A DNA stretch of 64,000 bases from Brachionus plicatilis. Taxonomy: Eukaryota; Rotifera; Eurotatoria; Ploima; Brachionidae. The translations under genes were made by a program, and so were the position numbers. The DNA lies in NCBI GenBank assembly GCA_010279815.1, contig QEOQ01000486.1, positions 898,935 through 962,934 on the forward strand, written 5' to 3'. Each line of letters begins with the position of its first letter. The first letter of the stretch is position 1. Under the pieces are notes generated by a model. The model saw nothing but the letters and a program-made list of their open reading frames with translations, searched no databases and was not told the DNA's origin. Of the stretch, positions 1 through 64,000 are shown piece after piece.

Positions 1-445
1 TGAGTCACTTTTTCGGAGTGAAAAATTTTCAAATAAAAAAAACTTATGACCGAGCTTTCTTATATTTGAAGAAATACGGTGCTTGTGGCTAAAAACAGCT
101 CTGCCGTAATCATAATAGACAAAAAATTTTAGACACATATTCCTTTGCACAATAATCGTCAATTTTTTTCTATTTGATAACACACATGATAAAAAATTTT
201 AAATTATATTTTTTTATTTAATACTTAATTGAATTGATCAATTATTACTCACAAATGATGAAAAAAAAAAATCAGAAAAAAAAAAGAAGAAGAAATTAGT
301 TTTTTTTTTGTTTGCAGAACAAAAAATAATCAAAATTAAAAAGAAAATAATTTTTAACAAAAATTACAAGATTTATATTTTTAAAATAATAATAATAATA
401 ATAAACTATTTTGTTTTGAAACAAAAATTCTTTTTTTTTTTTTAT
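1..445. other. Non-coding, AT-rich, downstream of acinus
   Basis: No coding exon was seen. The stretch holds homopolymer A/T runs and a short (AAT)n run near 385-405. A minus-strand AATAAA just past the acinus stop is the likely polyadenylation signal of that gene. Confidence 0.5.
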
Positions 446-3145
446 TTATTTTCTTTGTCTTTTGCCATTTTTGTCCGGTGATCGTGATCTTGACGATGAG
501 GAAGATCTGGACGAGCTGGACGATCTAGACGACGAACTTGATCTAGACGAACTGGAACCAGAGCTCGACGATCGACTAGACGATCCGGACGATGATCTTG
601 TTCTCGATCGTCCTCCTCTTCGTCTAGATCTGGATCGTCTGGGAGCCGGCCGGGCATAGTCACTGGGCCTGTACCGATCTGCATAATAGTCACGACCCCT
701 GTATCTATCACTCTCGTATCTAGGCGGTGTTCGTCTTCTATACGGCTCATATCGATCATAGCGATATCTGCCAACATCTGTTCTTCGTTGATCATGTCTA
801 TCCCTTTCTCTAGCACGATCTCTACTCTTCTCTCTACTTTTCTCTCTGCTCTTTTCTTTACTCTTCTCTTTCAATCTCTCTTTGCTTTTCTCTCTTTCCT
901 TGTCCTTGTCCTTGTCCTTGTCAGTTCGCTCGACAATCTCTTTTTTTTCTTCGACTCTCTTGTTCTCCAGCTCTGTGATCTCTTTGGCCCTCTCCTCTTC
1001 TTTAGCTTTGCGCTCCTTTTCCTCTTTCTCCAACCGCTCTACTCTTTCTTTTTCCCTCTGAGCCTTTTCGGCCTCTTCTCTTAGGCGCCGCTCTTCGGCT
1101 CGTTTCTCTCTTTCCATTTGCCTTCTCTCATTTTCGCGCTGTCTCTCAGTATACTGCTCCTCGTTCAACGGCAACCAGTAGATGAACGGCGTAGTAGTTG
1201 TCTTTCTAAATAGGTCATCAAATGTTTTGACCGGCTCTTCTCTTTTGTTCTCTTTTGTTTTCTCGTCGCTATTTTCCACTTGTCTTCGATCACGTGATCT
1301 GGATCGTTGTCTAAGCTTGGGCAAGTCCCATTCTCTTATTTTTTCACTTTTGCTTTTCGGCTCTTTTTCCCTTTCTTTTTCTTTCTCTTTTTCTCTTTCC
1401 TTCTCTCTGTCCTTTTCTCTAGTCTTGGCCTCTTTGTTCTCTTTGTTCTCCGAGTCTTTGTGTTTGTTTGGCAGAGTGAGCGCACCGTTCATGTTGGACA
1501 TCAGCTCGTCCAGAGTGGTGTATTGGCACACTAGATTTTTTGGATTTGACGACGGCCATTTGATGTTGTGCAGATTTTTTTTTGCCGACTTGGCGTCTTC
1601 TTTGGTCTCATATTCAACGTAGCAGTGAGATTTGACTGAGTTTATCCAAAAGTGTTGTTCATTGATCTTTCCGTATTTGCCCAGCAGTTCTTTTAGTTGA
1701 TTTAAAGTGAACGGCCGCGTCAAATTGGACACATGCAGAACATTAGTGATCTTTTCATCTATTTCAGTTGGTTCACTTTTTGTTTCTTCTGGTTTTGTCT
1801 CCACTCTGTTCGGAGACGACTCTTGTACACTTTCCTCAAAGTCCAACTCGTTTTCAGGCTCCTATTAAACAAAGAAAAAAACCATAATTAAAAATCTATT
1901 TTTTCATTCTAAATTTATTTAATTACAATAATTATTGTGCGCGTAATGATGGGCGCTTGTTCTTTGTTCAAATTATCAATTGGCGATTTGTCCAAATTAT
2001 CCAAAGGATTTGTTTGTAGATAACTTTTGAGCGTGTCACTTGAAATGGTTAGGGATTTTTTAGATGAAAGAAACGAGCTTGCTTCATTTGAAAGCCATTT
2101 GCGTTTCCGATGAGACCCATTTGTCTCGTTTGGTTTCTCATCCTCTTTTTTTGCCTCGCTCGACTTTTCTTCTTCTATTTTAGTCTCTTTTTCCTCGGTT
2201 GCCTCTACAGTCATCAAAACCTCTGATTTATCAACCTTTTCATTTCCTTCCTCATTTTTATTTTCCTCCATCATCGAAACCTCTTTACCATCATCTGATG
2301 TATCATCCTTTTCATCTCCTTTCTCATTTTTACTTTCCTCAATCATCGAAACTTCTTTACCATCATCTGATGTATCATCCTTTTCATCTCCTTTCTCATT
2401 TTTATTTTCCTCCATCATCGAAACCTCTTTACCATCATCTGATGTATCATCCTTTTCATCTCCTTTCTCATTTTTACTTTCCTCCATCATCGAAACTTCT
2501 TTACCATCATCTGATGTATCATCCTTTTTATTTCCCTGCTCATTTTTACTTTCCTCAGTCATCGAAACCTCTCTATTTGGTTCTGGTTGGTGATCTTTAT
2601 TCTCTGTTTTGTTTCCTTGGCTCTCATGTTCTTTCAGGTCTTCATTTATTTTCTCCGGACTAGATAAGTCTTGTTCTTTTGATAAGTTGTCTTCACTTGA
2701 CTGATTAACTGCTGTGTTGGACTCGATGGAATCTCGTGTTTGGCTCGAGGGCTCTTGGGGTATGTGTGGCTGCTCGACTGGCTCAGCTTCTTTGGCCTGA
2801 TCGTCTTTAGGTTCGCTGAAAGAGCCGTTTCTTAGACCGGCCCGTTTCCTCGGAGATTTTTGCGGTGATTTTTGACTTGTCTTCACCGGCTCTTCCTCGG
2901 TCTCCTGGTCTGTTTTAGGCTCTTCGTTTTGCTCAGTCAAATACTTGAGTGGTTTAAAAAAAATTATTTAAAATTGAAGAGAAATATTTATTAAAAAATA
3001 CAATTTTTAATTTTTCGTATAGTTCTTGTTTGTTGCCAGAAGTTGAAATTCCTCTCTTTTTCAATTCGGATTTCAGCTCGGTCACTTTCAAGTCGGCTAT
3101 GTCGACCATTTTAGAATTTATCTTCACTTTGAGTGCATCTGACAT
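446..3145 (-). CDS. ACIN1: Acinus homologue (SAP, RRM, RNPS1/SAP18-binding motif, RS tail)
   Basis: Three exons join in frame (3145-3002, 2943-1927, 1861-446), with introns of 58 and 65 nt, giving about 858 residues. Residues ~20-47 are a SAP DNA-binding helix pair (VTELKSELKKRGI). The middle exon is acidic and carries a 24-residue tandem repeat. Residues ~424-505 form the acinus-type RRM (NVLHVSNLTRPFTLNQLKELL, then IKWPSSNPK). A highly charged K/E/R region follows, then the RSB motif at ~597-622 (TFDDLFRKT...IYWLPL) and an RS-rich C-terminus. In animals acinus with RNPS1 and SAP18 forms the ASAP complex bound to the exon-junction complex in the nucleus, acting in splicing and apoptosis-linked chromatin changes. 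SAP, RRM and RSB in this order make the call firm. The start is the ATG that opens the SAP exon. AATAAA overlaps the stop region. Confidence 0.95.
2205..2570 (-). repeat. 72-bp tandem repeat inside acinus exon 2
   Basis: About five copies of a 72-bp unit encode 24 residues each, of the type EVSMMEESKNEKGDEKDDTS followed by DDGK. The motif gatgtatcatcc recurs every 72 bp. Units differ by a few substitutions, and the outer copies have diverged more. The reading frame is kept throughout. Confidence 0.9.
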
Positions 3146-3611
3146 TGTAGTTTGTGTGTGACAAAATGCGACTCTCGCTTAACTCATAAATCTAAATAAA
3201 AATGAGAATTTTGGTACAAGTGAATGTGCGCGATTTTATTTAGGATTTTATTATTTCATGCAAAATCTTAAAAATTTGAAATCTCTTGTCCTGAAAGCGA
3301 GTATACCTCATTAATTTATGCTTAGGATAATTTCAAATTTGTTCTTGAGCTCACAATTAAGTTAACATTTAGTCTTGGATTGAACAATTTACAAAATGAA
3401 GTTGATATTTACCGTTTTGCTTCGAGAAAGTTCAATCGATGCAAGCAAAGCAGTTTTAAGCACGTGTATGTTAATTTCATGTCCAGTTAAATTTTTTAAT
3501 GGTCATTAATATGTTAATAAATGTAATAATAATTTATTTTTAGGAATTAATAGCAAATATTTTTTTCAAAATTTTTAGCAACTGTTAGATAAAAAGTGAT
3601 TTGGTTTATTT
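3146..3611. other. Intergenic, upstream of acinus
   Basis: No coding signal on either strand. It contains the 5' flank of the acinus gene; no clear promoter element was recognised. Confidence 0.4.
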
Positions 3612-3619
3612 AAATTTTT

Positions 3620-4335
3620 GGGTCTTGCCTGTTATGTAACCAGTGGCTTTATGTCGATTTGGTGACCAGGTTTTTTTTCTGACTGGTCACATATTGACTG
3701 GTCACCTAATATGTGAACAGGCAATATTATTATTAAAATAAAGAATTTTATTTATAAAAATTTTATTATTTAAGTGACCAGTTATTAAATTTATGTGGCC
3801 AGTTTTTTTTATTTACTTGACCAATGACCAATAATTTAAAATTATAAAAACTCAATATGAAAACTTCTTTCGTACATTTTTGTACAGCAAATATTAAGCC
3901 TAAATCTACAAGTTTGTTAAAAAATTTTTTTTCATCATTCTCGTTTTCCATTTTTTTCTAAATAATAGTAAAAACTTGTTGATTATTATTAATACAACTT
4001 CAATTTACATCTTCGCTTAAAAAATTTTCATATTACATCAACAATAATGAAAATAAATCAAATCTTGAAACTATAGTTGCAATTGCAATTATTTTTTTAT
4101 ATTTTCAATTAAATTTTATTTAGCATAAAAGAAATTTATGTGACCAAATGTTTATTTAGGTGACCACGTTAAAATAATTTATCAACATTTTTAGCAAATA
4201 AATAATTTTGCCTGATCACATATTAGGTGACCAGTCAATTTGTGACCAGTCAGAAAAAATATCTGGTCACCAAATCGACATAAAGTCACTGGTCACAAAA
4301 TATGTGACCAACTGGTCACATAACAGGCAAGACCC
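3620..4335. mobile_element. Foldback/MITE DNA transposon with ~110-bp terminal inverted repeats
   Basis: The left end (3620-3727) and the right end (about 4205-4335) are imperfect inverted copies, both starting GGGTCTTGCCTGTTATGT. They share the internal phrases ctttatgtcgatttggtgac and gactggtcacctaatatgtg. An identical 8-bp AAATTTTT flanks both sides (3612-3619 and 4336-4343), as expected for a target-site duplication. The motif ggtcac/gtgacc is repeated many times in both arms and the centre. The ~480-bp interior has no convincing coding region. An 8-bp duplication is typical of hAT-type transposases, but the superfamily cannot be fixed without a transposase. Confidence 0.85.
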
Positions 4336-4343
4336 AAATTTTT

Positions 4344-6438
4344 TTATTAAGTAATAAAAAAGTGTATCGTAAAACGGGATAGAACAAATAATTTTCAATT
4401 TTTTTTTAATTTTTAGCTTAGATTATTGTGAACAGGAATATCATATTTTTTTTGAAAAAAAAATTGTACAATTAGTTTAAAAATCTTTTATTATATACGT
4501 CATTGATTGGTTTTACCCCAACAGTAGATGTAAAACGAATCAAAAGAAAAAGAATTCCAAAACAGGCAAAAAAAAATATTTTTAAAAAAGGAAAAAAAAT
4601 CTAAATACAAGAAACTTTAAATTTTAAATAAATAAAAAGAAAATGAATTTAAAATTACCGACAAAGTAAAAAAAAACAAAAGGATGCCGCACAAAAAAGA
4701 AAACAATTTTTTTAATATTATTCAGAAGTCTCTTTAAATTATTTTGACAGTAACATGTTGTTTTATTTAATTTTATTTTAAATTGATTTTAAAGTTTTTA
4801 ATTTTTAGCAGTTTATACTTTTTCATATCAATTAATTTCTAAGAGAAAATTATAGGAAAAGTTCAAAAAGGTTGAAATTAAAAAAAAGAGTTTTTAAGTT
4901 ATTTTTTTTTGAATATTTCTTTGGATCGGTTTTACCCCCACTTTTACAAATAAAATACATTCTAAAAATTCTCTTATTCAATCAATTTTAATAATATTTT
5001 TTGGTGAATTTTTAACAATTAGTATTGATCACTTCAAAAAAATAAAAAATTTTTCGGTGTTTTGTGAGAAATTTAATTATTTCAAAATCAAGTTATTTTT
5101 AAAATTTAAAAAATCGCATAACTCTCATGATTTTTTCGTCAAACATTACTGAAAAAATAACTATCCGATATTACGCTTTTGTAAAAAATTTTCTCTAGTT
5201 TTAGAAAAACTTTAATTTAGACAGTTTCTAATAATTTAAAGCAGAGTTGCTTAAAAGTCTTAACTCAAGTCCCGACTTTTACTTGCTAGGAAAAACGAAA
5301 AAAGTCTTGATTTGAATGAAATAAAAATTGTTTAAAGCGTTTATTTAGTTTATTAATAAATCATAAATTTATGAATATAATCTTGCTTTAACGATTCGTG
5401 TGTTAAAAAATGACTCAAGATAATTTAAGAAACAGCAATAATCTAATAGAACCGATGACCAAATTGAAATGTGGTGAAAAAACATTTGAGATTTTTTATT
5501 CAAGATTAACGTTATTTTTTCTAATATTATAAAGAAAGTTTAATTTTTATAATTCATTTCGTCCTATGGTTATCTGTTTTTAGGAAATTGACATTTACTT
5601 GTTTTTTATTTTTTAAATTGAAACTTAGTTATAGATTATTAAGAACATTCAATAATTATTTGTCATTTTCGGATTAATCTTTATTCAATATTAATTCAGG
5701 TAAATTTAATTTTTTATTAAATTTGTTGTCAAAAAAAAAAACTAAGCACATTGAATTATTATTATCGAAATTAAAAAATTCTATAGCACCTTTTTTAGTT
5801 TTGTGTTCCTGAAGTTTCTATTTTGTAAACACGTTTCGCACGCTTATTTATATTTCAATATATCTCTTTTTAATTTAAGTTTATTTTACCATATTTTACT
5901 TAATTTTTATTTCAAATTAAATACTTTTTAATTACGTGCATTTTGCTGCAAAATGCAGATTTTTTGCAGAGCCTCATACAATATTCAGCATGTATTTTGC
6001 ATTATTTAGCATTTTGCAGAGAGACTTAATCAAGTACCATTCAAAAGTTATAAACAAAATACTATTTGATCTGATTTTTTTGATCCTAAACTTCAAAATG
6101 CTCACCTATTTAACTTGGTTTTATTAATTAATTTAGACGATTTCGAAAAGATTTAAATATTAGATTACACCAACTCTTTTATATATATTTTTTAAATTAA
6201 GTAGATTTTTAAGATATAATTAGTTTTTATTTCAATTTCCTCTCGGCTCATATTAAAATAGCTAACATAAAATTTTGACATCCTTTTCTTTTGAGTCCCT
6301 AAAATCAGATTCCAGAAATAAATTTTTGGCTTAAATTTTTATCATTTACAGACTTTGATTGTCATTTTAAAAATTAAAAAAATTTTATTCCGAATAAAAT
6401 TTTATTTTTAAATCAATTTATTTTTTCTGATAATTTAA
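4344..6438. other. Intergenic, no gene seen
   Basis: AT-rich sequence with no exon that could be supported. A phrase like ggttttacccc occurs twice (near 4510 and 4930). Around 5245-5300 there are aagtc/actcaagtc words that also occur in the hAT-like element near 58.6 kb, so an old repeat end may be present. Confidence 0.4.
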
Positions 6439-6708
6439 TTAAAATCGTATCGAAATTCCTCCACCAACAGACCAGTCATCTCGTCCCCTGTAATGACCAT
6501 TTGCATAAGGATGCCACTCAATTCTTTTAGCCTGTCTCTCAACGCTATCACTATTAATGTGCAGTGGCATTGGTGTTTGTAGCCATTGAAATTTTTGATT
6601 ATCCTTCGTTACTTCAGGTTGATCTTGACCAGGAAATCTATGATTTATTATCATCGATGACCCCAGCAAGCTACAAATTAACATGCTGAATGAAAGTTTT
6701 AAAATCAT
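6439..6708 (-). CDS. Small secreted peptide precursor (89 aa), family unknown
   Basis: A single ATG-initiated frame encodes 89 residues. Residues 1-~20 are a hydrophobic signal peptide (LKLSFSMLICSLLGSS). A dibasic Lys-Arg at 61-62 would release a 27-residue C-terminal peptide that is rich in Gly, Arg and aromatics and ends WSVGGGISIRF. A minus-strand AATAAA lies shortly after the stop. There is no C-terminal Gly, so classical RF-amidation is not predicted. The Gly-rich W-x-V-G-G-G...R-F ending recalls the last strand of attacin/coleoptericin-type antimicrobial peptides, and a neuropeptide is the alternative; neither can be settled. I see no second exon. Confidence rests on signal peptide, processing site and polyadenylation signal together. 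Confidence 0.55.
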   Translation of the reverse strand: MILKLSFSMLICSLLGSSMIINHRFPGQDQPEVTKDNQKFQWLQTPMPLHINSDSVERQAKRIEWHPYANGHYRGRDDWSVGGGISIRF

Positions 6709-6835
6709 TTTCTCTGATTTGGAAATTAAATTATTATTTTATTAATTTTTTTTTTAAATTCAATACCACTGAATATTTAAAGAAGAAAACTCGTGTTTCA
6801 AAATGTGACAAGAAAAAGAAGTGATTAATAAAAAA

Positions 6836-7148
6836 ATCTTAAAGTTTCGATTTTCATCCGAAAATCTCTGTATCTATTCGATCTTTTACAAACAAAAAAT
6901 TAAATTAAATTTTAAAAATAACTTGGTATGAAATATAACATAAAAATTTTTTATTTAGAATAAGAATTGAATTGGAATTCTTTAATTTGGAAAAATTTTA
7001 TTGTTTTTTTTTTTAAATCTGTAGTTCAACTGAACCAAAAAAATTTTAATTCTTTTATTCCTAGCAATTTTTTAATTTAATTTAGTTTTTATTTGAAAAA
7101 GATCAAATACATATAGAGATATTCGGATGAAAATTGCAACTTTAAGAT
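6836..7148. mobile_element. Short foldback element (MITE-like)
   Basis: About 50 bp at 6836-6890 (atcttaaagtttcgattttc...) is repeated in inverted orientation at about 7095-7148 with few mismatches. The interior is AT-rich and non-coding. It lies just upstream of the small secreted peptide gene. Target duplication was not clear. Confidence 0.6.
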
Positions 7149-7264
7149 ACCTCATTTTGATTACAGTGATACAAAAGGCGGAATTTAATGGGCAAATTGA
7201 AGTTTCAGATCAAATTTTAAGATCAAAAGGATCATCTAAAATCTTAATAATTTATTTATTTTAA

Positions 7265-7672
7265 TAAATGATTTTAATAATTTTTAAGAAATAAATTCTA
7301 AACATTACTAGACATGTTATGTCTAATAATGGTTCATTACCAAATTAACATCAAAATGATTTATCTCTAATTTATTTGACAAAAACAGTCAATAATTTAA
7401 ATAATTCAGGTTAAGTTAATTCACAAATTCAAATTTATAACTTTTATATCCATTCATTCAAACTAAAATAATTTCATTTTTCTACTTCAATAAATTTTAA
7501 ATTTTAAAACAGTTAATTTTTTTGTCTTTAAAAGTAAGTTTACATTCAAATCAATTAAAATATTTAAACCTATTAAAGTTCAATAAAAAGGGACATTTTA
7601 TAATTGTGAATATGAAAATAAACTTGACATGTCATGTCAAGTAATTGCTTTTGAAAAATTTTATTATTTCTC
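7265..7672. repeat. Dispersed repeat, copy 1 (second copy at 61648-62052)
   Basis: About 400 bp is clearly similar, in the same orientation, to 61648-62052; shared phrases include aaattaacatcaaaatgatt and aataattcaggttaagttaa. The core runs from attactagacatgttatgtc (7304) to cttgacatgtcatgtcaag (ending 7645), 342 bp in both copies. The two ends are inverted relatives of each other and each is itself palindromic. No coding capacity is seen. Confidence 0.75.
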
Positions 7673-9178
7673 TATTATTAAAAAAAATATTACAATTTAT
7701 ATTTTGATCTTTTTTATCTTGATCTCAAACTTCAATTTGCCATTTAATGTTCAATAATCTACGATTATTTATTTAAAGATTGGAGTGAACTGATTAAGTA
7801 TATTAATTTTAAGTCTATTATTTTTCTTTTCTTTCTCACTTCATTCTCAGAAATTAATATCTAATAAATCAAGAATTTCAAGATTCCATTTGGTTTATCC
7901 AATTTCCATCAATATTTTACAGTTCTGCTAAGATATGATGAATTTAACTTTTGTTTGAATTTGAAAAATTAAAGATGTTTAATTAAATTACAGTGACTTC
8001 TCCCTTGGTTATTTGTGACATTAAAATTTTTGCTTTTTAAAACCAAGTCTATTCTGTGCATGAACTTGTACAATTTAATTTTGAATAAGATCAATTTTTT
8101 TTCTTCCTTCTACAAGACGTGAAATACTCAAAGTTTTTCAACATTCTCACAGTTGGAACTAGAAATTCAAGACTAGACAGGCACTGCAAATTCCAAAAGA
8201 GGACGATCAAAAGTTTCCACACAAAAATAACTAGACCAAGACAAAAACTGCTTTCCAGAAAAAAAAACTTCTAAACAAAATTTTCATGACAAATTTTCAC
8301 CACAAAAATTTATCTACTAGATTAAAAATGAATGTGTAAAATGTGTAAAAATTATTTTTTTTGAATTCGGCACAAAAAAATTTTGTTTTGTAGTGATTTG
8401 TGTTAAAAAGTTTTTAGTTTGTTGGGAACCATTTATCTCGAACAATAACCCCATTTAATAAAGTATTTGCAATCACAATCCATTGTTTTGATATTTAGAT
8501 TATAACACTCATTCTAGACATACTTAAGTTTTCCAATTTTTTTGAAATACGCCCAGTTTGTTATCTCTTTAGCTTAAGTAAACACCTTTTAGTTTGTATG
8601 GGCGCCTGACATAGTCTTTTCCAGCCAAAGAGTAGTATTGGACAATTTCGAAACACTTGTGAATAAAATTAATTACACTTAATTTCTTACGAAAAGTAAA
8701 ATCTCCTTTAATTGCAGCATTGAAAAACTCAAAAGCTTTTTTTTTTAGCAAATATTTTGTAATTTTTATGTTAACATATTAAAGTTAAAGAGTTTTTTTA
8801 GAAATTTATAATTTTAGTACTAATAAGTTTTGAATTGTGTGGAGAAATTTTAAATTGTGTTAATGAGCAATTCATTTGTGGAGATGCGGTGGACCTTTTT
8901 TTCATTAAATAATATTAAGAAAACTTTTTTTATTTATTTATTTTAAATTTCTAATTTGTATGCGTGTCTCAAATTTTTTAAAAATAAATAAATCAAATTT
9001 TGAATTGTAATTTTATTTTTTTAAATACCGAACAAAAATAAATTTGTTGCTTAAACTCAACAAGTTTACGCTATAACTAAAACTTAAAAATAAAAATAAA
9101 CCTAGGAAAAATTTAAATGCTTGGCCATCAATAATTGATCGAAGATTATTTCAAAAAAATAAACAACATTTGAAAATT
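7673..9178. other. Intergenic, no gene supported
   Basis: No exon could be supported. A minus-strand 60-codon frame at 8569-8751 has somewhat protein-like content (CFEIVQYYSLAGKDYVRRPY) but matches nothing I recognise and has no partner exons. Confidence 0.35.
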
Positions 9179-11394
9179 CTACAGTTCTGACTTAGTCTGG
9201 ACTGGATTTCTCAAAAATTCAAAAAAATCCTCTTTATTACGTCCACCATTGTAGTCAAATTTAAATTGACCATTTTCAAAAAACTTGAGTGTTGGGAATC
9301 CACGCAACTCAAATCTTTTATTTAACTGGCTGTTGACAGTGGCGTCCACCGCAGCTAAATACGAACCTGGAACAAAACTAGTCACATCATTAGCAGCAAG
9401 GGCGTAAGCTGGTTTCATATTTTTACAGTGTCCACACCATGGTGCGTAAAACATGACCAGAACTTTTCTCTTAGAATTTATAAACTCATCAAAGCTTGAA
9501 TCATCCAACAAGTGAACATGTTTATTCCCGGGAAAGTCCGCCCAATCATCTCTAGGATCACTTTTAGCCGAATTCGGATCTTGTGGATTTTTCATGAACT
9601 TGACAAAATCTTTGGCCTCACGACCCCCTTCATACGGCTTGGGATTTTTTCCATAATTCAAGTAAATTATTGTAGGGAATCCTTTAACATCAAATTGTTC
9701 ACATATGGACTGATGCTTGGTGCAGTCGACCGCCACAAATGCCACTTTAAGTTCATCTTTAAAATGCTCAGCTGCTTGGGTAATCTCTGGTTTGGCCTTC
9801 TTGCAGTGGCCACACCATGGAGCATAAAAAAAAGCCAAAGCGTGCTTTTTGGTTTTGATAAATGGAGCAAATGATTGAGCATCGGCATGAAAAATGTGTG
9901 ATTTTTCATCTTTCCATTCTGGTTCTTCTTCTTTTTTTGGCGGTTCAGTTGGACTAAAAAAATTTGATTATTTTGGCTGTATTTCTAAAGCAAAATTATG
10001 GAATACTTTCTCATGTATTCGAGGATCTTTTCCTCAGATCTTTCACTGTAGTCCCATGCATATTTGCCATCTTGGAAAAATTTGATTGTGGGGTAGCCTT
10101 TTATTTTAAAACGCTGTGCCAATTTGGTCTCCTTGGTCGCATCCACGAATGCAATTATGTTTTCAGAATTTTCTTCTTTTAGCTGTTTGGCAACACTGTT
10201 AAAGACTGGCTTCATGTGTTTGCAATGGCCGCACCATGGAGCATAAAATTTCACCAGAACATTTTTGTGCAACTCTATGAACTGGTCAAAAGTGTCATCA
10301 GTCAAAAATGTGACATGCACGTCTTCCTCGTCAGCCCAGCTTTTTTCCTCTTCTTTTGGCTTCGGAGGCTGAGGATCATTCATCCATTCAACAATCGAGT
10401 CCTTGTTATTTTCGCCTCCATATTGAAATTGAAGTTGACCAGATTTAAAATAAAGTAAAGTTGGAAAACCAGTTATATTAAAAGTTTTTCTAAGACCATA
10501 GTTTTCGGTCAAATCAACGTCTATGCCCGCTAAAACTTGCTTTTTTTTTAGCTCAGTAGCTGCAGCCGAAAAGTCAGGCTTTAGTTTTTTACAATATCCA
10601 CACCATGGTGCATAAAACATTCCGAGTATTCCAATTTTGTCTGATTTGGCATATTTTTTTAACAATTTATTAAAAGACTTTTTATTAAATAAATTAGAAT
10701 TTAAAAATTAAATTTTTTTAAAAAAATATTTTTACTGCTTCATCCTTAATGTGAACTACATCTTTGGAGTCTTCTTCCTGAAAAAAATCAAATTAGCTTT
10801 AATTTGTAACCAAAATGACCGAAAATACCTCATCCCAGGGCAAGTCACCTTTTGGGTCTTTTAAAAAACTGATTATAGATTTTTTAACAAGTTGTCGATC
10901 ATAATCTTTGTGAAATTTTCCTTCGCTAAATAAATAAAAATAATAAAAAAAATTTAGGTTCAAATTTTTGAAAATTTAAAATACCTGAAATGTTTGATTT
11001 CAAAAGGTTCTGGATTGATTTTTAATTTTTTGCAAACTTTTTTCAATGTACTATAAAAATTTAATTATTAAAAATATTTTTTCTTTCTAAAAATTTACTC
11101 GCAATTGATGTACGCGATAGTTGCCAAGTTTCTTACTTCAACACTCACTTCTTTAAAAAGCCTAATTTTATCCTTCACAACACCATCTTCTCATACATTA
11201 AAATTAGTTTTTAAAAAAAGATAATGAAATTAAATACCGTTTTTTGAAAATAAAATGAGCAAGTTAGGTCGGGTTTTTAGCAAATTTTTGAACTCTTTTT
11301 CGTCTTTGCACGTTTCCAAAAGAGTGCCTGCAGCTTGGATTTGGCAAATTCCAAGACAAATTAGAACAATTGTAAAAATGTTTTCAAGTTTCAT
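9179..11394 (-). CDS. PDIA5: PDIA5-like protein disulfide isomerase with four CxxC thioredoxin domains
   Basis: Seven exons join in phase (11394-11238, 11189-11099, 11050-10985, 10925-10829, 10777-10736, 10677-10007, 9953-9179) to 632 residues; introns are 48-59 nt. Residues 1-~25 are a signal peptide. The N-terminal ~150 residues are a thioredoxin-like b domain without CxxC, as in PDIA5 (FLKDPKGDLPWDE). Four catalytic a domains follow, each with FYAPWC: CGYC at 177-180, then CGHC at 300-303, 422-425 and 548-551. The C-terminus is KSEL, a KDEL-type retrieval signal. The role is forming and isomerising disulfides in the ER lumen. Vertebrate PDIA5 has three a domains after the b domain, so one extra is present here. 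The acidic linkers and WADEE phrase support PDIA5 over PDIA4 or TXNDC5, though a TXNDC5-like contribution cannot be excluded. Confidence 0.93.
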
Positions 11395-14393
11395 TTTATG
11401 AAAATTTTAAAATGAAGAAAAAAAGAACAGATAGAAAAATATTTTAAATATATGCTGACGAAAGCAAATTTTAAGTTAAATTCGTTTAATTATGTTTAGG
11501 TGAAAGAATTTCTTATTGAACTAGATTTTTTTTGTGATTTTATTTTCAATTTTTGTATACTAATAGATTTAGTATTAAACGGGTCATTATTATTTAAAAA
11601 AAAAATAATGATTTCGGTACAGAATTAATTTTAAAGAAAAAGAAATGCAGCAATTTTTGCCTTAGATTATGCTTTTATACCAAGCACGTTTTTACTTTCT
11701 TTGCATTTTTGAAGCGGTCAACTAAGAGTTATCTATTTTTTAAATGAATGGTATAGTCTCAAAAATTCGGAATAAATCATCTATTGACCAGGTTAAAATT
11801 CCTCAGAAAAATTGGCCTAATTTTGAAGAAATTTTACAGCATTGATATGATATAATCAATTAACTTTTTTTAAAATATGGTAAATTTAAGATATTTTACA
11901 ATAAATCCTCTAAATATGGTAATATAAAAAAAAAAAAAGTTTAGGATGAAACATCGATATTTTTGGTTAATATGGGATATTTTTTGATTGATTTGGTGAA
12001 AAAAAATTTTCCTATATTAATCCAAAAAAATTTCAATTTAGAAAATTTCTTTTTGGCAAAAATAATTAAAATCAAAGTAAATTTCTCTAAAAAATTAAAT
12101 AAAAAATAAAAGTTTTTATTTTGTTCCAAATTAAAATGAAGTTAAAAACTAAAACTTTCTTTTTATAAAACTTCAATAATATTTAATTTTTAAAGCTTAG
12201 TAAAATTAGAAGGACTGTATTTTTTAGTTTTAGAAAAGATTGGAATACTGAATTTTGGACTGAGCTAAAGCTAAAAAAAAAATATGAAAAATAAAGATAA
12301 AATAGATTAATTGAAAAAGTAAATGACAGGTAATAGATGCTTTAAAGATTTTTTAGAGCTCTTTTCACCAAAAAAATTTAAATATAATAAAAACTCTAAC
12401 AAATTTATCTATTCCTTTTTACTTAATAAAATTTCAGAAAGTAATGTATATTTTGTAGATTTATAATTTTCAAAAATAATTAAAAAAAATTCAAAAATAA
12501 ATAAATTTAACGATACGAAAATTTTTTTCCCTGTCAAAAATTTTGTAATCTGATTTAACTATTAGAATTAATAAATTGATATTTTTTTTTATAAAAACAG
12601 AAAATTGCACTGTTCAGGAAAAAAAAAGAATTAATCGGCAAGAAATTATCGACAGTTCGTCACTCAAAAAATTTTTTCTAAAAAAGTACAAGATCTTGAA
12701 TAGATTTTACGCTCAATGAATTTTCTAAGACAGCTTGTTCTAAAATTAAATAGATCTTCTATTTAGGAAAATTTCTTAGATATCATAGTTTTTAATGCCT
12801 TGGGAATTATACGTTGTTCAAGTCTAAGGCTAACAAGATGAAAATCTCTAAAGGAATTCGGAGATTCGGAATTTGCTATAAAAAATTTTGAAATTTTATT
12901 TGAATCTTGGAACTCTTGGTTTAGAAATTTTTTTTAATTTAACTCTTAGCAACATCACATCAAGTAAATTCAGCTTATGAAAATTTTGTTAAATTCCAAA
13001 AGGCATTGATTCTGATGAAGAAACAATTGATATACTAACCAACAACAGCTTCGTGTCAAACGTCCATTGAAAATGAAAAATTTTCTAATAAATGAAGAGT
13101 AAAAATCTCAATAAGTACAATCAAAATAAATTTATATGAAAGAATATTTTTAGTGTTAGTTATTATCTATTTGTTTATCTGTACCGAGCTATAGCTCCTT
13201 CAGTCTTAATTAGTAAGCGTTTTCAATATTAACATTATTAAAAATTAATTTTTTTTAATTTTGTGTAAATTTAATAATTTAAGTTTTGGATAAAAGTGTG
13301 GAATAAATTTAAAAAATTTTAAATTAATTTTTAAAAAAAGCTTAAATTAGTCTATTATTAATTTTAATATAAAATATCGAGTAAGATAAATATTTAAAAA
13401 GATAATTCAATTTTGTTTTTCTTACATCTAATTTTAATTAAATTGAAAATACTTAGGATTCATAAGATCTAGAACCAAAAATGACTAAAAATTGAAAAAA
13501 AAACGAAAAATTCTTTGACTCTACTTAATCGAATTGAGTATTAATATAGGTAAATCATTTAATATTAATATTAATTTAATTAAGCATTGAGCGACTGCGA
13601 TCTTTTTTTTTCTAACTTATGAGTTAATATCTAAAGCCAAATTTTATCAGAAAAAAACTTTTTTTGATCTAAATAAAATCTGAAAGAAGAAAATGATTAA
13701 AAATATTGAATTTTTTTTTCTCTCTTAAATTTATGTTGATTCAATGAAAATTTATGAAGAATGTAATAAATTCGGAAATTAATAGTATTAAGGGTCTTTT
13801 ATTTGAACTTATTTGCACTTATTTTGCAAAAAAATGTGTTAAATAGAGCTTTAAAACCCAGAAATATAAAGTCAAACAATGCATTAATTAAATGGTACCA
13901 AACGCTGGTTAAAAATTAAATGGTACAAAAAAAAAATTTATCAACAAAAATTTATATAATCTAAATGTGTGTAAATTCTAGTTTTGGAAGGGAAAAAAAA
14001 CTAATATTTTTGTATGATTGCATAAACATTTAAATTTAATGTCTGCTCTCGAAAATTAGAAAAAAAATCTAATTTTTTTCAAAAAAAAAAAAAAATTTTC
14101 AAATTATATGATTGAAAACTAAAAGTTTAACAAAAAAGTCTTTAGACTAATTTTAAATGGTAAATTATTTGATTAGAAAGAAAATGTTGAAATAAATAAT
14201 TCAAGTGAAAAATGGTTCATTTCAAGACAAGATAAAAAAATTAGTTTTCACTATTTTAATTTAAAATTTTAATTAAATTTGATCAAAATGTCATTTCATA
14301 CTGTTTTAAAAAAACTAAACCACAGGAAATCGCTGCATCATTGAAAACTATAAAACTAAAGAAAATACCTTTGCCAAATAATATTTGGCAAAA
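11395..14393. other. Intergenic, one dispersed-repeat end, no gene
   Basis: About 3 kb of AT-rich sequence without supportable exons. It holds a copy of the CTGAAGGAGCTTTAGCTCGG repeat end near 13150-13212 (listed separately). Confidence 0.4.
13155..13212 (-). repeat. Dispersed repeat end, CTGAAGGAGCTWTAGCTCGGTACAGA family
   Basis: On the minus strand this reads ctgaaggagctatagctcgg followed by tacagataaacaaatagataataa. Related copies lie near 17488 (+), 31150 (+), 35835 (+), 37860 (-) and 41400 (-). The centre is a near-perfect palindrome GAGCTAWAGCTC. Confidence 0.65.
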
Positions 14394-15582
14394 ATGACAA
14401 AAATAAACCCATTCACAAAGCCTGTCGAAAGGAGAGACAAAGTGACCCTAGCTTTGAAAATAATAAGCTTATTATTTCAAATTCTGGTATTGGTTTTAAT
14501 TGCAGTTGGTCTTTTAATATACTTTATTGGATTTCATAACAAACCACCTAATGTCGAAGAGTCCGAACCATGTCCTAATAAATTCAGTGGCTCAGTTTGT
14601 GATGAATGTGGAATTATTCACAATGAACCCAATGTAAGAATTGCAGGTGGAATGGAAGTATCAAACAATTCATGGCCAGCTTCAGTTCATTTTATTTTTG
14701 ACTATGTCAACTACTTAAGAATAAATGGCTCTTGGGTTTTCTTATCCAGAAGACTGGCTTGTGGTGCTACTTTGATAAATAGACGAACTATTTTAACCGC
14801 AGCTCATTGTATTATAGAAAAAATAGATTTTGTTCATAATGGTGCACCATACTCAATTGATGTCACCTTGAATACTTATAGAAGTTCGTGGTCAGAAATG
14901 TATAAAGTTTACTTAGATTCTCATGATGTGAGTGGCTTGAACTCATGGATGTTCCGAAGCGAAGCTAGACAGATCGGAGTTGTAGAATTTACTCGAGTAA
15001 GTATTCTTTTTTTAGAGGAAATGTTTTTAACTTTTATTAAAAAGCATGAAGATTATGACCCGGATACCTATTTGAACAACTTGGCCGTGATGAAACTGGC
15101 ATATGAAGTTGAACTGGATCACAATACTCAAATAGCATGCTTACCAGATCCAGATTTAGAAACTTATCCGGTCAATCTGAATATAGACGGTTGGATAGTT
15201 GGATGGGGAGAAACTTTTTCAGGTGGATCTCCTGTAACTTTTAACCGCAATGCCAGAATAACAGTCTACGATGATTTGACATGTTTTTCGGGTGGTAATT
15301 CCTACTATTTAGATTCGAAAAAACAGCTTTGTGGTGGAAGTGCAACCAGTGATGCGTGTCAAGGCGACTCAGGCAATGCGTTGTATGTTAAAGAAACAGT
15401 TGATGGAATGGAAAAATTTATTATTGCTGGAATAGTGAGTCATGGTGCGAGTTGTGCAACTGGCCCTCCGAGGTAAATTTTTATAACTTTTTTTTTAAAT
15501 GCATTCAAAAATATAATTTTTAAGTGTGTTTACCAGAGTGAGTGCGTACAGCGATTGGATTCTTCATCATGTCAGCTATTAA
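14394..15582 (+). CDS. Type II transmembrane trypsin-like serine protease with catalytic Asp changed to Asn
   Basis: Three exons (14394-14996, 15045-15472, 15525-15582) give 362 residues. A membrane segment lies at ~19-46 after a short basic N-terminus, so it is a type II protein. A linker with paired cysteines precedes the activation site R82-IAGG. The S1 domain has TAAHC with His138, and GDSG with Ser310. The S1-pocket Asp304 (DACQGDSG) predicts trypsin-like specificity. The usual NDIA motif of the catalytic Asp reads N212-N213-L-A, and GDSGGP reads GDSGNA. In trypsin, Asp-to-Asn at this position severely lowers activity (established), so this may be a weak or non-catalytic protease. The first intron is 48 nt, stop-free and a multiple of three; removal restores the conserved HEDYDPDTY spacing. 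AATAAA lies near 15634. The substrate is unknown. Confidence 0.88.
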
Positions 15583-15924
15583 AAGAGAAAACCACTTTTT
15601 TTTTAAATTAAACTTTAAAATTTTTTAATATAAAATAAATTTAATAAATATTATTTTATTAATTTATTAATTTATTTGGATCATCTGTGTCGAGTAAAAA
15701 GTTCATTCAGATTAAATAAAATACTAAGTTAAAATGAAATAAATAAAAAATAAAACTAAAAAAAAATTTCAAATACAGGGGCCAAATGAATAAAGTTGGA
15801 AAGGAATTTAAAGATTTAAATTATGGATCCATTCTGGAATTGAATAGAAAATTTGTAATTTCATTTTTTTTTCGAATAAAACAATTTAAATTTTATTTTA
15901 AAATTTATTAATAAAAAAAACAAA

Positions 15925-16000
15925 AAGAGACAATTTTGTAGAAAACGACGCGTTTCGACCGATAGGCCTTCTTCAGGATCTAGATGACCGAGAATTACAA
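15925..16000 (-). repeat. Hammerhead-ribozyme-like motif, possibly a Penelope-like element relic
   Basis: The minus strand reads CTGAAGAAGGCCTATCGG then TCGAAACGCGTCG. CTGAnGA, a GGCC/GGTC stem with a 4-nt loop, GAAA and a short hairpin ending GTC are the core elements of a hammerhead. There is one extra A before the stem, and stem I does not pair beyond one base, so it is probably degenerate. Such motifs are known in Penelope-like retroelements. Confidence 0.35.
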
Positions 16001-17219
16001 TTTTTTAATTGATTAACTATGAAAAAAAAAAAGAATAAAATTTTTTGAATTTTACAAAAAACTTATTATATTACATGTTTTAGAATAAAAATTATAAAAT
16101 TTTTTCATTATTTGAAATATTAACTAAATTTAATTTATAATTATACAATGAATTTAAGAAAAGGTTAACGTTCTAATTTTATCCAACTTATAGATTTTTT
16201 TATTTAAAATTGGAATTTGAAATTTAATGAATAAATTAATTAAATCGGCTTCAGTTGATTTTCTAATGGAATCATTATCAATATTTGATTTAAATATTAA
16301 AAAAGAAAAAATCTCAAGCATCTTTGGCATTTATTTACCAATCTGATATCCAGTGGAATTACTCAATTCTTTTTTTATGAATATTTTTTCCAATTCAAAA
16401 AGTATAGTCATCATTTAATCGGGAAAAAAATTGGTTTGAAAATGGTGCTCATATTTTGTTATTTCCAAAGTATTTGCCACAGTTTCGCTAAACAAATGAT
16501 AGCTAATTAAAAAAGACCCCACCATCTTGTCTCATTTGGTAAATTTTATTAGATCTTTTTTATTTAGTATTTTGTAAAATGAAAAATAAAGTAAACATAA
16601 ATGGGTATTCAAGAGATAAATATTGAACAACCACAAGAAATCCAAAAAATTCTGTAGTTGGTTCTCTTTTTTTTTCGTCATCAGGAATGTTTTGCAAAAA
16701 AAAAACAAATTACAACTGCACTTTTCTTTTTCATTTTAGTTGCATCGAAAATCTAATGTATAAGCATGGAGAAATAAAAATTTTCTTGAATTTTAATTTA
16801 AAAAGGATGAAAATATAAAAATAATTTTTCAAGCAAAAAAACAACAAAATAATTAAAAAAAATTTCTTAAAAACAACCTAATCCACCTCAGTTGTTACAT
16901 AAATATTACCTTGAATTTACTTGATTAATCAAAACTGAATTTTGTCGCTATAACATAATTAAATTATAAATAAATTAAAATTTAATTCAATGGTTAATGA
17001 AATTAATGACCGTACTAATTCAAGGTTAAATTTAATAAAAAATTTGTCAAAACAAAAAGTGGGGTTTAAATTTCAAAAAAAAATACTGGTAATTCAAAAT
17101 TAAAACTAAAATACGACACTCCATCCAACATTTTACATCACGAGGCCTTAATTAAACTTAATAGTCTCTAATCGGCTTTTTGAAGTGAGTCATAGATATG
17201 TTAGGGGAGAACTAAGTCA

Positions 17220-17268
17220 TTCTATTCCATTTGTTGTCAGACTGTTGAAGACAACAAACGGAATAGAA
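17220..17268. repeat. Hairpin with 19-bp stem
   Basis: ttctattccatttgttgtc (17220-17238) pairs with gacaacaaacggaatagaa (17250-17268) across an 11-nt loop, with one mismatch that would be G-U in one transcript orientation. The function is unknown. Confidence 0.6.
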
Positions 17269-17379
17269 GGGTTTCGAATCAAGATGTCGAATACCTGTCT
17301 CTATTGTGTGATTGCTACCTTACCTTTCTTACTTTTTTTCTTTTCTTAAACGTTCACTACCTCAAACATGCAGTAACAA

Positions 17380-17515
17380 TGATTACTCATTTAAATTTAT
17401 TTAATAATTTTTTCTATATTTTATTTTAATTGATTTTACTTTAAAATTTTTTATTAATTTATTTTTTATAATTTGAACGAGCTTTAGCTCGGCACAGATA
17501 AACTAATAAATAGAA
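17380..17515 (+). repeat. Dispersed repeat end, CTGAAGGAGCTTTAGCTCGG family
   Basis: The phrase gaacgagctttagctcggca at ~17475 is followed by cagataaactaataaata, preceded by a T-rich stretch like that before the 35.8-kb copy. The first bases of the consensus are altered. Confidence 0.55.
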
Positions 17516-17834
17516 TAATAATTTATTAAAAACATATTTAATTTGACTTATGATGAAAAAAGTTAAAAAACAGTTTTTAAAGTGTGTTTCTCAAATTTAT
17601 AAATTAAATGTTATTAATTATTTTAAAAATATGTAAATTTTAAAATCTTCTTTTTTTATTCAAGAATATACAGCAGTTTTTCTAAATGAAGATTTACTAA
17701 TTATATTTACTAGAAATAATGGAACTTTGAAAAACTTTTCGTATCTATCAGCAAAATCGAAAAATAGCTTTAAAAAGAAATAAGACGATTTTTTTGAGTG
17801 CAAAAAAAAACTAAACAATTAAAACAATTTATTA

Positions 17835-17945
17835 ATAATCTCGTTCTAGCAACCAAAGCGAAGAAGTCGGGTTCTGCTCTACGGGTAGACCCTGTTGTAG
17901 AATATTATTATCATTATCATTATCATTACATTATTATTATTATTT
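17835..17945 (+). mobile_element. Probable 3' tail of a non-LTR retrotransposon
   Basis: The sequence gtagaccctgttgtagaa runs directly into a (TAT/TCA)-type microsatellite of about 45 bp. The tails of two fragments that still carry reverse-transcriptase code (near 36240 and 50985, both minus) also read CTGTTGCAG followed by (ATT)n. The shared junction suggests the same family. Confidence 0.5.
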
Positions 17946-18802
17946 TTAAAATCAGTAAATTCCCTAAAATTTGCGATAAATTTCATTAGTTAATGAAAAA
18001 TCCTCATTTCAAATCACTGCTGTAATTAATAAAAGAATTTAAGAATTTTTTGTCCATTCTTTTTTTAAAAAAAGCGTTCTGTCAAATAATAAAAAAATTT
18101 CCAAGAACACAAAAGATCATACAACATACAAAATTATTAAAGAATCAAAAAGTTCTCAGGAATGCGTTACAGAGGCAAGTAAGACATTCAAAAAATTAAA
18201 TTTAACCTGAGTATATTCTTAAATTTAAAAAAATAATTAAAAACATTTAATTTTTAAATTTGAAAAACACTCTTCAATTTTTCGTTTTTCAAATTTTACA
18301 AGTTGTAGAAATTAAAAATGTTTTAAAGTTTTTTAAAAGATTTTAAAAATTTCTTTATAATTTTTTTATCTTTAAAGGAAATGTGGAGATATTTTAAGGC
18401 AGGTTTTTAATTTTTTTGTTCAAAACCAAAATTTTTTTTATTATATCTTAAGAAAGGAGACTTTAAAAAATAAACACTTGACTCGCTTACCTTAAATTTG
18501 TTTTAACTTAAAATTGATATAATTTTATTTCATTTTATTTTATATTTTTTTGTCAAATACTAAAGAAAACGTGATGTATTTCAGAACGAGACCTGAAGGA
18601 TCAAGTACACTCTTTTTTGAATTAGATAAAAATATTATTTTAAGATAAAACATCATTTGAAACTCTAATAATGAATGATAAAGCCTTCAAAATGACAAAA
18701 AACTATTTATTTTTTTCAAGCAATAATAAATTTTTAATGAATCACAGAAATTTAAAAATTAAAAATAAATAAATCTTTGGTTCGACTAGATAAGTAAAAA
18801 AA

Positions 18803-19422
18803 TTATGTTTCAATGGATGAGACTATTTTGGTTAATTTGGTTAATTGTTGTTGATTGTTAATGGGCTGAATTTCACTTGAAGCTAGCTTTTTAGGTTTTA
18901 CATGAATCTTGTTTTCGTCCACTGTCCATTCGCTCTGTAAAGATATTTTAACAATTTTCTCTTCGCTTACTTGCAGCAAATTGGCCAAGTCTTTGATTCT
19001 AATTGACGAATATGCCATTTGAACTAAATTAAATATTTTTTCCCGCATTCTCTCGGTAAAATAGCTGAAAATATTTCTCAGCTCATCGTTTGAAAAATTT
19101 GTCAACTGATTTGCTAGCTGAAAGGCAAGTGGATAGTTACGAAGGATGAAATTGTGCACTATAGGCCATAATTTGGACAATTCAGTATTTGGATCTTTTA
19201 AAGCCGAAGGAACTCTTTTCCACAAAAATTTTGCCTTCATTCTACACCAACATTTAGAATCAAATCTAAATTTTAATTTAAAAATTCTCACGTATCATCA
19301 TCTAGGATGTAAAAAATAAAAAGTTTCATGTAGACTTCCTGGCTAGTGTCATCTTGGTTGTTTAGCTCAATTTGTTCAAGTTGGTCAATTTGTTCTTTAA
19401 GAGAAATTTGATCGAAATTCAT
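18803..19422 (-). CDS. COPS8: COP9 signalosome subunit 8
   Basis: Two exons (19422-19292 and 19241-18803) with a 50-nt intron encode 189 residues. The second exon has the CSN8 hallmark AKFLWKRVPSAL and a C-terminal PCI-like winged-helix region (REKIFNLVQMAYSSI; DLANLLQVSEE) ending in a helix (QQQLTKLTKIVSSIE). CSN8 is the smallest PCI subunit of the COP9 signalosome, which removes Nedd8 from cullin-RING ligases. Length matches the usual ~190-210 residues. The ATG is preceded by a pyrimidine tract and AG (tttttttttgcattaag), which looks like a splice acceptor. It lies 166 bp downstream of the FAIM stop on the same strand. Confidence 0.9.
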
Positions 19423-19588
19423 CTTAATGCAAAAAAAAATTGATGATAAAACTTAACAAAAGACACGAGGGTCCTTGATATCAAACAAGGATATATAAAA
19501 AGATAAAATTAAAATTAAAAAAAAATTATTTATTTTATAAAAATTATTCTCTAAAAATGGACGGAAAAAAACAAGAGGTAATTCTTTT

Positions 19589-22500
19589 TTAATGTACTGC
19601 GGCAGGTATTTCTTTATCATGTACAATTAATGCGTGCACAAGACCCGAACGTCTGTGCCCACTACTGACAGTGATGAGTTTACATTCTGTTCCATTTATG
19701 TCAAATTTTGTTTCAGTGCCATTTTCAATAAACTTGGGCTAGGATTCAAAATTTTTTTTAAAAGTTTTTTATCTTGATTTGAACCAAGCTTACCTCGATG
19801 TCTAGTCGCTCACCATTTAGCCATAAATCCATGGTATTTTTTTCCAAAGTCAAGCGGTAGTCTTTGTTATCAACAATAAATGTCCATGATTGGAGTATTT
19901 TTGATTGATTTTCACAAAATTTCTGGTAACTTTTTCCATTTACTTCAAGTGAGTACTCATAAGTGAAGCCAGAAGCTGAATCAATTGATATCGAAAATTT
20001 ATTTTTTCCTATAGTAAAATTCTCTTGACCCACCAGCTTAAACATCCAATTTTGTCGCATGATCTCCTTTTTTTAATAAAATTTTAAATCATTTTTTTAA
20101 CATGATATAAATTTTAAATTTTAAAATCAGATTTGAATCAATAAATGGTTATACTCGATAAGAAAGATAATTAAAAATAAAAGGCTCTTTACAGAAATCA
20201 AAGTTGAACAAAAATATTTTGAATTGCAAAATCTACACATGACAATTATAGAAAAAAAAATATTGTCTTGATTATCTAATTTAAATTGATGAAATTATTT
20301 ATGTAGAGTTATTTTAAATATTTAAACATTTGTCAAAAAATTTGTCAAGAGATATTCATTGAAATTGTTCCAAAAATAGATAAAGTGCTTAAAACTTCTG
20401 ATTTGTGTTTAAAACAAAAAAAAAATATTTTAAAAATTTGCTTACCTAAAAAATTTTAATTTGAAACTAGAAATAAAAATGACTTTTGAAATATTTCTGA
20501 TAGATTAAAATATGTTTTTTTGCGATGGTGAAGTTTAGACCAAAAACTGTTGCCGAATATGTTTTTTTAAATTTGAATACTAGTTTAATTTCAATTGTTA
20601 GTAATTATTTTAAAAATAAATTTTAAAATATAATTTGTTAAACGTAAAAATAAGAATAAAACTTAAAAAATCTTTCTATTTAGAAGGTTATATCGAATAT
20701 TGATAAAAAATTAAAAATAAATTCTAAACGTTAAGTTTTTTAGACTTTTTATTCAGAATTAATACAACCTTTTTATGATTTTAATACTAAAAATTTTCAA
20801 ATTTTTCAAAAATATCAATTTATTTATTATGTTTAAAAAATATTTTTCTTTTCCTTTAAATTTTTCTACAAGCTTCACCGCTGCTTTTTATCAAGTCTTA
20901 AAAAAATTATTTATTTTAAAATACATTTTCTTTAAATTCGATTAATTTAAAATTCAACTTTTTTAACAATTATTTTTTAAAGTAGTGAAAAGTATAAAAA
21001 TAATTTAAAATGCTTTGTATTTTAAGTAGAGTTGAAGGCGAAAAAAATTCAATTCTTGATCTTCTGGTCGAAAGCATTGGTTAAATAGTCTTAAAAATTT
21101 TCTAGATCATCTTGATGAGAAAATATATCACTCAAAGAATTGACCATATAAAATGAAAGATGTTTTTTTTTCCAAATTTTTTTTTTTATTTTTCAAATAT
21201 TTTTAATAAAAATATTATATAATTAATCTGAAATTTTAATTAATTGATGTATATTCTATCGCTTTCATTCAAACAATATTACTTTGATATTGTCGTGTGT
21301 AGAACTTATGACCTAAGAGACCTAAACAATTTTTTAATAATAATAATAATAAGAGGTTTTGGTAGCCCAACGTTACCCAAGCATGCACTGGGAAGACAGC
21401 CATCATCAAAAGTAGCAGTAGCAGCAGCAGTTTAATCTCAAATAGTTTCAGCTACTATTTCCTCTCAAAATCACATAAAAAAGTGTTCGTCTTCCGAAAA
21501 CTTATGATAAGGTGCAAAGAGCCAACGCCAACAACCAGCAAAAAATTAACTCGCAAAATTTCAGCTCAGATCAGCAAATTTATTTAAACAAAAAAAAATT
21601 TCATTAAAATATGTTAGCATTTTAAATATAATATTTGTTCCCTATAATCAAAATATGAGGTCATTTAATTAATAATTTTCTTAATATTTTTACCCAAATG
21701 TACTCTTACTTTTTATGAGATCGTTTAATTAAAATATGAGTGCTTTAAATTGGTAACAATTGGTAAAAAATAAATTTATACTCTTAACAAAATAAAAGTG
21801 AGTTTTAACTATGTTAAAAAAATTTTTAGAATTATAATAACATATATCATATAATTGAATATATCTAAAAATAAGCTCCAAATTTTCAATTTCCCTAAAA
21901 AAGAATTTCGGCTTTGTAAGTTTTAGATAAAATTTTTAATTTAAAAGGATGAGTTAAAAAAAAACAAAAACTATAAAAATCAAAAAGAGATAAAATATGA
22001 ATTTTCTAAAAAAAAATGGCTTAAATAGCTAAAATCAGACGAAATCTAGAATAGACTTAATTCAAGAATTGTTACAAATAAAAAATTTGAACAATTTTAG
22101 AAAAATTAGTGTTAATTTAATTTTTCAACAAATAAAGATAAAAAAAATGTGTTTAACTACCTGTAATTTCACAAGAAAAAGTTTATTAGTCTATTTGATC
22201 ATTGCATTTTGCATATCGAACTAATTCTGCTAATTGTAAAAAATTAAAAAAAATTAGGATTTGAATTTATGTTTTAATGTTTTTATAAAATTTGATAATA
22301 TGTTTTTTTCTCATAAATTAAATCAATATTTTACAATATGTTTTATTTTCTTTATTTGTGATTTTTTGATCTTTTTTATGTTTCGTTATTCCTTTCTCAT
22401 TTTATAATAAACCTTAATTAAAATTTTTTTGAATTTTTATAATTTCTTTACAATTTTTAGGTTGTTTCTAAAATTTTATATCTTATTCTTATTTAAACCA

Positions 22501-23401
22501 GCATTTGAGTATAGTTTATGAAAAGAATATTTTATGACATTATTTCGATAAGAGGCTCTATTAAGCTTAAGTTAACTTAAGAGCAAATAAGGAAACTTTG
22601 GGCTAGAGTTTTGGCCAAGAACATATGGAATATAAAAAAGAATATAAACTTATTATTTTACGTAGAAGTAAAATTTTTTTTTTACTCTATATATTATTCT
22701 ATTCTACTGAATAATTTTGTAAAAATTTAAAAACAATTTCATTTACATAATAATTAAGAAAAAAAGCTTTTTTCTAAATAGAAAAAATATTTTTTTTCTA
22801 GTAAGTATTTTATGTTAAAAAATTTGTGCTGAAAAAAAATGTCTATTCTAGAAAAATTCTGTGATAAAAGCAAATAAAAATCTATAAATCTTACTTGAAC
22901 TGAAACAGTCTATAAACACCAAGTCATATACTTCTTGTCGATCTAACTTCATACGATAAATGGATATAAATTGTCATTTAAAAGTAAGAAAAAATCTATT
23001 CAACTCAAAAAAGTCAATAAAACTATTTGCCTTTTAATTTTTCTAATTGAATTATTCTCATGTAAATAGATTTTTAAAATTATAATATAGGTATTTTATT
23101 GATAGACAATTACTAATTTTTGCTTTTCGGAAATTTCTAGTTTTTTTATAAAGAAAAATAATAAGAGATAATAAATAATTTTAATTTTCCTGTCCTTTTT
23201 TTCTGTTAATTGTTTTTTTATGAAAAACATTTTAAACTTTTGGCATTCAATTTTTCCACCAGTTTTCCAAGAGATAATATGACTTACTTTATTGTTAACT
23301 CGTATAACCCTCCTGCCACTTGTGGTGCCATGTTCAAATTCTATTCTATATTTCCCGTCTGGCAGTGAAACATCCCATTTGGCGACAAGATCATCGGACA
23401 T
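19589..23401 (-). CDS. FAIM: Fas apoptotic inhibitory molecule (FAIM)
   Basis: Three exons (23401-23288, 20066-19794, 19738-19589) join at phase 0 to 178 residues, matching the ~179 of the vertebrate short form. Motifs follow the family along its whole length: VAKWDVSLPDG, EFEHGTTSGRR, NWMFKLVG, SGFTYEYSLEVNGKSY, MDLWLNGERLD, and the C-terminal VSSGHRRSG...ALIVHDKEIP. FAIM is a soluble all-beta protein reported to protect cells from death-receptor killing and stress-induced aggregation. Intron 1 is unusually long here (3.2 kb) and contains repeat debris; intron 2 is 55 nt. A tttttag lies one base before the ATG, resembling a splice acceptor. Confidence 0.95.
20067..23287 (-). other. FAIM intron 1 (3.2 kb)
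   Basis: No exon of another gene was recognised. Around 21335-21440 an (AAT)n run joins unique sequence (agaggttttggtagccc) and an AGC-rich run, possibly the tail of another retroelement on the minus strand. Confidence 0.5.
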
Positions 23402-23852
23402 TCTAAAAATTTCATTTTAAGCCACTGATAAAAAATAAGCTAAAATGGATTTTAAACCATTTTAGATGAGGAAAATTTCTGATTAATATTCAAACACTTT
23501 ATTAAAAAATGTAAAAAAAAAAGAAAACCAATTTATGCGTATTTACACCGCCATTTAAATAGGAATAGTCAAGTCCGACGAATTATGTTCAAATTTGGCC
23601 TCTAAAATACTCAAGAATTTCTAATTAATATTTAAATAAACTTTAAGTCACATAACATGTGATAAAAAAAACTTGGTCAATGTTTTCTCATTTTCAAAAA
23701 TATTTACAGTTTATTATTATTAAACAAAATTGACTCGGAAAATGAGATATTAAGCGAGCCCAAAAAAAAATTTGCCCGTACAAAACAAAATAATGAACGA
23801 TAGCCTTGAACCGGTTTTTGACCAAACAGTTGTAATCCAAACTTATCTAGAC
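23402..23852. other. Spacer between ZNRF and FAIM
   Basis: 452 bp between the ZNRF stop and the FAIM start, both minus-strand. No other feature was seen. Confidence 0.4.
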
Positions 23853-26173
23853 TTAATCTGGAGGATGTCCTGGGCAGCTTTGACTTCTTTCTAACCATTG
23901 ATCGATACAACTTAAAAGTATTTGAGATAAATTTAAGCCTTTGCAATTAAATTTAGTATACTGTTTGTGATAAATGCATAGGCAGGGCAAACGTGCTATG
24001 GTCTGGCCCTTTTCTAGCTCCTCGAAGCAAATAACACATTCACCTTTATCATCGGCTAAAACGTCTTCTTCAATTTTTGTTAAATTTTATTTACTTTTAT
24101 TGAATATTTTATTAAATTTAAATTACCATTATAAGTCAGACGAGGCTTGGTCAAGCACATCATGATATGGGCCTCGACATCATCGGCTGGAATCATTTTA
24201 TTGCAAACAAAACATTTTAAGTCTAAAAAATAAAATTTTAATTCAAAATTAGTTAATAAATAAATTCAAAAGTTATTAAGTTTTTTTCTTAATTGACACC
24301 TTTTTAAAACACTTCGAAAATACACTTGACTTTTTCTACAAATTTTGGTTTAAAATTTTTAATTCTTATTTAAATATTATCGTAACCTGGTCATTAATTA
24401 AAAAGCAAAAAAAATTAAAAAAACGTTTTTTGCTCTAATTTACAAAAAAAAACCTTTTGAATTAAAAAATATCAGATTTATAAAATTAATTTTCTGACTC
24501 ATTTAATTAAATTTTTTAAGGGGCTTTTTGAAATATTGAGATCAGTTGATTCAGTTTTTTTTTTTGTTAAACTTTAAAATTTTTCATCAAAAAAAAACTT
24601 AAATTTTTTGAATTTAAATAGTTTTTAGCAAAATTTTCCTATTTTTCAACGAAAAAAAAATAATTTATAAATCCATTTTCATTGAATTAAAATATTTCTT
24701 TTGAATCAAAATTTTTTTTATTTAAAAATCAAGTTTATATTAAAATTATATTGTGACTTGTATTCACTTATTTCAATTCTTTTTTTTCCAAAATGCTGTT
24801 TTATTTTTGGCTCCCAAATTTTAAGAATATTTAATAAAATAATGAATAATTAACGAAAAAATGGTAACATGAAAGTAGGAGTGAGAAGCTTTGGTGAAAA
24901 TGAGTCTAGAGACCCGAAAATTAATCAAAGCAAAGATTTTTTATGCAATTTTATAATTTTTCAAAAGGATATTTTGAATAATTATATTTATTTTCTAACA
25001 CCCTGAGATTTTTTATTCACAAGTGTAATTTTTGGTTATAAAAATGAAAAAGTCACTAACACACTTAAATATCTAAAAAGTAAATAAAAGTAAAACGCCA
25101 AATAAAAAAGTGCTTTAAATAGATGAAAATATATTAATATATAAATTGTTCAACTTTTATAAGAAAAAAAATCGGAATTTTAAGATTTTGTTCCATAAGT
25201 CAAAAGGTTTTTTTTTTTTAAATATCATTTAAATTCTTAAAATCCATAGTGATTAAATTTTCGATATCCGGTTTTCTTAAAAATTTCTATAAAATTATTT
25301 TTTTAAAAAGAGCATTTTTTGATAAAGCTGAACAAAAAATACTTTAAAATAATGTAATTAAAATTTTTTTTAAATCTTGATGATCATAGCCCGACATTTT
25401 TATGTAAAATTAAATAAAACAAATCAAAGGTTCTAAAAGTAAAAAAGAAAATTCTTGATCAAAAACTAAAAAATTAATTTAAAATTCTTAAGAGAAGCAA
25501 CAAAACTATTCTTTAAATTAAAATTATTTACCAAAAAGGCTTTTTAATTAAAGTTAATTTGATCATGTTGATGAAAAAAAATTCAAAATTTTAAAGTTTA
25601 AAAAATGACATTTTAGACACTATTTTCCTTGAATATTTTTTTGGTTTATTCCTGCAATTTGAAGGGTGTTAGCACAATTGAAAAAAAAAATTAAAACTTT
25701 ATTCCATAATGCACTGAAATAGGTGTTTTTTTTAAATATGAAATTTTGTAATTTCTTCAAAAAATTTTGCCTGAAATGGGGTGATTTTTAAAAAACTAAA
25801 TTCAGAGTTTACCTCTCATGCCCAAAATAAAGGGAAGAGTGTTGGCCAGCGAGCTCAAGTCATGGTTCCAAGTGGATTCGTCTTCGTCAGAACTCAAGTC
25901 CGAATTTTGATTTCGATTTGATGTGGGCGACTGTGAAGATTGAGCTTGCAAAATCCTAAACAAAATATCTTGGTTTGAAGAGTAGCCACGTCGGGATATT
26001 TCGTTGCGCAAGCGACTTCGCGGCGACATATTGGCCACTGATTGATTCGAAGCTGACTGGGATACATTTCTGTTTCTGTGACGATGGCGATGATTAGTGC
26101 TGTTTGTTGCCGAGCTAGCGGCGTCCGATGCTGGCGAGTTGTTTATTGAAGCAGTTGAAGATCGCTGACCCAT
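23853..26173 (-). CDS. ZNRF1/2: ZNRF-type E3 ubiquitin ligase (N-myristoylated, zinc finger plus RING)
   Basis: Four exons (26173-25813, 24222-24127, 24067-23962, 23910-23853) give 206 residues. The protein starts MGQRSS, a myristoylation consensus as in ZNRF1 and ZNRF2. A low-complexity Ser/Asn region with a His/Arg run follows. Residues ~124-143 are the ZNRF zinc finger (C-x2-C...H...C) and 163-203 the RING (CVICFEELEKGQTIARLPC, LCIYH, then CIDQW and CPGHPPD-stop). The family marks membrane and endolysosomal targets with ubiquitin in neurons and other cells. The order of finger then RING at the extreme C-terminus is diagnostic. Intron 1 is 1.6 kb, the others 51-59 nt. ZNRF1 and ZNRF2 arose by vertebrate duplication, so a single symbol cannot be chosen. 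Confidence 0.93.
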
Positions 26174-28780
26174 TTTGGTTGCTATTCACACGAGTTCATA
26201 TCTAACAACGAAAAAAAATGAAAAATTTAAAGTAAAATTAAAAAAAAATTCATTTGCAATTTCGTTTATAATAATTTAAAAATAAGCTTCGAAATGATGT
26301 ATAAATTATTATGATTTTAAATTTTGTTGTTGGTTGTGTGGTAATGCGCCTATGTATGCCTTTTAATTTTGTTTCTGACTTAGTCATCGAAGAAAATTTG
26401 GATGCAATCGCGGTCTCCTTAAGTGATTTTCTGAAGCACACTCATTTGCATTTCATCAAGAAACATAACCAGTTTTAAATAACTTTGAACAGTGCAAGAA
26501 TTAAAAAAAAATAATTTTATTTAAAATAAACTAATAGCGAAAAAACTTGAATTTTTTATAATAATTTTTATTAGATTGTTTTATTTAACCACGATCAATA
26601 ATTCCTCTATACAGGATTAAACAATTAGCACCAGATCAAATGTAAAAATACATTTTTATGCTGCATTTGTTCGTTGTGTACATTACCAGTCAACAAAAAA
26701 ATTTAATGCAATTGCATTTTTAATTTAAGAACAAAAAAATTTTTTATTTATCTTTTTTGGTTCCTTTAATGGTCAAATCGTGATCAAAAGAGTGTTAGAG
26801 ACCCTTTTCGATAAAGAACTTGATCAAAATCAACAAATTAATTTTACTAATCTTTTAGGTTTTGCTCCTAATGCTCTAGAATTTACATGAATTAATTTTA
26901 TAAATTTTGCTCATTAAAATAAAAGCTTTAGTTCTGTTAAATTGACTATTTCCTGGAAGCAAATTGTATTGGAAAAATTAGTCTTCTTGCTTTAAGATTA
27001 TGTTCAAATTATTTTAAAAAGCTGAAATAATTTGATTTTTTTGATAAATAAATTATTTGTTCTATGCATTTGAATTTAAAAACTCATAAAGTTCAAAAAT
27101 TGTATATTTATATTTCAATTTGTTCTCATATCGAACATTGATTTATCTTAAAAAAGAGTCTTTCCCTTTACCTAAATTCTTAATTTTTAATAATACAAAA
27201 ATAATTGAAATATTTTTTTATTTACAATTTTTCAGAAAATTCAGTCAAAATTTTATTCCAGTTTTAGCTTACTAAAAATGTAATCGTTTCAAAACAAACT
27301 TATTAAATTAATATAAATTATTTTTTTTTCAGCATACTTTAAAATAAATAGAAATATGACTAATTTAAGATGAAATCTTTTAAATATAAATAATCACTTT
27401 GTTAAAAAATAACATGTCTTGCATCGTGACTTTAAAGCATACCTTAATTGTTTTTATTAATGTTGAAAATTAAAGCTTTGTATTATTGAAAAAATTTAAA
27501 TTAAATAATTCATTTAAAATAATACTTATTTTATAAGGATTTTTTTTAATATGATGAAACCAAATACAAATGATATAGCTGACCATCATTAAATTCTTAT
27601 CATTTTAATATCATTGGTATCATTTTTTATTCGGATATTCTCAATAAATCTTGGATTAAGAGGAAAAAAATTAGAAAATTAGCAAAGCAAACAAAAAATT
27701 TTGGGAACTTGTTATGAAAGCTATTAGTTATCTAACATTAGACACATTTTAATAACAAAAAACCTTTTTATATTTGACTAAACTAAAAATAAGCATTCAA
27801 AAAATAAAAACCAATAAAATTTTTTCTTATTTTTTTGCCATTTCAATAAAATTTTTTGAAAAGCTTTTTTAATTTTATTTTTCTTTCTTTTTATCTTCTG
27901 TATTTATTATATAATTTGTTTAATTTTATCACAATTTTTTTTTAATTTTGCATTTCTTAAGAAGTTTAGCTCATACAGAAAATAAAAATAGAAATTGTAC
28001 ACAATTTAGCGGCAAAATAGAATTAAATTTTAATCTAGTTTAAACATATTAAAAACAATATTAAAAAAAATAGTATTTTAAATATCAATTTTTTGTTATT
28101 TTTTTTTCTAAGATCATCTATGACAAAATCGAGGCAAGTTTCATGAAATGTTTCAAATGTCTATTATCATTATTTAAAAAATTATAAATTTTTGGAATAT
28201 GTAACATTTATGTGTTGATGGAAAATTAAATCTATTTTAAAAGTTTTTTATTTTTTAATAATTTTCAATTATGTCATTCTTTATCATTCAAACGGGTTCT
28301 GGGTATATAATGGCTCAAAATTCATTAAAAATGCTCTATTAATTAGAGTCTAATAATTCTTTTAATTTTATATTTTAATAAAATATTTTTTATTTTGAAA
28401 GAATAATGTCAATTTAGGGTTTTAACCAGATTTTTATAAAAGTTACAAATATTAAGTCAAGTCCAAGTCCGGACCTTAAATTTTTTTTTTCACAGTCCAG
28501 ACTTGGACTTCAATTTAAGTGACTTTTCCCTAAACTAAGCCGGCAAAATAACTACCTGGAAGTTCAATCGATCAATGTTCATTTTTTTTTATTCAAACTG
28601 GGGTTAAATAAGTGTTCTGAGTGAAAAAAATAAAAACTCAATTACCTTTCAATTCTTGGGTCAAATTTTTTTCGGAGCATGGAAAAAAAATTTATTTTAT
28701 AGTCTTTTTAAAAGATTCGAAGATCAAAATTCAAAAAAGTTAACTCAATATTTGAAAGCCAATTTTATTACAAAACTAAA
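26174..28780. other. Intergenic, no gene seen
   Basis: AT-rich sequence upstream of ZNRF and downstream of the hydrolase gene. The only structure noticed is the hairpin at 28459-28510. Confidence 0.4.
28459..28510. repeat. Hairpin, 16-bp stem
   Basis: aagtccaagtccggac (28459-28474) and gtccagacttggactt (28495-28510) are inverted with one mismatch, with a T-rich loop. The aagtc words resemble the ends of the hAT-like element at 58.6 kb. Confidence 0.55.
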
Positions 28781-30271
28781 TTATAAATTAAGTTCAATAT
28801 ATTTTACAACATTATCTAGTAAAGCAAATGGTAATTTAAGACCAAGCACAGGGTCCAACATGGTCGCAATTCCGTGAAATCCTTCTTCATTAAAATCAAG
28901 ATTTACAGGTACACCTGCCAAGCGAAGTCTTTCAACAAAAATCAACTGTTCGTCTTTCAAGCCATCCATTTCAAAAACAAGCATGTAAGTTGGCGGCATG
29001 TTACGCAAAATTTCAATATCAGCCAAGCCAGGTGAGAGTTCGATATCAGCTAGTTTTTCAATCTTGCTCACAAAATTTTTGTTTCTTAGCAATGGCTCGT
29101 TGATTAAATAACTTCGATTGGGAAAAAGAATATTATTGTAATCTCTGTAGTATGATCTTGCCTGTTTGTACTCTTTTGGAAGCAAGTTTATGTCCAAGTA
29201 TGATTGATACTTGTCTCTGAGTCTTTGGTCTCTGATCAATAGGGTTTGTTTGTTTTGAAGCAAAAACTCTTGCATTTCCACTGTTACTTTTGAAAATCCC
29301 AAATACCATAAAATTATTTTGGCTGAATTCAATGTGGGAAACAATGCTTTGTAGCGCAAATGCGAAGGAAACCTTAGATTTAACATTTGAATCCATGGAT
29401 AAATAAGCACTTGTAGTCTGGGCTTTATTTGTCTTCGAATATAGAGCTGTTGACTTAGAACAAGAGCCAGATTACCACCAGAAGAATCGCCAGCAATTAT
29501 TATTCTTTTGGTGTCTAATTTTAATACTTGATAGTTATCAATTGCATATTCAAGAACGGCAAAGGAGTCCTCTAGTGGAATGGGAAAGGCAAATTCAGGT
29601 GACAAACGATAGCTTTAATTTTTTAATTTTTTTAAGTAAAATATTTTTTTTTTATTTACTTGACTGATATTATAATTATATTAGCTCGTCTGGCAATTTC
29701 AAAAAGATAAGTGTCAAATCCATCTTGAAAAAAAAAATTTTTTAAATTAAATAAAACTCAATAAAATTTCTTTAAATAAATTAAATTTTAAAAACCTATG
29801 TGTCCAAGAGAATATCCGCCACCGTGGGTAAATACCATAAAAGGCATTGAACTTTTAACCTTAATTGGAGAATAGACTCTCACTGAAACTCTATTGAAAA
29901 CAGTGTCATAAATCTAAGTTTTAAATTTTAGATTAATAAAAAAATTTTTTTTAATAATTAACTTGCCGTATATTCAGAATCAATTAAAATAGTTTTTTTG
30001 GTGATGACTTCGATGGCCCGCCGCACAATATAATACTCATGTTCAAAGCCAAGAAAATCAAAATAATAAGCCTTTAAAAAATTTAAAATCAAAAAATTAA
30101 AAAAATTTTATTTCATTTTTTTACAAAATTTCCTATAATTTTATTAGTCAAAAATATTGTTTTGTAGAGAAACGGGCTCTCGAAGGCCTCGGGCACGTAA
30201 ACTGTTGAAAGCTCGTTGCCAATATAAAGAGATGTTAAGGCAACAAGTGCGACAAACAACTTGCCAAACAT
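28781..30271 (-). CDS. Arylacetamide-deacetylase-like alpha/beta hydrolase (HSL family)
   Basis: Five exons (30271-30125, 30071-29967, 29913-29796, 29723-29660, 29612-28781) give 421 residues. An N-terminal hydrophobic segment (residues ~4-16) fits a type II ER membrane anchor. HGGG at 114-117 is the oxyanion motif. GDSSGGN at 186-192 holds the nucleophile Ser188, and Asp361 (EMDGLKDE) and His391 (EEGFHG) complete the triad. Members (AADAC, NCEH1) hydrolyse ester or amide bonds of lipids and xenobiotics. Intron 2 must use a GC donor (ACG|GCAAGT), because the nearby GT donor leads to a stop codon. A pyrimidine tract ending in CAG lies 3 nt before the ATG. Which vertebrate paralogue it matches cannot be decided. 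Confidence 0.9.
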
Positions 30272-32582
30272 TATCTGAAAAAAAAACAAATTAATCTAAA
30301 ATAATCTATCATTTATAACGAATTATTCTAATTATCTATGTGCTTATATACGAGCTAAATGGTTTAACATTTTAAATATAAATTGGCAAAAAGTTAGGCA
30401 GAAAGATTTGATATTTAGTGAACTAATTGCCATTTAAGACAGCTAAATTTCATTTTCAAGCACCAAAATCAAAGCTAGTCTAGGTTTGATTTTCGAATGA
30501 TCTTTGCCATTGTGAGCGACGTTTAGATCTATTTGCTTTAATCAAATGTTTACAAAGTATTAAACGATTCAAATGTGGTCTGAGCAAAAAGTTAAAAAAT
30601 TAAATTAAAAGACGCATTTTAAAAAATTTTGGTCGAAATTCTAGAGAGTCTGCTTAAGCCTAAATAAATATCAATCGACTTATTTATTGAAAAAAACATC
30701 TTTTCTTGAATTGAATTTATTTTAGATAAGTAGATTAAAAAAAATTACTAAAATCAAATTAGATGTAAAAGAAAACAGATTTATAGTGTTGATTGGATCA
30801 TTAAAATTGCCGGTATTTTACGTAAATCTACGTAAATTAAAGTTAATCTATGAAAATATACTTAAATCGGAAAATTTACGTAAATAAAAGTTAAATATTA
30901 AAAGTCTTAAAAAGAACGATTTTTACGCTTTATTTTTATCTATAGTAAAAAAATTTTACTTAAAAAAAATACAAAATTTCGTCAAAAATTAAATTTTATT
31001 TTAATCAAAATATTATTTTACTAATAATCAATCTGATATGAATGAAAACCAAAGAAGATAAACATTTTAAATTTATTGGTATAAAGGTATTTATGTGGAA
31101 AAGACACCTAAAAAGCGATTAAACGGAGACTGAAAAATTAGATCTGTAGAAGATTTAGCCTGGGACAGTTAAACAAATAGATAATAAATAAAATATTTAA
31201 AAAAATATTTTTATACGAATAAGAATTTAAATTTCGAACTTTAAATAAAAAGTTAAAATAATTATTTTTTAAGAAAATATTTTTTTGCACAGACATAGGT
31301 ATCAAGTAAATCCATCTTTTTTAATCAACTCAATTGTGTAATTGCTACAGTGCTTCTATAAATGGTTCAAAATTGGCAAAATTACGTAACTTTACGTTGT
31401 TTTTAGCAAGCGTAAATAATCTTACGTCAATTTTAATCGACTAGCATTTGTTATTTTAGATTGTTAAATACCTGTACTGCGATGATAATTACTTTTTGTT
31501 GAGATTAATTAATTTTTGTTGAAAAAATAAAAATTCCATTTTGAACAAAAAAAATTAACTTAATAAGTTGAAATTAATTATTTTTTTTTATTTTGATTTA
31601 TTTTTATTGAAAATAATTACTTGCTGTTGAATTAGATAAAAAGCTTATTTTGGTTAATTGATTTCATTTTAATCAGTTTTATAAAAAGTTCAATTTGATA
31701 GTAATGATCAGACAAGTAATTATTTTCAATAGAAATAAATGAAAAAAAAAAACTAATTAATTTCAACTAATTAAGTTAATTTTTTTTGTAGTTTTTATTT
31801 CAAAAATTATTGTTGCTCTCTTATTATTTTTTTATGTTTTTAAGAATTTTTTTATATTTGAATAAATTTTCTCGTAATTTTACGAAAAATTACATGAGCT
31901 TAACATTAAAATACTTAACTTTCAGTAAAATCATTCCAAAATGCTTACGGCAAAAAAATGAGATTTTTGATAAAACAAATGAAAAAAGACTTCCTTTCCA
32001 AAGTTATTAATTAAATTAATAATTTTATAATGAAAAAATAAAAAAATTTAACATTACTCACCTTTTCTTTTTAAATTATTTCAACAAGCCGATAAATGAA
32101 TAATATGTGCTATAGAATTTTTAAAAATAAAAAACTATTTTGCGTTAATCTAATTGCTTTTTTTTATATCATAAAAAAATTTTGGCTAAATTCTTTTCAA
32201 AGCAACTTTGCTGACCAAAAAAGGACCTAGATTCAGTCATCAAATGATACACAAAACGTGATTAAAAGAGGCAGAGATAGATCACGAAAATTAAATAAAT
32301 TTAAAAACATAATTTAGTTAATTTTTTTTTGTTTAATTAAATAAATATAAAAATAATATCTTAGATTTTAAAATTAGAGCCTAATAATTAATTGTAAGAG
32401 ACTAACAAATAAAAAAAAATAGATCAATTTTAGTAATAATAGAAGTAATTTTTTTTAAGTAATCATTTCAGTAATTTGGGAGATCACTTAATTACAATCG
32501 TTTTTTCAAAAAATTTTTTTGTAAATGTGATTTTAATTTAAAAAATGAAATAAAAAGATAGTCTGTTTTCATCACTTTAAAA
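30272..32582. other. Intergenic, repeats only
   Basis: Contains tacgtaaat-rich sequence (30805-30900 and 31385-31430), a degenerate copy of the CTGAAGGAGC repeat end near 31148-31190, and a foldback element at 31547-31788. No gene was seen. Confidence 0.45.
31547..31788. mobile_element. Foldback element with ~78-bp arms
   Basis: 31547-31625 (aattaacttaataagttgaaattaatta ... ttgaaaataattactt, interrupted by T-rich DNA) is repeated inverted at 31712-31788. Similarity continues weakly outward. No coding content. Confidence 0.65.
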
Positions 32583-33359
32583 ATGAGCTGCATTAGAATA
32601 TTAAAAAATGGTCCTTTCAGAGCTATGTTAATTATATGCCTTCTTATAGTTTTTTTCAGTCAGAAAAACATCAACCAACAATCGTGTGACCAGGATGCCA
32701 ATGAGCTTATAAAAAAATTATCAAAAAAATTGACACATATGGCCAAAAAATACGGTCAATTATCGTGTAGTTTAGACAAAAAAGTGTCTTTAAATGGAGG
32801 TTGGTGTTCAGAACTTAGTGGCAAAAACAGCTCGGAGCATATAACTGATGTAGAAATAGCAAAAGAGTTAAGCTTTTATTTGAGAAACAAAAAAGTTGCT
32901 AGTTTTGGCGATGGACCTGGTCTGTATAAAGAAATATTTATTTTTCTCAAGGATGTTCAGAGTTATGACGCATTCGATGGAGCGCCATTCTGCGAAGAAA
33001 CTTCAAACAATAATGTAAAGTTTCTGGATCTTACCGTGCCTGTCTATCACCTGCACCCGTTCGATTGGATTATCAGTTTAGAAGTAGCTGAACACATTCC
33101 CAAAGAGTATGAAGACACTTATATGGATAATTTGGTGAGGCATGCTCGAGAAGGAATAATAATCAGTTGGGCTACACCAGGGCAAGGAGGACTGTCGCAT
33201 CTAAATGAAAAAGACTTTGAAGAAGTAAAATCAAAATTGTTCCAGAAAGGTTTTCAACATTTGCCTCAAGATTCCCAAAGAGTTAGAGAAAAGTCCTTTT
33301 TGCCATGGATTCAAAATAATCTCAACATATTCAAGCGATTTTCTAAATTTGACTCTTGA
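32583..33359 (+). CDS. Membrane-anchored SAM-dependent methyltransferase-like protein
   Basis: A single intronless frame encodes 258 residues. Residues ~12-27 are a hydrophobic signal-anchor (MLIICLLIVFF). A class I methyltransferase pattern follows: VASFGDGPGLYKE as motif I, YDAFDG as the acidic end of strand 2, FDWIISLEVAEHIP as motif II/III, then IISWATPGQGG. Such small secretory-pathway methyltransferase-like proteins occur in nematodes, molluscs and other invertebrates; the substrate is not known to me. AATAAA follows at 33391. It lies 152 bp upstream of RBMX2 on the same strand. Confidence 0.8.
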   Translation: MSCIRILKNGPFRAMLIICLLIVFFSQKNINQQSCDQDANELIKKLSKKLTHMAKKYGQLSCSLDKKVSLNGGWCSELSGKNSSEHITDVEIAKELSFYLRNKKVASFGDGPGLYKEIFIFLKDVQSYDAFDGAPFCEETSNNNVKFLDLTVPVYHLHPFDWIISLEVAEHIPKEYEDTYMDNLVRHAREGIIISWATPGQGGLSHLNEKDFEEVKSKLFQKGFQHLPQDSQRVREKSFLPWIQNNLNIFKRFSKFDS

Positions 33360-33511
33360 TTTATTTTATTAATTATAAAAAAAAATTTGTAATAAATGTC
33401 TAAAAATCAATTACAAAAGTAAACTTAAATTTGTTCATAAATATTTTATTTATTTATTTTAAATATTAATTTTTTCTTATGAAAAAATTTAAAATTTTTT
33501 TTTTGCTAAAA

Positions 33512-34353
33512 ATGAACCCATTGACGTAAAATTTTAATTTTTTTGTTGGCTACTTCATTTTTTTTATCTATTTTTTTAAGTCAGACAAAAAATTTACAAA
33601 AATTGATTGAAAATGAGCTTAAATTGGGTGCTGTTGGGACAACAAAATCCTGGCACAATCAATATAGAGACAGTGCTTGGGTGTTTTACGGAGGAATGCC
33701 ATACGAACTAACCGAAGGCGACATAGTCTGTGTTTTTTCCCAGTAATTTTTTTAATAATTAGCTATTTAATTAGATTAAGACTAAAAATAAATTCTCAGA
33801 TATGGAGAAGTGGTTAACATAAACTTGATCCGTGACCGCAAGACAGGAAAATCGAAAGGCTTTGGCTTTGTGTGCTATGAAAACCAAAAAAGTACTGATC
33901 TAGCAGTTGATAATTTTAATGGAACAAAAGTGAGTATCTTCATAAAAGTTAAGAGATAAATGGTTATTTACCTTAGCATTGTAGATACTGGGTCGAATTA
34001 TTAAAGTAGATCATGCAGGAAACTACAAACCTCCCAAAGAATATGAAGATGCTGATGAAATTACCAAGTTTCTCAGAGAATCAGGTTGTCAAGGTGAGCT
34101 TCATCAAATTGAAGAGCAAAACGATAAAAAAGTGCAGAAAGAAATAAAATCAGAAAGAGATGATGGCCCAAGACATGATGATAGGCAGAGAAAAAAATCT
34201 AGATCTAGATCTAGAGAAAAAGAGAAACGAAGAGAAAGGGACTTGGCGAGGGATCGAAGTAGAGAACGTCATAAAAAAAGAAGTCGCAGTAGAGGAAGAG
34301 ATAGAAGTCGTGATAGACATAGAAGGGACCATCACAAAAAAGATAAATATTAA
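33512..34353 (+). CDS. RBMX2: RBMX2 / Ist3 splicing factor
   Basis: Four exons (33512-33525, 33581-33742, 33800-33929, 33985-34353) give 224 residues. The first coding exon is only 14 nt (MNPL plus two bases); the resulting start MNPLTQTKNLQKLI matches the family. Conserved WHNQYRDSAWVFYGGMPYEL precedes the RRM, with RNP2 in WVFYGG and RNP1 KGFGFVCY, and then GRIIKVDHAGNYKPPKE. The C-terminus is RS/RD-rich. RBMX2 (yeast Ist3/Snu17) is in the RES complex of the activated spliceosome with BUD13 and SNIP1. Introns are 55-57 nt. AATAAA lies near 34362. Confidence 0.95.
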
Positions 34354-35639
34354 TTTTTGTAAATAAAGAACTGTTTTTGTTAATTAGTACAATTTGTACA
34401 ATTTATTAAATAATTTTTAAAAAAAAATCCTAATTTTATTGAATTTTAAAAATATCATAACTTTTAAAATTTTCAATTTTATTTTCTTGCAGATTTTATG
34501 CTACAGAAATTTTGTTTTCTCCCGAAAACCCGAAAGAACCCGAAAGAAAATCTCTGAATACATTTCCTCTGATTTATTATTTTTTAAAGTAGCAAAATCT
34601 TTATTATTTCTGATATTTAAATGGCTTTGTGAAATTCAGTACAAAATGATAAAAAGAACAGAATAAAATGTAAAAAAATTTAATAAAATTTTTTCTAAAT
34701 GTTTAAACTTAATTCTGTAAATGCAACATAGTGCAAAGTTGCATCAAATATCAAGTTCTGCTAATTTTGCAGATTTTAGCAGAAATTAAATTTCAATATA
34801 ATTTCAATATATAATAATAATATATATAAGCTACAGCAAGACTAGCCTGCTAGACTAGCTTAATTTCAATATATTTAAAACTTTTAAATGGTATGATAAC
34901 AAAACGTTTCACTAAATAATCCTATTAATTAAAATCTAAGCTGGCTAACTTTAAATTTTACTTAAAGTTAACAAAAATATACTTTAAATTAAATAAATAT
35001 TATATTTTTTATATAATATTTTTTTAAATTAAATAATTTTAAAATTTTTAAATTTTTAAAATTTTTAAACTTATTTAGATATTGTGTTATTTTTTGTCTT
35101 TTACTCTTTTTCCTAAATTATTCAGGCCTTCCTTTTTAGTCTGAAAGAATCAAGTTCTTTTTTTGCTCAATTTTAGTGACATTTTCAAACAATATGTATC
35201 AAACAATTGTTTTCATTTTGACTTATTTCGACTATGTACCATGTCACTATAGCCGATTACCCAGCTATCAGGACTTGGTTACTAAAAATGGGCAATTACG
35301 TTATATTATTTTTTTTTCATTTTTGAGAAAAAGCTAAACAAAATCGTTTATTTCTACTCAATTTGAAATACTGGGGTGAAGTTTTGACATGAGTTAAAAA
35401 AAACTCACTTTTTTAATTCAATTTTTGGTTTCAAAATAAAAGGTAATTTTCACATTGATGTTTTTAAAAAAAGAATAATTGTTCAATTAAAGTTTTCATT
35501 AAAAAGAAAAGGATTTAAGCAAAATTTACAAAAAAAAAGTTTATTAATTAATTGAATATTTTTGATTTAAACTCATTATAAGCATGTCATTTCTAAACAA
35601 GTAACTTAATTTTTCTTTCTTTTTTTTAATTTAAAATAT
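34354..35639. other. Intergenic, no gene seen
   Basis: AT-rich DNA with homopolymer runs. No exon, RNA gene or clear repeat was recognised. Confidence 0.35.
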
Positions 35640-36221
35640 TTTTTATATATTTTTTTTATTTTAAATCGTCTATGGGACGTAGTTTAATTTTTCAACAACA
35701 TGTCATTTCTGACATTTTCAACTTTCATTTTTTTAGCTTATTTACTTTATTTTGATTATTTTTTTTATCTCATTTTATTAACTTTGATTTCATTTTTATT
35801 TTATTTTTTTTATTTTACTTTTTAACTTATTCTGAAGGAGCTTTAGCTCGGTACAGAAAACAAATAAAAAAAAATTGTCGAAAGTGTTATTTAATAGACT
35901 TGAGTGGAATAAAGTTATAATTTAAAAAACTCCCGAAAGAAAGAAAACAACTAAAATTTACGGCTTCAGATGTCTGTTTCTTAGACCAGAAGCCCAACTG
36001 AACTGAAGTGTTTATTTTGGAACGAATGTGGACACCAAAAATCGACATGTTCAAAATTAGATCTGAAATATAACGGGTGTAGAATAAAAAATGGCACAAA
36101 AGTTTAGTTTAATTTGCCATAAGAGACGACAAGAAATTTCACAATTTTTTTCAAAATTTAAAATCAGACTAATCCTTTAAAATAAATACAAATTATAGCA
36201 TAAAGTTGAATTTTCGATAAG

Positions 36222-36997
36222 TAATAATAATAACTGCAACAGGAACCGAAGTGTCCTGCGGAGAATGATAACAAAAGAAACCACTCTATGGCAGATGTGC
36301 CATAAATTTCATTTATTATGCTTCTTAAATTTGTCGTAGTTTTTTCATGAATAGGTTAAAATTGGTTACATTTGTAGTTTCAATTGGTAGATTATTCCAA
36401 ATCGGTACTATTCTGTTCGAGAAAAAGAACTCTCTTTGGTCACAATTTTTCGTAATTTGTCTCATGTATCTATTTTTTTAACCTCTCATATTATTTGCTG
36501 GACCATCAGCAAAAACAGAGTGTGCAATACTATTAGGATGGTACCAATTGTAAGCTCAAGCTTTTGTAATCTTTCGAGATATGGCAGATGTCTTAATTCA
36601 TAAACAAGTTTTGTTGCCCTTCTTTGAACCTGTTCTAGTATCTTGATATCTTTTTGGCGATATGGTGAACAAGCTCCAGATGCATATTCTAAATGCGGTC
36701 TTATAAAAGATGTATACAGAGTCTTGAGTGTTGCTACATCCCACTTTTTAATTGTTCTTTTTAGTTGACCAAGTACCGAGTTTGCTTTTGAAGCTGCCTT
36801 TTTTGAGTGCTCACACATTTTTAGATCGTTTGAGATTAAAATTCCTAGGTCATTTTCAATAGTTGTTTCTTTTAGCGCGTGTCTTATTCCAGTTTTAATA
36901 TCCTCCATTTCACATGTATAGTTTATAAAATCTATTTTCGATATCGATAAGTTGTTAGTAAAAATGTACAAAACCATCAAAAAAGATTTGTTCAACT
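36222..36997 (-). mobile_element. 5'-truncated non-LTR retrotransposon (Rex1/CR1-like) 3' end
   Basis: The minus-strand frame from 36995 holds the end of a reverse transcriptase (DLGILISNDLKMCEHSKKAA; TLYTSFIRPHLEYASGA; SPYRQKDIKILEQVQRRATK). After a frameshift or stop comes the family C-terminus (CDQREFFFSNRIVPIWNNLP). It finishes at CTGTTGCAG followed by an ATT-repeat tail at about 36226-36240. It is inserted in the left part of the Tc1 element. Confidence 0.85.
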
Positions 36998-37007
36998 TTG
37001 TAAAAAT

Positions 37008-37558
37008 TTGTCAAAAGCTGAAGTTTTAAAGCGATTTACTGGTCTTGTAAACAAAAAAAGTTTTGTTTATCGTTGGCTAGATGTTATAGAAAAAGATAAA
37101 ACCTTCAAGAGAAAAAAAGGAAGTGGTAAAATTGCGACGAAACTAATGGTTGCTAAACTTAGAGCCTATTTCAATCATAAATCGGGTCAACATGTCTACC
37201 TTGGAGAGTATATTTAGAAACTACTTGAACCAATGATTAAAGGATATTATCAGGATGGCAATTAAGTTTTTTTGCCCGACTTAGCATCATCTCAGTATGC
37301 GAATATGGTGCAGAATTATATTTTAGATAAAAATATAAGGGATGTTGCCAAAGAAGTGAATCCAGCAAATGTACCAAAAGCACGACCAATCGTAGATTTT
37401 TGGGGAAATTTTAAAGCTAAATGTTATGAGGGTGATTGGTAGGCCAAAAATTCGCTCTTGCCTGAGCAATATGGATCCAAATGTTATACAAGACCATGCC
37501 AATACTGTTCGCTCTAGGCTCGATTTCATACGTCGTCATGGAGTTCAATATCTTAACT
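37008..37558 (+). pseudogene. Tc1/mariner transposase, broken
   Basis: The N-terminal part (37008-37217) has a helix-turn-helix (SKAEVLKRF...YRWLDVIEKDKTFKRKKGSG) typical of Tc1/IS630-type transposases. After in-frame stops, 37270-37440 reads LPDLASSQYA, then NPANVPKARPIVDFWG, the second and third catalytic acidic residues with about 38 residues between. A frameshift leads to DHANTVRSRLDFIRRHG, a usual C-terminal phrase. At least two stops and one frameshift make it non-functional. The first catalytic segment was not found. Confidence 0.85.
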
Positions 37559-37897
37559 GATATTATTTTTTCAAAAAAGAGGGTTCAGTTATAATTTAAA
37601 AAAAATTTAAAGCCTTTGAAATTAAATAATTTTTATGATTAAATTAATTCTGTGCCATTTTTATTCTACACCCGTTACCAAGTTCTCTGAACTTGGATAT
37701 TTTTCTGAAGCATGTAAATTTAGAAATAGATTAAAGAATTACGAATCAATCCAAGAATTACCAAATGAAGAACTTGAACTTCAATCTGATTTTGATTATG
37801 ATGATGGGATCCCAGTCAAAAAATGTCTCAAAATTCAAATTTAGTATAAAAACATATTTATTTATTTTTTTTCTGTCCCGAGCTAAAGCTCCTTCAG

Positions 37898-37930
37898 NNN
37901 NNNNNNNNNNNNNNNNNNNNNNNNNNNNNN
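37898..37930. other. Assembly gap (N run)
   Basis: 33 unresolved bases inside the right arm of the outer inverted repeat. Comparison with the left arm suggests that about 60 bp of T-rich sequence belongs here. Confidence 0.95.
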
Positions 37931-38060
37931 AATTAAAGTTAATAAAATGAGATAAAAAAAAGAATCAAAATAAAGAAAATAAGCTAAAAAGTATAAAAAT
38001 AGTATAAAAATATAAATGACCGTAGTCTTAATATACCTGATCTTGCAAGCAACCATGGAC

Positions 38061-41000
38061 AGGAATAGAATAAAGGAAAACTGAATTATTAAATAAAAAT
38101 CCTTTTCAAAGTGAGAAGTTCATTAGAGTTGGAACGAAAGATCAATCAAATTTGGAATCGAAATACGAACCAAAAAATAACTAATAGACTGAGAAGAAGA
38201 ATCTAAATCGCAGACAATCGAATCAAAGGATCATTTCAATTATTACAAGGGCAACCTAAACTAAGATGAGTTATACGATGCCTGTTTAAACAACACAGAT
38301 AAAACAGAATAAAAATCACTCAAGCAAAATCATCTTCAACACTTATTTTAACTTTTATTTATTTTTGAATTTTGAATTTTTTTTTAATCTGAAAGAGATT
38401 TTGTTCGTTAAAGATAAACAAAAAACTTAAAAATCATCAAAATGAATAAAATTATTTTAAAATCATGTTTAAATAACAATTTGCTTATAACACGTTTAAA
38501 ATTTTTCATTCACCCAGTAGGATTTATTTTTTGGAAGAAATTTTGACATCATTCTCCTAAATAAAAAAAAGTAAATCAAAGAGATTTTAATTTTAATTTA
38601 AAATACGATCTTAGTAAAGGAAGGAATTTAATTTAAAAAATAATATTCCTTTAATTAATTCCTAACTAAACTTTTTTGAATTGAATTAAGTTAAAAAAAA
38701 CTTCCGAATTTTTCTTTTGTCCATAAAATAGACTAAATAATGCTATATTTTTTTCTACATCTTCTTGAGATCTCAGAGAAGTCTAAAAACTGTTTTTCCT
38801 GGGGAAGATGTAAACGCAAACACCAACAAGTAATGATGCTTTGAGAAGAATAAAATCGTGTCATCTTATAGGAAACTTTTAACAAGGCTAATGTAATTAA
38901 TGACAGAACGTGCATGTTATTGTTATATGTTATTAAAGTAAAGTCTTCAAATTTGAATTTAATTATTTCAAATAAAAAAAATCAAAAAATACAAAATAAA
39001 TAAAATAAGTTAAAATAGTGTATTATATCGTCTTTTATCATTTAAAAATATTTCTAAATATTTTTTAATTCAAAGAGAAATTAAAAAAATATTTAAAATT
39101 CCCTAAAAAAATAAAAAATTCTCAACGATCGATTTTTTTTTGGCTATTTTACGTAATTTTTGAAGAATTACCAGATTTTATGTAAATTTTGGTAAATTTA
39201 TAAAAATTTTCAAAGATAAATTTATCACAAATTATTTCAGAATTTCAAATAAGAAGGTACATCGATATCAAAATCTACAATAAACTAAGAAAAATAAATT
39301 TTAATACTTGGGGAACTTGATTTTGTGAAAAAAATTAATCAAAATAATTTAATTTCTCTGTATTTATTATTTTCAAGGAAAAGAAATAATCTTTTAATTA
39401 GGGAAAAATAGACTTATACGTGTTTAAAAAAAAACTGCAACCTGGCCAATTTAAATTGGGTCTGATAAATTATAATCAAATCCCAGTATTAAATTTCAAC
39501 AGAGATTTTTATTTTTTTTCTAAAAATATTCAAAATTTCGCAAATAATAAATCTGCACTTTTATTTTACGAAAAAAAAATTTGAATAAACTAAAATTATT
39601 GATATGTATTTTTTTATTTAGATTTTGTAAAAAACAAATGAGTTAGACCTTTATAAACCTAAGTAAGAAAACCAATAATTACTTACTAATTAAATATTTT
39701 TTATCTTTATGTAAATTTTGAACATTTTTTTATCAATTTATTTAAGCGTCGCCTTCTGGTGTTTTTATTCGAAAAAAAAAATTTAATTCAGTAAAGAATA
39801 TGTATTTGAAAAGATGGAGTTATTCTCTAATAATTTTATTTCGACTGTTCCAATTTAACTAAATACAAATTTACATTGTAATTAAACCTTGTTCATAATT
39901 TGTTTTTTAAAATCTAATTTGATCTGTTATTACTTTAGAAATATTTTGGTCTTGCTAAATATACAAAAAAAAACATAAAATTTATTATCAATTAGTTATT
40001 GGGGGAATATTTATTCATTTTTTTAAATTATATTTGTTTATAAATTTAAATGTTAATGTTTTTTTTATTTTTATTTCTAACATATTGGACCATTTAATAT
40101 TAGAATTAAATACACTGTAGTATCATATTAATATTTATCTTTTTTTAAATGATTTAGAAAACATAATTGTTTATTTTAATATAGTAAACAAAATAATTAG
40201 TAGCTGTAATTAGAATTAATTTTGTGAATTTTGTTATTATAAGGCAAATTAAAAATGCATTTTAGTATAGGTTAAAAGATTGTTTTGATAATACTCTTCT
40301 TTATTCCTTTGTTAAATGGTGTAGTATTAAAATTAAATAAATTTACTGATGGAAATTTTTTTTATAAATCAAGCTAAAAAATGAGAGTTTGGTTAAAAAT
40401 TTTAAACTAATTCTGAATAAAGAAAATATTTTTCGTTTTAAATTAAGTATAATTAAAAGAAAAATTTTGGAATTGATATTTTTTTCCTTAAAAAAATAAA
40501 TCCACTATTTACGAAAAATTTCAAAATTTAATTTGTTAAAATAAATTCAATGGCATTTAGTCTTGTCAAATTTTTTTATGAAAAGTGTAATGCAATGGTT
40601 GATGTGAGTTATCAGGGCATAATTCAGACGATAAAATAAAATAATTGTCCCATTTTGTTGTGGGAAAAGTTATAAATTTGAATATTGCACCATGTCGCAA
40701 TCTAATTTTTAACTTTTAGAAAAAAAGATACTCAATTTTTATCATTTTGTGCTGAATTTCACAAAACCTTTTATCACCAAGTCTTGGTTAATTTTATCAA
40801 ATATTTAAAACACCATTTTAGCTGCTCTTAGTTTAACCTTTCCAAAAATTCTAAAATCATAGCTCGATTTCACGATATGGTACCCAAATTTTGTTTAAAA
40901 TTATATCCAGAATTCCAAAAGATTGAAGAAAATTTAGTACTGCTTGTAAAAAAGGGGTAAAAATAATTTTTAAGATTTAATTTTGACTTTTATAATTTTT

Positions 41001-44000
41001 CATATAATTTTTCATATTTTTCATTCATTTAATAAATAATTTTTCATCAAAGAAGAACATAGGTCGTTTTGACTTAGGAAAATTAATGCAAATCGTTTTT
41101 TTCATTTTACCTCCTTTTGAACTTATACATTGTCGGAGTGACACTTGTTTATCCTGGTCTTCATTATTAGTGTCTTAATTTGACTGGCTATTCTTATTTA
41201 GAAAATTCAGTTATTTTGTATTTTTTTTTGAAATAAAAAATATGCCTTATTATTTATCGCAAAATAATAATTGACACTAGATAAAATGATGAATCTACTA
41301 GATAAAAAAGATTATTTTTACCATATAATCAATTTATTCACTAGATAAAAATTTTATAATTATTAAATATTTTATTTATCTATTTGCGAACTGTATCTAG
41401 CTGTATCTCCTTCAGTTTATAAAAGGTTAAAATTAAAGGCAAATTGAAGTTAATGGACAAATTTTGATTTTGAAGTAATCGAGGTCTAAAAAGCTTTTAG
41501 TTAATTTTTATTGCACAGACATATTTTCAAGTAAAAAAAAATTTTGCAGAATTTTATAGATATAAAAAATGAAGTTAACTATTGAATATCTTTTATTTAA
41601 ATACTTCTGTATTAAATTTTATAATTATAATTATTATTTCTTTTATTATGACCATTAAATTTCTGATCATTTGCTTCTTTTTTTGAAACACTTTTAAGCT
41701 AACACTTCACCAAAAAAATTTGAAAACTCTTTAAAATATGATTTTTCCCCAGAAATTTTAATTTTTAATTTAAAAAGCAAATTTTCAAGATTGTCAAGAT
41801 GCTTATTAATCATATTTTGGAGTGTCATAGTGTGCCAATTTATAAAACCGTAGTTTTAAGCATCTTAATTTTTAATGTTTTTAAAATTTAATTAAGAAAA
41901 TAATCATTAAGTAAAGAATTCAGAGAAGAGTATTCGCTTTAATTAAAAAAAAAACATTAAGCTAGGTTCAGTCTCACGAAAGTTAGACTAGAAATTAAAG
42001 TGGTTTTTTTTCAGTTTATGATTTGGGGCGCTAAACTTTCTTTTCTAAAATTAAAATAGCCAAATAGTCTAAAAAAGAGAGAGTATTTGTTTATTTTTTA
42101 TTTATTTTGGACACATCATTTATAAAAATGCGGTAAAAAATTGGGCTAATCTTACTCTCATTGTGTATTGATCACTCAAATATCCATTTACGTTTACTTA
42201 AAACGTGTTTAAAAATGATAAAAAAAATAATTTGTATTTTATTTTATTTATTTATTCAAGGAGACCAATATTTTTTGTTGTTCGTTTGATATTACTTAAA
42301 AAACATTTTTTTAAATAATTTTTTCGGCATTGTGAATTTTTGAAAAAAAGAAAGTGAATAATAAAATTAAAAAACTCAATACCTTTTTAATTTAAAAGCC
42401 CAAAATTGGTTCTTCCTAATAACTGCCCTGCAAAATATTCTAAAAAAACGCATATTCAATAAAATTTACAAAAATAATTTGCAGAGGCTGGGTTTTAAAT
42501 GGTTCAGTTTATTTTTTGTATCAACAGAAAAATTTTACAGAAAAATGTTGTGAATATTTTTTTGTAAAATCACTTTTACATTGCTATTTGTATTTCCTAG
42601 TTTATTATTCAACATCAAATTTAAGAATTTCAAATTTTTGTTAATTATTGAATAAAAATTTTAATTATTTTAAAAACTTCTAAATTTAAAAAAGAAATGA
42701 CTAAATTTTTTCAATCGATCCTATATTCTAAATAAAAAATAAAGGTAAGTAAAAATTTTTCAAAGTCAAAATTAGGTGTATAATATTATTCATTGTAATT
42801 AAAAAAACCAAAACAAATTTAAAGAATTCAGATTTATTTAAAAGAATATTAGTTTTTTATTTAAAACTTTAGCTAATTATGAATAAATAATTAGAAAATT
42901 TTTTTTCTATTTTGGAGTTAGTTGATCATTGAATCCAAGGACATATTTTTGAACGTGAAAGCTCGAAGTGGAAAAAATCTTTTTTCAAGAAAATTAAATT
43001 TTATTATATGAAATTTACAAAATAATATCCAACTTATGAGTCATAAAGTATTAGAACCAATAAATTAATAAAATCGTAATTTTCTATTTTCTTTAATTAA
43101 CAATTTATCAAAACTTTGGCTACGCCGCTGAAAAAATCGATTAGCAACACTACTTGTGCAGGTCCTGAAATGGCGATTGAATTGCAGTTTACCAGAGGTC
43201 TTATCCAATTCACTTAATTTATTAAAATTATTTTAATTATGTGAATTGTTTTTTTTTTTTTTAATTTATTTATGTTATCAAATTAAATTAAAAATTTAAT
43301 AGCAAGTTTTAAATATTCTACATTAACAATTCATTAATAATTCTAAAAAGTGACTATTTAACTTGAATAAAAAATTTATTAATTTCTTAATTTAGAAAAT
43401 TTTAGATTCATCGTCTTAATCACAATTTTTTCAAAACTAAAATTTCTTCAATGACACTTTTTTGTTAAACAAAAAAAAACTCTAGTGTTAAACCTGGCCA
43501 TTTGGCAATTTTTGAAATTGTGTGTCTAACTTAAAACTTATAAATTTTCAAATTGTTGAGTTTTCTAGGGCTTGTTTGACCAAACTTAAATTTCTCAATT
43601 AGAGACTGTATGAAAACTAAATTTTGTAAGAACCGAGCTTGAACACATGCAAAACACAATTTATATATTTAACCTAAATTTCTTTTTGTTTTCTATGTCT
43701 TGTATGGGATCCTTAAGAACTTAGAGATAAATTAATTTACTCTAATAATCTATGGGCTAATGACTGTGCGCATTTTTTCTAGCTAAACTACAACTAAGGT
43801 TTTTTTTGCAATCATAAATTCATACCTTATATTATGTAAAATGCAAATGATAGTCTTAGCTTATAATCAACACAACAACATACTAAAATAAAATAAAAAT
43901 TATAATAAAACTTGCAATATATTTATAATTTGCAATAGAAAATAGCTTTGAAAATTTGTTTTTTTTTTAATATTTTTTGCTTTTATGGTTAAAGTTTTTA

Positions 44001-44039
44001 AGTAAACCCCACAAAAAAAATATTCAATTGACCATCAAT
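38061..44039. other. Six kb without a recognisable gene
   Basis: Very AT-rich. No exon could be supported on either strand. A repeat end of the CTGAAGGAGC family lies near 41375-41420 (minus orientation, ctgtatctagctgtatctcc on the plus strand). Regulatory DNA for the flanking genes may be here, but nothing specific was seen. Confidence 0.4.
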
Positions 44040-47000
44040 ATGAATAAGTCCAATTTGGGTCTAAATTTGGCCATCATCTTTAGTCTCACAAACTTTTGCA
44101 TTTCGATCAAAGACACATTTTCACCTATAGGCAGTGATCTGTTCAATAAAATCCAGTGTGTTCCACACGCATACGGTGATTTCAACGCCGACAAGCGTGT
44201 CGACATCATTTGCGTTACTAAATCCGGAGACCAAATCGAAATATGGCTCGCACAGGAAAAAGAGCCGCTTTTCTCCCGCTTTCAGGTTCTCAAGTAAGCA
44301 AAAAAGGCAAACAATTTTTTTATTTTTTTTAAATTTTCTCCAAAGAGTTGGCTCTCCCATTGTCAACATAGTTCCTGGCGACTTCACCGGTGACTCAGCC
44401 ATGGATTTATTAGTCACCTATAAAATGGGCGACCATTTTGGAATGAGTTTTTACCAGGGACAGAGGAGCGCAAAATTTCACAATGAAGCTGGAGTTGAGA
44501 AAAAAACAAACTTAAATTTACTTGATCAACCTTTTGTTGCCGAGTAATTTTAAATTAGAAATTATCTGGATTAAATTAAAAAAATTTTTTAAAGCTTTGA
44601 CGGCAATGGAAAACTTGAGGTCCTGGTAAACACCAATGATCAAAATGTGAGCTTGTATTTTTTTGAGTAAGATTTTTTTTTATTGAAAATAAAAAATTTT
44701 AAAAAATTTTCAACTTCTTTTTCTAAGTTTAAATGGAAATTTGCAAAAAATGGACTCTATTTACTTGGATAATGTAAAATTAAAAAATGGCTTTGCTCAT
44801 ACAATTACGGATGTAAATGGCGATTTCAAGTCTGATTTGGTTTTAACTGGTCAAGATGATGATCAAAAAATTCATTTTTATGTGCTTGAATTCAACGCGG
44901 CGACAAATAAATATGAAAAAACCGATTCCTACTCGGTGCCGAACCAGTTGTTTATTTACGGACAGTCTTTATTTGCCGATTTCGATAGTGATGGTGAAAT
45001 TGAGCATTTACTTCCATGTTGCAATGACAAACAATGTTCCAAATCTTTTATATTTATTCGCAAATTAAATAAAGTAAAATTTAGCTTAAACTTTAAAAAT
45101 TTTGAAAATTTTAATTTTTTAAATACGATAAAATATAGCATCTGTTCAAATAGGAAAAAATAGATACAACTTAAATTGTAATGGAAAATAAAAGTTTCAT
45201 CTTTAATTAGAAAAAATAGAAACAGAAATAATTTGACTAGAAAACAATTAGAAAAATTCATTCTCATTTATTTGGATTTTTCGTCATTTTTTGTTAAATT
45301 ACAAAATTTTGAAAAAATGACAAGATTTAAATTTTTATGAAGATTTTCCATAAGATACACTTTTGAATTATTTTTGATACACTTTTTAGAAACAAAAATC
45401 TGCCAAGAAAGCTACTTGTTTTATAATAAGATAAAAAAATTTATTTATTTTAGTTATTTGTACTTCTGATTGAAATTTAGAATTTTGACATTTTACCTTC
45501 ATTTTCAATTAGAATTTTTTATACCTCTTCAGAAATTATCAAAACACGATTATTTCGTCAGAAATTAATCAGCATTTTCTTGTTATTTTTTTAAAATTTT
45601 TGATTATTTTATTAAAATTTATCTAAAAATATGTAAAATTCATGTAGAAAATCAGTTCTTTATAAAACAATAATTAAAAGGTGAAAATCATAAGCTACAA
45701 AAAAATATTCTAGAGTGTTTCTTAATTTCGCTGTCAATAACTCATTTGTGTTTCTAATCTTAGTCATTTGTTTGAGTCATTAGAATAATTCTAATAGAAT
45801 TTAAAATAGATTTATTAGAAATTCAAATAAATCAATTATAAAAATATTTAATTTTCTTAAATTAACCTGGATTCAATACTGCTTATTTCCAAATTTTTAA
45901 TCTATCTTTTAGATTATTTCTCAGTCTTCTGTGATTAATATTACTTTCGCAGTCTATACTGAGTTCTGAACTGTTCTTTCATCTTTAATCCCTTTCAAAC
46001 ATTTTTCTATTGATTTTTATTTTTTATATGAAAGTTTTAGATACTTTTCTAAATTAAGTAAAATGCAGAAATATATTTTTTTATACTATTCTAACGATGC
46101 CGAACATTTGCCAAGTGCTATGCATAAATGTGAAGTTAAAAATATGGGAAGACTTTTGTACAATAGTAAAATGAAGTTTAGCATTAATTTTTGAAAAAAT
46201 AGTTTCTGCTTTAAATTTTATTCACAAATATTTTTTGTATTAAAAACATTTACAAACTGTTTTGATTTAATGATTCCTTATGATCATGATTAGGAACTTC
46301 AGTGTGCTCTAGAAAAGCCTTTAAAAATAATTACTGTTTTGAATTTTTTAGTAAATGTTTTGCTATCTTTTACAATGACTGGAACTTTATTTAAAACAGA
46401 GTAAAATTTCAATTCAGAAAATTGCGCATTAATAATAATAGTTTAGTAATATTAGCTGATTTTCTTTGTAATTTCAACTTATTTTTTATTTTTTATTAGT
46501 TAAAATTGAAATTCAAATCAGTAAATATTCGGATTGTATAAATTTGTGTATTTTTTTTAGAGTAAGTAAAAAAATATACATAGCCATTCTAAAGTGATTA
46601 GGAACTTTACAGTAAAAATTAAAAACCCAAAACAAAATGAATTTTCATTTTATCTTTCTTGGCTATCTTTTAAAATCCAAGAAGTTAAACAAAACAATTT
46701 TAAAATAAGATGTAATATAAGAAGATGCATAATATATCAAAATTGATAGCAGAAATACATACCATAAAACCTGACAAACTAGCCCAGGGCTATAAATTAG
46801 TATTAGCCTATAAGCACCCCACTTTTCGATGATATAAGCCCACCCCCTAAAATACTTATAGGCCCAGGGCTTTAAATAAATACCTTATACTTGATTTATC
46901 ATAAATTAAATACAAGCTCATGAGCTTAAATAAATTTGAATTTAAAAATAATTTTTAGTGGATACCGAAACCGATGATGATGATGAAAATGATTAATTTT

Positions 47001-49064
47001 TTTCTTTTATTTTCTTTATAAAAACACTAATGGAACATTATTTTATATTTCTTTTATTTTAAATTTAACTATATTGCAATTTTCCATTATTTAATAAATA
47101 AATGTGTACACAAGCCCATGGTCAGACTAATTTTAATAACTTATAAGCTCTGGGCTTCTCCTTGAATTAAAATGAGATATTTATAAGGTTAATATTTTTT
47201 TTAATCTATTTATTTCCAAACATTATCTATAATTTTTTTTTAAAAGATATATTTTTATAATTTGATTCATTTAAAAAGTGTTTCTTTTATTAAGTATATT
47301 GGGATTTAATTTTCAGTGATTAAGAGTAAATATTGTACTAAATATTAAACCAAATATTAAAATCCGAAAATTCAATTAAATTTTTGAAGGAATTTTTTAT
47401 TTCTTAAATCGTTTACAAATAATAATAAAAGTTTAATTTTTGATTTAAAATTAATAATTTTTTTTAAGTGGAATCAAGTTCCTGTAGATTTTGGTGATTA
47501 TCGATTTATACCCCAAAGCGAATTCAAATCGTCCTGGGGCAACAGTATAAGTGTGAAATCGGGAGATTATAATTTAAATGGCTATTTGGATCTCATGATT
47601 GTTCTCGAAAATGTGGATAAAAAGTAAGTATTAAAAATTAAAAAAAAAAGTACATGTGTATCCTGAATATGATATTTAAATGATCTATCGTCAAATATTT
47701 TTTTATTATTTAAAAAAAATATTTTCTAAGTTTTTAAGATGATTTTTAAAATTTTCATTTTCGGTAAAAACAGCAATTTTTTTTGTAAAATTTAATGTTT
47801 TATTGAAACTAAATTATGAGTGATGCTATCTTAATATCAGCTGAGACATAATACATAATAAATTTTATATAAACACATTTTTCTCCTAACTTTGTTCCTT
47901 TTGTCACATTTCACCTTTTGAAATAATTTTTAAAAGTTACTCAAACAAGTTCCATGCGAGCATTCAAAATAATTTAAATATTTGAAAGAAAAAATTCTTT
48001 TGATTAAAAACATTACATTAAGTGTAAAAAAAAATTTTAAATAATTAAACACTTTCAAATTTCTCCTATTTTTCATTAAAAAATAAAAGATCTTAGCGAA
48101 ATGCTCTCAAATTCATGATCCATTTGTACCAAAAAAATTCAAAATTTATTTTGTACTTAGAAGTGAAATCAAAGAAAAGTTTGCTGTTTTGATGAAAAAC
48201 ATACCAAACAATGGTCTCAATGCATCTTTCACATTCAATCGCACATTTGAAATGGACCAGCATATTTCGAGTCTTTATTCGTACAACAATGTAGTCCAAG
48301 CATCTTTTTTTGACTTGTACGATGACGGCTATTTGGATATCTTGCTTGTAGTCGAAGAAAAAGAAAGTGATGGAGTTAACTATCGAATAGTAGCGCTCAA
48401 AAACGACTACTACGACGATGTATACTTTATTAAGGTAATGGTGATTCCAGGTCTTTGCAGTCAAGCCAAATGTCCTTTTCAAAGTATTCCCTATGGACTC
48501 AATTATCCAGGAGCCTTGGTAAAAATTGAATCAATATCAAACGAGTATCAAAAAGTGGTCATGTACGCAACTCAACTATCTCAAAGCAGCTATATGTCAC
48601 TTCAATTGCCATACATCATTTTCGGCCTAGGACCCACTCCCAACTTTGTGGAACACTTGACAGTCGGAATTTTGGCAGATAATGGAAAAATTCGCGGCTT
48701 TTCTAAAGAATGGCATCAAATCATTCCAAATTCACAACTTGTCATCAATCCATATCCTCGATATAATACCTATAAGTAAGATCGATTTAAATTTTTGATT
48801 CAAAAAAAAAAATTAATCAAAAAATCTAGCTGGAAAATGCAGTTGTTCATCACTCCGTCAAAAAATATACTCATGACTGGCATTGCTTTGGGAAGTACCA
48901 TGATATGCCTAATTATCATGATCGGTTTACTTCAGTTTAGAGAAAGAGTAAATTTTTTATTTTAGAAATTTTTTTTTAAAATTTATTTAAAATAAAAAAA
49001 ATAGAAATTAGACGAAAAAGAACGAAAGATTGAGTCGCAGCGTTTCCATTTCGACGGTTTGTAA
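44040..49064 (+). CDS. ITFG1: ITFG1 / T-cell immunomodulatory protein (LINKIN)
   Basis: Eight exons (44040-44293, 44346-44543, 44595-44666, 44728-45073, 47469-47623, 48161-48775, 48830-48947, 49005-49064) join in phase to 605 residues, close to the ~610 of animal homologues. A signal peptide precedes seven FG-GAP/VCBS-type calcium loops, e.g. DFNADKRVD, DFTGDSAMD, DFDGNGKLE, DVNGDFKSD, DFDSDGEIE, DYNLNGYLD and DLYDDGYLD, forming a seven-bladed propeller. One transmembrane helix (MTGIALGSTMICLIIMIGLL) and a short charged tail follow. LINKIN is an adhesion protein that in C. elegans keeps migrating gonadal cells together and binds RUVBL and tubulin. I chose the ATG that opens the signal peptide; an in-frame ATG-like start 63 nt upstream is less likely. 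AATAAA overlaps the stop. Confidence 0.95.
45074..47468 (+). other. ITFG1 intron 4 (2.4 kb) with a repeat element
   Basis: Long compared with the other ITFG1 introns (51-61 nt, one of 537). Contains the repeat element listed at 46781-47156 and otherwise only AT-rich DNA. Confidence 0.6.
46781..47156. mobile_element. Possible hAT-type non-autonomous element inside an ITFG1 intron
   Basis: Both ends read AGCCCAGRGCT(T)ATAA when oriented inward, and a third copy (ataggcccagggcttt) lies at ~46850. Inside, at ~46960-46996, a splice-acceptor-like tttttag is followed by the frame VDTETDDDDEND-stop, which looks like the acidic last exon of some gene. No matching target duplication was found. Confidence 0.4.
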
Positions 49065-49639
49065 ATAAAATGTTTTTGTGAATCTTCTTTCCAAACGGTG
49101 GTTGTTTTTGATTACATTATTTTGAGAACAGTAAAGTATTGGTATTAATTAAGAATTGCAAGTGACGCCAGTGCATACAATACTTTTTATTTTTACTTAA
49201 AGATTTAATTTTTCCGAAAATATATTTTAATAATATTTATTATGTGGTGGTTGCTTATTTTTTTCTAATAATTTTTTTTATTTTTTGAAATAAATATTCT
49301 GTTAAAAGTTGGATTATAAAGAAAAAAAATTCTTAAATTCTTAATTCTTAAAATTTTGATTGTGATCTTTGAAAATCCACTAAGTCATATTAATGCAATC
49401 GATAGTGTTCACGTAGAAAAAGTAAATGAAATTTTTTCAAATCTCAAAGCTTGTTATTGATATTAATTTTAAAAATAATTTGATGGAATTGATTCAAGGT
49501 AATGCAAAAGTTGTAATGATTTATTAATATCAATGAGAAATCAATAAAAAGCTCTCTTGAACATAATTTAAATTTGAATTTAAATTCGAACTTAAATTTT
49601 GATTAAGTCAACTGATAATTATTTTTGAAAAATTAAAAG
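49065..49639. other. Downstream flank of ITFG1
   Basis: AT-rich, no gene seen. Confidence 0.35.
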
Positions 49640-49669
49640 GGTCTAAATGCATTCAACACAAAAATTAAT

Positions 49670-49882
49670 GGCTTGATGAGAATTTTTAAAAAAAATTTTT
49701 TCAACAACTGTTATAAAGTTGAGCTTAACAGTAAGAAATGTTCTTGCAAGTTTTTCACAAAATTAGAATATTGTGCACATTTATTGGCATTAAAAGAATT
49801 TTTTAAAAAAAAGGACCAATTTGTCAATAAACCTAAAAGAGGTAGAGCAAAAAATGCGGGAAAATGGTTTTCTAGAGACTAA
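49670..49882 (+). pseudogene. SWIM zinc-finger fragment, copy 1 (MULE-transposase-like)
   Basis: The frame ends with a SWIM finger C-x-C-x7-C-x-H (CSCKFFTKLEYCAHLLAL), then KKKDQFVNKPKRGRAKN and a stop. This finger plus basic tail is common at the C-terminus of Mutator-like transposases. No catalytic domain is found upstream, so it is a fragment. It is clearly paralogous to 50169-50444. Confidence 0.65.
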
Positions 49883-49999
49883 TTTTTTTAATTTCTTTTC
49901 TTTAAGCTTCGAAATTTACTTTATTTACCTAACTTCCACTTATAAATATCAGTAAATAAAATTTAAAATTAAAAAAAAATTAATTTTTTTATAAATATT

Positions 50000-50760
50000 T
50001 TTGTGTTGAAAAAAAATTTCCTTTAAGAATTATTTTCAAACACAAATTTTTTGTGTTAAATGTTTTTTTTTTAAATATAATTTTTTGTGCTGATAAGAAA
50101 TCGAATTGTGTTGAATGTTTTTTTCATTGTGCTAATCAGAAATTGATTGTGCTGAAATAATATTTTCTATGACTCCTAAACCCACTTCATCAGTAATTAA
50201 ATTAGGAAAATCAATGGCTAGTTGGGTAAATTTCAAGAAAATATACCAACGTACTTACTTATACAAAGATTGTTATAAAACTGATTATTTAACAAAAAAT
50301 TGTTCGTGTAAATACTACTTGAAACTTGGATATTGTTCACATTTATTAGCTTTACAAGAATTGTTTAAAAAGAAAGATCAGTTTGTTAACAAGCCAAAAA
50401 AAGGTAGAGCTAAAAATTTTGAAAAATGGTTCGTGAGAGAATAAAAAAATGATTAAAAACATACTTTATATTTATCAATAAGCTTTGTGATTTTAGATTT
50501 GAAAAAATTCAGCATTTAACTTTTGTGTTGAAAAGTTTTTTTCCCTTAATTTAATCTAAATTATTTTTTTTGTGTTCTACGATTTTTTAGGGAAAAAATT
50601 TTTCACTTTTTTAAAAATTTGTGCTGAGAAGATAAAATTTTGTGTTAAAAAGTTTTTTTCTTTTTTTGAAAAATTTGTGATGAGAAGATTTAATTTTGTG
50701 ACGGTCAGTTTAAATTTGTGTTGAAAAGTTCTTTTATTGTGTTGAAATAATAATCCCAAT
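50000..50760. repeat. Irregular array of TGTGYTGAAAAG motifs around the second SWIM frame
   Basis: At least a dozen copies of tgtgttgaaaag-like words, each usually followed by a T run, occur in the same orientation in two clusters (about 50000-50165 and 50520-50750). They flank the frame at 50169-50444. Spacing is mostly 20-25 bp. Confidence 0.6.
50169..50444 (+). pseudogene. SWIM zinc-finger fragment, copy 2
   Basis: 91 codons from an ATG. The SWIM finger CSCKYYLKLGYCSHLLAL is followed by FKKKDQFVNKPKKGRAKNFE. It is longer at the N-terminus than copy 1 and without stops. No DDE catalytic core is present. It is probably a MULE transposase C-terminus, although expression as a small DNA-binding protein cannot be excluded. 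Confidence 0.6.
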
Positions 50761-50944
50761 TTTATATTCCAAAAAATTTTAGAAAAGTTGGGTTGATTGG
50801 TAATCATCATTTTGGTTTAACTTTTATTCAAAATGTCAAAAACTTGTTCAGCAGATTAAACAAAGTGGAACAAGTTTTGCTTCAGCTAGTGCGGAAGTCT
50901 GCAAAATCTTCGCAAATTAATTTCGTTTTATTTTTAATAATTTT

Positions 50945-50951
50945 AACTATT

Positions 50952-50983
<32 letters not shown>

Positions 50984-51275
50984 TTCAGCTGCAACAGACA
51001 CCATGACCACTGCAACTCTACTTAGACAAACTTTTTCTTTTTTTACGTGTTTGACTGATAGAAAATTTTAAATTGAAAATTTTGGACTCTCTCAATTGTT
51101 TTAATATCCCACTTATTATACGGGTTTCAAACTGATACTGCATATTTGAGGTAAGCTCTCACTAAACTACAGTATAAAGTCTTTACTGTATCGCATGTCC
51201 AGCATTTGAAGGCACATCTAAGTGAATCTAGGGCGAAGTTAGCTCTGTTTGCTGCTTTTTTAAGTTCCATTATAT
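50945..51275 (-). mobile_element. Non-LTR retrotransposon 3' fragment, second copy
   Basis: Minus strand: ELKKAANRANFALDSLRCAF, then KTLYCSLVRAYLKYAVSV and, after a stop, NPYNKWDIKTIERVQNF. This is the same reverse-transcriptase end as at 36.5 kb. It closes with CTGTTGCAGCTGAAT and an (ATT)n run of about 30 bp at 50957-50985. Confidence 0.75.
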
Positions 51276-52548
51276 TTCATTCTTAATTCAAAAATTTTCT
51301 ATTTTCAAATCTTAATTCAAATATTATAAAAATTTAATTTTTTAATTAAAATAAATTAATTTTCAAGTATATTATTAGATTTATTATATTCAAATATTAT
51401 TCTTGAACAACATTTTTATAAAATAAGCTATTAAGATCAATTAACATCTCTTTCAACTTGGAAATTGACTGAAAATTATATTTTTGGACAAAGTATCTCT
51501 CAATCAAAATTGTTATCACTTGAGAATAATTTTGAGGACAAAATTAAAGATTTGTGTATCGGATTCTTTTTGGAAACCATTTTAAAAAATTTGCAGCAGA
51601 ACAACTTAGAAATCGGTTCATTAATATGTAACCAGCAAATACTATGTCAGTTAACTCCAGTAATAGACCTGGAAGCCCAAAAAGAACTTTCAAGCGATTT
51701 GACTACCTAAATTTAAAAATGTATGATATTAAAAGACATACCGCTAATATTTCTAAAAGAACCTTCGCCAATTTTAATCAAAGTTTTAAACAAAATTTAA
51801 AAAATTTTCACCTTTTCATTTTAATATAATTAATAAATGCTTTTTCTAATTTTGATTTTATAAAAATTTTTTTATTCTAGCCTTTTTACGGTCTTTTTGT
51901 GTGTGAGTGGATTTGTTTAAAAATTTTTTTACTTAATGTTTCATATTTTCAAGAGTTTTTAAATCAAAAATCATTTTTTTCTAATTTTTATAAAAAGTGA
52001 ATATAGAGAAACTTAAAACTGATATTAGAAAAAAATAAGAATTAATCTTGGGACTTTAATTTTGAAATAAATAAATCAATTTTTCGCTTTATGTTCGCTT
52101 CTTAATTTGTGGCCAGTCTATTTCCAGGTCTTTAAGCTTTATTTACTCTTAGTGACTAATTGTTGCAAAATATTTTTATTGTCTCTAAATTTTATCTTAA
52201 TCTTTCTTAATGTGATCTATTTAAACTTTATTTTTTTAAAGCCTTAAGCAAACTGAAATATTTAGTTTTCAAAAGAACAAGAATAAAAGATGACTGTGGT
52301 TTTGTTTTCTAACTTTTAAAAAGTTATTTACTTGATTTATGAATTAAAAAACAATCTTAATATTTTGTTTTATTAACCTTAATGAAACTCAATTCTCAAT
52401 CTCATCTCCTTAATTATTAAACAATTTAGCTTATCTTCTCATTTTGGTTTTGTCGAAAATATTTTTAAGTTCCTAAATAGTTGGTTTCAAAAAGTGAAAA
52501 AAGCTCAAGTCTTATTCATATATGATTCGAAAATAACTTCATACTAAT
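51276..52548. other. Intergenic; one uncertain coding-like stretch
   Basis: 51465-51710 (+) is an open frame with plausible composition (FGQSISQSKLLSLENNFEDK) but no recognised domain; the reading continues in another frame to ~51829. It may be transposon debris near the SWIM fragments. The rest is AT-rich DNA upstream of the large surface-protein gene. Confidence 0.3.
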
Positions 52549-55500
52549 ATGTTTTTTCTATTTTTGCTCTTGTTCCATTTGGTGCTTTCTCAAATAGGTA
52601 CTTTTTTGATATAGATTTAAAAATAAATTTTTTAAACATTTCTTCTCAAGATAAGCCTGTTATTACCGATCTGCAGCAGAAAAATGAAAAGACGGTTCTC
52701 GTTAAATGGATTTATAGAAAATCAGATCTACAAGAAAACCTCAGGCTCAGAGTTCAGTTTAGCAAAGACAATTTTCACTATGACATAAACGAATGGCCTG
52801 GTAAATATTTAAAAAAAAATTAATATTAATTTGATTAATTTTTACTTTTAATATAAAGTTAACTTCGAAAAAGTAAATTCAACATCTGGTGAAGTTATAG
52901 AGTCGACAACTGTCAAATCGAATTTTGAATGTATATTGCAGTGTATAAAGACTTTAGAGTGCAATCACCTAATTTATAAATTTGATGTCACAAATAATTG
53001 TCACCTAAAAAAAAAATCTGCTAACGAATCAAGTTTAAAATGGGAAAATGAGGAAAATTTTGATATAACAGGTAATATTTTATGACACAAATTTTATTCG
53101 ATATTATTTCTTAAGACAATAAAAATTTAGCTTTAAAAGTTCTAATTCCATAAATATTCAAAATTTCGGGAGATTTTTGATCAATAAGTTTTTTTAATTT
53201 CTTTCTTTCAGTGTTTTCTAACCTTGTAATAATTGAACATTGGAATTTAAGTTATGATTTTAGAGATTTCTGTCTCATTGTGTTTATTCGTTTGTAATGA
53301 TTAAGTTCTATAAGAACATCATTTTTTAATGCGTATTTTTGCTAAACAATTATATGCTCAAATTAAAAAAAAAGTATATTATGAGTGTTTTTTAAATGTA
53401 ATTTCATGTTAAATCCTTAAAATTTTAGTGGAATTTATGTAAAACCAAAAAGTGGTCATTTTTTCGTATTTTTTGTTAAAATAAAATTTATCACAATAAT
53501 TTAAAAAAATAATTTCATCATCTTGATTAAAAATGTTGGGTATTTACACTCTCATATTTTAAGCGTATGGGTGCTATTACATTTGAAGGACTCGTAAACT
53601 TGTAATTTTAAATTTTGAAATAAAAATTAAGTTTGTTTACAGCCTGTTAAAAAGAATCAATATTCTCAGCACACATTAATAGAAACACATAGACTGTCCT
53701 TAAATCTATGTTTTATTTTGATCTACAATTAATTATTTTTTTTTGATTTTTTTTATTTTTTGTTTTTTGTTTCTTAATCACCTGAGAAGTATTTTTTGAA
53801 TAAAAAATTAATATAAAAGATGAAGTCTCATCCTAATTCTATAAAAAAATGTGGTAATATCAATGTAATAATAATAAATCGTTTAGGAAATGCAATTACG
53901 TCTAAAATAAATTGGAATTATTAAAGATTTTGAATTTTGGTGATAAAATAACTATTTTTAAAATTGAATGCAAAAATGTAAAAATTGTGTAAAAAAAGGT
54001 ATTTTAATTTTTTTTTATTCATATTTATTTATTTATAGCATTGAATTAACTTCCTTTAAGTAGAAGCAAAAATAAAAAAAATTAATAAAAAATTATCACT
54101 TTAAAGTAAAATTACAATAATGCAAAAATGTAAGTTCGAAAATAGAAAGTATAAAATATTAAAACTTGGACCAAAATTTCATGTATTTCTTTTGAATTTA
54201 ATTAGTTTTTTTTAAAAGAGTTTTATAATTTTTCAATTTTAAATTGTTCAGACGTAACCAGATTGAATCAAATATACCATCATTATAAATCAGATTACTC
54301 TTAAGATTTTCTCTTAGTTGGTTTATGTTCACAGTAATATTTAAGGTTATGGATATTTTAAAGTACCTGGAAATAAGTAACAAATCACAGGAAAAAGATT
54401 TATTTGAAGGAAATCATAGATTAGATAATCATTGATTTTAAAAATTGTAATGAGGGATGATTTCATTTAATTGTATCAATAAAAGTTGGTTTTGAAAATA
54501 AAAAAAGTTCATCAAAGTTGAATAATTTCAGTGTTTTTAGGATCCGTGATAAGAGACAGTAAGGTTTTGAACTAAACATTTGTCTAATTAATTTGTTTTT
54601 AGATTTTATTTATTTAATCTTATGTGATCGAATTGAGGAAGTGAATTAATTGAGTGGAAGCCTCAAGACCAAAGATTAATTTAGATAAACAATATGTTTT
54701 GTAAAAAAATAATTTGTATTTTGGTGAAAAGGTTGGACTAGTTTTAAGAAGAAGATAAGAAATTTCAAAATAGCTGCTCTTAACTTTTATAAAATTAATA
54801 GTTTCCTGTTTGATATTAATATTGATCAAATAAAATTTTAGATTTATTTCAACAAAAAATACGAAAGAATTACCACTTTTTAGTCCTTTTAGGTTTTACG
54901 TAAATTCTAATTATTCTATTTTAATTAACGAAATTTAGCATAAAATAACATAAAAATCTTTCATAGCACTAATGTATGAAAAATAGTAAAAAAAAAGAGA
55001 ACTAGTGGTCTAAGCAAAAATGAAATAGAAAAAAAATCATGTTTGTAATCGAGTCTTAGGTACTGGGCTTAAGACTATTTATACATAAGAAACGCAGGGT
55101 AATTTGCAAGTATTCACGGTATCTATTATTTTAATTTTCACTACGGTAAATACTCATTACAAATTACAAATTAAAACTAAAAAATCAATGAAAAAAAGTT
55201 TTTAAAATTTAGAGCTTTTATTATCATAAGTCTTTATTGGTGATAAAATAAGGTTAGTGATAAAAAATAAAGTTTTTTTAAATTTTACTTTTTAGACTAA
55301 TTTTTGAAGCATTTACACTAGTGTTCCGGATTTAGTAATTTACCATAATTTACGTAAAAAATATTAAATTTACGTAAATTTATCAGATTTTACGTAAATT
55401 AATGCAAAAAAAAAATGTCCAAAAATTGAAATGAAATTAAACGCCAAAAGTGCAATTTCATTTCAATGTCATTTCATTCGAAGTGCCAAATTATTTCAAT

Positions 55501-58500
55501 TTTTGGACATTTTTTTTTTACATTAATTTACGTAAAATCTGATAAATTTACGTTTTTTACGTAAATTATTGTAAATTACTAAATCCGGAACACTATTGTA
55601 TATCAATAATGGATTTTTCAAATTTCCTGTTTATAAAATCTTCAAATAAAAATTTTCTAAATTTAGATAGCAACAGAGAAATTGCGATAAAAAATTTTCC
55701 ATATAATGATTTATACAGATTTCGAGTAATGGTTTATGATGAGATTGAGAAAAAATGGACCCAATTTTCTGATTTGTCGCATCAACATTTGGACACTAGA
55801 ATAAGTAAATAGCCTTTTTTGAATCAATTTTGTAGCTAAATAAATTTTTATAGATTTATTCATTGCCGTCGAAAGAGTCGGAAATAATAGTCTAAAAATT
55901 AGCTGGAAACAATTTGGTTTATTTAAAAATTACCCTATTAGTCGATTTAATATTCAAACTTCAATTAACGAAGAGCCTTTTAAAGATAATTTTGATTTCA
56001 AATTATTGTCCTCAGGTATGAACAAAATTAAACTAAACTGAAATTTATTGTTTCATAGCGATGAATTTAAAATTAAATTTAAAATTAGATGCAAAACTTG
56101 CTTGTTGAAATGCTATTTTCATTTTTTATTTTAGATTGAAAATTTTAATTTCTTAGCAAAATTCATCTGTCTAATAATCTTTTTAATTTTTATTTGTCAT
56201 CAATCCAAAAACATGAAACCAAAAAAAAAAAATTAAGTGAAAAAAAATCCCAAATAAAATACAAAAAGAAAAAATGGATACAATTAATTAAAAAAAAACA
56301 AAAAGTTTAAAGTTCAAAAGTTTAGAAATTTTTACAATTTAATATTTGAAATGACTGCTTTTGGCGTTATAACAAACCAAAACTCTTTTTGTCATAGATT
56401 CAATAAATTTTTTCACATACTCAGTCATAATATTTAATAAATAAAGGTAACTTTGGTGTTAAACATCTTGGCATCCATGTATGACAATAAGTTCTTGATC
56501 GGGTTGAGATCTGGTGAACCTCAATGTTCTGTTCTTTGAACCAATAGCTTACTGAGTGAGCGGAATATGACAAAGCCTCATCTTTTTGAAAAATCCCAGG
56601 GTCATTAGGCTCAAATAGGTATACAACAGATGCTAAAGGATTATTTTCTAAGGTTTTGATGTAGAAAAAATGATTTTATTTTTTTAATTTTTCACTCAAT
56701 TTTTTGTAAAATTCAATAAATAAACGATTTTAGGTAATCAATATAATTAATTTCTAAATTTTTCCAAAATACTGTATAAAAACTATTTTTTATCACTCTT
56801 ATCTGTTCTTCTTCTTTTATCTTAATTAATGTAAGAAAAAAATGGGTTCACCAAGTAATAAAAAAAAAGTAAAATTATTTATTAGTGAAAAACAATTCAA
56901 TAAATAACTTTTAAATTTTTCATTTAACTAAAAAATCTTTATGAAGCTAGAATTTCAAATCCAAAATTTTAATTTTAAATTTTTAATCAAACTTGAAAAA
57001 TTCTTAAAAAATATGATCAATTTGAGAAATAAAAAATTAAATGATTAATCTTGTATTTATTCAACCTCTGATAATTGTTGATATTTTTAATTTAAGCAGG
57101 ATTATAGTGTTTTATTTTCGATTTAAGACAATCGTTATCTTCAGTATCAATTATTAAAGATTCAAGATTTTTCCGAAAAATTGTTGTTAAATTTTTTAAA
57201 GAGATGAAAAAATTTGCATAAATAAATCTCTATGAAGCATAAATAAGGGTGTTGTGAAATTCAAGTGCAAATTTAACAAAAATTCTTCCTTTTTGGTGAA
57301 TTAAAATCAAAGGTAATAAAATATATTTTAAAAAATACTGCAACAAAGTGCAACATACTTTGTTGCACCTTTTTGGCTTAAAATAATTTTTCTCATGTTT
57401 AATATGACAAAAAATAAAATATCAATAAGATTTAAATTGATTATTGGTTTATTTTACTGAAAAAAAATACAATAATGATTATAATTTAGGCCAAAATGGT
57501 GTAACAAAGTATGTTCCACTTTGTTGCAGTATTTTTTTAAGTATATTTTATTAACTTTGATTTTAATTCATCAAAGAAGGAAGATTTTTTGTTCAATTGG
57601 TATTGAATTTCACAATACCGTAGATAAGTATAATTATTATTTTTATCTAAATTTAGAGACAAATTATCAGAATTTTTTTGAATTGCCGTTGCCACCCGCA
57701 ATAGGTACTTGCAAGTCTGAACAAGAATGTTTTACCAAATGCTCGAAAGCCCATGACTGCATTAAATATGCATTTAATATCACTCACGGAAATTGTCATC
57801 TTATCAATAGTTTTGATCCTATTAATGGAATTAAAGTTCCCACTGTAGTCTCAAGAACAATAATATGTAAATTTTTAAAATCAATGATAAAAATTTCTCT
57901 CATATCTTTTATCTAGCTTCTTCGAAACAGTTTATTCTTGACGATTTGAAGCTTTTTTCAAATTATAAAATCAAAATTAGTTACAAAACTCCACTCGGAA
58001 TTCAAAGATCATCAAATTTGATATCCTATGTTTTAAGTAAGCTTTGAAGCTGAAAAACTCAATTTCAATTTATTATTTTTAGCCAAGTTAAAGCCTTTTT
58101 TGAGAATTCAAGTGGAAAACAATGATTTTACAGTTTCTCTTAATTGGACCATTATCGAACCAGTAAAGCTCAGAACTTATCTAATCCATTCCTCAATCAA
58201 TGAATCAAGCTATTTTGATCAATATTTTGAAAGCAACTTGCACGACTTTGATGATCCCAATCAATTAATGCACCATCTGAACTTAAATGATTGTTTTTAT
58301 AAATGTGCCTTGAACTCAAGCTGCTTGGCTTTCACATGGAACAGATTTGAGAACAAATGCTTCTTAAAATCAAACAAAAATAGAACTCGAGTTTGTGATC
58401 CAAATTACTTTTGTTCTTCAATTATGGGTAAAAATTAAAAATTTTTTAAAATTTAATTAAATATTTTATTTTTTAATGCGAAACTATAAGCTTAACTAGG

Positions 58501-61500
58501 CTTATTAATTTTGTAGCTGACATATTCAATCTTATATTGCCAAACATATTTGAGATTCGTCGCTCTTCATCAGACTTGTGCCCAAGTCACTAAGTCAAAC
58601 TCAAGTCACAGACTTAACTTAAGATGTTTTTTTTAAATGAAGTCATTTGACCTGAATTGATTTAAAATACTTTCTTTAATATATTATGTTTAAATTTAAA
58701 AAATCCTTAGTAATCAGCTTTATTTATCAAGATTTTTTAGCTGATTCGAATTAGCATTAAAATTCCTGTCTTTTCCAGCATCTTCAGGACCTGTTGAACG
58801 TCTTTTTTCATCAAAAGACCACATAGAACAAGACTAACAGTTACTAACAGTAAAAAATCTTGAGGCAACAACACTTTTATGCAGCAAATTGTACAGGTCA
58901 GATGACTTAACTTTAAAAAAAAATATCTTAAGTCATTGACTTCGCTAAGAAGTGACTTAAAAATGACTTAGTCATAATGTCAGATAGTAAAATTCAAAAT
59001 ATCCCTTTTTTATAAAATTAAATCATTTGATAGTTATTCCAATTATCTTTTTTTAAAAATTGAAATATCTATAATGCAATTTTTTATATTTTGTCCAAAT
59101 TTTTGGAACAAATTTTTAAGAGAATTAACAGATTTTCTTGAATTTTTTATCAAATAAATTTCAATATTTTTTAATTGTTTTATTCGATAGATTATTTTAT
59201 TTTTAAAAAAATAAAATAAAGAATAAATCAATTAATATAAATAATTTATCTCGTACATTTAAGATTTTTTTTATTTACGTATTATAAAATCCGTTTACAA
59301 AAAATATTTTTTTGTTTAAAAAATTCGGCGTTAGATGCCCGGATTCAGGTTTTAGGGATGACCGAGAAAAATCTATTGCAAAATATTTTTTAGCAATAAG
59401 GGGAACTTCAAATATATTTTTTTTTGGAGGACACCATCATAAGAATTCTATTTATTAAATTAAACATGAAAAATAAAATAAAAATAATACCAAAAACTTG
59501 TGTTTAGGACTATAAGAGTAAAGCCCAAATCCAACCTTTTTTTTTCTGTTTTCTTTTAGAGTAAATTACATAGTTTCTAAGATATAACAAATTTGATTAA
59601 TTGGAAAATATTCTGAATATTCTGTCGTATCCAAAAATAAAGCATAAATTTAGCTTTTACTTAAATTGTCTTTTTCCAATAAAAAATATTAAAAAAAAAT
59701 TGTAGATTTAATTTTGAAATAGACAATGTAAGCTTTTTCTATTTTTCTGCACTTAAATCTAAGAGGAGATTTTGTGAGATTAAAGGTAAAATTTTTAAAA
59801 TTTTATTAAAAAATTAATTGAATTCGATGCAGTCTAGAATTCTATAATTATCAGATGAAATGAAAATTAACATTTATTTTTTTATTAATCAAAAAATTTA
59901 AATCCAATTACCGCATCGAATTAATTTTTTTTTTAAACTTTTATATTTTTTACCTTTAATCTCATAAAAAATGCTCTTAGAGTTAGTTTATTGTATTAAA
60001 AGTTTGTTTTTTACTTTTAAAATAATTAAAATTTAAATCTAAATTCTAATTAAAATTTTTTTAATTTCTGCTTTTTCTTTTTAATTAAATATATGTTCCA
60101 TCTATTATTTCCAATTTTTTTTTAATGATTTTATTTTAAATCGGCTTCTAAATTCATCATAATCTTTTTTTAAAATATTATTTTTATTTTAGAATACAAC
60201 TCGCTTATACGAATTAAAAACCATTTTGTCAATACCAAATATTGTTACATGATAAGTGTTTTAAGTTATTTTGGCTTGGCAGGTGAAAAATCAAATAAAG
60301 TTTGCTTTAAATGTATTTTATTTTTTGGACTTAATTAAAAAATTTATTAATTTTGTTTCAAAGGGAATGTAACTGTGAGTTTAAACTCAGATTCAAGGTT
60401 TAAAGAAGGGTCCCGTGCAACATTGCGTTGCAATATAACTGGAATCACAGCAGAGCAGATGGATCATCTAAAATGGATCAAAAACTCTAAAGTTTTATCT
60501 GATGCAAAATTATCACATAATTCTTTTCATTTTGACAAACTTAGTCTGGAACTCTATTCCCTAAATTATTCAAAAGACAATGGCATCTACTCGTGTGAGA
60601 TAACACTGACCAATGGTCAGATTCTGGTCAGCAATAAACTTGACATAAAAGTTGATTTTGGACCACAAATCAAGCTTACCAGTGTTCCAAACCAGCTTAC
60701 TATAATGCAAGGTGATCGAGTCAATATAAGCTGCTACGCAATCGGTTATCCTATACCGGAAATTAAATTTATAAAAAATAATAAGATAATAAAGAATTTT
60801 ATTGAAATTTATGACTTCAAAAATTTTCGCAAGACTATTTATTTAAACATTGAAAAAAGCTTATTTAATTTGCACAATGGAACTTACTCGTGTTATCTGG
60901 ATAAGTTATTAAAAAAAAATTTTGATCTATTTATCCGGTTTGGACCTTTTTTTGCAAATAATTCAAGTGAAATTCATGTAAATGAATTTGATAATGCATC
61001 TATTGAATGTTCTATGAGTAAACATCCCAGGCCTAAATTGATATGGAGCGAAAAAATTAAAAAAAAGGATCAATTAAAATATCAACTAAAATATTCTAAT
61101 GAAACATTCGGAACATCGGTGCTAAAGTTCGAAAATGTTAGCAGAAATGATATGGGTGAATACTCTTGCCTTGATGAAGAATATTCAAATATTAGCAAAA
61201 ATTTTATGCTCTACGTACATTGTAAGTACTTAGGCTTTTTATCTAAGAATTATTGAAATTAAATTTTCCAAAAATAAAGACCAAAGCGAATTTTTTTCTT
61301 AAATATTTAAAAGTTAAATTTTAATTTTCATAAAAAATATTCATTATTGATTAAAAATAATATTGAACAATTTTTTTTGCATGTTCATAAGATTTTAAAA
61401 GGTTTTATTCTAGATTTATAGCTTTTTATTGATCGAGTTAATATTTGGAGCATTTTCAAAAATTTTCACAAATTTAACAATACCAATGATTTGAATGCAT

Positions 61501-64000
61501 ATGTGAAAAAAATAGCATCTTTTTAAGTAAAATAAAAAAATTTAGGGTAAATTTCTCAGAATTACGATCTCATGATTTTTGGAAGAGATTTTTTTTAATA
61601 AAAAATTCGAAACGATCATTTAAAATTTTAAAACTTAATTAATCTAATGGTTTTGATAATTTTTCAGAAATAAATACTAAGCATTATTAGATATGTTATG
61701 TAAAATAATGTTTCATTATCAAATTAACATCAAAATGATTGATCTCTTATTTTTATTTAATAAAAACAATCAATAATTTAAATAATTCAGGTTAAGTTAA
61801 TTCAAAAATTCAAATTCAAAACTTTTATGTTCATTCATTTAAACAACAAAAATTTTATTTTTACACTTAAACAGATTACAAATTTTAAAATAGTAAATTA
61901 TTGTCTTTAGAAGTTAGTTTTCATTAAAATCAATTAAAATATTCAAACCTTTTAAAGTTAAATAAAAAGGGACACTTTAAAATTTTAAATATGAAAATAA
62001 ACTTGATGTGATATGTCAAGTAATTGCTTTGGAAAAAATTTATTTTTTCTCTAAAAACTTCAATTTTCCATAATACTTTATAATTAAGTAAAAAAAATAA
62101 AATTTTTGATTGAATTTTTAGAATAAAAAATTATCCAAAGCTGATTCAATCAATTATTCTTTTGAAGATGTTGAATTTTAAAACTTTTTGTTTTGATTTC
62201 TCATTAAAACTTTGATTTTTAAAAAAGGTAAAAAAATTAAAGTAATAAGAAAACTTGAAAATTGTGAGCATGAACACGAACATGAAATTTACAAAAATTT
62301 TAAAAAATCAACATTTTTGAAGTCAATTAAAAAAAGTTTTTTTAAAAAATTATTAATTTAAATAGAGCATTTTTTTGTACTTTAGATCACTGAATAATTT
62401 GTTTATTTTTTGTCAAAAAGTTCTCTACCTTTGCATTTTTTCCACTTCATCTTCTAAACAAATATCGCAGATCAAGTCATTATCTACTTTCACGAGAACC
62501 AAATTTAGTGTTTATTTCATTGCAAAAATTTTTCATAAATTTTAAATCACAAAAAATTAGCTCACGAAATTGATGAGCTGAGTTCACGAAATAAGAAAAA
62601 TTAGTCAACTAAACGTATTTACATGAGCTTAGCTCACATATCAAAGAAGGTCCAAAATTAATCCCAAAAATAAAACCTCAAAATTCTGCAATAATAAAAA
62701 TTAATTTAAATTATTGTAATATTGCGTTAACTCGCGTAAAACTACCATTGACCAATGAGTCAATTTTTTAAAAAATTCATAATAATTAAAAAAAATCCAA
62801 ATTTTTAGACTCAAACAGTTTTTTCTTGTTAAGAGTAAAAAAAACTAAGAATTTTTAGGGACATAAAAAACTTGCTTAAATTTAAATTTCCAAAGTTAAT
62901 TGATTTCTTTCAAGTTCCATCAGCTTTAAAAGATGAAAACCAGACTGAAGTATATGAATTGACTCAAAATTCATCTGCTGAGCTTGATTGTGTTTCTGTT
63001 GGTTATCCGATTGCCAATATTGATTGGAAATTCGACTCTTTCAATGTAGATTTAAATCCAAGTAAAGTTTTTAATTCATCATGGAATCAGACATCTATTC
63101 TTGTTTTGGAAAATTTGAGCAAAAACGACCAAGGAAATTATTCATGTGGTTTTGTGAGCGATGATGTTGAGCACAAAAAATATTTTCGAATAATTTTTCA
63201 AAGTTTGCATTATTATTTTTTAAATTAAAACTAAATTGAAAAAATTATTCAAGGCAAACCAAAAAGTCCAATTTTAGTCTCAGCAGAAGAAATGGAAGGA
63301 GACTTGATAAAACTAATATGGTACATTGAAGACATCGGCAATTGCGCTCTTGTCAGCGCGGTACTGGAATGGGCGGATAGTTTTGAAACTTCATCTTTCA
63401 ACAGTCTGAGCTGTAAGATTTTATTTAATCAATACTTTTAGGAAACTTTTCAAATTTCCGAACTTATTTTGCCAAATAATTGCTATTGGCAACAAGGACT
63501 TTTCGGCAAATTCTATTAAAAATAATATAAGTTTACAGAAAGGTGTTTTTAATTTTCTTTAAGTGAACGGATGTAAACAAATAACTCTATTTAAAATCTA
63601 ATATCGACTTTTTTTTATTAAAAACACTTTGGTTTATCTAAGTTAGTTTCTTTAAATAGCAAATGAGTTTGGATAAGAGCATTTTTTTACTAAAGTGAGA
63701 ATTTTTTTTATTATAATTATAATTTTGAGCGTTTTGTTTAAATTAATTTCAAAGTTAATCCATTAGAATTAATGAATTTTTAGAAAATAATTTTCTTATC
63801 AATGTAAAATGCTTATTTATTTAATTGTTTATCTTGAGGGCATTTTATTAGAAAATTTTTTCAAAAATTTTAGCCAACAAAAAATTTTTAGAATTAAATC
63901 CTTGATTGTCTGTCATTTATTTATTATTTTTTTTTACAATTATTTAATCAAATTTAGCTAAAAAACCGATACTCAAAAAAAGTAATTTTTAAAAATTTTA
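52549..64000 (+). CDS. Large secreted or surface protein: FN3 units with inserted PAN-like modules, then Ig domains (3' end outside window)
   Basis: Thirteen exons were joined: 52549-52597, 52651-52800, 52859-53071, 55667-55804, 55854-56015, 57624-57866, 57917-58036, 58083-58427, 60193-60282, 60364-61221, 62915-63202, 63254-63412, 63958-63981. Every junction is phase 1. Exon 1 is a signal peptide (MFFLFLLLFHLVLSQ). Exons 2/3/4, 5/6/7 and 8/9 form three units: a first FN3-like half (e.g. SLKISWKQFG), a PAN/apple-like module with C-x3-C-x5-C-x11/12-C, and a second FN3-like half (e.g. NDLYRFRVMVYDE). Exon 10 holds three Ig domains (GIYSCEITL, GTYSCYLDK, GEYSCLDEE), exon 11 a fourth (GNYSCGFVS), and exon 12 the start of another FN3 half. 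It probably acts in adhesion or recognition. The last 24-nt exon is the weakest call. No transmembrane segment lies within the window. Confidence 0.8.
55319..55595. mobile_element. Tc1/mariner-type MITE in intron 3
   Basis: Inverted repeats of ~110 bp begin GTGTTCCGGATTTAGTAA at 55321 and end with its complement at 55593; TA flanks both sides. Arms contain tacgtaaat and taaatttacgt words and a ttgaaatgaaatt centre. No coding content. Confidence 0.85.
56340..56680 (-). pseudogene. Tc1-like transposase C-terminal remnant in intron 5
   Basis: Minus strand reads YIKTLENNPLA, FQKDEALSYSAHSVSYWFKE, then in another frame SPDLNPIKNLLSYMDAKMF, and in a further frame EYVKKFIESMTKRVLVCYNAK. FQxD...A and SPDLNPIxN are signature phrases of Tc1-type transposases. 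At least two frameshifts make it inactive. Confidence 0.85.
57252..57623. repeat. Long inverted repeat ending at the acceptor of exon 6
   Basis: About 130 bp at 57252-57388 is repeated inverted at 57488-57621 (gcaacaaagtgcaacatact / agtatgttccactttgttgc and a long flank). The right arm runs to within two bases of the splice acceptor AG of the PAN exon starting at 57624. It is probably a MITE or a local inverted duplication. Confidence 0.75.
58565..58985. mobile_element. hAT-derived element in intron 8
   Basis: Left (58605-58655) and right (58895-58945) segments are inverted copies rich in aagtca/gacttaa, both with acttaagat, a T run and gtcatytgacctg. Between them, 58751-58893 (+) reads LALKFLSFPASSGPVERLFS, then a stop, then LLTVKNLEATTLL. 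This is the C-terminal dimerisation region of hAT transposases. The stop and truncation show it is dead. Confidence 0.8.
61648..62052. repeat. Dispersed repeat, copy 2 (first copy at 7265-7672), in intron 10
   Basis: Same orientation and same 342-bp core length (61683-62024) as the copy at 7304-7645. The palindromes at its ends are more decayed (attagatatgttatgtaaaa; cttgatgtgatatgtcaag). Confidence 0.75.

Follow-up and report, generated by a model that had tools for sequence, protein, structure and literature searches.

RPTPs with FN3 and Ig domains are already known, as is an insert within an FN3 domain, in insulin receptors. LAR-type (IIa) RPTPs begin with N-terminal Ig domains, which are followed by a series of FN3 domains. 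A second PTP domain is common, but not universal, in RPTPs. In extracellular animal proteins domains have mostly been added end to end, and PAN usually adjoins other domains side by side. In other systems PAN domains have binding partners. The core of PAN has been described in an excerpt of PMC9249922 as consisting of four to six cysteines, and the same excerpt reports that core cysteine mutation in the PAN of HGF weakened the interaction with c-MET. A review, of which part was available (PMC10573852), places the insert of the insulin receptor in the CC' loop of FnIII-2. Excerpts of PMC2577065 and PMC10573852 describe the insert as disordered and as the site of alpha/beta cleavage, and the former also locates an alternatively spliced exon within it. 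Extracellular shuffled modules are of class 1-1 according to an extract of PMC8001218.

The window analyzed here is a stretch of 64,000 nucleotides from the rotifer Brachionus plicatilis, and the genome to which it belongs (102.9 Mb; window at G000:C23:898935-962934) was searched with it. A gene that starts in the window would encode a signal peptide, three FN3 domains each bearing a PAN, four Ig domains, a PAN-free FN3, one membrane span, a PTP domain and a C-terminal region. Taken as a whole, the explanation that we regard as probable is a Brachionus RPTP of the order FN3(PAN)x3-Ig4-FN3-TM-PTP, with PAN lobes that bind ligand and an origin by exon shuffling.

Gene Model and Exons

Twelve coding exons with AG/GT borders are found on the plus strand of the window (52549-63412), and the introns following exons 1–12 are all in phase 1 (12/12). 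Thirteen exons had been predicted originally; the coordinates were right, but the thirteenth exon starts beyond the window, at 69044 in window-extended coordinates (L009 5978 onward). The joined model is open over 1518 codons without a stop, with its later part outside the window and an incomplete C-terminus. A B. calyciflorus protein model, P0005 (1800 aa; a predicted model whose provenance is not given), connects the same modules in the same order, in agreement with the joining of the exons.

Exon 1 (52549..52597) contains the start codon and a signal-peptide-like sequence with a hydrophobic N-terminus, as judged by eye, and 9/16 residues are identical in P0005. The first half of FN3#1, strands A-B-C, is encoded by exon 2 (52651..52800; deletion scan and shuffles), PAN#1 by exon 3 (52859..53071; PAN_1 31.2 bits in the genome scan and 31.3 alone, cut-off 21.4) and the second half of FN3#1, strands E-F-G, by exon 4 (55667..55804; deletion scan and profile-profile comparison). 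The C' strand of FN3#1 may come from the 3' end of exon 3. Unit 2 is built likewise, with the first half of FN3#2 in exon 5 (55854..56015) and the second in exon 7 (57917..58036), both recognized by deletion scan, Pfam and profile-profile comparison, and PAN#2 in exon 6 (57657..57866; PAN_1 24.5 bits in the genome scan, 25.6 alone). For FN3#2 the C' strand probably comes from the 3' end of exon 6, as suggested by a strand at 118-124 in the AF2 model of the B. calyciflorus unit. In unit 3 the first half of FN3#3 and PAN#3 share a single exon, exon 8 (58083..58427; PAN_1 30.9 bits, the FN3 seen only in a low-confidence AF2 model), and the second half of FN3#3 is in exon 9 (60193..60312). Three Ig domains are encoded by exon 10 (60364..61221; Ig_3 in three stretches, 1.9e-25) and the fourth by exon 11 (62915..63202; Ig_3 in four stretches in P0005). 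The first half of FN3#4, a domain without PAN that was identified from a weak profile match and by visual inspection, is encoded by exon 12 (63254..63412); exon 13, beyond the window, supplies the rest of this domain and precedes the TM and the PTP domain.

The end of exon 9 was set at 60312, not 60282, by comparison with P0005. This exon has two usable donors that differ by 60283-60312; the longer form is found in P0005 and the shorter in P0001, a model of the B. plicatilis HYR1 annotation. The longer form adds residues that may be the G strand of FN3#3, and one cysteine.

Several repeats and other reading frames were also seen in and around the gene. A MITE-like fold-back repeat at 55311-55603 ends 63 bases 5' of exon 4 and has at least 159 matching genome pieces, both strands counted (40 scored of 358 candidate places). 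A second fold-back repeat, at 57248-57619, ends 37 bases 5' of the PAN#2 exon and occurs in at least 39 other places with 85-89% identity, mostly at full length (40 scored of 1116 candidate places). By eye, an ORF on the minus strand of intron 5 (56421-56675) resembles a decayed piece of a Tc1/mariner-type transposase, an ORF upstream of the gene (50136-50444) has the pattern C-x-C-x(n)-C-x-H of a SWIM-like zinc finger as in MULE transposases, and ORFs downstream of the gene (L010 8246-9138) are tetraspanin-like.

Exons 3 and 6 are symmetric (phase 1-1), which makes in-frame skipping possible, and the alternatively spliced exon in the insulin receptor insert (PMC2577065, in excerpt) is a parallel. 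They could thus be cassette exons that are often skipped, in which case plain FN3 receptors would dominate and PAN forms would be minor. This is improbable in our estimation: P0005 has all three PANs, PAN#3 cannot be skipped separately from FN3#3a with which it shares an exon, and the C' strand may be lost on skipping.

PAN Modules

Pfam recognized three PAN_1 stretches (1.9e-16) in the first 778 residues, together with Ig domains (1.9e-25). All three window modules (3/3) exceeded the curated cut-off of 21.4 in the genome-wide PAN_1 scan, and PAN#2 of B. calyciflorus was slightly under it with 20.4 bits. The cysteines, counted by eye on the translated sequence, follow the pattern C-x3-C-x5-C-x11-C in units 2 and 3; unit 1 has one more residue in the last interval, C-x3-C-x5-C-x12-C. 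The PAN/apple-like cysteine module originally proposed for each unit from this spacing was thus borne out by eye and by profile. Further PAN clusters exist on contigs C1, C4, C13, C45, C53, and C104 of G000, where no FN3 match is listed nearby (by eye). Among the matches listed genome-wide for PAN and for FN3, none were adjacent when compared by eye, a comparison that split FN3 domains would escape. A protein-level search of the genome with exon 8 returned exon 8 itself and three weak matches (E 0.005, 0.02, and 0.08).

Conservation in Brachionus

The same alternation of PAN and FN3 was found in a related genome, that of B. calyciflorus, where P0005 has the modules of the window gene in the same order. 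Over the FN3 and PAN parts of units 1–3 the two proteins are separated by only two single-residue gaps, and P0005 is likely the orthologue of the window gene, judging from these sequences. Identity in unit 1 is 32/50 for FN3#1a, 26/71 for PAN#1 and 23/46 for FN3#1b; in unit 2 it is 34/54, 25/70, and 24/40 for FN3#2a, PAN#2, and FN3#2b, and in unit 3, the best conserved of the three, 47/54, 40/61, and 36/40 for FN3#3a, PAN#3, and FN3#3b. Elsewhere the values are 143/286 for Ig1-3, 52/96 for Ig4, 53/101 for FN3#4 and 203/250 for the PTP domain. PAN#1 and PAN#2 together have 51/141 identical residues versus 113/190 in the surrounding FN3 halves (Fisher p 3.6e-5), and PAN#3 has 40/61 versus 83/94 in FN3#3 (p 0.001). 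By this sequence comparison, the PAN inserts evolve faster than their FN3 hosts.

In the B. plicatilis HYR1 annotation the same gene appears as three models, P0001, P0002, and P0003, that lie together on a 111,918-base contig. P0002 and the window agree in 204/228 aligned positions, and 17 others are gaps at a garbled exon. The source names are hypothetical or Ig-like protein for P0001, hypothetical or apple-domain protein for P0002, RPTP epsilon for P0003 and unnamed product or protein-tyrosine-phosphatase for P0005. None of these four records names a PAN-FN3-PTP architecture, and an RPTP ectodomain type has been concealed by split gene models in a public rotifer annotation.

FN3 Domains Apparently Interrupted by PAN

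An FN3 profile was built from 29 FN3 domains of the same genome (of 30 loci, one was excluded because of a stop), and each unit was rescored after removal of stretches of at least 40 residues. In this deletion scan window unit 1 improved from 9.8 to 24.1 bits and unit 2 from 7.0 to 23.2 bits; unit 3 improved only from -0.2 to 6.6 bits. When precisely the PAN exon was taken out, the score was 14.3 bits in unit 1 (profile 4-78 of 91) and 19.3 bits in unit 2 (8-83), and the separate halves matched different parts of the profile (4-30 and 57-78 in unit 1; 8-40 and 57-85 in unit 2). Controls with shuffled flanks were put through a reduced scan, 100 per unit. The real score was reached by 0/100 in unit 1 (24.1; control maximum 16.1), 0/100 in unit 2 (21.7; control maximum 9.1) and 23/100 in unit 3 (4.2), where no FN3 signal stood above the controls. 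In B. calyciflorus the scan raised unit 2 from 12.8 to 31.6 bits; unit 1 had 4.8 bits intact, 10.9 with exact PAN removal and 25.1 with a deletion extending past PAN, and unit 3 reached 9.5 bits.

The Pfam fn3 profile matched unit 2 of B. calyciflorus in two stretches with PAN present (30.8 bits, the best at residues 4-53) and in one stretch, 4-88, with PAN removed (36 bits, cut-off 25). Window unit 2 without PAN scored 22.2 bits, under this cut-off, as did the intact window protein with 14.5 bits over half a domain; window units 1 and 3 and FN3#4 alone were not matched. Profile-profile comparison of the two-species alignments gave 91% for unit 1 and 92% for unit 2 with the best deletion versus 39% and 23% intact, and at most 12.9% for unit 3 with deletions. 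With the exact deletion and 60 shuffles each, the values were 74% for unit 1 and 89% for unit 2, neither reached by any control although one control of unit 2 was as high as 66%, and 0.6% for unit 3, not above its 60 shuffled controls. FN3#4 had 23%, and 0/60 shuffles reached its score. Because the best deletions differ from the PAN exon, in the scans of both species and in the profile-profile comparison, the borders of the domains can be placed only to within some 10-20 residues. Upon removal of PAN, an FN3 profile match spans both halves of units 1 and 2. The HMM searches that had been called for thus returned PAN_1 in 3/3 modules and FN3 in units 1 and 2, but nothing above shuffles in unit 3.

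The structure predictions cover units 2 and 3 of B. calyciflorus. In the AF2 model of unit 2 the flanking segments pack as a single FN3 sandwich, and the PAN lobe has a block pLDDT of 31-70. The model of unit 3 packs likewise, with a mean pLDDT of 51. The prediction that the flanks would pack as one FN3 sandwich therefore held in unit 2, and in unit 3 at this pLDDT. In a comparison of the unit 2 model against structures, 4 of 50 rows, the first among them, were pectate lyases matched over the first 85-87 residues; the other 46/50 rows were FN3 proteins, monobodies, adnectins or entries containing FN3 chains. With Foldseek, ranks 1-9 for the same model were insulin/IGF receptors, and since TM was 0.39-0.42 and the rmsd across the full alignment 14-30 A, these ranks show a likeness of FN3, not of the insert. 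As 23/100 shuffles reach its profile score, the suggested FN3 fold of unit 3 is drawn from low-confidence structure prediction and from position, not from profiles. Placement of the insert in the C-C' and in the C'-E loop gave equal best scores in the deletion scan. The insert would lie after strand C, most likely in the C-C' loop, which the count of aligned residues in the structure comparison tends to favor.

These results bear on two other ways of arranging the same pieces. The PAN and FN3-like pieces could stand side by side, with the flanks as independent linkers or small domains, as might be supposed from unit 3, which is without a significant FN3 profile match, and from the Pfam fn3 profile, which misses units 1 and 3. 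We consider this unlikely, since in units 1 and 2 the two halves correspond to complementary regions of the FN3 profile and give a near full-length match once PAN is removed, at scores reached by none of the 100 shuffles in either unit, and AF2 packs both halves of unit 2 as one sandwich. The stretches between PANs could also be circularly permuted sandwiches, so that PAN and permuted FN3 alternate without nesting. Such a stretch is about one domain long, and the profile match is 33% for the first and 10.5% for the second. Nevertheless, these stretches align over 32 and 29 columns only, which is one half each, the series opens with a first half and closes with a second half, and AF2 gives unit 2 by itself a canonical FN3 fold, which makes permutation highly improbable. 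The three interrupted FN3 domains that had been proposed are thus found in units 1 and 2 by profiles, and in unit 2 by AF2 as well, but unit 3 is weak, with only the AF2 model at pLDDT 51.

Receptor Phosphatase Part

In the C-terminal part Pfam recognized Y_phosphatase (3.8e-64, 217 bits), and the catalytic motifs are kept, with WPD at 1343 and HCSAGIGRTG, of the HCX5R type, at 1374. The PTP domain is intact-looking and presumably catalytic. The pTyr loop is KSRY in the rotifer gene versus KNRY in 3/5 paralogs. One hydrophobic stretch within 999-1028 (by eye) is the putative membrane span between the ectodomain and the PTP domain. The top-scoring PDB sequences for the PTP part were RPTP alpha and RPTP epsilon. 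This likeness, together with Y_phosphatase and the WPD and HCSAGIGRTG motifs, identifies the ectodomain in the window as the extracellular part of an RPTP. The original prediction had the order end in Ig domains; the four Ig domains are present, but the gene continues with FN3-TM-PTP and hence is an RPTP. In a D1 tree of 25 rows the gene is on a long branch and not firmly placed, the nearest group being mollusk RPTPs (83/70, unstarred). A search for a second PTP domain (D2) in the C-terminal region of P0005 against PDB sequences gave one match only, unrelated, with an E of 1.7. The C-terminal region may be a decayed second PTP domain.

Origin and Possible Function

Probably a PAN exon of phase 1-1 was inserted into an FN3-splitting intron of phase 1, and the unit was later duplicated. 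Exons 3 and 6 are 1-1 PAN exons, and within the same gene a phase-1 intron interrupts FN3#4 behind strand C. The genome PAN scan lists no match in this intron, and B. calyciflorus has no PAN at this place either. This PAN-free split FN3 looks like the state before insertion. The introns that flank PAN are not all matched in FN3#4, and for this reason exon shuffling and triplication are something that we infer only.

By analogy with other receptors of this type, a long adhesion-type ectodomain would most likely serve the RPTP in sensing contact or matrix signals. The PAN lobes would project sideways from the FN3 rod toward a candidate ligand on cells or matrix, and binding would alter the spacing or clustering of receptors and thereby how readily the phosphatase reaches its substrates. 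On this proposal, ligand would be bound by the PAN lobes, which the FN3-Ig rod carries, and unit 3 would be the conserved core site. Such a protein would be a natural example of a scaffold with the binding lobe mounted on an FN3 rod, and the loop after FN3 strand C becomes testable as a general site of insertion.

Comparison With Known Systems

Among the 120 PTP relatives listed, of 870, PAN_1 was found by eye in one (1/120), P0005. No PAN-bearing RPTP and no PAN inside an FN3 was among the matches listed in the open-access literature (titles and abstract starts), and the statement that no described family has such an order agrees with these matches. Within the open-access literature searched, an RPTP with three FN3 domains that each enclose a PAN is undescribed. 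Here one shuffled module seemingly lies within another, three times in a row, and does so in two species.

The rotifer gene shares with RPTPs of the LAR, PTP69D, RPTP alpha/epsilon, and CD45 types an ectodomain of FN3 and Ig domains, one TM and a PTP domain with HCSAGIGRTG. It differs from them by the PANs nested in the N-terminal FN3 domains and by the order FN3(PAN)x3-Ig4-FN3, which does not fit the order of the LAR type (IIa). With PAN/apple proteins it shares the PAN_1 profile and the four core cysteines, the difference being that the rotifer PAN appears to sit within an FN3. In the insulin receptor family FnIII-2 is also an FN3 carrying an insert, and insertion into an FN3 loop therefore has a precedent, which at most works alike. 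The chances are about even that PAN entered the C-C' loop of FN3 in Brachionus by exon shuffling and triplication, giving a composite fold whose ligand-binding PAN lobe is the sensing end of an RPTP and, among phosphatases, an independent counterpart of the insulin receptor insert. The insert of the insulin receptor is described as disordered and contains a cleavage site, whereas that of the rotifer is a cysteine-rich PAN, present three times, in a phosphatase.
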